A DNA stretch of 42,069 nt from Balneolales bacterium. GTDB taxonomy: Bacteria > Bacteroidota > Rhodothermia > Balneolales > Cyclonatronaceae. The translations under genes were made by a program, and so were the position numbers. Below the pieces are notes generated by a model, which searched no databases, had not been told where the DNA came from, and saw nothing but the letters and a program-made list of their open reading frames with translations. The stretch's first letter is position 1; each line of letters starts with the position of its first letter. The stretch is taken from NCBI GenBank assembly GCA_020832405.1, contig JAFIET010000025.1, positions 1-42,069 of the forward strand, written 5' to 3'. Shown here one piece after another: positions 1 to 42,069 of this stretch.

Positions 1-146
1 TCATCCTGATAGGTGCTTGTGCTGATCTCCGGAAACAGGAAGCCGAGCAGGCGGTTGAAAAAATCGTTAACCAGCGCCGGCGACGGACACCGCCCGGCCT
101 GCTGATGTTCGCTGTAAAGTTGGCTGAGGAAGCTGTCGGTCGGCAT
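1..146 (-). CDS. Probable serine O-acetyltransferase, N-terminal fragment (cut by window edge)
   Basis: Reading minus from an ATG at 146 gives an open frame running off the left edge of the window. The 48 visible residues begin MPTDSFLSQLYSEHQQ and contain FFNRLLGFLFPE. A short helical N-terminus with a repeated-Phe/Leu stretch ending in LFPE resembles the N-terminal domain of Bacteroidota serine acetyltransferases (first step of cysteine synthesis from serine and acetyl-CoA). The catalytic left-handed beta-helix domain lies outside the window, so this is a resemblance only. It precedes the next gene upstream (OsmC family, stop at 209) by 62 nt on the same strand. A cysteine-related role would fit with the trans-sulfuration enzyme at 20764-21912, but they are not linked. 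Confidence 0.5.
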   Translation of the reverse strand, partial: MPTDSFLSQLYSEHQQAGRCPSPALVNDFFNRLLGFLFPEISTSTYQD

Positions 147-208
147 GGTCGTTTTTCCGAAGGGTGGAAACGCCGCGGGGATTGTCCCGCTGTGTTTTTG
201 GGATGAGC

Positions 209-625
209 TTAGTCTTCGAATACAACATCCCAGCTTACCGGGATGTTCGGATCGAGGCTTGCCCCGACCGAGCAGTATTTTTCGACCGCAAGGCTCACGG
301 CACGACGCGCTTTTTCCTGATTGAGCGCGCCCTTGAGCGTAAAAACGAGCTTGATCTCGGTGAAGGGCTTCACGTCGGCGCCTTCACCCCGCTTGCCGCG
401 GGCGCTGATTTGCACGTCTTCCAGCGGTTCACGCTGTTTTTGGAGAATGCTCACGATGTCGAAAACGCTGCAAGAGGCTACAGCTGTGAGCAGCAGCTCC
501 ATCGGGCGCATGCCCTTTCCTTCGCCGCCGATAGCCGGGGAGCCGTCGATGTGTACGGTGCTGCCGTCGGCATTGGTCGCTTCGAAATGGACGTTTTGGT
601 TGAGTCGCTTGAGGATGATTTCCAT
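209..625 (-). CDS. OsmC/Ohr family peroxiredoxin-like protein
   Basis: This 138-residue protein has the full length and layout of the OsmC family, small dimeric cytoplasmic proteins that reduce organic hydroperoxides or handle reactive sulfur using two cysteines. Both expected cysteines are visible: Cys52 in the AVASCSVFD helix and Cys118 in VEKYCSVG. The central GGEGKGMRPMELLLTAVASC stretch is typical. Members of the YhfA-like branch often have unknown substrates, so the exact reaction cannot be stated. The start ATG at 625 gives the usual N-terminus (MEIILKRLNQNVHFEA). The gene sits 131 nt downstream of the nucleoside phosphorylase stop, which leaves room for its own promoter. Confidence 0.88.
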   Translation of the reverse strand: MEIILKRLNQNVHFEATNADGSTVHIDGSPAIGGEGKGMRPMELLLTAVASCSVFDIVSILQKQREPLEDVQISARGKRGEGADVKPFTEIKLVFTLKGALNQEKARRAVSLAVEKYCSVGASLDPNIPVSWDVVFED

Positions 626-727
626 GGTACTGACCGAAAGTTAAGCTTATGAATAAAAATTGTGGTTGCGCAAGGAGTTGGCGATGAAGTCCCCAAAAAG
701 GGCCGGCCCCGCCGCTGAATTGTCCGG

Positions 728-747
728 AGGGCACAGCAGCCATCACC
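728..747 (-). repeat. 20-bp repeat, copy 1 (inverted partner at 4192-4211)
   Basis: The minus strand here reads GGTGATGGCTGCTGTGCCCT, identical over all 20 bases to the plus strand at 4192-4211. Both copies lie in gaps between minus-strand genes: this one just after the nucleoside phosphorylase stop. Function is unknown. Confidence 0.75.
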
Positions 748-756
748 CTGCACCTA

Positions 757-1554
757 CTAATCGAATGATTCCTGAATGAGGCGGCTGACCAGCCGGCCGA
801 AGTCGTCTTTCCGGCTTTCGGCGGTTTCTTTTACTTCGCTGTGATCGAGCTTGCCGCTGCTTACGCCGGTAGCCATGTTGGTGACCAGGGTGAGGCCTAT
901 GGTGAGGATGCCCAGGCGCGTGGCTTCAACAAGCTCCGGCGCGGTACTCATGCCCACAACATCGGCGCCCATGATGCGGAAAGCGCGGATCTCGGCCTTG
1001 GTTTCGTAGGTCGGCCCGCTCACGTAGAGGTAGGTGCCGTGCTGCAGGGTGATGCCTTCCGAGGCCGCGAGCTTCAGAATCCGGCTGCGCAGGGGCACGT
1101 TGTCGAAGCGGTGCGTTACTTTCGGAGTGCCGCGCAGCCCGTAACTCAGGTTCGGACCCATGCAGTCGGTAATCAGCAGCAGATCGCCGACCTGCAGGCG
1201 TGAGGTGATGCCGCCGGCCGCGTTGCTGATGATCAGCTTTTTTATGCCCAGCCGGTGGGTGATGTGCACCAGCGCGAGCGTTACTTCCTGCGGATAGCCC
1301 TCATAACTGTGGAAACGCCCGCCAAAAGCCAGCACCGTTTTGCCGCCGATGGTGCCGTAATGGAAGGTCCCGGCGTGGCCGGCAACGCTTACGGTCGGCA
1401 TGTCGTCGATTTCAGCGTAAGGGATGTCCTGCCGGTTTTCGAGCATGGCAGCAAAGTCGCCCAGTCCTGAGCCTAAAATTACAGCGGCGTCAGCGCCTTT
1501 AATCCCCCGGTTTTGCAGTCCTTGAATAATAGTATCCAGCTTAACCTGCTTCAT
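757..1554 (-). CDS. Purine nucleoside phosphorylase
   Basis: The product matches the trimeric PNP family, which splits purine (deoxy)ribonucleosides with phosphate to the free base and (deoxy)ribose-1-phosphate in nucleoside salvage. Visible family motifs, numbered from the chosen start, are GSGLGDFA near 29, VAGHAGTFHYG near 57, FGGRFHSYEGYPQE near 77, ISNAAGGI near 104 and MSTAPELVEA with TLVTNMATG in the last third. A longer reading from 1596 is open, but it starts deep inside the upstream hydrolase gene; ATG at 1554 gives MKQVKLDTIIQG, the usual family length (265 residues) and a 14-nt overlap with the upstream stop. It is the last gene of the phoH–hydrolase–PNP set. Confidence 0.92.
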   Translation of the reverse strand: MKQVKLDTIIQGLQNRGIKGADAAVILGSGLGDFAAMLENRQDIPYAEIDDMPTVSVAGHAGTFHYGTIGGKTVLAFGGRFHSYEGYPQEVTLALVHITHRLGIKKLIISNAAGGITSRLQVGDLLLITDCMGPNLSYGLRGTPKVTHRFDNVPLRSRILKLAASEGITLQHGTYLYVSGPTYETKAEIRAFRIMGADVVGMSTAPELVEATRLGILTIGLTLVTNMATGVSSGKLDHSEVKETAESRKDDFGRLVSRLIQESFD

Positions 1555-2341
1555 AGATAGGTTCAACGTTCGTGATATGGTAGCCTTTGTCGGCATCGTA
1601 GTCTGAAAGCCGGAACAAAGGATGTACAGTGTCGTGATAGGCCATGAGGATGGCGTTTTCGCGGTAAGCCCGCTCCTGAATTTCTTCGCGGAGGGCCATG
1701 CTTTTCTTGCCGTCGAAGTCGTATTTGGCCGCGTAGCGCCGGTTTATGGCACCCCGGGTGCCCAGAACGTCGCCGGCCATGATCAGCAGCTGCTTCCCGA
1801 GCCGCACTTCCGTAAGGCGGCTGAATTCGGTGTGTCCGCCAATGGTGTAGCTGCGGATGTATTCGTTGGGTTCGGCTTCATCGCCCATCAGCTCAAGGTC
1901 GCCGCGGGCTTCGATGAAGTTCACAAATTCGTCGTGCGGCACCTCTTCATCAGATGTCTGAAGCATTTTCGCCCACTCTTTTTCTGAGGCCCAGATGGTG
2001 GCATCGGGGAAGGTCAGCTCCCAGTAGCCGTTGGTTTGGTGCGCAAGCCCGCCGATGTGGTCGTAGTGGAGATGGCTGCAAAATACATCGGTGATGTCCC
2101 GCTCGCTCAGCCCCAGCTCGTCCAGGTTGTTGAGCAGAATTGCGGTGTGGTTTTCAAGCCCGAAGGTGCCCAGGCCGCAGTCGATGAGCATGTTGCGCTC
2201 AGGCGTCTGTATCAGGAACGGGTTGAGGGCAATTTTGAGGGATGCTTTCCCCGGCGGATCTTCCCGGCGGATGCGTTTGAACTGTTTGTCCCAACCGACT
2301 GAAAAGACGCCTTCATGCAGGGGGATGACTTTATAGCTCAT
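1541..2341 (-). CDS. MBL-fold metallo-hydrolase
   Basis: A 266-residue metallo-beta-lactamase-fold protein with every metal ligand of the fold: H90, H92, D94 and H95 in SHLHYDHIGG, H170 in IGGHTE, D191 in MAGDVLG and H236 in AYHDTVHP. The arrangement resembles lactonase-like MBL hydrolases (AttM/AiiA group), but the substrate cannot be told from sequence; a hydrolase for a small ester, lactone or thioester is possible. The ATG at 2341 overlaps the TGA of phoH (ATGA), and its own stop overlaps the nucleoside phosphorylase start, so the three genes are probably translated from one message. No signal peptide is seen; a cytoplasmic site is likely. Confidence 0.85.
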   Translation of the reverse strand: MSYKVIPLHEGVFSVGWDKQFKRIRREDPPGKASLKIALNPFLIQTPERNMLIDCGLGTFGLENHTAILLNNLDELGLSERDITDVFCSHLHYDHIGGLAHQTNGYWELTFPDATIWASEKEWAKMLQTSDEEVPHDEFVNFIEARGDLELMGDEAEPNEYIRSYTIGGHTEFSRLTEVRLGKQLLIMAGDVLGTRGAINRRYAAKYDFDGKKSMALREEIQERAYRENAILMAYHDTVHPLFRLSDYDADKGYHITNVEPIYEAG

Positions 2342-3378
2342 GAGCCGGGTTTCCCTTGTTCCCGCTGTTTCGCGGCAGCGATGCGCTCCTGTTCTGCTTT
2401 CTCAAGGCGCGCCTCTTCTTTTTGCTCGTGCCGCTCATAGGCCGAAATGATTTCGCGGATGAGCTTGTGCCGCACCACATCCCGCTGATCGAGGTACACG
2501 AACTCGATGCCGTCAATATTTTTGAGAATCTGCTGGATGGAAATCAGACCCGACTGCTTCAGGCGCGGCAGGTCGGTTTGGGTGATGTCACCCGTGATGA
2601 TCGCCCGCGAGTTGAAGCCGAGGCGGGTGAGGAACATCTTCATCTGCATGTTCGTCGCGTTCTGCGCTTCATCCAGAATTACGAAGGCGTTGTTCAGGGT
2701 ACGGCCGCGCATATAGGCGAGCGGGGCAATCTCAATGACGTTTTTGGTCATGTTGAGGTCGAGGCGGTCTTTGTCGATCATCTCTTCCAGCGCATCGTAG
2801 AGCGGACGCAGGTAGGGGTCGATTTTGTCTTTGAGGCCGCCGGGCAGGAAGCCCAGATTTTCGCCGGCCTCAACCGCGGGACGCACAAGCACAATTTTCT
2901 TGACTTTTTTCTCTTTCAGGGCCTTAACGGCTATGGCTACCGAGGTGTAGGTTTTGCCGGTACCGGCCGGACCAATCGCGAAAACGATGTCGTTTTTGGC
3001 GGAGGCTTCTACGATGCGCTTCTGATTCGGGGTTTTTGCGCGAACCACTTCGCCGGTGTGCGTGCGCACGATGGTTTCGCCGTCAGCCGGGGCCGTGGCG
3101 TTGTCGTCGGCGAGGCGCTCGCCCAGCTTCATGTTGAGCAGGGTGTTTACGTCCTGATCGGTCACGGCTTTGTTGCGGATGGCCAGCCGGATCAGCCGGT
3201 TCACCAGATCGTTGATTTCGGCAAAGTCTTCGCTCGAGCCGGAAATCTTAATTTTGTTTCCCCGTGCCGAGAGTGTAGCGCCAGGGTAGGCTGTTTCAAT
3301 TTTTTTGAGGATGCGGTCCTGTATGCCGAATACCAGCACAGGCTCAACATCTTTAATTTCAATGGTTTGTTCTATCAA
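2338..3378 (-). CDS. PhoH-family ATPase
   Basis: A 346-residue PhoH-like protein. Residues 1-80 form the small RNA-binding-like N-terminal domain seen in this family (ARGNKIKISGS at 38-48). The P-loop is GPAGTGKT at 136-143, followed by LVRPAVEAGENLGFLPG (164-180), Walker B FVILDEAQN (232-240) and TRLGFNSRAIITGDITQTDLP. PhoH proteins are RNA-associated ATPases of the helicase superfamily 1 type, often next to ybeY; no ybeY is adjacent here. The start appears to be TTG at 3378, because no in-frame ATG lies nearby and the family N-terminus is complete from there. The C-terminus is a charged coiled-coil-like tail (about 315-346). Confidence 0.92.
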   Translation of the reverse strand: MIEQTIEIKDVEPVLVFGIQDRILKKIETAYPGATLSARGNKIKISGSSEDFAEINDLVNRLIRLAIRNKAVTDQDVNTLLNMKLGERLADDNATAPADGETIVRTHTGEVVRAKTPNQKRIVEASAKNDIVFAIGPAGTGKTYTSVAIAVKALKEKKVKKIVLVRPAVEAGENLGFLPGGLKDKIDPYLRPLYDALEEMIDKDRLDLNMTKNVIEIAPLAYMRGRTLNNAFVILDEAQNATNMQMKMFLTRLGFNSRAIITGDITQTDLPRLKQSGLISIQQILKNIDGIEFVYLDQRDVVRHKLIREIISAYERHEQKEEARLEKAEQERIAAAKQREQGKPGS

Positions 3379-3459
3379 AAGAGGGCGATGGGAGAGAGGT
3401 TTGAAAGTTGGGTTGCTCTGTGAGAAATGATGCAGCAGTCGGAATCATTCCGCAGCGGC

Positions 3460-4173
3460 TCAGGCGAGATCGGTGCTGCCGATGATGCATTTCTGCGTGA
3501 GCCGCTGTATGCGCTCCTGCCGGTCTTCGGCGCCGAAAACGCTGCTGCCGGCCACCAGCACATCGGTACCGGCACGGGCAATCATTTCCGCATTATCAAC
3601 ACCAACACCGCCGTCAATTTCGATGAGGAAATTCAGGCCCATTTGCTTGCGCCAGGCAGCGAGCCGCTGAATTTTGGGGATGCTGCCGTTGATGAATTTC
3701 TGCCCGCCAAAGCCGGGATTCACGCTCATCACGCAAACGAGATCTACTTCGGGGAGCAGCTCTTCGATTTGGGTGAGCGGGGTGCCGGGGTTGATGGCGA
3801 TACCGGCGTAAAGCCCGAGTTCCTTAATGGCGCTCAGGGTGCGGTGCGCGTGCGGGTCGGCTTCGGCGTGAATGCTGATAAGATTGGCGCCGGCTTTTTG
3901 GAAGGCTTCAAGATACTGCGCCGGGTTGTAAATCATCAGATGGGTGTCGAGGAAGGCATCCGGGGCGCTGCGCCGCGCGGCTTCCACAATCATAGGGCCG
4001 TAGCTGATGTTGGGCACAAAATGGCCGTCCATCACGTCGCAGTGTATCCATTTAATCCCGGATTTTGTGCAGCTCTCAATTTCAGCACCAAGTTTTGTGT
4101 AATCGGCAGCCAGGATGGAGGGCGCAATGGCGGGAAAATTGTAATGCTCGTGCAGGGAATGCCGGATGTTCAC
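3460..4173 (-). CDS. rpe: Ribulose-phosphate 3-epimerase
   Basis: This 237-residue TIM-barrel enzyme interconverts ribulose 5-phosphate and xylulose 5-phosphate in the pentose phosphate pathway. The signatures are clear: IAPSILAADY (16-25), WIHCDVMDGHFVPN with metal ligands H44 and D46, THLMI with H78, SVNPGFGGQKF for the phosphate loop side, and LIEIDGGVG with the catalytic acid. The start is a GTG at 4173 (plus-strand CAC), giving about 15 residues before the IAPS motif; no ATG is available near the expected start. It is separated by 81 nt from phoH downstream and by 104 nt from the PASTA gene upstream, a gap that holds the 20-bp repeat copy 2. Confidence 0.95.
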   Translation of the reverse strand: MNIRHSLHEHYNFPAIAPSILAADYTKLGAEIESCTKSGIKWIHCDVMDGHFVPNISYGPMIVEAARRSAPDAFLDTHLMIYNPAQYLEAFQKAGANLISIHAEADPHAHRTLSAIKELGLYAGIAINPGTPLTQIEELLPEVDLVCVMSVNPGFGGQKFINGSIPKIQRLAAWRKQMGLNFLIEIDGGVGVDNAEMIARAGTDVLVAGSSVFGAEDRQERIQRLTQKCIIGSTDLA

Positions 4174-4191
4174 AGGTAAGATTTTTTTTAA

Positions 4192-4211
4192 GGTGATGGC
4201 TGCTGTGCCCT
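4192..4211 (+). repeat. 20-bp repeat, copy 2 (inverted partner at 728-747)
   Basis: The plus strand is identical to the minus strand at 728-747 over 20 bases. It lies just upstream of rpe. The following bases form a possible hairpin (TGCTGTGCCCT at 4201-4211 against AGGGCAGCA at about 4229-4237, with a bulge). A related short motif, CAGGGTGATGTGCCCC, follows near 4253-4268. Confidence 0.75.
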
Positions 4212-4277
4212 CATCAGAGGCAGGTGTAGGGCAGCATGTATTTTGTTTATTGCAGGGTGATGTGCCCCGAGTCCGGA

Positions 4278-5144
4278 TCAGTCATCGGAGTTATCCGAAC
4301 CGTTGTCGGTTTGCGGAATGATGAGGCTGTCGGGAACCACGCGGCCTAATTCGGTTTGGTCGTCGATTTCAACGCCCCGCTCTTCGGCTTCGCGCAGGTT
4401 GGAAAGCTCGGAGACCACGAGGTCGATGCGCTCGCCTTCAAACAGCGAATCGGCTTCTGCGGGGCTGAAGGAAATCACCAGGTTAGGCTCCATACCGCTC
4501 ACCGGCTGAAACACAATCTGTCCGATTCTCAGGCCGCTTTGGCGGATTTCCCGCTGTGCGATGGCAAGGCGCTTGCCGATAATTTCGGGTACCGCCACGC
4601 GGTTCATGCCGAGGCCGTCGCTTACAACGAGGTTTATCGGCGTGCCCCGCCGTACCGATTCGCCGGCAGGCACGCTCTGCCCCATCACAATATTGGGGAA
4701 GCGGGAGGATACGTACTCCACAAACCCGGGTTCAAGCCCGTGGCTTTGCAGCTGTATCTGTGCGTTGCGCAGCGAAATATTCTGTACATCGGGCACGCTT
4801 ACCATGGGTGTTTCGGCGGCGTTAACGGTGAGGTACACCTTACGGTTGGGTTTAACCAGCATGTTGCCGCGCGGTGCCTGATCGAGCACAAAGTTCGGCG
4901 GGAAGGCTTCGTTGGAGCGCCTGTCGATGATTTCATAGCGTAAGCCTGCCTGCTGCAGCAGGCCGATAGCATCTTCGTAGGCAACTTTGGTTACATCCGG
5001 TACAGTTACACCCTGATTGTATTTGGTGTAGGCCGGCATAATGACCCTATCGGCAAGGAAAAGGATAACAAGGCCGGAAAACAGGAGCAGAAAAAAGCCG
5101 ATGTACAGTCGCTTGTCGGTTATGAGATCTTTAAATGCGGACAT
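4278..5144 (-). CDS. Membrane-anchored PASTA-domain protein
   Basis: A 288-residue protein with one N-terminal membrane helix (about 13-35) after a short cytoplasmic tail, then three PASTA repeats on the periplasmic side (about 46-109, 115-176 and 184-246; each begins VPDV/VPEI and ends in a V-L-V strand). The C-terminal 40 residues are acidic and probably disordered. PASTA domains bind peptidoglycan or muropeptides in kinases and penicillin-binding proteins; here no kinase, transpeptidase or other catalytic domain is attached or adjacent. Stand-alone PASTA proteins of this size occur in Bacteroidota with unknown roles. A cell-wall sensing or scaffold role is inference. Confidence 0.88.
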   Translation of the reverse strand: MSAFKDLITDKRLYIGFFLLLFSGLVILFLADRVIMPAYTKYNQGVTVPDVTKVAYEDAIGLLQQAGLRYEIIDRRSNEAFPPNFVLDQAPRGNMLVKPNRKVYLTVNAAETPMVSVPDVQNISLRNAQIQLQSHGLEPGFVEYVSSRFPNIVMGQSVPAGESVRRGTPINLVVSDGLGMNRVAVPEIIGKRLAIAQREIRQSGLRIGQIVFQPVSGMEPNLVISFSPAEADSLFEGERIDLVVSELSNLREAEERGVEIDDQTELGRVVPDSLIIPQTDNGSDNSDD

Positions 5145-5219
5145 GAATGGGAGTTGGGAAAAGGCAGAACGGCTTATTTGTTGTGCTGCTAAGCGTTAGC
5201 GGAACAAGCCTGTAAGATA

Positions 5220-6332
5220 CTAAAAATTTAAGGATAGTTGAACCGAGGGCCGCCCGCCGGCAGTGAGCGCAGCCGTTGTTTCCAGCTGACTGCGGTGCAT
5301 GCGCAGCTGTGATACGAAAAAGGCGTCGAAGGCAGCAAAAACATGGTTTGCAATCAGCAGCATGCCCATAGCACCGGAGAACCGCAGCGCATCGTTGAAC
5401 TCCTCTTCCAGGGCCGCGTGATAGCGCCAGCTTGGCGGCATATCAGCAACGCCTCCGTCGATGATGCTGATATCGCGGTTCCAGTCGCGCCAGCCCGGTG
5501 CAAACTGAAAGTACTTGCTCGGCAGCTCGTAATACTGCTGCGAGCCGTAGGGATTCACCACGTGCGACAGCGGCCGGCCGGTTACGCGGGAGAGCGTGCC
5601 GAACTCAAACTCGTTCAGCCGGGCCAGGTCAATCATGGCCCAGTCGATCTCGGTGTTGAAGGTGGCGCGCACGAAGCCGTTATCGAGAAGTACCTGACGC
5701 CCCTCCGGGGTGAGTACGTCTTCCAGGCGCATATCCAGCTGTGTGTATTGTACCAGAAACTGCGCGTATTGTACCACGCTCCAGTGTGCATCAGCGAAAT
5801 CGTTGTATTGCTGCTGCTTGCGGTCGCCGGTGCGGCGGTAGTCGATCATCAGGTAGATAGAGCTGATTTCGATACCGGCAAACAGGGCTGTTTTCCACCA
5901 CTGCTGGTTCGCGGCCTGACCCAGGCCCGGTACCAGAGCGGAGCTTAGAAAGGCAAGGCCGGGTGTTTCCGCTATAGTGCGCATGATGCCGCGCGGTGCA
6001 CGCGCCGTTTCTCCGGCAGCGAATGCGGCCTGCTCACGGAGGTGCAGCCCGAACTCGTTCCATGCCCGGTCGGCCTGTGCGTTGTAGCGGAGCTGAAGGG
6101 CCGGAGTTGATGCTTCAGCATCTTCATGCATGCGCAGCCAGGTGTCAAGCTCACCGGAGGTGAGCTGTGAGGCCAGGCTGAGACCGGGCAAAGTATTTCC
6201 GCTGAGTGTGTGAATACCGGCCTGATTTCCGGTGAAGTGCTGCGCGTTTGCTGCGGCAGGCAGCAGCGCAGTCAGGCAGGCAACTGACAGCAAGAGCAAG
6301 ACAGATACGGAAAAGGAACGGGCTTTACACAT
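5220..6332 (-). CDS. Secreted/envelope protein with a DUF5683-like segment
   Basis: A 370-residue protein with a clear signal peptide (residues 1-30, cleavage probably after ANA). Residues 131-165 read SALVPGLGQ, then NQQWWKTALFAGIE, then a hydrophobic stretch; this pattern (pro-gly-leu-gly-gln, then Q-W/Y-W-K, then a membrane helix) matches DUF5683-type proteins common in Bacteroidota. A second hydrophobic stretch lies near residues 325-340. The rest is not recognised and the function is unknown. It follows the 1127-residue gene by 240 nt and precedes the PASTA gene by 75 nt, so it may share the envelope-related transcription unit. Confidence 0.7.
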   Translation of the reverse strand: MCKARSFSVSVLLLLSVACLTALLPAAANAQHFTGNQAGIHTLSGNTLPGLSLASQLTSGELDTWLRMHEDAEASTPALQLRYNAQADRAWNEFGLHLREQAAFAAGETARAPRGIMRTIAETPGLAFLSSALVPGLGQAANQQWWKTALFAGIEISSIYLMIDYRRTGDRKQQQYNDFADAHWSVVQYAQFLVQYTQLDMRLEDVLTPEGRQVLLDNGFVRATFNTEIDWAMIDLARLNEFEFGTLSRVTGRPLSHVVNPYGSQQYYELPSKYFQFAPGWRDWNRDISIIDGGVADMPPSWRYHAALEEEFNDALRFSGAMGMLLIANHVFAAFDAFFVSQLRMHRSQLETTAALTAGGRPSVQLSLNF

Positions 6333-6572
6333 GGGCAGTCAGGGTTTCAGGGTACTGGGAGGATATTGACGGGAACGCAGGCGCGCTGTTACTGCGCAGG
6401 ATTTTCGGAGTGTTGATGAACCGAAGGATGAAGGGCAGGGCCTGATTTCATCATCCGATAACAAGCGATGCTTTTCGGAGCCGCTGTGGCGGATGGCCGC
6501 AGCCGGAGTGCTGTAAGGAGCAAGGTGTTCATCATCCATCGTTACTAAATTATAGGCGGTTTCAACAGGGGG

Positions 6573-9500
6573 TTAGAGTTCGAAATCGAAGAGCAGGCCA
6601 AAGTTAATGAGCACTTCGCCGCCGAATCGGACGGTTTCGCGCTGATCGGCGCTCACGAAGCCTTCAGGTACACGCAGATCGAAGGGGCTGAGGCCGTAGG
6701 CGCCGCTGATGAAAAAGCGGCTCGGGAACAGGTAGAACGACTGAATGTTGACCCGCAGCTCGGCGCCGATGCCGGTTTTGAGGTTGTCGCCGATATCGAG
6801 GGGGCCGCCCCAGCCGTTGCCGGTTTCCGCAAAGAAGCGGGCGAAGACCTTATCGAGGGTGAAGGCGCCCCGCTGCCGGTTGATGTTGGTGAACAGCGGC
6901 TGCATTACCGAGAGCTGCGCGAAGGCCGTGCGGTTGCCGCCCAGTGCGAAGAAGGGGTAGCTGCGCATGCCGTCGAAGCCGCCGATGTAATCGAGGAAAA
7001 AGTACTCGTCGGGGTTGTCGAAATAGGTGAACATGCGGGTGCGCAGCTGCATTACGCGGCTGAACGGACCCAGGAAGCCATAGCGGGCGTCGAGCTCGAC
7101 GGAGTGGTTGCGGTAGGTGTTGTACACGGGGATGAGCGTGCCGTCGCGGATTTCGTAGCGGTCGAGCAGGCGGCCCGGCTGATAGTTGTAGCGGATGTGC
7201 CCGCGGAAGCCGATCGGGGAGATGTCGCCGTGCCGCCAGGGCAGGTAGGCATCGACCACGTAGGCCGCGGTGAGGGTGTTACCGATGAAGTAACGCGCCG
7301 TGGAGCCGGGCACGAAGTCGTTGAATTCGTTCGAGAAAAACGACTGTGTTGACACGCGGTAGGGCGTGTGGTGCCAGCCCAGCTGCACCAGGCTGAAGCG
7401 GTTGAGCTTGCTGTACAGGTTGATTTCCGCCTGCCAGATGTCGTAGGCGATGTCGATGGCGGTGGTATCGGGCAGACAGGCGGTGCAGGGGAATTCTTCG
7501 ATTTCGAGACCGTTTTTGACGTTGCGGCGCAAATTGTACAGCCCGATTTCGACCGTGGGCGACCAGTGTCGCTCTATGAAGGGCAGGCCGGTGTATTCGG
7601 CGATGAGGAAGAGGTCGCGGTCGAGATCGACAAGCCGGCCGGGACGAAAGAAATCATTCACGGTTTCTGCATCGCGGGAGGCAGGCCCTACGAGCAGCCC
7701 GCCGAACAGGGAGAGGCGGTCGAGCATTTCCCGCGAGCTCATGTAGAAGCCCAGTTTTGTATCGCGGAGGATGTTGCGGCCCAGATCGCCGAAATTGCCG
7801 GCTTTTACGAGGGAGCTGTTGCGGCCGAATTCCTGCGAGTAGTTGTCGAAGCGGATGGTTGGCAGAAAGCTGAATGAGATGAAGGTGTCTTCGTACGAAA
7901 TGAACTCGCGGGTGTCGGGCTGACCGCGGGTTTCGAGTTCAAATACGTGCGGGTCGCGCCTCACCTGCTGGTACTGCTCCTCTGAAAAAGGCTCGAGGTC
8001 GGTGTCGCTGAAGGTGTTGAGCGGGCTGAGATTGCGTACGCGCGGCTGCGGTCCGAAAGCGGGGCGTTCGGCCAGCCGGTGGCTCGCGTTGTGTGCGAGC
8101 AGGGTTTCGACATCTGCGCGGCGGATTTTGTAGCCGGTGGAGGTAAACTCGGAGTAGAGCAGCGCGCCGGCTTCGTTTACATGTGGCATGAAGGCTCCGC
8201 CGATGACGTCGGTGAGCTGAACGAGCGGACCCCCGTTTTCGAGATCGAAGCGGTAGATGTCGAATTTATGGTTGAAGTCCGCGGCAAGGTAGAGGTGGCG
8301 GCCGTCGGGGCTCACGAAGGGATCGCGGAAATCGGTGCCGGGCTGCTGCAGCACAACTTCGTGCGTGCCGGGATTTTGCGGGTCGAAGCTCACGATGTAG
8401 CGGCCCCGCTGATGATCGCCTTTGGCGGTAAAAATGCGGCTGCCGTCGGGCGACCAGGCCGGGTTGAAGAGCTGTTCGCTTTGGGCGAAGCTGCTGAGCG
8501 TGGTGATATCGCCGGTTTTGGGATGGACGGTGACCAGGTTCAGGCTGCCGTCGGTGAGCTGAAGCGCGGCGATGCGGCTGCCGTCGGGCGACCATGCGGG
8601 TTCGTGCAGGCGGGCGTCGCGGGTGAGCTGCGTGCGGCGCCTCGTTTCGGTGTCGAGCAGGTAGATGTCGCCGTAGGTTTCGCCAAAGCGGTTCTGCTCG
8701 ATGAAGCTGTACGCAACCTGCGCGCCGTCGGGCGAGAAACTGTAGCCGCTGCTGATGCGGCTGATGAGCGGCCGGGAGTACATGCCGCAGCTGTGCCGGA
8801 AAGCGCCGCCCTGCGGGTCGGCCGTTGCGCGGCCGGGACCCGCAAGCTCGCGGGTGTTCCCGTTTTCATCGAGAACGACCAGCGCGGTACGGGCAAAGTC
8901 GAAGAACTGATTGCTGAGGAAGGCAACGCGTCCGTCGGGGGTGAAGGCAGGCTGCATGTTGATGAAGCCGAGATCGTAAACCGGCTCGGCGGGGCTTACG
9001 CGGATGTTGGCCGCGAAGTCGGTGTAGGCGGTGCGCAGGCTGTCAACCCAGCTTTGGTAGAGCTCTTCGCCGGGTATGCCGGTTGCGCGGCGCATGGCGT
9101 TGCGGATGTCGCGGCTGTTTTGGAGCTCTCGGGTGATGTCGGCGATTACCTGCTCGCCGAATCGGTCGGCCAGGTGCTGCGTGAAGGCAAAGCCCTGATT
9201 GTACGAAAGTTCGCGCTCCATGCTGTTTTTGGAGGCAAAATGACCTTTTTCGACCAGCCCCAGCTCGGTGCCGTCGAGAACGCGCGTGCGCAGCATCATA
9301 TCGCGGTGGCTGTCCCAGTAGTCGTAGAGCAGGTCGTTGGTCATGAACTGCGCGGTGCCTTCGGCAAACCAGGCCGGCACGTTAACGGTCGAAACCGGAA
9401 AGCTGATGATGCCTGAGGGGTAGCCGTAGAGCACATCGGGGCGGCGCACGTTTTCGTAGGAGAGCCACTGCAGGTAGGTGATCGGCCGGGTGCGGGTGCC

Positions 9501-9956
9501 CCGCATGGAGGCCTGAATCTGCACGATGTGCACAAATTCGTGCGTGATTACGTTCCGGAGCCAGTTGTTGCTGCCGCGGAACGGCGTATCGAGGGAGGGG
9601 AGCCAGATCTCAATCTTGTTGTCGAAAAAATATGCGGCCCCGTTCGAGTAGTCTTCCCGGTCGATGAGTACGATGCTCAGCGGGATGTCGGGCTCGTAGT
9701 CGTAGAGGGTGGTGATTTCGGTCCAGACTTCTTCCGCAATGCGGGAAATGACCCGTGCCGGCCGGTCGTTGCCTTCCTGAAAGTGCACCAGAAAATGATC
9801 GCTGCGGATGGTGTACCAGTCCAGGTGGTTGTGCGGGTAGGTCAGAAAAGCGGGCCGCTGCTGCGCCTGAAGGCTGTTAAGAGCACCCATCCCCAAAAAC
9901 AGAATGAGCAGGCTCAGCAGGATGGGAGTTGAAAAAAGGGTGAGGGATCGGTTCAT
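6573..9956 (-). CDS. Gluzincin-like protease domain + PD40 propeller + predicted outer-membrane barrel
   Basis: A 1127-residue exported protein (signal peptide about 1-31). Residues 130-260 carry THEFVHIVQIQ (H139-E140-x-x-H143) and, 56 residues later, WFAEGTAQF with E199, the zinc-ligand spacing of gluzincin peptidases such as the peptidase MA group. Residues about 330-620 contain five PD40/TolB-like repeats (SPDGAQVAY, WSPDGSRIAAL, WSPDGSRIFTA, SPDGRHLYLA and an early TPDGRVAFL). From about 700 to the end the sequence is rich in alternating aromatic strands, with GGFDGMRSYPFFALGGNRTAFAQL and a C-terminal FGLLFDFEL, like the BamA/surface-antigen barrel family. All zinc ligands are kept, so activity is plausible. 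It starts 30 nt after the M6-like gene stop. Such proteins are often annotated only as Tol-like. Confidence 0.8.
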   Translation of the reverse strand: MNRSLTLFSTPILLSLLILFLGMGALNSLQAQQRPAFLTYPHNHLDWYTIRSDHFLVHFQEGNDRPARVISRIAEEVWTEITTLYDYEPDIPLSIVLIDREDYSNGAAYFFDNKIEIWLPSLDTPFRGSNNWLRNVITHEFVHIVQIQASMRGTRTRPITYLQWLSYENVRRPDVLYGYPSGIISFPVSTVNVPAWFAEGTAQFMTNDLLYDYWDSHRDMMLRTRVLDGTELGLVEKGHFASKNSMERELSYNQGFAFTQHLADRFGEQVIADITRELQNSRDIRNAMRRATGIPGEELYQSWVDSLRTAYTDFAANIRVSPAEPVYDLGFINMQPAFTPDGRVAFLSNQFFDFARTALVVLDENGNTRELAGPGRATADPQGGAFRHSCGMYSRPLISRISSGYSFSPDGAQVAYSFIEQNRFGETYGDIYLLDTETRRRTQLTRDARLHEPAWSPDGSRIAALQLTDGSLNLVTVHPKTGDITTLSSFAQSEQLFNPAWSPDGSRIFTAKGDHQRGRYIVSFDPQNPGTHEVVLQQPGTDFRDPFVSPDGRHLYLAADFNHKFDIYRFDLENGGPLVQLTDVIGGAFMPHVNEAGALLYSEFTSTGYKIRRADVETLLAHNASHRLAERPAFGPQPRVRNLSPLNTFSDTDLEPFSEEQYQQVRRDPHVFELETRGQPDTREFISYEDTFISFSFLPTIRFDNYSQEFGRNSSLVKAGNFGDLGRNILRDTKLGFYMSSREMLDRLSLFGGLLVGPASRDAETVNDFFRPGRLVDLDRDLFLIAEYTGLPFIERHWSPTVEIGLYNLRRNVKNGLEIEEFPCTACLPDTTAIDIAYDIWQAEINLYSKLNRFSLVQLGWHHTPYRVSTQSFFSNEFNDFVPGSTARYFIGNTLTAAYVVDAYLPWRHGDISPIGFRGHIRYNYQPGRLLDRYEIRDGTLIPVYNTYRNHSVELDARYGFLGPFSRVMQLRTRMFTYFDNPDEYFFLDYIGGFDGMRSYPFFALGGNRTAFAQLSVMQPLFTNINRQRGAFTLDKVFARFFAETGNGWGGPLDIGDNLKTGIGAELRVNIQSFYLFPSRFFISGAYGLSPFDLRVPEGFVSADQRETVRFGGEVLINFGLLFDFEL

Positions 9957-9986
9957 GCGGATAAAAAAACGGGGATGAGGGGGCGG

Positions 9987-12900
9987 CTAACGAATCACGG
10001 CGATACGGATGAGCTTGGTTTCTTCGCGTCCCTCGGCGGAGGCGCGTACGCGGGCGTAGTAGGCGCCGCTGCTCCAGCCGGAGGTGTCGATACGGATTTC
10101 TTCCGGGGTGCCGCCGCGTGCGCGCAAACGCTGCTCGAACAGGCGGGTACCGCTCATGCTGAGAACGGTGATGGTGATGTCGGCCTCCGTTTCAGTCTGA
10201 TAGCGGATCCAGGTTTCGCTGCCTGCCGGGTTGGGCCAGTTGTAGGTTTCGGAGCTGTTGAGCAGGCCGAATGCCGGGGCTGAGATGCCCGTTTCAGGCT
10301 GCGGCCCGCTTACTTTATTTTCAGGATTGTTGCCGTACACCGAGCGCCAGAAAATTTCACCTATGCCCTCAAGCTGCCAGATTTTGAGGTCGCCGCCGGG
10401 GCCGAGCGCGTAGAGCCGGTCGCCGGAAAGCAGCGGCTGAAGCGGGCGCTTGAGGTCATCTTCCGAAAGGGATCCCACATAAAGGGGGAAGCCGTCAATG
10501 GGCCGGAGTTCATTATCGAAGCCGTGAATGAGGTAGGAGAGGCTGTCGGCGGCAGGCACGAGCAGGTCGGGGCGGCCGTCGCCGGTGAGGTCCGCTACAA
10601 TGGGCGTGCCCAAAAACTGCTGACCGCGCGGGGCTTCGAGGGGGAAGTTCCAGAGGTAGGCGCCGTTGGTATTGCGGGCTTCGAGGCGGTTTTGCACGAA
10701 ATCAACAAAAAGAAAATCGAGAGAGCCGTCCTGATCGAAATCGACCAGAGCCGGCCAGCTCACGCCGGGCCAGAGTTCGGTTTCGGCAATCACCACATCA
10801 TCGCGCTCTTCAGCGGCAATCAGCCGCAGACCGGTTTGGGTGATGAGCAGCGGCTGAGGTGCCGCATCTTCAGAAACCTGCACCATGCTTGCATACCGCC
10901 GGGTAAAAAAGGGCTCGCGGCGCAGGTCGCGGGTGATGCGTCCGTCGCTCGTGCGCAGTATTTCGTTTTCGATGATGGCTTTGAAGCCGATAGAGACGCT
11001 TTCCTGATAGCCGCCCTCTGTAAGCTGCAGGCTGCCGTCGGCCGCTGTGAGCCGTACGGGCGTTGTGTCGAGATCTATGAGCTGACCCTGCTGTATGCCC
11101 GAGGGCTTTCCTCCGGCAACTTCGGGTAAGGGCGTTTCCCAGCTTGCGGAAAACTGCCCCTGCTCATAGCGGAAAAAGCGGGCCGTGAAGCCGCTGTCGC
11201 CTTCCGACACCAAAAGCACTGCGTTTTGAGCGGCAGAGGCTGTGGTTTGGCTGTACAACGGCATTACGGTGCCGGGGGCTATTTCTGAGCGTTCAGAAAG
11301 GTTGATGCCGTCTTCTTCGCTGATCGGGAGAACGCTCACCGAAATATCGTCAGGGATGAGGAGGAACGCCTGCTCGTTGGGCGGCTCAAAAAGCGTGAGT
11401 GCACGCGGCCATGAGTAGTGCCTGCCGTCGAAAAGGCCGGTGCTTTTGCCGAGGTTTCCTTCAAACAGCAGGGTGATGTTTTCGGGTGATGCGCGCCTTG
11501 CCCTGAACGATGCGGTGGGCAGATTACCGGAGAAATCGTAAAATTCGAAAAAGGAAGGGCTGCCGGTATTGCTGCGGTTGTTGGGGAAGGTGTCGTCGCC
11601 GAAGCGGTTCTCATAAATGATAATGCGTTGCCCGGAGGCGGTGATCACCGTAAAATCGTTGCCGCTCCACCAGAAGTCGAAGGGGCCGCCGCTCGAGAAG
11701 TTGCTCAGGCCGAATGCGGGGCGGCCGATATCCTGCGCGCCGTCGGCTTCCTGCAGGGCCACACCCCGCCTGTCGGGGTTGTTGTTGATAGCGTTGTTGG
11801 GCTTTTGGGCGCGGATCACGGCTTCATCGATGTGCCAGATGAGCATGCCGCCGTTGAGGAGGCGGTCGTCGTCGGTGCCGCTTTGCCCGTCCTGACCGAT
11901 ATCGAGGCCGCCGGGTACGGCCCAGTCGAAGTTGCTCACATTCACGAGCACGCCGGCCGGGAGGATTTCTTTGTACTTGCGCTGATCGTTGGGGCTGAAG
12001 CGTTCTTCCTCGTTGGTGAAATTCCGGGTTTCAAAACTGCCGTCGGGCAGGCGGAAGGTGAGCGCAACGCCGGTGCCGAAGGGGTCGCGGTGCCGGTTTT
12101 CAACCAGAAAATATTCGTCGGAGGAGATGCGGTGCCGGGCAATGCGCTGCGGCTGACCCAAAGAAACGGCTGGAAGCTCAAACGCGGTGCCGGCGCTGAG
12201 GCTGATGTCGAAGGGCGTATCCCATCCCATAAACTGACGTTCCCATGCAGAAGGCAGTGGCGGGATGAGGCCGTACCAGGCGAAGATGCCGGCGCCGTCC
12301 ATCAGGCCGAACTGCCCGATACCTGAGCGACCGGTTTCGGTGTCGAATAAATCCGGCAGCCCGATAAAACTGCCGATATTGGCCGCCAGAATGCCGTTGA
12401 TGGAGAGCTCGAGTACGAATTCTTCGCCGGTTACATCTTCGCCGCGGCGGCTTTGGGTTTGGGGAAGAATGGCCGAGTTGGTTACGCGAAGGCCGTCCTG
12501 CAGCGGAATGCCGCTGAAGTTTGGGCCTGCAGCCGAGGAGAGCCGTTCAATCGCCCGCTGATTCAGAAATACGGAGGGGATGTCCTGCGGCGTGTTGTCG
12601 AGTGTGGTGCCTGCAAGCTCGATGTCGCGGCCAGCGCCCGCGTGGAAAATCACGAACATGGTGCGGTCCTGCGGCAGGTGGCTCAGGTCGGGGAGGTTCG
12701 AGTTGGCGACGAGTGTCCAGGTGTCGTAGAAGAGGTCGCCGAGGCGGAAGTTTTGGCTGTCGTCGGGGCCGGTGGGCGAGTACTCGCGCATGGGTTTGCT
12801 GAGCCGGTACACCTGCGGGAGCACGGTGTATTCGATGTCGAGCTGCCCGCCCGAGGCCTGCTGAAAGTAGTTGCGGGCAAACTGAAGGTGTGCTTCAAAA

Positions 12901-13232
12901 TAGCCGCGGTCGTGCGGCAGCGGCCCGATGGTGATGTCGTCGCGCATCAGGTAGTCGAGCGCAAAGGTGCCGTTACCGGAGGTGAAGCGGTTTTCCTCAG
13001 GCTCAAACTCCACCATTACCGCGAGGATGTGAATGGTGCCTTCGCCAAGGTTTTGGGTTTGGCTTTGCGGGAAAGCATCCTGAAGGGCTGCTGCCTGTGC
13101 CTGAAAAGGCCGGAAGCGTTCGGCAAGCTCAGCCGCTGAAGGCAGCGTTTGTGCGGACAAACAGGGGGCTAAAAAAAACAGAAGAATACCCGCAAGGGAT
13201 ATTCTTCTGCCAAAGGTTGACTTCACAAACAT
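9987..13232 (-). CDS. M6-like pseudoprotease with type A T9SS sorting domain
   Basis: A 1081-residue secreted protein (signal peptide 1-27, cleavage near LSA). Residues 60-360 match the M6 (immune inhibitor A-like) peptidase fold, including IGLPDLFDTETG, GIGQFGLMDG and the PSAWERQFMGW end. The zinc motif expected as HExxH just before GLPDL reads A284-N285-I-G-S288, so both histidines and the catalytic glutamate are gone. Two FG-GAP-like calcium repeats follow (DFDQDGSLDFL near 830, DLTGDGRPDLL near 880). Residues about 998-1081 are a type A T9SS sorting domain (NWPNPAGSETWIRY to ARVRASAEGREETKLIRI). It is probably exported by T9SS as a surface binding or structural protein rather than an enzyme. 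Confidence 0.85.
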   Translation of the reverse strand: MFVKSTFGRRISLAGILLFFLAPCLSAQTLPSAAELAERFRPFQAQAAALQDAFPQSQTQNLGEGTIHILAVMVEFEPEENRFTSGNGTFALDYLMRDDITIGPLPHDRGYFEAHLQFARNYFQQASGGQLDIEYTVLPQVYRLSKPMREYSPTGPDDSQNFRLGDLFYDTWTLVANSNLPDLSHLPQDRTMFVIFHAGAGRDIELAGTTLDNTPQDIPSVFLNQRAIERLSSAAGPNFSGIPLQDGLRVTNSAILPQTQSRRGEDVTGEEFVLELSINGILAANIGSFIGLPDLFDTETGRSGIGQFGLMDGAGIFAWYGLIPPLPSAWERQFMGWDTPFDISLSAGTAFELPAVSLGQPQRIARHRISSDEYFLVENRHRDPFGTGVALTFRLPDGSFETRNFTNEEERFSPNDQRKYKEILPAGVLVNVSNFDWAVPGGLDIGQDGQSGTDDDRLLNGGMLIWHIDEAVIRAQKPNNAINNNPDRRGVALQEADGAQDIGRPAFGLSNFSSGGPFDFWWSGNDFTVITASGQRIIIYENRFGDDTFPNNRSNTGSPSFFEFYDFSGNLPTASFRARRASPENITLLFEGNLGKSTGLFDGRHYSWPRALTLFEPPNEQAFLLIPDDISVSVLPISEEDGINLSERSEIAPGTVMPLYSQTTASAAQNAVLLVSEGDSGFTARFFRYEQGQFSASWETPLPEVAGGKPSGIQQGQLIDLDTTPVRLTAADGSLQLTEGGYQESVSIGFKAIIENEILRTSDGRITRDLRREPFFTRRYASMVQVSEDAAPQPLLITQTGLRLIAAEERDDVVIAETELWPGVSWPALVDFDQDGSLDFLFVDFVQNRLEARNTNGAYLWNFPLEAPRGQQFLGTPIVADLTGDGRPDLLVPAADSLSYLIHGFDNELRPIDGFPLYVGSLSEDDLKRPLQPLLSGDRLYALGPGGDLKIWQLEGIGEIFWRSVYGNNPENKVSGPQPETGISAPAFGLLNSSETYNWPNPAGSETWIRYQTETEADITITVLSMSGTRLFEQRLRARGGTPEEIRIDTSGWSSGAYYARVRASAEGREETKLIRIAVIR

Positions 13233-13390
13233 GGAGGTTTGTTAAATATGGTCGGTAAGTTCGGAGAAAAAGGCCTGAACCGGTTTTCTCTGCGTGCTGA
13301 ACAATCGGAGATACTTCATGGGGCGTGATGCCTTCCACCGTTACCTTCCCCAAACCATTCAAAAAAAAGCAGATAGCAGGCGGCCGGAGG

Positions 13391-14506
13391 TCAGAAATTA
13401 AGCAGTACCGACAATCGGATGGTGTTTGCCAGCGGATGGTCTTCCCGAATGGTGTAGAGGTAGCTGAAATCGACACCGAACATGTTGTAGCGCAGACCTG
13501 CCCCGAAAGTGATGAACTGACGGTCGCCGTTGTTGGGGGCTTCGTAGAAGTAGCCGGTACGGATGGCGAACTGCTGGTTGTACCAGTACTCAACACCTAC
13601 TGCGTACATGAACTGCTCAACGAGGGGTACTTCCACGAAATCCTGACCGTCGAAGCGGGTGTAGGTATCCCATGAGCGGAACAGGGCTTCACCAACGCCC
13701 ATGGCGCGGCCTGTGGTATCGTTACGCGCCATGATTTTGGATACGTCCCCGGCAAATGTGAGGGTGTTATACCCGTCGCTGTCGAGGGTGATATCGTAGG
13801 CGAATCCGGCACGAAGCAGGGTTGGCAGCGGATCGCGCTGCGCATCATCGGTGTACTGAATGGCAGGGCCGATGTTGGAAAGGTTCACACCGGCGCTGAA
13901 GCGGGAGGTGCGGTCGAACAAAACGAATTCGTTGCTGCGGTAAAGTGCGGCAACATCTACGCCGACACTCGTTCCGGCCTTGGCAGTCTGCCCGCCAACG
14001 TCGATGTTGGGTGTGAGGCGGCTGTAGATGAAGCGGAAACCGGTACCGATGGCCCAGTTTTGGTTCAGCCGGAAACCGTAGCTGAGGCCTGTTGCCAGCT
14101 CATAGCTCGAAAAGCTGCGCAGCTCACGGCCGATTTCATCGGTCTGAATTTGCTCGCCGAGGTTGAGATAGGTGATGTGCCCGCCTATGGTACCGATGCC
14201 TTCGATGTAGGTTTTGCCGACCAGATAGTTGTAGAAAAGGTCGGTGTTGAAATTCGGCAGCCAGTTGGCGTAGGTAAGGGCGATCTGAGTTTCCGGCTCC
14301 TGAAAGGCAAGACCGGCAGGATTCCAGAATACGGCTGAGGCATTATCGGCAATGGCAACGCCTGCGTTACCCATGCCCGGTGTGCGGGAGTCGGGTTCAA
14401 TTTGCATGAAAGGTACAGCTGTGATGCCTACCTGTGCGATCGAATGACCGGCGCCGGCTACCAGCAATACAAAAGCAGCAAAAAGAGAGGTTGAAATCTT
14501 CTTCAT
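13391..14506 (-). CDS. porV: T9SS outer-membrane shuttle/sortase partner PorV
   Basis: A 371-residue FadL-like outer-membrane barrel with a signal peptide (about 1-25). The mature N-terminus has FMQIEPDSRTPGMGNAGVAIADNASAVFWNPAGLA, the hallmark of the PorV/PorQ (UPF0164) family, and the last strand ends LRLSVLLNF. PorV carries T9SS cargo from the translocon to the sortase PorU and forms the PorU-PorV-PorQ-PorZ attachment complex. The gene is 139 nt downstream of porU on the same strand, the arrangement found in many T9SS genomes, which favours PorV over PorQ. The length fits PorV. Confidence 0.93.
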   Translation of the reverse strand: MKKISTSLFAAFVLLVAGAGHSIAQVGITAVPFMQIEPDSRTPGMGNAGVAIADNASAVFWNPAGLAFQEPETQIALTYANWLPNFNTDLFYNYLVGKTYIEGIGTIGGHITYLNLGEQIQTDEIGRELRSFSSYELATGLSYGFRLNQNWAIGTGFRFIYSRLTPNIDVGGQTAKAGTSVGVDVAALYRSNEFVLFDRTSRFSAGVNLSNIGPAIQYTDDAQRDPLPTLLRAGFAYDITLDSDGYNTLTFAGDVSKIMARNDTTGRAMGVGEALFRSWDTYTRFDGQDFVEVPLVEQFMYAVGVEYWYNQQFAIRTGYFYEAPNNGDRQFITFGAGLRYNMFGVDFSYLYTIREDHPLANTIRLSVLLNF

Positions 14507-14645
14507 AGAGATGTGAATGAATAGAGGGTGATGAATGAAAATGCAGTAGTGCTCAGGCGATAGGCTTGGAAATTTTCGGTTTTGTTGGTGAGATCAGATG
14601 GAAAGCTTTTTGGTTGGAACAATCATTCAGCTGTAACGCTGCAAA

Positions 14646-17600
14646 CTAACGAATAATTACCAGACGCTCGATATGTTCTTGCGTTTGCCGGCCGTTCGGG
14701 CCGTCTGTTCTAACCCGTACATGGTAGAGGTAGGTGCCCGCTGCAAGACGGTTATTGTCGTCGTCGCGGCCGTTCCACTCAAACATTTCCAGGTTACCGT
14801 TGGCGATGCGGCTTTCCCTGATTTGTGCAACCGGCCTGCCGCTGAGCGTGTACACGCGGATGAAAACATCCAGCGGCTGACCCACTGCCTGATTGTGCTC
14901 GAAGGCAAAGCGTGTGAAGTTGTGCATCGGGTTGGGATAGTTGTACACATTGCGGATGGCGAGGTCATTGCCGCCGCTAACGTCAAAGAAAATTTCAGTT
15001 TCGCCCACATTGTTGAAAACGTCCCAGGCCCGCACGTACAGAGACCAGGAGCCGTCTTCGAGATTATCGAGCGGGTATTCGATGCGGCCGCGGGTGAAGT
15101 CGTCGAGGGCGCTTGCGTAAAACTCGTTGAGGATGAAGGTATGCTCCTGCTGCGGCCGGTCGAGGTTTCGGAGCGTGCCTATAATTTCATGGCCCACGCC
15201 GGCCCCTGTTGTATTTACGCCGCCTTCACTGAAAACATCTACCAATAAAACGGGGTCTCTGTTAACGAGGCTGCCGTTTGCGAAGCTATCGTCGTTGAGG
15301 TAGGCATCGAGCTGCGGCCCTTCAAAAGTGTTTTGTGCATCAGGGTTGATGCCGTTGAGGAAGAAATTGGAAAATGAGCCAACAGCATCCGAAATCCCGG
15401 GGTTGATGCCGTACACGTGAATTCGGGCGAGTGAGTCAGAGTAGGCGATGTCTTTGGGGATGATGAATTCCGTGCTGAACTGCCCGTTGGTGATGCTCAC
15501 CCGGCCGTTGAACAGGATGTCGTTTTGAACGCGGAAGCCGCAGTCGGTGAGCAGGTTACAGGTTACATCGGGGTTGGGAAGCAGTTCGAGGCGGGAGGCA
15601 TCAAATACGCGGAGGATGCCCTCACCGTTGAAGCCCGAATCGGCAGTGCCGCCAGTGCCAAGCACCTTGCCTTCAACCGTTACCCGGTCGAGGGAGCGCA
15701 GCTGAAGCGGCGGGTTGCTGCCACTAACCGGCAGCCCGTTGATGGCCGTGATCTGCATCTGCTGTTCCGGAAGCCCCATCGACATGGCCGGGTCGCCGAG
15801 CAGTACAAATTTCCTGTTATTGATGCTGTTGCGGTTGGCCGCTTCGTTGTTGGCAAGGATGAAGTTTTTGGTGCTGCGGTACACATCGCCTATGGTGCGG
15901 TTGCTGCCGTCGGGGTTGCGCATCACCATTTGGCGGGTAAGCTCGATGTGCAGCGCGAAATTGTTATCCTGACTCTCATTCGGGCTTGAGCTTGTAAATA
16001 CTACGCGGGAGGTTGTCATGGCAGCGACCGAGCCGCCGTTGTCGTGAAGCATGAGTTTTTCTGCCCCGGAAAAATCAACATTATCGTCGTAACGGCCGAA
16101 AGAGCAGGTTGCGGTAACCATAATCATGGGCCGGCTGCGGTTGGTAAGCCGCGGAATATCAGATGATTGAAAAAGGCGTTGCTGCGTGAGCACCTGTTCT
16201 GCCCCGTGACCCGAAAAATGCAGGGTGAGTGTTCCGGCATTGATCTGATTCACCAGTGCATTGGTACCCTGTGGTACCCGGCGGCCTGCCGGCGTATTTT
16301 CCAGCGGGAAGCTGAACTGATACAGCTTGCGTACCCGTATGCCGGTCGCGTCTTCATCAATGGCTTCAGCCACAAAATCCGCATTGTAGGTGTGCAGGTC
16401 GCGGTCGTTGTTGTTGCTGTTAAGGTTGTCATCGGCGGTGAAGGTAAACAGCGTGCGCCAGTCGCCGGCCTGATCAAGGCTTTCAAAAGCTTCAATTTTA
16501 TCGAGTATGATGTTTGCTTGCTGAGCCGTAACTACGGGTAGCCTGCCAATTTCGATATCGAGGCGGTTGTTACGGTCGCTTGCCAGCCAGGAGCCTTCAT
16601 CATCCCCCAGAAAACCAAAGAAATCATCGCTGCCGTAGGTGCCCGTACGGGAAAGGTTGTCGAGATCAACGTAGTGCTGAAAATTAAATACGAGATTCTC
16701 AACCGGAGAATCCTCAATGCCTTTGTAATCGAAAGTTGCGTTTCCGAACAGCATGAGGTAGCGGGGCATCAGGTCGTCGTTGAGGCCGGCGCGGTCGTAG
16801 AGGAATTTCATGAAGTCGCGGATGGCAACCGGGTCGGGAACACCGCCGCTGAATTCGTGGAAAATCTGGTTTTGGGTTACAATAAGCGGGCTCAGGCCAT
16901 TGCGGGACGCGCGGTAATCGGCCAGACGCTGTGCGGGCTCGAGCAGGCGTTCGTCGGTTACAATGATGTAATCGGGGAAGAAGTTGATGCCCCTCAGGTT
17001 TTGATTTTCAACAGCTGTGCCGGGTGCCGGGGTGTAAAACCGGGTTGCGGCAATAAGCTTGCGGCCCGCATTGTAGAAATAGCGCACCGACCAGTTGTTG
17101 CCGCTGCCCTCAGCGGGGATCAGCACCGGATTTACGGGGTTGGTTACATCCATCACCAGCGGTCGGGATGTGAAGCCGGTAAAGCTGTAACGGGCGAGCT
17201 GCGTAGTAGAGGTCGAAAGGTCAGGGGAAAAAAAATGGAGGATGCCGTTTTTTGGCGTCAGCAGCCGTTCTGCACGGATATTGATGAAATCAACCCAGCC
17301 CCTCGATTCCGGCGTATTGGTGAGGAAGCGCGCCCGGATCTCAAGCTGATTGTTGGTCAGGCTGATATTATTTAGCTGACGCACCACATTGGTTACGTTT
17401 GCCGCCCGCCCGGTTGAAGAACTCAAATCGTTAATCGGAGCAATGTTAACGGTTCCGAAAACGCTGTTGTCGTGGCTGAATTCAAAGGTCATGAGCGAGC
17501 GGGAGCGCCCGGCCATTCGGGCGTTAAATTCGATACTGCTGTTGGCAATGAAGCCGGGCAGCGTGTCGCGCACAATAACCTGATTGCTGAATTCCGGGGT

Positions 17601-18635
17601 GAAAAGCTGACCAAACCAAAGGGTGCCGGAGCGCTGCTGCGATTCGGGCATATAAAGCTCATCCTCAATAAAAATAAAATCACGGAAGCGGTCGATTTCC
17701 TGCGAAATACCACCCTGTGCCTGAAACGGGCTGAGCCGCATGCCGCGCTCATTGCCAACGGTCAGGTAAACGAAGTTTGTGGTGGCGAAGGCGTGCGTGT
17801 TGTGGCTCCAGCTGCGGGATGAGGGGTCGAAAATACGCTCATTTACTTCATTGCCATAAAAAATTACGGCATCGTTCGCACCAAAACTACCGTCGTTTTC
17901 GCCTTCTACAAGGATGGGAATCTGCGCGAAGCCCGGCCGCGGATCAGCGTTGGGCAGCGGGAGCTCAAAGCCGGGTGTGCCCCAAAGCTGTATGTTACGC
18001 GGATCGATGGCTTCGGTATTGATACCCAGCTCGCGAAGGTAGCTGCGGTCGAGCCGGTAAATGCCGTTACGTGAAACAGGAATCTGATACCAGGTGCCGG
18101 AGCTAAGCGGATGATTTCCCTCATTTTGGATGCGCTGCGACAGACGTTCGTAAGCAGCTACAGCCTGCGGGGTCCAGGTCTGATCGTTGTACACGCGTAC
18201 ACGCAGGCTGCGGGTTACGAGAAAATAATCGGGCTGTGCGGCATCCCGCCGGGCGAGGTTCAGCTGCAGCGCTGAGCGGTACTGTTTGCGGATCTCCCGG
18301 GGTGCAGAAGTCTGCGCGAGGGGCACACGGCTATTGGGTATCAGGGTGAAGATATCCTCTTCAGAGCCGTGCTGCGCTTCAGCAGAAGAAAGGCGCGGTG
18401 CACGTGTGCGCACAATATCCTGTTCAAGAATGCGGTAGCGGAACTCGCCGTCGCGATAGGGGATATCGAGAAAAGCGGGCGAAAAAACGCGCAGACTGTC
18501 GTTGGTGAAAGCATAATCCGTGAATTCGGATGTAGCCTGAATAACCTGCAAATGCTGGGCCTGAGCTGCATTTGCGGCTGTTAGCATCAAAAGAAACAGA
18601 CAGAATACGCGGAATATCAGATGCACGTGTTTCAA
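14646..18635 (-). CDS. porU: T9SS sortase PorU (C25 gingipain-family peptidase)
   Basis: A 1329-residue exported C25 peptidase (signal peptide about 1-27). The catalytic pair is visible: H810 in LHFSGHGAEQ and C844 in VTATCSFGRYDD, 34 residues apart as in gingipains. The C-terminus (about 1230-1329) holds NYPNPMHNFTRFAFEH and AAGTYLYHVRVRT, the T9SS-type domain kept in PorU proteins. PorU removes the sorting signal of T9SS cargo and attaches the cargo to the surface. The start appears to be TTG at 18635, which gives a proper positively charged signal peptide; no ATG lies in frame nearby. A TAGTTTTG element at 18701-18708 (minus) may be its -7 box. Confidence 0.94.
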   Translation of the reverse strand: MKHVHLIFRVFCLFLLMLTAANAAQAQHLQVIQATSEFTDYAFTNDSLRVFSPAFLDIPYRDGEFRYRILEQDIVRTRAPRLSSAEAQHGSEEDIFTLIPNSRVPLAQTSAPREIRKQYRSALQLNLARRDAAQPDYFLVTRSLRVRVYNDQTWTPQAVAAYERLSQRIQNEGNHPLSSGTWYQIPVSRNGIYRLDRSYLRELGINTEAIDPRNIQLWGTPGFELPLPNADPRPGFAQIPILVEGENDGSFGANDAVIFYGNEVNERIFDPSSRSWSHNTHAFATTNFVYLTVGNERGMRLSPFQAQGGISQEIDRFRDFIFIEDELYMPESQQRSGTLWFGQLFTPEFSNQVIVRDTLPGFIANSSIEFNARMAGRSRSLMTFEFSHDNSVFGTVNIAPINDLSSSTGRAANVTNVVRQLNNISLTNNQLEIRARFLTNTPESRGWVDFINIRAERLLTPKNGILHFFSPDLSTSTTQLARYSFTGFTSRPLVMDVTNPVNPVLIPAEGSGNNWSVRYFYNAGRKLIAATRFYTPAPGTAVENQNLRGINFFPDYIIVTDERLLEPAQRLADYRASRNGLSPLIVTQNQIFHEFSGGVPDPVAIRDFMKFLYDRAGLNDDLMPRYLMLFGNATFDYKGIEDSPVENLVFNFQHYVDLDNLSRTGTYGSDDFFGFLGDDEGSWLASDRNNRLDIEIGRLPVVTAQQANIILDKIEAFESLDQAGDWRTLFTFTADDNLNSNNNDRDLHTYNADFVAEAIDEDATGIRVRKLYQFSFPLENTPAGRRVPQGTNALVNQINAGTLTLHFSGHGAEQVLTQQRLFQSSDIPRLTNRSRPMIMVTATCSFGRYDDNVDFSGAEKLMLHDNGGSVAAMTTSRVVFTSSSPNESQDNNFALHIELTRQMVMRNPDGSNRTIGDVYRSTKNFILANNEAANRNSINNRKFVLLGDPAMSMGLPEQQMQITAINGLPVSGSNPPLQLRSLDRVTVEGKVLGTGGTADSGFNGEGILRVFDASRLELLPNPDVTCNLLTDCGFRVQNDILFNGRVSITNGQFSTEFIIPKDIAYSDSLARIHVYGINPGISDAVGSFSNFFLNGINPDAQNTFEGPQLDAYLNDDSFANGSLVNRDPVLLVDVFSEGGVNTTGAGVGHEIIGTLRNLDRPQQEHTFILNEFYASALDDFTRGRIEYPLDNLEDGSWSLYVRAWDVFNNVGETEIFFDVSGGNDLAIRNVYNYPNPMHNFTRFAFEHNQAVGQPLDVFIRVYTLSGRPVAQIRESRIANGNLEMFEWNGRDDDNNRLAAGTYLYHVRVRTDGPNGRQTQEHIERLVIIR

Positions 18636-18700
18636 AACTGGGCTGGTTGAACTGGAAAAAGACGTATGCCGGTACAGGCTTAAACTGCGCCAGGCGATGT

Positions 18701-18708
18701 CAAAACTA
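18701..18708 (-). promoter_or_regulatory. Possible -7 box for porU
   Basis: The minus strand reads TAGTTTTG, matching the Bacteroidota TAnnTTTG -7 consensus, 65 nt upstream of the proposed porU start. No TTG at the expected -33 distance is seen, so support is weak. Confidence 0.3.
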
Positions 18709-18869
18709 AGAATCAGTAGCGTATTGTGCGATATTACGGATCTTTTGATGAGATATTAAGGAGGGGCTAAAATACCTGTACCCGCTTTCATAAGCAAACG
18801 GACTTAGGATATACCCCACAGCCCCGTTTCGGGTTCCGCAGTACACAATTTATTTTTGCAATATCACAA

Positions 18870-18904
18870 TCAGGCCTTCATCCCGGTTTGGGATGAAGGC
18901 CTGA
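18870..18904 (-). terminator. Perfect 15-bp hairpin after the thiolase gene
   Basis: The arm CAGGCCTTCATCCC (18871-18884) pairs perfectly with GGGATGAAGGCCTG (18890-18903) around a 5-nt loop; one more T-A pair extends the stem. It lies just after the thiolase stop on the minus strand. It lacks a run of T after the stem in either direction, so it is either a weak terminator or a message-stabilising hairpin. Confidence 0.6.
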
Positions 18905-18930
18905 ATCAGATTGTTAGTGCATCAAAGATG

Positions 18931-20109
18931 TCAGATCATTTCGACCACAAGCGCGGATGCACCGCCGCCGCCGTTGCAGATGCCCGCACAGCCGGTTTTG
19001 CCGCCGGTACGCTTGAGGGCGTGCAGCAGGCTAACGATGATGCGCGCACCGGAGCAGCCGATCGGGTGACCAATGCTGACCGCGCCGCCGTGAATGTTCA
19101 CTTTCTCCGGGTCGAGTTTGAGCAGCTGATTGTTGGCGATGGATACAACCGAGAAGGCTTCGTTGATCTCAAACAGGTCGATTTCCTCAGCGGTGCGGCC
19201 GGCGCGTTTGAGCGCACGCGGGATGGCATCTGCCGGGGCAATGGTGAACCACTCGGGCTCTTTGCCGGCACTTGCCTGCCCGGTGATGCGTGCAATCGGG
19301 GTGAGGCCAAGCTCGGCGGCTTTTTCTTCGCTCATCACGAGCAGGGCCGCGGCGCCGTCGTTGATGGAGCTCGCATTGGCCGCCGTAATGGTGCCGTCTT
19401 TCTGGAAAACCGGCCGAAGGCCCGGCAGCTTGTCGAAATTGACGCGGTTTACTTCTTCATCTTCCTCAATTTTGGTGACGTTCCCTTTGCGGTCTTTCAC
19501 GTTGATGGGGATGATTTCATCCTTAAACCAGCCTTCCGCGGTGGCTTTCTGCGCCCGCTTGTAGGAGCTGATGGCGAAGGCATCCTGATCTTCGCGGCTG
19601 ATGTTCATCTCTTTTGCAGTGATTTCGGCGGCATTGCCCATGTGGAAATCTTTGTACACATCCCAAAGCCCGTCTTTGATGATGCCGTCCTGCGCCTGCA
19701 CATGCCCGAGTTTGGCACCGTAGCGCTGTTGCGGCAGGTAGTAGGGCACGTTGCTCATGCTTTCCATACCGCCGGCCACAATTACATCGGCTTCGCCGGT
19801 CTGAATCTGATTTACAGCCATCATCACGGCCTTCATGCCGGAGGCGCACACTTTGTTGACGGTGGTGCAGGGGGTGTCGTAGCCGAGGCCCGCTTTCAGC
19901 GCGGCCTGACGCGCAGGGGCCTGACCAACGCCGGCCGTGAGCACACAGCCCATGATTACTTCCTGCACATCGTTGGGTTTACAGTTTGTTTTTTTGAGCA
20001 GTCCGGTGATGGCTGCCGCGCCGAGTTCCGGCGCTGTGAAGGAGGCGAGGCTTCCACCGAAGGATCCGATCGGGGTGCGGTAGGCACCAACAATCACTAC
20101 ATTTTTCAT
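18931..20109 (-). CDS. Acetyl-CoA C-acetyltransferase (thiolase II)
   Basis: A 392-residue biosynthetic-type thiolase with all catalytic residues: C88 in NKVCASGMKAV, H348 in SIGHPIGCSG and C378 in ICNGGGGAS. These enzymes join two acetyl-CoA to acetoacetyl-CoA or run the reverse in fatty-acid and ketone breakdown. The N-terminus (YRTPIGSFGGSLA) and length fit the AtoB/PhaA group rather than the longer FadA type. No hydratase or dehydrogenase of beta-oxidation is adjacent. It is 67 nt downstream of a lipoprotein gene on the same strand, and a strong hairpin follows its stop. Confidence 0.93.
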   Translation of the reverse strand: MKNVVIVGAYRTPIGSFGGSLASFTAPELGAAAITGLLKKTNCKPNDVQEVIMGCVLTAGVGQAPARQAALKAGLGYDTPCTTVNKVCASGMKAVMMAVNQIQTGEADVIVAGGMESMSNVPYYLPQQRYGAKLGHVQAQDGIIKDGLWDVYKDFHMGNAAEITAKEMNISREDQDAFAISSYKRAQKATAEGWFKDEIIPINVKDRKGNVTKIEEDEEVNRVNFDKLPGLRPVFQKDGTITAANASSINDGAAALLVMSEEKAAELGLTPIARITGQASAGKEPEWFTIAPADAIPRALKRAGRTAEEIDLFEINEAFSVVSIANNQLLKLDPEKVNIHGGAVSIGHPIGCSGARIIVSLLHALKRTGGKTGCAGICNGGGGASALVVEMI

Positions 20110-20176
20110 AATAACAGTGGTTTCTTTTTAGGGTTTATGAATTGTTTTCGGAGTCAATCAAATAGTAATAATTTCT

Positions 20177-20734
20177 CTAAAGGTCAGATTCGTCCCGCCA
20201 GGAGCGGAGCTGCCAGTTTTCGGTCGAATCGGGCCGTTCAAGTACAAAATTTACGGCACCATCGGTGCGGATCAGGTCTGAAGCTTCGAGTGCCACGGTG
20301 AGGTCGAAGCGCCGGATGACCTGACTCCGGGTGCGCTCGGCGTTGATATCCTGCGAGAGGATGTTGTTCCAGCGGATCCGGATATCCTGACTGTTGATGA
20401 ACAGCCGGTAGGTGCTGTTCATCTCTTCGTTGCGCCCCCAGCTGATGTCCACATTGTTGTCGTAATCCCGGAAGGTGAACACGAAATCCCGCGCAATGAG
20501 CGGACCGTACAGGGTTGTATCCCGCAGCTGATACGCGTTTTGGAAGCGTGTGAAGAATCCCTCAATTGTTGAAGGATCGCCGAGCAGCCCGTCGGCACCG
20601 TCGCCTTCCCCGAGGCCGGGCGCGAACGGATTCCAGCAGCCGGCTGCAAAAAGCAGCATCAGTGTGCCGGCAAAAAATCCGAGGAGCCGGGGCGCTGAGT
20701 AAGCCGGAGATGTGCCGGGTTCGGGGTCGCTCAT
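20177..20734 (-). CDS. Small lipoprotein, possible NTF2-like fold
   Basis: A 185-residue predicted lipoprotein. After 16 residues and Arg16 comes a hydrophobic stretch ending in LLFAAGC, with lipobox cysteine C33. The mature part begins with a Gly/Asp-rich linker and continues FFTRFQNAYQLRDTTLYGPLIARDFVFTF, which resembles the start of SnoaL/NTF2-like domains (helix, then a strand after D). I do not recognise the family and assign no function. It lies 29 nt after the trans-sulfuration gene stop and 67 nt before the thiolase start, so it is probably in the same transcript. Confidence 0.7.
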   Translation of the reverse strand: MSDPEPGTSPAYSAPRLLGFFAGTLMLLFAAGCWNPFAPGLGEGDGADGLLGDPSTIEGFFTRFQNAYQLRDTTLYGPLIARDFVFTFRDYDNNVDISWGRNEEMNSTYRLFINSQDIRIRWNNILSQDINAERTRSQVIRRFDLTVALEASDLIRTDGAVNFVLERPDSTENWQLRSWRDESDL

Positions 20735-20763
20735 GAGGTCGGGTCAGGGTAGGTTAGAGCTGC

Positions 20764-21912
20764 TTACGTCAGGGCATTGAAGGCATTTCCGAGGTCTTCG
20801 ACGAGGTCATCGCCGTCTTCAATGCCGCAGGAGAGCCGGATGAGGGAGTCGTTGAGGCCGGCTTTGTGCCGCACCTCTGCCGGAATGGAGCCGTGTGTCA
20901 TACTCGCCGGATGGCTGATGAGCGACTCCACGCCGCCGAGGCTCTCAGCCAGGGTGAACAGCCGGGTGTGCTGCATGAACAAATGTGCGCTCGGGATGTC
21001 GTCCTGCTTCAGGGTGAAGGATACCATGCCTCCGAAATCCTTCATCTGCTTTTTGGCAGTTTCGTGGCCGGGGTGGTCCTCAAAGCCGGGGTACCGCACA
21101 TCTTTAACCAGCGGATGCTCCCGGAGGTAGTGCGCCACCTTGCGGGCGTTGTCGCAGCTGCGCTCAACACGCACGGAAAGCGTCTTGATGCCGCGCAGGG
21201 TAAGGTAGCAGTCCATAGGGCCGGGAACGGCCCCGGTGCATTTTACCTGAAAACGCAGGTTTTCGAGGATGGCTTTGTGGGATGTGGCCACAGCCCCGCC
21301 GATAACATCGGAGTGGCCCCCGAGATATTTTGTGGTGGAATGGAGAACGGCATCGGCGCCGAGCAGCAGCGGCTGCTGCAGGTAGGGCGAGGCGAAGGTG
21401 TTATCCACCACGGTGAGGATGCCCTTCGGTTTGGCGATACCGGTGAGCGCGCTGATATCCACGATGTTGAGCAGCGGATTGGTCGGGGTTTCGATCCACA
21501 GCATCTTGGTTTGCGGGCGGAGGGCGGCTTCCACGTTTTCGGTGCGCGTCATATCCACAAACGAATATTCAATGCCGAACGGCGCAAATACCTGTGTGAA
21601 CAGCCGGTAGGTGCCGCCATACAGATCGTTGGAGGCCACCACATGGTCGCCGGGGCGCAGCATTTTCATGAGGGCATCCATAGCGGCGCAGCCGCTGGCG
21701 AATGCGGCACAGGCTTCGGCTTCTTCGATACCGGCGATGAGCTTCTCAAGGGCGGTACGGGTCGGGTTGCCGACCCGCGCATAGTCGTAGCCCTTGTGTA
21801 CGTCAGGGGCCTGCTGCGCGTAGGTGGAGGTCTGGAAAATGGGCGGCATCACCGCGCCGGAAGTTTCTTCCGGTGCCTGACCCGCGTGAATAACTTTAGA
21901 ATTGAATTTCAT
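20764..21912 (-). CDS. Trans-sulfuration PLP enzyme (cystathionine gamma-synthase/lyase family)
   Basis: A Cys/Met metabolism PLP-dependent enzyme. From the chosen ATG at 21912 it has 382 residues beginning MKFNSKVIHAGQ, the usual family start; a longer reading from 21957 adds 15 unsupported residues. The PLP lysine is K195 in HSTTKYLGGHSD; other motifs are YDYARVGNPTRTALE near the start and ESLGGVESLISHPASMTH near the end. The last motif and overall sequence fit both cystathionine gamma-synthase and gamma-lyase, which cannot be separated safely by eye. It would work in methionine or cysteine synthesis in the cytoplasm. A consensus -7 box (TATCTTTG) lies upstream. Confidence 0.93.
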   Translation of the reverse strand: MKFNSKVIHAGQAPEETSGAVMPPIFQTSTYAQQAPDVHKGYDYARVGNPTRTALEKLIAGIEEAEACAAFASGCAAMDALMKMLRPGDHVVASNDLYGGTYRLFTQVFAPFGIEYSFVDMTRTENVEAALRPQTKMLWIETPTNPLLNIVDISALTGIAKPKGILTVVDNTFASPYLQQPLLLGADAVLHSTTKYLGGHSDVIGGAVATSHKAILENLRFQVKCTGAVPGPMDCYLTLRGIKTLSVRVERSCDNARKVAHYLREHPLVKDVRYPGFEDHPGHETAKKQMKDFGGMVSFTLKQDDIPSAHLFMQHTRLFTLAESLGGVESLISHPASMTHGSIPAEVRHKAGLNDSLIRLSCGIEDGDDLVEDLGNAFNALT

Positions 21913-21989
21913 GCGTTGGGAATTGAAGAGGAAGCCTTGGTGGATTTCTGAGGGCATCAGCCCTGTTGAAAGCGCTTTTTACCTTCCTT

Positions 21990-21997
21990 CAAAGATA
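21990..21997 (-). promoter_or_regulatory. Possible -7 box for the trans-sulfuration gene
   Basis: The minus strand reads TATCTTTG, a perfect TAnnTTTG match and identical to the -7 box in front of the thioredoxin gene. It is 77 nt upstream of the ATG at 21912. No -33 TTG at 19-21 nt is evident. Confidence 0.4.
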
Positions 21998-22070
21998 CAA
22001 AGCGCCCGGCAAGGCTTCTATTTAATAATGTGAAATGATATTGTTGCCGGGCTGTGAGCGCATCACCCTT

Positions 22071-22113
22071 TTAAAAAAGACAGGCCCGCACTGAACTTAC
22101 AGCTGCGGGCCTG
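22071..22113 (-). terminator. Rho-independent terminator after the TPR lipoprotein pair
   Basis: CAGGCCCGCA (22081-22090) pairs perfectly with TGCGGGCCTG (22104-22113). On the minus strand the stem is followed by TCTTTTTT. It ends the transcript whose last gene stops at 22149. Confidence 0.85.
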
Positions 22114-22148
22114 TGCGAAAACGGACGCGGATAAAAAACCGGGGCGAT

Positions 22149-23375
22149 TTAAAGGGTGCCGGCTTTGGAACGGGCCTGTTCGGCTTCTTCAAACATTTCG
22201 AGAGCGTCGTACACCTGAGCCATTGCAGCCCAGGTTTCGGCATCGTTCGGGCGCTGTTCGGTTACAAACTCGAGATAGGTAAGGCTTTGATAGAAGTGTT
22301 CCTCCAGCTGCTGCATCCGCTCGGTACCTGAAAGCCCGGGGTGCATGCTGTAAACCTCACGCAGCATAAAAGCCAGGTTCCGGTGGTACAGGCCGAAGGT
22401 TTTATTGGCGAGCAGATGATCCTGGTTCAGGGTATAGGCGGCATCAAGCTCGACCTCGGCACGGCTGAAGGTCTCCATAGCTGCACTGTAAAGCTCGCGG
22501 GCCTGCTCACTGCCTGCAGCACTGGCGAGTACCTCCTGAAGCTGAAGAAAACCTGTTTCGGCCAGTACGCGGCCGTAGGCAAGTTTGCTCTCAACGGTTT
22601 GGCCGTCTATGCGGCTGAGGCGTTCCAGGATTTCGGCGGCTTCGTCGCGGCGGTCAAGCTTCATCAGGCTGTTGGCCAGCCCCCGGCCGGAATTGATGAG
22701 GCCGGCACCGTCGTTCCAGGAGCGGCTGAGGAAGGGCAGTGCCTTCTCATAGTCACCGATTTGATAGTAAATGAAGCCGAGTGAGGCGATTTGCCGGGAT
22801 GAGGCAAAACCCCGGTCGTACATGCGCGAGAGTGTTGCAGCTGCGGCTTCGAGATGGTTCATTTCGTAATACAGCTCGAACAGGGTTTCGTATATGCGGT
22901 TATCATCAGGGGACAGCACGCGGCTGTTTTCCAGGTGTGCGATTGCGGCCCCTCTGTTTTCTTCATCGAGCGTTTCCGAAGAGTTAAGAATGGTTTGGGC
23001 ACCGTGATCTTCAACCTGTAAACGCTCATGGATGAGGTCGTTAATCCGGTTATTTACCGCTTCGAGCTCTTCATCGGATGCGGCATTCCGGGCATCCTCA
23101 AACGAGCGAACCATATCTGTGTAGAGTTGGAGCCGGTCTTTTGGTGAATAGTTTTGGGAGATTTCGGCTATAATTTCGGCCTTGAAAAGGTGAATCTCCG
23201 CATTGTTCGGATCATTTACTGCGGCCTGATTGGCTGCGCGGAGGGCTTCTGTGAGGTTATTTTCGGCCCGAAGAGCTTCAGCCCGCTCAAAATGAGAGGT
23301 TGAAGAACAGGCAAAAAGAAACCCGAAGGCTACCACAAGGGCAGTCATTCGGGTGAATGAGAAAGTGATATTCAC
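22149..23375 (-). CDS. TPR lipoprotein (second of a tandem pair)
   Basis: A 408-residue predicted lipoprotein: hydrophobic N-terminus ending in FLFAC with the lipobox cysteine at about residue 23, then helical TPR-like repeats throughout (for example AEALRAENNLTEALRAANQAAVNDPNNAEIH and the last repeat with YDALEMFEEAEQARSKAG). The start is GTG at 23375, which supplies the Arg before the hydrophobic stretch; ATG nine codons later is an alternative. It follows the similar gene at 23432-24757 by 56 nt, and both share the layout lipobox, TPR, then a segment with a conserved E-I-A/E motif, so they look like diverged duplicates. TPR lipoproteins usually act as scaffolds at the outer membrane; the partner is unknown. 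Confidence 0.8.
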   Translation of the reverse strand: MNITFSFTRMTALVVAFGFLFACSSTSHFERAEALRAENNLTEALRAANQAAVNDPNNAEIHLFKAEIIAEISQNYSPKDRLQLYTDMVRSFEDARNAASDEELEAVNNRINDLIHERLQVEDHGAQTILNSSETLDEENRGAAIAHLENSRVLSPDDNRIYETLFELYYEMNHLEAAAATLSRMYDRGFASSRQIASLGFIYYQIGDYEKALPFLSRSWNDGAGLINSGRGLANSLMKLDRRDEAAEILERLSRIDGQTVESKLAYGRVLAETGFLQLQEVLASAAGSEQARELYSAAMETFSRAEVELDAAYTLNQDHLLANKTFGLYHRNLAFMLREVYSMHPGLSGTERMQQLEEHFYQSLTYLEFVTEQRPNDAETWAAMAQVYDALEMFEEAEQARSKAGTL

Positions 23376-23431
23376 GTTAAGGGGTAAGTGAGTGTGAACA
23401 GAGGTAGTGTATAAACAAAAAAACGGATCAA

Positions 23432-24757
23432 TCAGAAACCTGCGCGTTCAGCAGCTCTTTCAGCGTCATCCTGCATACCGAGGCGGGTGTAGAGCTGGAA
23501 AAGCTTCATCCAGTTATCAACTTCTTCGGGTTCGAGTTCGGCAGTTTTTTCGTAGAAGGGAAGAGCAGCGCGGAAGTAATCCATGGCACGGCGTTCCATG
23601 TCGCTGAAATCCATACTGTCATCGAACAGGTTGTTGATCTGATCAACCAGTGCAAGACCGCGGTTTTCGTTGATCGCGCCCAGGGTGTAAGTAGTGTTCG
23701 GCTCGTTGGGTTCTAATTCAAAGGAGATCATCAGTTGCTCTTCGGCCCGGTCGGCAATGTCAAAACGCTGTAAGTCTAATTCACGGATCTTATCCTGAAC
23801 GGCATTAATCTGACCCTCAACTTCGCTAACGCGCTGCTGGTTCGGGCGGCTTTGGCGGGCGAGTTCACGGAACTGCTGGTTCAGGTCGAAAAGCTCATCA
23901 TAAAGGCCGGCTACTTCCTGAGTGAGGTTCAGATATTCCTGATAAATCTGTGAACCGAATACAAGGCGGTACTGTGCGTTGCTTTCATCACGGGCAATGA
24001 GATCTTCGAGAACCTGCATGGCCTTGTCGTTCTGACCGGTACGGAAGTAGATATTGGCCTGCTCCTGAACAAAGAAAATTTCGTCAGGGAAAACTTGTGC
24101 AGCCATTTCAAGCACTTCAAGGGTTCCTTCGTTGTTTTCCTGAAGCATGAAAAAATAGGTGAGGCGCTGATAGCGGGAGAGGTCAGCTTCATCAGCATGT
24201 TCAATGGCCTCACGCATGTATTTTGCAGCATTGTCGAGGTCGTCTGACATAAAATAGAGTTCGGCCAGAGCGTCGAGGTTCATAGTGCTGTCAGGCATTA
24301 CAGTGTGTGCATTGTACACATGCTGAATGGCAAGCTGAAGTACTTCTGGCGGGTTGTCGCCTTCAAAGTCGATGCCGCCGATTCCCTGGGAGTACTCATC
24401 ACGCCAGCGGTTCACCAGCAGCGGAATCGCAGTCTGCGCTTCGTTTGAGCTGATTTCCTGAGCACGGAAGAGTTCGTCGGCGCGGACCATGCTTTCACGG
24501 GCACTTTGAAGGGCGTCACGTCGCTGATCAACGGGCTGCTCTTCGGCAATTTCCAGCCATGCAGCTCCTTTGTAGTAAAATGCATCAGCATTTTCGGGAT
24601 TTTCTTCGAGGGCACGCTCGGCTGAGTCAAGAACGCCCTGGAAATCAGCGTTACGGAGGCTCAGTTTGGCAGACTCAATGTTGGGGTCGCTTGCGCAGGC
24701 AATAAGAATGGAGCCAAGAAGCGCGGCAACGACCATTAATTTCACGGAAACTTTCAT
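23432..24757 (-). CDS. TPR lipoprotein (first of a tandem pair)
   Basis: From ATG at 24757 the protein has 441 residues and starts MKVSVKLMVVAALLGSILIAC, a textbook lipoprotein signal with the lipobox cysteine at 21; a longer reading from 24931 only adds a non-signal leader. TPR repeats fill the protein, beginning AERALEENPENADAFYYKGAAW, with further repeats such as DSTMNLDALAELYFMSDDLDNAAKYM and ALPFYEKTAELEPEEVDNWMKLF near the end. A charged coiled-coil-like insert (about 280-320: ELARQSRPNQQRVSEVEGQI) interrupts the repeats. It is the promoter-proximal gene of the pair and is divergent from ridA. Function is unknown; outer-membrane scaffolding is inferred from the architecture. Confidence 0.85.
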   Translation of the reverse strand: MKVSVKLMVVAALLGSILIACASDPNIESAKLSLRNADFQGVLDSAERALEENPENADAFYYKGAAWLEIAEEQPVDQRRDALQSARESMVRADELFRAQEISSNEAQTAIPLLVNRWRDEYSQGIGGIDFEGDNPPEVLQLAIQHVYNAHTVMPDSTMNLDALAELYFMSDDLDNAAKYMREAIEHADEADLSRYQRLTYFFMLQENNEGTLEVLEMAAQVFPDEIFFVQEQANIYFRTGQNDKAMQVLEDLIARDESNAQYRLVFGSQIYQEYLNLTQEVAGLYDELFDLNQQFRELARQSRPNQQRVSEVEGQINAVQDKIRELDLQRFDIADRAEEQLMISFELEPNEPNTTYTLGAINENRGLALVDQINNLFDDSMDFSDMERRAMDYFRAALPFYEKTAELEPEEVDNWMKLFQLYTRLGMQDDAERAAERAGF

Positions 24758-24794
24758 AATTTGCAGTTTAAATATTTGAATAAAGTCAAATTTT

Positions 24795-24820
24795 GGTACG
24801 TCGTCGAAGATAAGCGTACC
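24795..24820. repeat. Inverted repeat GGTACG…CGTACC in a divergent promoter region
   Basis: GGTACG at 24795-24800 and CGTACC at 24815-24820 form a perfect 6-bp inverted repeat with a 14-nt spacer, between the divergent TPR lipoprotein and ridA genes. The form is that of a small operator, but no regulator is known. Confidence 0.35.
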
Positions 24821-24833
24821 ATTATCTTTAAGC

Positions 24834-24859
24834 AACAAGCGGAAGGGTTTCCGCTTGTT
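24834..24859. repeat. 11-bp perfect hairpin upstream of the TPR lipoprotein pair
   Basis: AACAAGCGGAA (24834-24844) pairs fully with TTCCGCTTGTT (24849-24859) around a 4-nt GGGT loop. It lacks a T-run in either direction, so it is not a standard terminator. It is 77 nt upstream of the lipoprotein start and 124 nt upstream of ridA. Confidence 0.65.
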
Positions 24860-24982
24860 TAGGCATAATTTGAGCTTGCGTGTACCACTTGACATCCTCC
24901 ATGGTTTGAACAGGATACAAATTGTTTTCAATTAACGCAGGCCACGCCTGTTTTCCTGCCATTTTAACTGATAAAAAAAATT

Positions 24983-25366
24983 ATGATGAACCATACGATT
25001 GTAAATACCGGCATGGCTCCTGCAGCTATCGGGCCTTATTCGCAGGCAACTGTGTTCAACGGAATGATGTACACCTCCGGGCAAATCGGGCTTATTCCCG
25101 GCACAGGTGAGTTCGCCGGAGAGGATACCGCGACCCAGGCCCGGCAGGTGATGACCAACTTGCAGGCACTGCTTGAGGCCGGCGGCAGCTCTTTTGACAA
25201 AGTGCTGCGTTGCACTATTTTTCTGGCTGATATGGGCGATTTTGCGCAGGTTAATGAAATTTACGGTTCCTGTTTCGGGGCAAACCCGCCTGCAAGGGAA
25301 ACGGTCGCAGTGAAAACACTGCCCAAAAATGCACGGGTAGAAATCAGCGCTATAGCTTATATATAG
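24983..25366 (+). CDS. ridA: RidA family deaminase (YjgF/UK114)
   Basis: A 127-residue RidA protein, which hydrolyses reactive enamine/imine intermediates released by PLP enzymes such as threonine dehydratase to ketoacids and ammonia. Key residues are present: Y19 in GPYSQA, S32 in YTSGQIG, R105 in NPPARETVAV and E120 in RVEISAIAY. R105 is the mark of the active RidA subgroup. A second ATG follows the first directly (MM), so the start may be 24986. It is the only large plus-strand gene between 1 and 36500 and converges with the M23 gene, whose stop is 29 nt away; no terminator is obvious in that gap. Confidence 0.95.
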   Translation: MMNHTIVNTGMAPAAIGPYSQATVFNGMMYTSGQIGLIPGTGEFAGEDTATQARQVMTNLQALLEAGGSSFDKVLRCTIFLADMGDFAQVNEIYGSCFGANPPARETVAVKTLPKNARVEISAIAYI

Positions 25367-25395
25367 TATAGCCTGTATTCGGGCAGCGGTTTGTG

Positions 25396-27402
25396 CTAAC
25401 GGTTCAGCTCAAAAGTATGTTCGCTCACATTTCCGGCATGATCGGGCACGCGTATTAACACGGTGTTGATACCCCGCTGCGGGCTGAAATCCGGGCGATG
25501 GTAGCGCAGGGTGTGGCTGAACGGGTCGTACTCTGCGATACCGCGCACACCGTTGACCTCAAAATGAACACGGTTGAAGTCAATGCCCGACTCCAGATCA
25601 ACTGCGCGAACACTCACAAACCAGCGCCGGTCAGAACTTCGCTGCCACAAGCGGGGGCGTGTTACGGAAGGCGCTGTAGTGTCGGGGCGGATTACGTAAA
25701 GCCCGAAGCCGTTCAGGTTTGCGATGAGCTGATTGCCTTCAACGCGGGTGTTGTTTACAGCAACTTCGCGGTTGCGTCGCTCATCCACAAAGTAAAGCCC
25801 GATCTGCGGGTTGCCGCGCAGGGAATCAGGCAGGGTGATCATGGCCTGAAAGGGTGCCCGCATGGGGACCTCCTCGGGGGAGATGCGTACGAAATCCCGG
25901 CCGTTGCGTGCGAATCGGGTTGCGTGGATGTAGGTGGTATCGAAAGCGGCACCGGGCGGGAAGTGCAGCACCATACGGTAGGCAGGAAAACGCAGCGTGG
26001 TACGGGCCTCCCGCCGGATTTGATGCAGCCTGAAGTGATAGCCCTCGCCGGTGCTTATGCTCACGGTTTCACCCTGCAGGGTAGCGGCCTGAACCGGCAT
26101 CATAGCCGTATAGGTACGCTGAGGCGCATTGAACCTGCCGTCTTCCCGCAAGCTTATTGTTTTGCCGGGATTGCCCCGGGGGCGAATCCAGCTGGCGGAC
26201 CACTCAAAACTCCGGTGTGGTTCAAAACGGGATTCGCTGCCGTTCAAAACCGGTTTGGGATTTATTGCCGCTGCAGCTTTGAAGGCCAGCTGTTGCGCAG
26301 GGGGCTCAAGGCGCGGGGTTTCGGGTACATCTATTTGGAGGGTGGCACGGGCCCGGTTACCGCTGTAATCGAGCGCGGTAATTTCAACTGAATGCCGACC
26401 GGGTTCGAGGCGGAGGCTGCCGTCGCCCAGGCTGCGGTTGTAAAAGGGCAGGGTATTTCCAGGCAAAATATGCAGCCGCTGAAAACCCCCGCGCCGTTGT
26501 AACAACAGAGGATAAACGCGATCGATCAGCATCTGCCGGCCTTCAGCCATCGGGAAACTGTCTGCCCGCGAGTGGAACAGCAGCTGCCCGTTTACCCGCA
26601 TTTGGAGCTCGTAAACTGCGTAAACGTTACGCCCGTTGTCGGATCGGTCACTGGCGTTTACCGCAAGGCCTATGGTTCCTTCTGCACTCACGCGGCCGAA
26701 GTCGAAGGTGTTTCCGCGCCGGGTGGGGCTGAGGGTGCGGGTTTCCTTGCTACCATTAACGAGTGCATCGGCACTTATGGGCAGCACGGCAAGCCCGGAA
26801 AAAGTAGGGGGCACATTGTCGGCAATGTCGATACCGACAAGTTTAGGGTTGTAGGCGTCGTTCCAGGGGGAGCGCAGCTCAAAATGCAGGTGTGGCGGCC
26901 CGATGCCCGTTGAGCCGGAAACGCCGATCAAATCCCCCTGTTTGAAACGGATACCGTAGTCGGCTACAATTTTATCGAAAGAATGGCGGTAGGTCTGAAA
27001 ACGGTAGGAATCGACCAGCTCACGTATGCCCGGCTCGAAATCCTGCAGGTGGGCATACACCGAAAAGCTGCCGTCGTCGTGTTGCAGGTAGATCACGTTA
27101 CCGTATCCGTGCGGACTAATGCCTACACGGTAAAGCAGTGCGTCGCGGGTGGCATACACTTCGAAGCCTTCCCTGCCCCAGGTTCCGATATCGGCTGCAG
27201 CGTGGAAATGGGCAGAACGTGTCTCGGCAAATGTGGCGGAGAAGTAATCACTGGCATTGGTAGGCCATAAAAAAACAGCGTTGCTGTCAATAAATTCAGG
27301 AAAACGAAGTTCCTGAGCTACTGAAACCTGAGGAATGAGGGAAAAATAGGCAAGAATGAAACAAATGAATCCTGATGAAAGTCTGCGGGAAGCCATGCGC
27401 AT
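25396..27402 (-). CDS. M23-family peptidase (LytM-like) with C-terminal extension
   Basis: A 668-residue exported protein (signal peptide about 1-30, cleavage near SVAQ). The M23 zinc peptidase domain lies at about 60-185: metal ligands H67 and D71 in HFHAAADIG and H173 in PHLHFELRSP, with H118 in YAHLQ and H171 as catalytic partners. The set is complete, so it should cut peptidoglycan crosslinks or another glycine-rich peptide. About 45 residues (residues 119-165) separate YAHLQ from HLHFE, longer than in classic LytM. The remaining 480 residues are beta-rich and Ig-like in feel (for example YDPFSHTLRYHRPDFSPQRGINTVLIRVPDHAGN), with no family recognised. Divergence from FAH-family and rplU operons is not seen; all are minus. 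Confidence 0.88.
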   Translation of the reverse strand: MRMASRRLSSGFICFILAYFSLIPQVSVAQELRFPEFIDSNAVFLWPTNASDYFSATFAETRSAHFHAAADIGTWGREGFEVYATRDALLYRVGISPHGYGNVIYLQHDDGSFSVYAHLQDFEPGIRELVDSYRFQTYRHSFDKIVADYGIRFKQGDLIGVSGSTGIGPPHLHFELRSPWNDAYNPKLVGIDIADNVPPTFSGLAVLPISADALVNGSKETRTLSPTRRGNTFDFGRVSAEGTIGLAVNASDRSDNGRNVYAVYELQMRVNGQLLFHSRADSFPMAEGRQMLIDRVYPLLLQRRGGFQRLHILPGNTLPFYNRSLGDGSLRLEPGRHSVEITALDYSGNRARATLQIDVPETPRLEPPAQQLAFKAAAAINPKPVLNGSESRFEPHRSFEWSASWIRPRGNPGKTISLREDGRFNAPQRTYTAMMPVQAATLQGETVSISTGEGYHFRLHQIRREARTTLRFPAYRMVLHFPPGAAFDTTYIHATRFARNGRDFVRISPEEVPMRAPFQAMITLPDSLRGNPQIGLYFVDERRNREVAVNNTRVEGNQLIANLNGFGLYVIRPDTTAPSVTRPRLWQRSSDRRWFVSVRAVDLESGIDFNRVHFEVNGVRGIAEYDPFSHTLRYHRPDFSPQRGINTVLIRVPDHAGNVSEHTFELNR

Positions 27403-27505
27403 GAGTGCGGAAATGCTGTTTAGGGCTGAATGGGGTAGAAGGGCATCCTGTGGCGCGGTGAAAAAAAGCTGGTTTAAGGGCTGCTGTAAAGTTTAGGGGC
27501 CGGAA

Positions 27506-27517
27506 GCACATCACCCT
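27506..27517 (+). repeat. Short GCACATCACCCT motif after a terminator
   Basis: GCACATCACCCT lies directly beyond the T-run side of the terminator at 27518-27553. A near copy, GCGCATCACCCT (22058-22069), sits in the same place beside the terminator at 22071-22113, and a related GGGCACATCACCCTG (reverse complement) is at 4253-4267. Confidence 0.35.
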
Positions 27518-27553
27518 AAAAAAAAGGCCCGCAAACCTAACGGATGCAGGCCT
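27518..27553 (-). terminator. Rho-independent terminator after the FAH-family gene
   Basis: The minus strand has AGGCCTGCA (27545-27553) pairing with TGCGGGCCT (27525-27533), one mismatch, followed by eight T. It lies just after the stop at 27573. Confidence 0.85.
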
Positions 27554-27572
27554 GAAATATACTGCAGAAGCC

Positions 27573-28241
27573 TTAGATTTCCCGAACAGTGAGGCGTAGG
27601 CTGCTTAAATTTTTCCCTAACATTGCGCTCACTTTGTCGCCGTGTATCAGAGGGCCTACGCCCTCCGGTGTACCTGTGAAAATCAGGTCGCCTTTGTGCA
27701 GGGTAACATATTGAGAAAGAAAGCTGATGAGCGCGGGCAGGCTGAAAATCATGTCAGAAGTATTGCCGAGCTGCCGCCGTTCGCCGTTAACAAACAGAGA
27801 GATGCTCAGGTCTGCCGGGTCTTCTACGACGGAAGCTTCCGCGAAATTGCCGATGGGGGCGAAGGTATCCATGCCTTTAGCGAGCGTCCATGGGTGTGCT
27901 TTTGCTTTTAGCGCCGATTGCAGATCGCGGGCCGTAACATCGATGCCGATGGCGTAACCCGAGATGTAGCTCATAGCCTCTGATTCCGGAACGAACCGGC
28001 CTGTTCGGCCAATACTGACAACCATTTCCGCTTCATGATGAACGTCGCGGGTGAGGTTTTTGGGAATGATGATTTCCCCGCCGTCAAAAGTAATGGCTGT
28101 AACGGGCTTGGTGAAAACAACCGGCAGGGCCGGAATCGGATTGTTGAGTTCTTTGGCATGTTCCGCATAATTTCGCCCAATACAGTAAACCGAGTTGATG
28201 GACTGCGTTTGGGCGAGGCCGGGTATTTTAATATTTCTCAT
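27573..28241 (-). CDS. Fumarylacetoacetate hydrolase family protein
   Basis: A 222-residue single-domain FAH protein of the short YcgM/FAHD1-like type. The expected metal ligands E70 and E72 in HHEAEMVV and D101 in GYAIGIDVTARD are all present, with the IGRNYAEHAKEL start and KGMDTFAPIG loop. The group includes acylpyruvases and oxaloacetate decarboxylases; the exact substrate is not fixed by sequence. It is followed by a strong terminator and preceded by the terminator of the L21-L27 operon, so it forms its own transcript on the minus strand. Cytoplasmic. Confidence 0.92.
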   Translation of the reverse strand: MRNIKIPGLAQTQSINSVYCIGRNYAEHAKELNNPIPALPVVFTKPVTAITFDGGEIIIPKNLTRDVHHEAEMVVSIGRTGRFVPESEAMSYISGYAIGIDVTARDLQSALKAKAHPWTLAKGMDTFAPIGNFAEASVVEDPADLSISLFVNGERRQLGNTSDMIFSLPALISFLSQYVTLHKGDLIFTGTPEGVGPLIHGDKVSAMLGKNLSSLRLTVREI

Positions 28242-28279
28242 GGAATAAGCACATTAAGCGTGAAAATGGCACATACGGG

Positions 28280-28312
28280 AAAAGCCCCAAACCTGAACGG
28301 TAAGGGGCTTTT
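28280..28312 (-). terminator. Terminator of the rplU-rpmA operon
   Basis: AAAAGCCCC (28280-28288) pairs perfectly with GGGGCTTTT (28304-28312). It ends in T in both directions and follows the rpmA stop at 28359 on the minus strand. Confidence 0.85.
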
Positions 28313-28358
28313 AAGATTTTTTCAGAACTGGCAGGCTGTCAAAAAACCGGGAGGCTTT

Positions 28359-28616
28359 TTAAGACACTGCTACAACCGAAACGAATTTGCGGTTGTTACG
28401 GCCGGTTTTGAACTCAACCGTGCCCGGTGCAGTTGCAAAAATGGTGTAATCTTTGCCGAGACCAACATTTTCGCCCGGATGTACTTTGGTACCGCGCTGA
28501 CGAATAATGATGTTGCCGGCCTGAACAAACTGACCACCAAACTTCTTGACACCAAGTCGTTTGCTTTCTGAATCGCGGCCGTTTCTACTGGAGCCTTGAC
28601 CTTTCTTATGAGCCAT
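28359..28616 (-). CDS. rpmA: 50S ribosomal protein L27
   Basis: The 85-residue product is L27: [28 protein letters not shown], then [27 protein letters not shown]27 reaches the peptidyl-transferase centre and helps tRNA binding. The N-terminus starts directly at MAHKKG, without the cleaved N-terminal extension found in Firmicutes. It is 19 nt downstream of rplU, the standard rplU-rpmA order. Confidence 0.98.
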
Positions 28617-28635
28617 TTTAGTGAGGTATTAAGAG

Positions 28636-28947
28636 TTAAACCGTAATGGAGTTGATGGTTAACTGGGTGAGATGCTGGCGGTGACCGTTGCTTTTTTGGT
28701 ACCCTTTGCGGCGTTTCTTCTTGAAAACAATAACTTTATCGCCTTTGAGGTGCTTTTCAACAGTAGCTTCAATTTTGGCCGACTCAACAACGGGAGCACC
28801 AACGGTAACGTCGGCTTCGTTGGAGACGAGCAGTACTTTGTCAAAAGAAACAGATGCTTCCGCATCTTCTGCAAGGCGATCCACAAAAATGGTATCGTTT
28901 GCTCTTACTTTGTACTGATGACCGCCAATTTGGACAATTGCGAACAT
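28636..28947 (-). CDS. rplU: 50S ribosomal protein L21
   Basis: A 103-residue L21: MFAIVQIGGHQYKVRANDTIFVDRL at the start and KKRRKGYQKSNGHRQHLTQLTI at the end, which is the rRNA-contacting tail. L21 binds 23S rRNA early in 50S assembly. It is the first gene of rplU-rpmA, with a Bacteroidota-type promoter 39-71 nt upstream and a leader of about 30 nt. Confidence 0.98.
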   Translation of the reverse strand: MFAIVQIGGHQYKVRANDTIFVDRLAEDAEASVSFDKVLLVSNEADVTVGAPVVESAKIEATVEKHLKGDKVIVFKKKRRKGYQKSNGHRQHLTQLTINSITV

Positions 28948-28985
28948 GATGGAAAAATTCTGTGGGTGGTTTTCTGATTAGCTTG

Positions 28986-29018
28986 CAAATATAATAACTC
29001 TACAGTTCATTATCAAAA
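28986..29018 (-). promoter_or_regulatory. Promoter of rplU-rpmA
   Basis: The minus strand has TTTTG at 29018-29014, a 20-nt spacer, then TATATTTG at 28993-28986. This matches the Bacteroidota housekeeping form (TTG, 17-23 nt, TAnnTTTG) fully. Transcription would begin about 30 nt before the ATG at 28947. Confidence 0.75.
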
Positions 29019-29235
29019 TGAATGCGTAACAACCTTATTTTATATCAGTGCTCTGGTACAGACCTGCGTGAAGCCTGCGGCTTTACGCTTAAGGCATGCC
29101 ATTGCGGTTTTGCTATATATGAAAAAGCAGCCTAAACCCGGTCAGGCATTTCTTTTTGAAGCCTTTCGATTCATTGATTTTGGGTATATTTATGGCATAT
29201 TAATTACAACCAACATCTTAATCTTCTGATTTACC

Positions 29236-29427
29236 ATGAGTTTACCCGATCTGCATAAGCAGGCTATGGCCATGAAAAATAAACGCCGCCTGCGGCTCGA
29301 CGGCGGCCGTGCCTGGATCAAAAACGGACAGCTGCATGATGCGGTGAAGTCTGCTTCTCTCAAAATTGAGCGCAATCCGGAACATAAGTTTGTTGATAAC
29401 AAGGCACTGCCAGCAGTAATAAAGTAA
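29236..29427 (+). CDS. Small basic protein of unknown function
   Basis: A 63-residue open frame on the plus strand starting ATG at 29236: MSLPDLHKQAMAMKNKRRLR, then LDGGRAWIKNGQLHDAVKSA and a Lys-rich end. Arguments that it is real: it is isolated in a 570-nt gap between minus genes, its codons resemble those of its neighbours, and it is followed 31 nt later by a strong terminator on its strand. Against: I do not recognise a family, and no clear ribosome-binding site or full promoter is seen (TATATTTA at 29185-29192 is a near -7 box). It may encode a nucleic-acid-binding or ribosome-associated small protein, but that is a guess from charge alone. Confidence 0.55.
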   Translation: MSLPDLHKQAMAMKNKRRLRLDGGRAWIKNGQLHDAVKSASLKIERNPEHKFVDNKALPAVIK

Positions 29428-29457
29428 TCCTTGCGTTCACCTGCGGTGAAACGCTCC

Positions 29458-29491
29458 AACAAAAAAGCCCGGCATGCCGGGCTTTTTTGTT
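29458..29491. terminator. Bidirectional terminator (34-bp perfect palindrome)
   Basis: AACAAAAAAGCCCGGCA followed by its exact reverse complement forms a 34-bp palindrome with T-runs in both directions. It lies between the small plus-strand ORF and the end of the thioredoxin gene on minus, and can end both. Confidence 0.95.
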
Positions 29492-29524
29492 TAATTGACG
29501 CGACTGTTTCGGAGCCAGTAAAGC

Positions 29525-30361
29525 TTAGTAAAGTGCCATTGAGAAGCGCCGCCGGTACTTCTTCGCTGAAGGATGCGCATCGGTAAGCAGTTTGAAAACT
29601 GCAACGCAGGCTTTGCGGGCACCGTCGTCTTCGAAGCTTCGGTCGGTCATGAGCACGCTGATGAAATTTTCGAGCGCCTGATCGTAATCATGGGCAAACA
29701 GCGCTGCGGCCCCTGCTTTGTACTGCTCAGCAGCCTTGCCGGAACCGGAGATCCCGGTTTTGCCTGTAGCAATATCCTGAAGGGCTTTCAGGGTTTGAAG
29801 GCTTTCCCGCTCAATCTCGAATTTGCCTGAGTCAGCTACGGCAGCCAGAAGCTTTTCTGCGGTTGGGATGTCGTCAGGAAGCAGCAGCATGGCGAGATCG
29901 GTAATGGCGCTGTGGTCTTTTTGATCTTTATCGTAAATCTGTTTTGCCAGGGCGAGCGCAGCTTCACGGTTGCCGGTTTCGATCAGTTTGGCGGTGTTCA
30001 GGTCGTCTTCCTCAGCTTCCTCTTCGCCGGTATCGGGCAGGTTTTCGCTGAGCCACTGTTTTACCTGTGCTTCGGAAAGGGAACCTTCAAAGGATCCCAG
30101 CAGCTTGCCCTGAAATAGCATCCTCACAGCGGGGATGCTTCGGATTTGAAACTGAGCCGCTATCTGCTGGTTTTCGGGCGCATCAACATTCACCTTCACA
30201 AATTTCCATTTGCCGTTTGCCTTGGCGGCAAGTTTTTCAAGAACCGGACCAAGAGTTCGGCAGGGTCCGCACCAGGGCGCCCAAAAATCGAGTACTACCG
30301 GAACAGTCTGGCTGGGCTCGAGGATGTCAGTGCGGATGTCTTTTAATTCGTAATCGGCCAT
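29525..30361 (-). CDS. Thioredoxin-TPR protein (YbbN/CnoX-like)
   Basis: A 278-residue protein with a thioredoxin domain at 1-110 (active site WAPWCGPCRTLGPV, C31 and C34) followed by a TPR-like C-terminal half (about 125-278, including AEKLLAAVADSGKFEIERE and a final DAHPSAKKYRRRFSMAL). This is the YbbN/CnoX architecture, a holdase/redox chaperone for GroEL clients. E. coli CnoX lacks one active-site cysteine, whereas both are kept here, so redox activity is likely. It has a Bacteroidota-type promoter of its own (30412-30445) in the gap after lexA and ends in the palindromic terminator. Confidence 0.9.
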   Translation of the reverse strand: MADYELKDIRTDILEPSQTVPVVLDFWAPWCGPCRTLGPVLEKLAAKANGKWKFVKVNVDAPENQQIAAQFQIRSIPAVRMLFQGKLLGSFEGSLSEAQVKQWLSENLPDTGEEEAEEDDLNTAKLIETGNREAALALAKQIYDKDQKDHSAITDLAMLLLPDDIPTAEKLLAAVADSGKFEIERESLQTLKALQDIATGKTGISGSGKAAEQYKAGAAALFAHDYDQALENFISVLMTDRSFEDDGARKACVAVFKLLTDAHPSAKKYRRRFSMALY

Positions 30362-30411
30362 ATTCGTTGGTTAAGAGATCAGGATTTAAACGATGTTTGC
30401 TTCTTCTTAAG

Positions 30412-30445
30412 CAAAGATAAGGCCAAAGGCGAAGGGCTGTCAAAA
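30412..30445 (-). promoter_or_regulatory. Promoter of the thioredoxin-TPR gene
   Basis: The minus strand has TTTTG at 30445-30441, a 21-nt spacer and TATCTTTG at 30419-30412, matching the Bacteroidota TTG/TAnnTTTG form. It lies between the lexA stop (30458) and the ATG at 30361. Confidence 0.7.
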
Positions 30446-30457
30446 GCGGTAGCTGTA

Positions 30458-31102
30458 TCAGTCAGGCCGCTGCCGGTAAAAGCCTGAGCGGTTTACATGC
30501 CCGATGTATTTACCCAAAATGCGCACTTCTTCGAAAATATCAGGCTCAATCATGATGTTGCTGTAGGCATCGTTGGCCGGTTCAAGGCGCAGCCCGTTGG
30601 GGCCGTAATAAATTCTTTTAAGGCTTGTTTCGCCGTTGTAGAGTACGGCGCCAATATCTCCGTCTTTCACATCATCATCCATGAGGAGTACGAAATCTCC
30701 GTCCATAACGCCGGTATCCCGCATACTGTAGCCGCTCACGCGAAGAGCATAGATTTTGTCAAGGCCGGGTAGCAGGTGCTGCAGCGTTATTTTCCCAAGA
30801 TTAGCTTCAACAGCCTCCTGCAAATATCCCGCTGCAATTATGCCGCGTACCGGAATCCCTTCCGCGCTGCCTTCATCCTGCCTTGAAAGTTCTTCCGGGA
30901 GCAGGTATTCACCATCATCACCCTTCACCAAAAAACCTTTGCGAACCAGCGCCTGCAGGTTCTGGGTTACGCTGTTTGGAGATTTGAACCCGAATTCATC
31001 CGCAATTTCACGATAGGTTGGCCAAATTCCGTTGTCCTGATAGTATTCGCGGATATACTCGAAGAATTGTTTTTGTTTTCGGGTGAGCTGCTTCAGATCC
31101 AT
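30458..31102 (-). CDS. lexA: SOS repressor LexA
   Basis: A 214-residue LexA. Residues 1-65 are the winged-helix DNA-binding domain (YREIADEFGFKSPNSVTQNLQALVRKG). The self-cleavage bond is A91-G92 in IIAAGYLQ; the serine-lysine pair is S126 in SGYSMRDTG and K162 in ETSLKRIYY. All parts needed for RecA-stimulated cleavage are present. The recognition helix SPNSVTQNLQ differs from the E. coli type, so a different operator is expected; an ATATAT-N7-ATATAT repeat over the predicted -7 box is a candidate for self-control. No other obvious SOS gene is adjacent. Confidence 0.95.
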   Translation of the reverse strand: MDLKQLTRKQKQFFEYIREYYQDNGIWPTYREIADEFGFKSPNSVTQNLQALVRKGFLVKGDDGEYLLPEELSRQDEGSAEGIPVRGIIAAGYLQEAVEANLGKITLQHLLPGLDKIYALRVSGYSMRDTGVMDGDFVLLMDDDVKDGDIGAVLYNGETSLKRIYYGPNGLRLEPANDAYSNIMIEPDIFEEVRILGKYIGHVNRSGFYRQRPD

Positions 31103-31128
31103 AGGTACCTCGTTTAGACATAGGTTTT

Positions 31129-31169
31129 ATATATGTGTGTAATATATGAATCGTGAACTAAACCACAAA
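31129..31169 (-). promoter_or_regulatory. Candidate lexA promoter with overlapping inverted repeat
   Basis: On minus, TTTG (31169-31166), 19 nt, then TATATTAC (31146-31139) is close to TAnnTTTG. It overlaps ATATAT-N7-ATATAT (31129-31147), a possible LexA self-repression site. This is a positional inference; no second copy is seen in the window. Confidence 0.4.
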
Positions 31170-31251
31170 CCCAAAGCTGATTTTATCTGAAATAAAAACA
31201 ACCTCCCCGCGGCAGCCTCTGCCATCCCGGCATCCGGCCGCTGATTCCAAA

Positions 31252-31375
31252 GCCCTTGCCAGTTCCAAAGCCTTTATTTTTTTGGGGGGGGGACTCCGTG
31301 AGCATCACGGTCTTTCGTGCTTGTGAAAAATCCCAAATCGGCGGCCTGCCCCATGCTTTTGAGATTCAGGCGCTC
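31252..31375 (+). repeat. Dispersed intergenic repeat, copy 1
   Basis: Matches 40047-40165 in the same orientation. In the ungapped core (31293-31360 against 40084-40151) 57 of 68 bases are identical by eye, with the shared block TGCTTGTGAAAAA then CCCAAATCGGCGGC. Outside the core the match is weaker, with small gaps. This copy has a G9 run where copy 2 has GGAGAA. Confidence 0.8.
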
Positions 31376-31513
31376 CGCGGCCCCGCCCGGTAGCATGCTT
31401 CGGAAAATCAGCTGTTTACCGGCAATATCTTAGCAGTATCCGCGCAAAACGGACCTTGTTTCTCCAGGCTCACGCGCCATGAGCGGGGCCGGCATCGGCC
31501 CCCTCAAAAAACG

Positions 31514-32854
31514 TTACCGGATCACCGATTTTATTTCGTCCGCAATTTCATTAGCGCGAGCCATGCTGCTGCTTTCGGTGTAAATCCGGATAATGGGCTC
31601 GGTATTCGATTTCCTCAGATGCGCCCAGCCGTCCTCCAAAAGAATCTTGATGCCGTCGGTATCGTCGGGGTCGAGGTGTGCGTAGGCGTGCAGTACTTTG
31701 AGCAGCGCGGCCTCAGCGTTGATGTCGCCCAGCTGAATTTTGTTTTTGGAGATGAAATAATCCGGTAAGCTGTCGCGGTATTCCGCCGCGGTGAGCCCGG
31801 TATCGGCCAGGTGCTGCAGCATCATGGCGATGCCAACGAGGGCATCGCGGCCGGCGTGCAGCTCGGGCAAAATAACGCCTCCGTTGCCTTCACCCGATAT
31901 GACCGCGCCGGTTTCCCGCATTTTGTTAACTACGTTTATTTCTCCGACGGCCGCCCGGTGACACTTCACCCCGTGTTTTTCTGCCACAAAATCGCAGATC
32001 ATGGAAGAGGAAAGATTGGTGCACACATCACCTTTTTTGTAATTAAGGTAGAAATCGAAGGCCGCGGCCTGCGTGTATTCTTCCCCGAAAAGGCGGCCGT
32101 TGTTGTCCACAAGGGCAAGCCGGTCGGCATCGGGATCGGTCACCACGCCAAGATCAGCCCCTTTCTCTTTGATGAGATCGCAGATTTCACCCAAATGCTC
32201 GGGCAGCGGCTCGGGGTTGTGCGGGAAGAGTCCGTCGGGCGTGCAGTGCAGCTTGTGCACGGTATTTACGCCCAGCCGCTCCAGCAGGTAGGGGATGCTT
32301 TCTGAGCCGGCACCGTTTACGGCATCAACGGCTACGGTGAAATTACGCGAGGCAATTTTTTCCGCATCAATGTAGGGCAGCGCGAGGATGCTTTCCACAT
32401 GCGAGTGCAGGGCTTCTGAATCGTGGGTTACGGCTCCGATTTTGTCCCAGGCTACGTAGCTGATGCCCTTCTCCGCAATGGCAAGCACCTCCTCGCCTTC
32501 CTGTGAATTCAGGAACTCGGACTTGTGATTGAGCATTTTGAGCGCGTTCCATTCGGCCGGGTTATGGCTAGCCGACAGGATGATGCCTCCGGCTGCCTCG
32601 TGCTTGAGCACGGCCATGGCTACGGTTGGGGTGGGCACGATGCCGAGCTTTACGACGTCGCAGCCGGCTGACTGCAGCGCGGCCACAACGACCTGCTCGC
32701 AGAGCTCGCCGGTAACGCGTGAATCGCGGCCAACTACGACTTTTTTGCCGCCGGTCCACTCACCAAAAGCGGCGCTGTAGCGTGCCAGATTTTCGGGATT
32801 CAGATCAGGACCGAAGATGCCCCGGATGCCTGATACAGATACCATAAGTGCCAT
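31514..32854 (-). CDS. glmM: Phosphoglucosamine mutase (GlmM-like phosphohexomutase)
   Basis: A 446-residue phosphohexomutase with the phosphoserine S96 in ILSASHNPAEWN, the Mg-binding DPDADRLAL near 236-244, GEGNGGVILPELHAGRDA for sugar binding and the C-terminal phosphate loop RKSNTEPIIRIYTES. The N-terminus MVSVSGIRGIFG and length match the Bacteroidota GlmM form, which makes glucosamine 1-phosphate for peptidoglycan and lipopolysaccharide. Phosphomannomutase/phosphoglucomutase activity cannot be excluded by eye. It lies 57 nt downstream of the SGNH/TPR gene and may share its transcript. Confidence 0.85.
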   Translation of the reverse strand: MALMVSVSGIRGIFGPDLNPENLARYSAAFGEWTGGKKVVVGRDSRVTGELCEQVVVAALQSAGCDVVKLGIVPTPTVAMAVLKHEAAGGIILSASHNPAEWNALKMLNHKSEFLNSQEGEEVLAIAEKGISYVAWDKIGAVTHDSEALHSHVESILALPYIDAEKIASRNFTVAVDAVNGAGSESIPYLLERLGVNTVHKLHCTPDGLFPHNPEPLPEHLGEICDLIKEKGADLGVVTDPDADRLALVDNNGRLFGEEYTQAAAFDFYLNYKKGDVCTNLSSSMICDFVAEKHGVKCHRAAVGEINVVNKMRETGAVISGEGNGGVILPELHAGRDALVGIAMMLQHLADTGLTAAEYRDSLPDYFISKNKIQLGDINAEAALLKVLHAYAHLDPDDTDGIKILLEDGWAHLRKSNTEPIIRIYTESSSMARANEIADEIKSVIR

Positions 32855-32911
32855 AAGAAAGTTTTTTGTGTGTGATGGGATGTGATGAGAAGTAAGGTGC
32901 AGATACCCGGC

Positions 32912-34927
32912 CTAATTGCGGCTCAGGTGCCGGTTTAGCTGCTGCCGCCATGCCGCCGCACCCGGAAAATTCGGGTTGATGCGTTCGAGGCGCCGCAGGA
33001 TGTCATCGGCTTTTTGAAAGTCGCGCTTCAGTCCGTAAGCGCCGGAAAGGTTGAAAAGGGCCTGCATGTCGTCAGGCTCAATTGCGAGGGATTCTTCAAG
33101 CAGGGCGATGCCGCGGTCCAGGTTGCCGGCATCTACTTCGATGGCGCCCAGCATGCGGGTTGTGAATGCACTTGCTTCTATTTGGTAGGCGCGCTCGAGC
33201 AGGGGGCGGGCTTCTTCAAAGTTATTGAGCCCCAGCCATATGCGGGCTGCAAAAATGAAGGGGCTGTCGTTGAACGGCTGCGCCCGCATCAGCCCGCGGT
33301 ACTCGGCCAGGGCCAGCTCAAAACGGCCCTGATTTTCATAAAGTCCGGCCAGCTCAACCTTGCTTTGGTCCCAACGGCGGCCTTCATTCACCACCAGAAA
33401 CGCCATGCTGTCGGCCTCCGAAGTGAAACGGTAATTTCGCGGGTAGCCCCTCGGGTCGCGCTGCTCTACAAATGGCCAGGCGTTCATCAGCAGCTTTACC
33501 CGGTGCTCGCCAACGCGGTGATCAAATTCGGTGAGTTCCATCCGCTGAATGTAGTGCTGCCAGCTTTGCAGCCGGTCGGTTTGCAGGCTTACAAAGGGGA
33601 GCCCGGCCTCTTTGAAGCTTTCCATGAAGGTGCGGGCCATCAGGTGGAAGCCGGGGATGTTCGGGTGCAGGTGCTCGGTCATGAGGTTGAAGCCGATCAG
33701 CCGGTGCTCACTTTCCCGCTTGAAGGCTTCGTGAACCGGCACGGCGAATACATTCGGGAAGCGGTCGGCCGTTGCGCGGATGAGCGTGTTGAACGATTCC
33801 GGGGCGCGGAAACGCAGGGCGTCAAGCTCTTTGGCATATACGAAGCGCTCAAACGCCAGCCCGAAATCACCCGCTTCATACGCCTGCAAGGCTTGAGCAA
33901 AAACCGCATCAGCGGGAGGATGATTTTCTGATTCAACCGAGAGAAAAGGGTGATGGTCTTTGAGGTTGCTTGTGAGCGTACCAATGAAAACGGGCACATC
34001 AGCCCGCTCAAAGCGTCGCATGATGGCGTTCAGGTTGCTCTCAAACTGCAGGCGGCCTAGCTCATACAGCTGACTATCTAGCGGGATGAGCTGCTCGCCA
34101 ACCATCCGCTGCATCAGCGTGCCGCTGCCGGAAGCGGCTGACCCGGAGACAAAAACGCCGCTCAGGCGCACGATGCCGTCGCGCAGCAGCATGAAGGTGC
34201 GGTACCGCTGCAAGCGCAGATACGCCCGCACAAAACCGGGGAAAGCCCCGAAGGTCTCTGCCGAAGCAACGCCAAGCGCGCCGTAGTACTCGTTGTGCCC
34301 GGCATAAATCAGAATGGCATCCGGCTCATATCTCAGAATCTCGGGAATCTGATCAAAAATGGAGTAGCTGTTAATGGCTGAGGTGGCTACGTTTACGACC
34401 TCAACGTGTCGGTCGGGCGCCATATCCTGCAGCATATCCCGGAATGAACGGCTGAAGCTGCCGTTGAAGCCATAGGGGTAGCCGTTGGCCGTAGAGCCGC
34501 CCATCACAAAAACACGAAATCCGTTTTCCGGTTTTTGGGTGAGAAAAACATCGTCTGACGGACTCGGCAGCGTGCTCGTCTGGAAAAAATAGCGGCCGGT
34601 GAAATTCGGGTTGGGCACCGCGTAGCGGCCTTCGAGCGACTGCGGGTATACAAAAAGGGAGAGGTCGCCCCGGTAGTTGCCCATGCGCAGGCCGGCTTCC
34701 AGCAACACAAAAAAGAGCACCGGAATGGCAAGCATCACAGTGTAAAACAAGAGCCTGCGGCTTCCTGCCGGCTCAGATGGTGCGGATGTGGCCTCTTTCT
34801 CCTTCAGCTGAGTGAGGTAGGCGCTTACTTCCGCCTCATCTGCTTTCAGATCAGCCGCAATTCGTCTCGCAGATTTTGATGCGGCATTTTTTTGGATGTA
34901 GCTTTTTTGCTTGGTGGTTAGGGCCAT
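32912..34927 (-). CDS. Membrane-anchored SGNH/GDSL hydrolase with TPR repeats
   Basis: A 671-residue protein with four parts. Residues 1-45 look like a small helix-turn-helix (SARRIAADLKADEAEVSAYL) in the cytoplasm; 59-80 is a membrane helix; 140-430 is an SGNH hydrolase with block I GGSTANGY (S145), a block-III-like GHNEYYG (N212) and a C-terminal EHLHPNIPGFH motif; 500-671 has TPR repeats (for example IALLEESLAIEPDDMQALFNLSGAYG). Substrate is unknown; SGNH proteins of this layout often act on acetylated cell-surface sugars. The helix-turn-helix reading is an inference from spacing only. It is 11 nt downstream of the cobalamin adenosyltransferase gene. Confidence 0.78.
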   Translation of the reverse strand: MALTTKQKSYIQKNAASKSARRIAADLKADEAEVSAYLTQLKEKEATSAPSEPAGSRRLLFYTVMLAIPVLFFVLLEAGLRMGNYRGDLSLFVYPQSLEGRYAVPNPNFTGRYFFQTSTLPSPSDDVFLTQKPENGFRVFVMGGSTANGYPYGFNGSFSRSFRDMLQDMAPDRHVEVVNVATSAINSYSIFDQIPEILRYEPDAILIYAGHNEYYGALGVASAETFGAFPGFVRAYLRLQRYRTFMLLRDGIVRLSGVFVSGSAASGSGTLMQRMVGEQLIPLDSQLYELGRLQFESNLNAIMRRFERADVPVFIGTLTSNLKDHHPFLSVESENHPPADAVFAQALQAYEAGDFGLAFERFVYAKELDALRFRAPESFNTLIRATADRFPNVFAVPVHEAFKRESEHRLIGFNLMTEHLHPNIPGFHLMARTFMESFKEAGLPFVSLQTDRLQSWQHYIQRMELTEFDHRVGEHRVKLLMNAWPFVEQRDPRGYPRNYRFTSEADSMAFLVVNEGRRWDQSKVELAGLYENQGRFELALAEYRGLMRAQPFNDSPFIFAARIWLGLNNFEEARPLLERAYQIEASAFTTRMLGAIEVDAGNLDRGIALLEESLAIEPDDMQALFNLSGAYGLKRDFQKADDILRRLERINPNFPGAAAWRQQLNRHLSRN

Positions 34928-34938
34928 ATCAGCGAAGC

Positions 34939-35481
34939 TTAGCGGGCAATCCAGCGGGTTTCCGGGATGTTGGAGCGCTCATTTTCGAGCCGTGCCATCA
35001 CAAAGAGCAAATCCGAAAGCCGGTTGAGGTAAATCACCACATCCTCAGAAATATCTTCGGTTTGGCGGGCTTCAATACAAATGCGCTCGGCCCGGCGGCA
35101 CACGGTGCGGGCGATGTGCAGGGCAGAGGCCGCCTGCGTGCCGGTGGGGAGCAGAAAGTTGGTGAGGGGCGCGAGTTCAGCCGAGACTTCATCAATAAAA
35201 GTCTCCAGCAGTTCAAAGTGGCTGCTGCCGATTCGTGCAATTTTTGCCTGCTTGGTCGGTGGCGTGGCAAGATCGGCCCCGAGTACGAACAGATCGTTCT
35301 GCAGCTGAACTGCGATTTTCTCGTTCTGATCCGTGAGTCCGAAGCTGCGTGCAAGGCCGATAAAGGAGTTCAGTTCGTCAGCGGTGCCGTAGGTCTCAAT
35401 TCTGATGTTCGTTTTTTTTACGCGCTGTCCGCCGAAAAGGGAAGTCTCGCCTTTGTCGCCGGTTTTGGTATAAATTTTCAT
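34939..35481 (-). CDS. Cob(I)yrinic acid a,c-diamide adenosyltransferase (PduO type)
   Basis: A 180-residue PduO-type ATP:cob(I)alamin adenosyltransferase, which attaches the adenosyl group to cobalamin. The ATP-binding N-terminus KIYTKTGDKGETSLFGG and the ADELNSFIGLA helix are intact, as is the VCRRAERICIEA motif with the key arginine. The start at 35481 (MKIYTKTG) is the family start; an upstream ATG would add six residues. No other B12 gene is in view. It precedes the SGNH/TPR gene by 11 nt and follows the YigZ gene by 75 nt; both are on minus. Confidence 0.93.
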   Translation of the reverse strand: MKIYTKTGDKGETSLFGGQRVKKTNIRIETYGTADELNSFIGLARSFGLTDQNEKIAVQLQNDLFVLGADLATPPTKQAKIARIGSSHFELLETFIDEVSAELAPLTNFLLPTGTQAASALHIARTVCRRAERICIEARQTEDISEDVVIYLNRLSDLLFVMARLENERSNIPETRWIAR

Positions 35482-35556
35482 GAAAAAGGGGTGGGGCAAA
35501 AGTGTTTTGATTAGCGTTGCTAAAATTAGGGTTATGAGCAGGTAAAACCAACTTGA

Positions 35557-36192
35557 TTAGAGAGGCTCTGTGATGAGCACCTCACCCGCAGTGCGGCAGC
35601 TGACGCCAAGGTAGTTCAGTTTCTCAAGCGCCAGCAGAAGGGCCGGCGCGGTGCCGGTTGCAGCATGTACCGTGTAGCTGACCTCCTCCGTGTAAACGGC
35701 ATCTTCGATATGCGCGCCCGACTGCGTGACGAGGTAATCGACCTGCTTCTTCACGGGATATCCGCAGCTGATTTCGAGAATGATACCGGGCTGTAGCTGA
35801 AGCAGCCCGGCTTCATCGAGGCAAAGCGCGGCGCTGCGGCCGTAGGCATCGATCAGGCCCGGCTTGCCGAGTTTGGTGCCCCCGTAGTAGCGCACAACCA
35901 CAACGGCGCAGTTGATGAGGCTGCGCGACCGCAGCTCGTTGAGGATCGGCAGCCCCGCCGTTCCGGACGGCTCCCCGTCGTCCTGCGAAAACTCCTCCGG
36001 CTCATGCGGATTCATGCGCCATGCGTAGCAATGATGCGTAGCGCTGTGATGCAGTTTTTTGATGGATGCGAGCTGTTCGGCAAACGTTTTGGCGCATTCA
36101 CACGCAAAACCGAAGGCCAGAAATTTTGAGCCGAGAATGCGGTAATCAGCGGTGCAGCTGCCCGAAATGGTATTAAAATCAGTTGAATTCAT
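35557..36192 (-). CDS. YigZ/IMPACT family protein
   Basis: A roughly 211-residue IMPACT-like protein. The family marks are KLHHSATHHCYAWRMN, FSQDDGEPSGTAGLPILN and VVVVRYYGGTKLGKPGLIDAYGRSA, followed by a short C-terminal domain (YPVKKQVDYLVTQSGAHI). Bacterial members (YigZ) are of unknown precise role; the eukaryotic IMPACT acts on translation control. The start at 36192 or 36201 cannot be told apart. A TAACTTTG box at 36206-36199 sits only 7 nt before the ATG at 36192, so a leaderless message is possible. It is divergent from sdhC. Confidence 0.9.
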   Translation of the reverse strand: MNSTDFNTISGSCTADYRILGSKFLAFGFACECAKTFAEQLASIKKLHHSATHHCYAWRMNPHEPEEFSQDDGEPSGTAGLPILNELRSRSLINCAVVVVRYYGGTKLGKPGLIDAYGRSAALCLDEAGLLQLQPGIILEISCGYPVKKQVDYLVTQSGAHIEDAVYTEEVSYTVHAATGTAPALLLALEKLNYLGVSCRTAGEVLITEPL

Positions 36193-36503
36193 AGATAGCA
36201 AAGTTAGCGAATATTCGCTTAATAGTTGGTGCCGAACGAGTTAAAGTTCTCATGCAAAAGTACCTTTTTTCTGAGTTTAGGACGAAAAAAAATGGCGCAA
36301 AAAAGTGTGTTCAGAACAGCAGCAGGGCCGCATTTGTTTTATATTTCGGCGTGGGAATATCTATTTCTCATAGCTGTATTAGATTATTCAGAAGAGATAC
36401 AAATTAGCCATCCCTTTCAGAAACCAACAGCATAATCTAATACGATTGTTTATATTAGATTATCTCAACAACAGAAACTCATGAACTAAGCTAGTATTAT
36501 TCG
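36193..36503. other. Gene-free 311-nt divergent region before sdhC
   Basis: Contains three copies of the 11-bp word TATTAGATTAT (36377-36387 direct, 36432-36442 inverted, 36453-36463 direct) close to sdhC, and the possible -7 box of the YigZ gene. No further gene is supported. Confidence 0.6.
36377..36463. promoter_or_regulatory. Triple TATTAGATTAT motif (candidate sdhCAB operator)
   Basis: Two copies (36432-36442 and 36453-36463) form a perfect 11-bp inverted repeat with a 10-nt spacer, ending 40 nt before the sdhC ATG. A third copy, in direct orientation, lies at 36377-36387. The spacing and position resemble an operator for a dimeric regulator, but no regulator is known. The inverted pair could also form a 5' leader hairpin. 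Confidence 0.55.
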
Positions 36504-37205
36504 ATGGCCTCATTCAGTAATTTGCTCCAAACAACGGTCGGCCGGAAAATCCTGACAGGGGTTACCGGTATCTTCCTCATACTATTTTTAGTAGCTCACC
36601 TTGCAGGTAACCTTACCCTCTTCGCAGGCGACGGTGGTGAAGCCTTTAACCTGTATGCCGTATTTCTTCACGACTTAGGCCCTCTGCTGTGGATTGCGGA
36701 GCTCGGGCTGATCATTCTTTTTGGTCTGCACGCCTACATTGGCATCAAAATTTATCTCGGCAAGAAAAAAGCCCGCCCCGTTGATTACACCTATTATCAG
36801 TCGCAGGGCGGCCCAAGCAAGCAGACCTTTGCATCCAAAACCATGCTTATTTCCGGCATGGTTATTTTGCTGTTTGTGATTCTGCACGTGCTGCACTTCA
36901 AATACAATTTCTTTATGCCGCAGATGATGGTCGATAACCCCGCTGGCGGCCAAATGATTGACCTTGCCGGACATGTGGAGCAGGCGTTCCTCAATCCGTG
37001 GATTATGCTCGCTTACACTGCCGTTATGCTGCTCATCGGCCTGCACCTGAAGCACGGTGTATGGAGCGCATTCATCTCTTTGGGAGCAAAAAATCCCAAG
37101 CTTGTACCGGTGCTCTACACCGTGGGCGGAATTGTGGCAGCATTGCTTGCTGTTGGGTTCTTAATCATTCCTGTTTTCATATTCTTTAATGGAGGATTAC
37201 TATAA
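36504..37205 (+). CDS. sdhC: Succinate dehydrogenase cytochrome b558 subunit
   Basis: A 233-residue membrane protein with five predicted helices and heme-ligand-type histidines (for example [32 protein letters not shown] and [12 protein letters not shown]). This single-subunit, diheme form is the membrane anchor of Bacteroidota succinate:quinone oxidoreductase. It starts the sdhCAB set; its TAA overlaps the sdhA ATG by one base (TAATG), which points to coupled translation. Confidence 0.95.
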
Positions 37206-39145
37206 TGGAAGTTGCATCAAAAAAATCAACCTTCAAGTGGGATTCCAAAATCCCGACCGGTCCGCTTACCGAAAAGTGGAAAACGCATAAAAATAACATC
37301 AAGCTTGTAAATCCGAGCAACAAGCGGAAGTACAACATTATTGTAGTAGGTACCGGTCTTGCGGGTGCATCAGCTGCAGCTTCTCTTGGTGAACTTGGCT
37401 ACAACGTTAAAGCTTTCTGTATTCAGGATTCTGCCCGCCGCGCACACAGTATCGCGGCTCAGGGTGGTATCAACGCGGCTAAAAACTACGCCAACGACGG
37501 CGACAGTGTATGGCGCCTTTTTTATGACACCATCAAAGGCGGCGATTACCGCTCACGTGAAGCCAACGTGTACCGCCTTGCCGAAGTAAGTAACAGCATC
37601 ATCGATCAGTGTGTGGCGCAGGGCGTACCTTTCGCCCGCGACTACGGCGGGATGCTCGTTAACCGCTCTTTCGGGGGTGCTCAGCTCTCCCGTACATTCT
37701 ACGCCCGCGGTCAGACCGGGCAGCAGCTGCTTCTCGGTGCTTACAGCTCCCTGATGAAGACCATCAAAAGCGGAAAAGTGAAGATGTTCACCCGCGAAGA
37801 AATGCTCGACCTCGTAACGGTTGACGGCGTTTCAAAAGGCATTATCAGCCGCAACCTCGTTACCGGTAAAATCAACCGGCACGCCGCTGACGCGGTGCTG
37901 CTTTGTACCGGCGGCTACGGCAACGTGTTCTACCTTTCTACGAACGCCAAAAATTCCAACGTTACCGCGGCATGGCGCTGCTACCGCAAAGGTGCGCTCT
38001 TCGGAAACCCAAGCTTCACGCAAATTCACCCGACCTGTATCCCGGTTTCCGGCGAGTATCAGTCGAAGCTCACGCTTATGAGCGAGTCGCTGCGTAACGA
38101 CGGCCGTGTTTGGGTGCCTAAAGCCAAAAACGACAAGCGCCACCCGAACGACATCCCCGAAGATGAGCGCGATTACTACCTCGAGCGCATCTATCCGAGT
38201 TTCGGAAACCTTGTGCCGCGCGATGTGGCATCCCGTAATGCCAAAAATGTGTGTGATGAAGGCCGCGGTGTAGGCCCGAGCGGCCTTGCCGTGTATCTCG
38301 ATTTCCGCGATGCCATCAAGCGCGACAGCGAGCAGGCCATCCGTGAGCGTTACGGTAACCTCTTCGAGATGTACGAGAAAATCACCGACGAAAACCCATA
38401 TAAAGTGCCGATGCGGATTTATCCCGCGGTTCACTACACCATGGGCGGACTTTGGGTAGATTACAACCTGATGACAACCGTACCCGGCCTGTTCGCCCTC
38501 GGCGAAGCCAACTTCTCCGATCACGGTGCCAACCGCCTCGGCGCAAGCGCGCTGATGCAGGGTCTTGCCGACGGCTACTTCGTGATTCCCTACACCGTAG
38601 GCGACTACCTCTCAGGTATCACCCCCGGCGATGTAAATACCGATCACGAAGCCTTCGATCAGGCTGAAAAAGCCATCGTTGGTGAAATTGAAAAGCTGCT
38701 GAACATCAAAGGCGAAAAAACCATCCTCGATTTCCACCGTCAGCTCGGTAAAATCATGTGGGATAAAGTCGGCATGTCGCGCGACGAAAAAGGCCTTAAT
38801 GAAGCTATTGCAGAAATCAGCGCGCTGCGCAAAGAGTTCTGGGAAAACGTGTTCGTACCCGGCGAGCCGGCTACCTACAATAAATATCTGGAGTACGCCA
38901 TGCGCGTAGCCGACTTTATTGAACTGGGTGAGCTCATGGCCCGCGATGCACTTGCACGCCCCGAGTCATGCGGCGGTCACTTCCGTGAAGAATCCAAAAC
39001 ACCGGAAGGCGAAGCCAAACGCGACGACGAAAACTACGCGTACGTTTCCGCATGGGAATTCAAGGGCGTCGATACCCCGCCCGTTCATCATGAGGAGCCC
39101 CTCGTGTTCGAAAATGTCAAACTCACACAGCGCAGCTACAAATAA
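37205..39145 (+). CDS. sdhA: Succinate dehydrogenase flavoprotein subunit
   Basis: A 646-residue flavoprotein. The FAD fold is [14 protein letters not shown] (47-60), the FAD-linking histidine is H81 in [12 protein letters not shown], and [11 protein letters not shown] and the C-terminal region AYVSAWEF fit the family. It oxidises succinate to fumarate at the cytoplasmic side of the inner membrane and passes electrons to SdhB. It overlaps sdhC by one base and precedes sdhB by 18 nt. Confidence 0.97.
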
Positions 39146-39163
39146 GAAACCCCGAAATTTATT

Positions 39164-39919
39164 ATGAGCACACACGATCTTATAACCGTACATCTTAAAG
39201 TATGGCGCCAAAACGGCCCGAACGACAGAGGGCACTTTGAGGACTACACCCTCAAAGACATCACAACCCACATGTCCTTTCTAGAAATGCTGGATGTGCT
39301 GAACGAAAACCTGATGAAAGAAAAGAAAACACCGGTTGAGTTCGATCACGACTGCCGCGAAGGTATCTGTGGTTCCTGCAACCTGGTGATTAACGGCATC
39401 CCGCACGGTCCGCAAATGCGTACCGCCGCCTGTCAGCTGCACATGCGTCATTTCAAGGATAATGAAACCATTACAATCGAACCATGGCGCGCAAAAGCCT
39501 TCCCGATCATCAAAGATCTGGTGGTTGACCGCAACGCTTTCGACCGCATTATGGAAGCCGGCGGCTACGTAACCATGGCTACCGGTAATGCCCCCGATGC
39601 CAACGCAGTGCCCATTTCCAAAGTGGAAGCCGACAGCGCTATGGACTACGCCGTGTGTATCGGCTGCGGCGCCTGTGTCGCTTCCTGCCCGAACTCTTCC
39701 GCATCGCTGTTTACCGGCGCGAAAATCGCTCAGCTCGCCAAGCTCCCGCAGGGTGCTCCCGAGCGCAAGAAGCGCGTTATCGCCATGGTCGAGCAGATGG
39801 AAAAAGAAGGCTTCGGCGATTGCTCCAACTACGGTGAGTGCGAAGCGGTTTGCCCGGTGGGTATTTCCATCAGCGCCATCGCAACCATGCGCACCGAATA
39901 CGTGAAAGCCCTCTTCTAA
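39164..39919 (+). CDS. sdhB: Succinate dehydrogenase iron-sulfur subunit
   Basis: A 251-residue protein with the [2Fe-2S] cysteines C64, C69, C72 and C90 (DCREGICGSC), and the cysteines for the other two clusters: C165, C168, C171, C175, C210, C216 and C220 (CIGCGACVASCP and CEAVCPVG). It moves electrons from the flavin to the heme/quinone site. The set sdhCAB is complete and followed by a terminator. Confidence 0.97.
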   Translation: MSTHDLITVHLKVWRQNGPNDRGHFEDYTLKDITTHMSFLEMLDVLNENLMKEKKTPVEFDHDCREGICGSCNLVINGIPHGPQMRTAACQLHMRHFKDNETITIEPWRAKAFPIIKDLVVDRNAFDRIMEAGGYVTMATGNAPDANAVPISKVEADSAMDYAVCIGCGACVASCPNSSASLFTGAKIAQLAKLPQGAPERKKRVIAMVEQMEKEGFGDCSNYGECEAVCPVGISISAIATMRTEYVKALF

Positions 39920-39940
39920 GCTTTCCGCGATTTAATTCAG

Positions 39941-39973
39941 AAAAAGGTCGTGCCCACAGGGTATGGCCTTTTT
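39941..39973 (+). terminator. Terminator of sdhCAB
   Basis: AAAAAGGTCGTGCC pairs with GGTATGGCCTTTTT (three G-U pairs) and ends in five T. It lies 21 nt after the sdhB stop. Confidence 0.8.
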
Positions 39974-40046
39974 CCATTTAATCAAACCTCACAAAACCGC
40001 AGCCCTCAGGCGCAACCGGTGCAGCATTCCTCTTGCGGAAACAACC

Positions 40047-40165
40047 GCCCTGCCGGTTCCCCGTTTCGTAATTTTTTGGAGAAACTCCGTGCACATCACT
40101 GTCTGCGTTGCTTGTGAAAAACCCCAAATCGGCGGCATGTCCCGTGCTTTTTGATGCCGGCGCTC
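40047..40165 (+). repeat. Dispersed intergenic repeat, copy 2
   Basis: Same orientation as 31252-31375 and 84% identical (57/68) in the ungapped core at 40084-40151. Both copies lie in gene-free gaps, one between minus genes and one between plus genes. No open frame is shared convincingly beyond about 24 codons. Confidence 0.8.
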
Positions 40166-40383
40166 ACAGACGGAAAAACGTCAATCCCAAAAGCGTCCGC
40201 ACCCGGTCTCACCGCCATCTTTGCAGAGACGCAGCGCGGCTTGCAGCAGATGCACTTGGGGTTTGAGGCGGCGCTTCATACCTTATCAAGTTAGGCTAAA
40301 CGCATGAAGAAATACTTCAAACCTGAATGGCATTCAAAGGCATCTGCCTTTCGCCAATTTCCATCCCAACACAAGCACCCCTG

Positions 40384-41373
40384 ATGTCAGCCGACCCGCG
40401 ATTTATTTTCGATGCCGAAACGCCCTTCCGTGAGCGGATGCTGCGCGTTGCACGGCATCAGTACGGGCGGGCCGGCACCTTGCAGCGCTTTTGGCAGGCT
40501 CTTGGCTGGCCGCCCGATGCCGCCCCGAAGTCCGAAGACTGGCCGCCCCTGCTGCCCGTCGAAGCCTTCCGCGAGCCGCTGTACGATGACCTCACCGAAG
40601 CTCCGCTGGTGTTCCGGAGCAGCGGCACAACCGGCATGCAGCGCAGCATGCACCCGGTCGCTGACCCCGGGCTGTACCGGCAGGCCATTTTCGAAGCCAT
40701 GCGGAGTTTTTATCCGCTGCAGGATTTCGTGATCCTCGCCTACACTCCGGGCTACAGCGAAAACCCGGACTCCTCCCTCATCTGGATGCTGCGCGAGCTC
40801 ATCACCGCTGAAACCTCGGGCCTGAGCCGCTTCCTGCCGCTCAATACCGCGATTCCGCCAGATGATCTCCGCAACATCGAAGCCTCCGGCAAGCGGCTGC
40901 TGCTGTTCGGTGCGGCTTTTGGCCTCATCGACCTCGCCGAGCGTTTCCCGGTTCAGCTGCCGCAGGGCACCCTCATTATGGAAACCGGCGGCATGAAAAC
41001 GCACCGCCGCGAAATGAGCCGCGATGAGCTTCATCTCAAACTCGCGGCCGCTTTCGGCATGCCACCTGTACAGGTACACTCCGAGTACGGCATGACCGAA
41101 CTGCTCTCACAGGCCTATGCCGACGGCAGCGGCTGGTTCCGCTGCCCGCACTGGATGCAGATCAGCATCCGCAATCCGGAAAATCCGCTGCTGCCCGTAC
41201 CGCCCGGCGGGCAGGGACTGATCGGCATCATCGATTTGGCCAACTTTCACTCGTGCAGCTTCATCCTCACCGGCGACCGCGGCGAGATGTTGCCCGACGG
41301 CCGCTTTCGGGTGCTGGGCCGCTACATCCCCGAGAACCTCCGGGGCTGCAATTTTCTTATTGACCGGGATTAG
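40384..41373 (+). CDS. LuxE/PaaK-like acyl-activating enzyme
   Basis: A 329-residue protein (from ATG at 40384; an upstream ATG at 40327 adds 19 residues without support) of the LuxE acyl-protein synthetase / PaaK-like adenylating fold. The nucleotide-binding loop is FRSSGTTGMQRSMHP; further motifs are MLRELI, METGGMKTHRREM, VHSEYGMTELLSQAY and LTGDRGEMLPDGRFRVLGR. It would activate a fatty acid (or similar acid) with ATP for the neighbouring LuxC-like reductase. LuxC-like starts 4 nt after its stop. No luciferase or flavin reductase gene is in view. Product and substrate are not known. Confidence 0.85.
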   Translation: MSADPRFIFDAETPFRERMLRVARHQYGRAGTLQRFWQALGWPPDAAPKSEDWPPLLPVEAFREPLYDDLTEAPLVFRSSGTTGMQRSMHPVADPGLYRQAIFEAMRSFYPLQDFVILAYTPGYSENPDSSLIWMLRELITAETSGLSRFLPLNTAIPPDDLRNIEASGKRLLLFGAAFGLIDLAERFPVQLPQGTLIMETGGMKTHRREMSRDELHLKLAAAFGMPPVQVHSEYGMTELLSQAYADGSGWFRCPHWMQISIRNPENPLLPVPPGGQGLIGIIDLANFHSCSFILTGDRGEMLPDGRFRVLGRYIPENLRGCNFLIDRD

Positions 41374-41377
41374 GTTT

Positions 41378-42069
41378 ATGGACGCATCACCCGAAAACAA
41401 AACCCCGCTTTTAAAAAGAGCCGAAAAACTCGGAACCCTGGTTCAGGCCTGGGTGAGCGGCAAAACCGGCGACTGCGTGGCCGCCGCGCAGCGAACGGTG
41501 GATGAGGGCCTTTTTTTACAGGATGATGTGCGCTTCGCCCTTACTCACATCCGGGAAAGCGTAAGGCCGGAGTCGCTCGTCGGTTGGTCGGGGAAGCTGC
41601 CGGATCATGCTGAGCCCCTCAATGTGAAACCCGTACTATGCCTGCATGCCGGAAACCTGCCGATGGTAGGCCTGCAGGATGTGCTCGTCTGCATCATCGC
41701 CGGACTGCCGTACTGCGGCAAACTTTCGCGGAAAGATCCGCACCTGATGCGATCCCTGCTGGAAACGCTGGAAGAGCAGCTCCGTGAAGCGGAGCTTTCC
41801 TTCAGCACGGAAATCAGTTTTTTCAGCGGTCTCGAGGCCGGTGCCGTGCTGTTCAGCGGCTCGGAGAAGTCAGTGCCCGGTGTTTTTGAGCTGCTTGAAG
41901 CCTCACAGATTAAGCTCGCCGGTGCGCGCAAACTCATCCGCACGGCGCACAGCTCAGCGGCCTGGATTCCGGCGGCGGCTGTCTCTGACCGCGATCAGCT
42001 CGGGAGTCAGCTGGCTGAAGCCATTTTCCGTTATGGCGGGCGCGGCTGCCGCAGCCTCACGACCATCTT
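41378..42069 (+). CDS. LuxC-like acyl-CoA reductase, N-terminal part (cut by window edge)
   Basis: An open frame from ATG at 41378 runs off the right edge; 230 residues are seen. It has LHAGNLPMVGLQDVLVCIIAGLPYCGKLSRKDPH near 93-120 and RYGGRGCRSLTTI near the end, where the cysteine of GRGC is the thioester nucleophile of LuxC. LuxC reduces acyl groups to aldehydes with NADPH. Its start is 4 nt after the LuxE-like stop, so the two are likely one message and one pathway. It is truncated by the window, so the NADPH-binding end cannot be checked. Confidence 0.88.
   Translation, partial: MDASPENKTPLLKRAEKLGTLVQAWVSGKTGDCVAAAQRTVDEGLFLQDDVRFALTHIRESVRPESLVGWSGKLPDHAEPLNVKPVLCLHAGNLPMVGLQDVLVCIIAGLPYCGKLSRKDPHLMRSLLETLEEQLREAELSFSTEISFFSGLEAGAVLFSGSEKSVPGVFELLEASQIKLAGARKLIRTAHSSAAWIPAAAVSDRDQLGSQLAEAIFRYGGRGCRSLTTI

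Follow-up and report, generated by a model that had tools for sequence, protein, structure and literature searches.

The window, i.e. the whole stretch of 42,069 nucleotides that was analysed from a Balneolales genome, encodes a predicted T9SS-exported M6-like pseudopeptidase of 1081 amino acids (M6i, 9987..13232), and its gene was found to be co-inherited with a gluzincin gene located 30 bp downstream. The best reading of these data, which we favour with some reserve, is that M6i is a T9SS-exported, non-catalytic partner of an outer-membrane metalloprotease. What is new here is the pairing of M6i with the gluzincin; the family of dead proteases is already known. All features given below lie on the minus strand, and the window contained no tRNA and no Rfam match.

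The NCBIfam model NF052323 (T9SSA_dep_M6i, “T9SS-dependent M6-like inactivated metalloprotease”) covered M6i over profile positions 28-1043 of 1043 and scored 1079.6 bits (cut-off 600). The protein, which the original prediction had treated as an unusual case, thus belongs to a family that had already been curated, and the observation of a dead protease is already in NCBIfam. A signal peptide is present (by inspection only) and is followed by an M6-like N-terminal region together with a downstream domain (residues 60-600, 11433..13055), supported by the PDB matches of the predicted structure. Next comes a propeller-like beta region (residues 601-990, 10263..11432). Two FG-GAP-like repeats had been claimed for the protein; an FG-GAP-like profile does match residues 831-892, but the model shows residues about 600-990 as an all-beta, propeller-like region and not as a pair of isolated repeats. 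The T9SS type A C-terminal sorting domain (CTD; residues 997-1081, 9990..10244), described from the start as intact, was recognized by TIGR04183 with 26.1 bits (cut-off 23), and Y997, P1000, N1001, P1002, R1010, G1028, G1056, and Y1058 are conserved in the homologue alignment.

The degenerate zinc motif at 12369..12383 reads A284-N-I-G-S288 in place of HExxH and directly precedes F-I-GLPDLFD, as originally reported; coordinates and translation agree. Its register is unambiguous when CHEFGHMLGLPDMYD (L122) and AHEYGHIFGLPDLYD (L125) of active M6 proteins from the same phylum are set against AANIGSFIGLPDLFD of M6i, the substitutions being H to A, E to N, and H to S. The Gly (+7) and the Asp (+10) of HExxHxxGxxD are kept, as is the Met-turn FGLMDG, and these metzincin features (D294, M311, FGLMDG) occupy 12300..12353. 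Both histidines and the glutamate are therefore gone from a frame that is open over 1081 codons, as the original prediction stated, to which we add that the third-ligand residue D294 is retained. An alignment of orthologs had been proposed as a check, and the homologue set (101 distinct sequences, 100 of them spanning the zinc site) confirmed that the inactivated site is conserved: HExxH was found in 0 of the 100 homologues, with both His and the Glu lost in 100 of 100. The replacements are mostly small (A/G/S at the first His, S/N/Q/T at the Glu, S/N at the second His); the first-His position holds A in 93, G in 4, and S in 3 homologues, the Glu position S in 41, N in 30, Q in 18, T in 7, M in 3, and L in 1, and the second-His position S in 82, N in 16, R in 1, and G in 1. 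Around the lost site N279 and G280 are invariant, G291 is found in 99 and P293 in 100 of the 100 homologues, and D294, M311, and D312 are kept in 98, 96, and 100, respectively. M6i is thus very probably non-catalytic.

The Foldseek search with the full-length M6i model was swamped by propellers, those of PorZ, integrin alpha, and biofilm-matrix proteins among them, and the N-terminal domain was therefore modelled separately (AlphaFold2, residues 58-600, mean pLDDT 77, pTM 0.84). The best four PDB matches of this model were the immune inhibitor A2 zymogens 4yu6 and 4yu5 (E-values 7e-14 to 1.7e-13, probability 1.00, with a TM-score of only about 0.5, all on the model), and the matches that followed were much weaker. 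Neither the M6i sequence nor its profile retrieved anything in a sequence search of the PDB, and PF05547 weakly matched 3 of 44 M6i members. On the strength of the model matches, the motif register, and the weak PF05547 matches, the N-terminal domain is assigned a predicted M6 fold, and the claim that the rest of this fold is intact, for which structure prediction with a Foldseek search had been the suggested check, agrees with the M6 zymogens as top matches.

The partner gene (6573..9956) encodes a protein of 1127 amino acids, which profiles and alignments divide into a gluzincin domain (Peptidase_MA_2), a PD40 propeller related to TolB, and a putative Omp85-like barrel; we found no model in Pfam or NCBIfam that spans the whole protein. 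Its HExxH is intact (H139-E-F-V-H143, 9528..9542) and invariant in 85 of 85 aligned sequences, and the downstream Glu ligand E199 (WFAEG) is invariant in a 25-row alignment. The Omp85 profile PF01103 matched 2 of 25 partner members at the C-terminal part (best 3.6e-8), and the window protein itself gave no match. Both the barrel and the catalytic competence of the partner are predictions from sequence. Immediately upstream of M6i lies porV, encoding the outer-membrane T9SS shuttle (13391..14506; NF033710, 293 bits, cut-off 250), and next to it the gene of the sortase PorU (14646..18635; NF033707, 949.6 bits, cut-off 420). Nearly all loci preserve the order porU, porV, M6i, gluzincin, DUF5683, in the Balneolales and the Rhodothermia as well as in more remote families of the phylum. 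The placement of M6i two genes from porU was confirmed in the window by the profile matches; its proximity to porU is nevertheless misleading, since M6i tracks the gluzincin and porV rather than porU. In G064, G128, G135, G165, G173, G176, and G213 the gluzincin gene is not at the porV locus but has been retained along with M6i. Upstream of the T9SS genes the window also encodes two neighbouring proteins with TPR-like matches (22149-24931), relatives of which stay close to porV in Balneolaceae that are devoid of PorU.

Among the 198 genomes of the phylum set, M6i and the gluzincin were both present in 77 and both missing in 121 with no discordant genome, the M6i count comprising 73 members above the cut-off and 4 divergent members. 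For the 165 genomes of the class the numbers were 116 with both, 48 with neither, and one discordant genome (G027), in which only the gluzincin was found, at a contig end where M6i would start. Over the respective cut-offs PorV was detected in 140, PorU in 135, and PorZ in 124 of the 198 genomes, and DUF5683, the family of the other neighbour, which served as a control, occurred in 160 of 198 regardless of the M6i state. Both genes have been kept in 7 genomes from three families despite lying far apart or on separate contigs; G055 has neither of them between porV and the DUF5683 gene, and its genus (g20) includes 5 genomes that carry the two genes and 7 that carry neither. On the PorV tree 7 independent changes were seen, only 5 of them well supported, and all were concordant (sign test, p 0.0625). 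The co-occurrence is clumped by phylogeny, and one deletion can remove both adjacent genes, which weakens co-occurrence as support. M6i and the gluzincin are nonetheless likely to be a functional pair. The libraries and papers searched contained no pairing of M6i with an Omp85-like gluzincin, and literature searches on PorU2/PorV2, T9SS pseudoproteases, the T9SS of Balneolota, and Omp85 metalloproteases turned up nothing on the M6i family.

Several other explanations for M6i were considered. The loss of the catalytic residues could mark a decaying gene, the probability of which we regard as negligible because the frame of about 1,000 codons is open in most carriers, the identical site has been lost across classes, and dN/dS is well below 1. 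Between the genome of the window (G000) and G005 (76% identical) dN/dS was 0.076 for residues 60-580, 0.020 for residues 270-320 around the site, and 0.220 for the propeller, with the dS of this pair near saturation; in three closer pairs the N-terminal domain gave 0.044-0.147. The propeller is the fastest evolving part of M6i and the dead M6-like domain the most constrained. The maintained non-catalytic role that had been proposed is strongly supported by this purifying selection on the domain and by the inactivated site common to several classes. Catalysis by a rearranged site, composed of D294 and other near-invariant residues such as H197, D217, D312, or E378, is very improbable, as the His pair and the general base of the motif are lost in every member, no second HExxH is conserved among the homologues, and D294 and M311 are common to active M6 members too. 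Dead protease copies often act as inhibitors or decoys, and M6i might accordingly inhibit a catalytic M6 protease or trap foreign proteases; some carriers do hold active M6 proteins, but TIGR03296 was over its cut-off in only 5 of the 18 genomes searched while M6i is kept almost everywhere as a single copy, and we consider this explanation quite improbable. An active M6 sibling as a target, and with it that part of the earlier suggestion of inhibition, is unlikely, since TIGR03296 found no M6 protein but M6i in G000. Other predicted metalloproteases with an intact HExxH and without GLPDLYD were seen at L127, L128, L129, L145, L146, and L149, as weak TIGR03296 matches in the same genomes. Finally, M6i might be an adhesin or a component of the matrix, with the M6 fold and the FG-GAP propeller turned into a binding surface, which would fit the surface export signal and the integrin alpha and biofilm-matrix propellers among the fold hits. 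Any propeller would yield such hits, however, the conserved part is the dead peptidase domain and not the propeller, and the link with a protease gene is left unexplained, all of which makes an adhesin improbable.

The position of M6i, directly after porV and close to porU in nearly all carriers, points to a further explanation. The attachment complex of P. gingivalis consists of PorU, PorV, PorQ, and PorZ (PMC8545088), and M6i could be an accessory of this complex that acts on cargo with PorV, PorU, and PorZ as a PorZ-like surface factor, its propeller-like region and CTD resembling PorZ, which the fold search with the full-length model had also recovered. We regard this as unlikely. Five Balneolaceae genomes (G028, G036, G044, G047, and G058) have neither PorU nor PorZ over the cut-off and have kept PorV, the N-terminal domain of Sov (SprA), the gluzincin, and M6i, whereas many genomes with PorU and PorZ are without M6i. 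Because M6i persists in these Balneolaceae it is probably not a part of the sortase complex, and the main rival to our reading is instead a PorV-centred role of M6i without a sortase. NF052228 (PorZ) was absent among the profile matches of M6i; replacement of PorZ by M6i was dropped as an idea, PorZ being encoded elsewhere in the genome of the window (G000:C146). The five genomes encode 7 to 32 proteins with a type A CTD, as compared with 37 to 97 in nine PorU-bearing relatives. As an observation in its own right, these genomes and G055 (loci L152-L156, L120, and L121) represent Balneolaceae with Sov and PorV, with PorU and PorZ not over the cut-off, and with far fewer type A CTD proteins, and such apparently sortase-less T9SS are found in this family on two or more distinct branches of the PorV tree. 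In G181, G224, and G228 (L176, L177) of the same class PorU and PorZ were likewise not over the cut-off and PorV was kept, while M6i and the gluzincin were lacking.

As a non-catalytic partner of an outer-membrane metalloprotease, M6i would cross the inner membrane by means of its signal peptide and, as the type A CTD and the adjoining porV suggest, the outer membrane through the T9SS. Its domain, without the catalytic-zinc residues, would retain the fold and the conserved former active-site region and would work together with the metalloprotease encoded downstream; that the two touch physically, and in which sense one affects the other, is conjectural. M6i would most likely hold or present polypeptides, or switch the partner protease on or off; that it is specifically a substrate-binding or regulatory subunit is a tentative proposal. 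With similar caution we suggest an undescribed two-part proteolytic module of the outer membrane, in which an Omp85-anchored gluzincin with a TolB-like propeller has a T9SS-exported pseudopeptidase as its obligate substrate-binding or regulatory subunit; the module would be conserved in several Bacteroidota classes and would not depend on the T9SS sortase. The N-terminal domain of Omp85-type proteins is normally periplasmic and M6i should end up on the surface, hence the topology of the pair is uncertain, and an encounter of the two proteins may be confined to their transit unless the partner domain is exposed. The pairing would give the M6i family, to which no role had been assigned, a specific partner that can be tested genetically. 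Its importance would lie in a pseudopeptidase and an outer-membrane protease that share their inheritance over much of the Bacteroidota, sit in a T9SS locus, and outlast the loss of the sortase.

Compared with known systems, M6i does not differ in kind from the NF052323 family, the match spanning the full length far above the cut-off, and the family name itself states the loss of protease activity that was observed for M6i at the outset. With the M6 peptidases (immune inhibitor A, TIGR03296, PF05547) it shares the predicted fold, GLPDLxD, the Met-turn, and the register of the site, but these peptidases carry HExxH and M6i does not, and the general M6 model TIGR03296 scored only 49.7 bits on M6i, below its cut-off of 110.8. 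PorZ and M6i both have a propeller-like region and a CTD and are linked to the T9SS; PorZ, however, is without an M6 domain, is encoded here by a separate gene, and is outlasted by M6i where PorU and PorZ are lost. The partner resembles the PlpD-like proteins, i.e. proteins of the Omp85 type that export a passenger at their N-terminus, in combining an enzymatic N-terminal part with a putative Omp85-like barrel, but where the PlpD-like proteins carry a patatin the partner carries a gluzincin and a TolB-like propeller instead.
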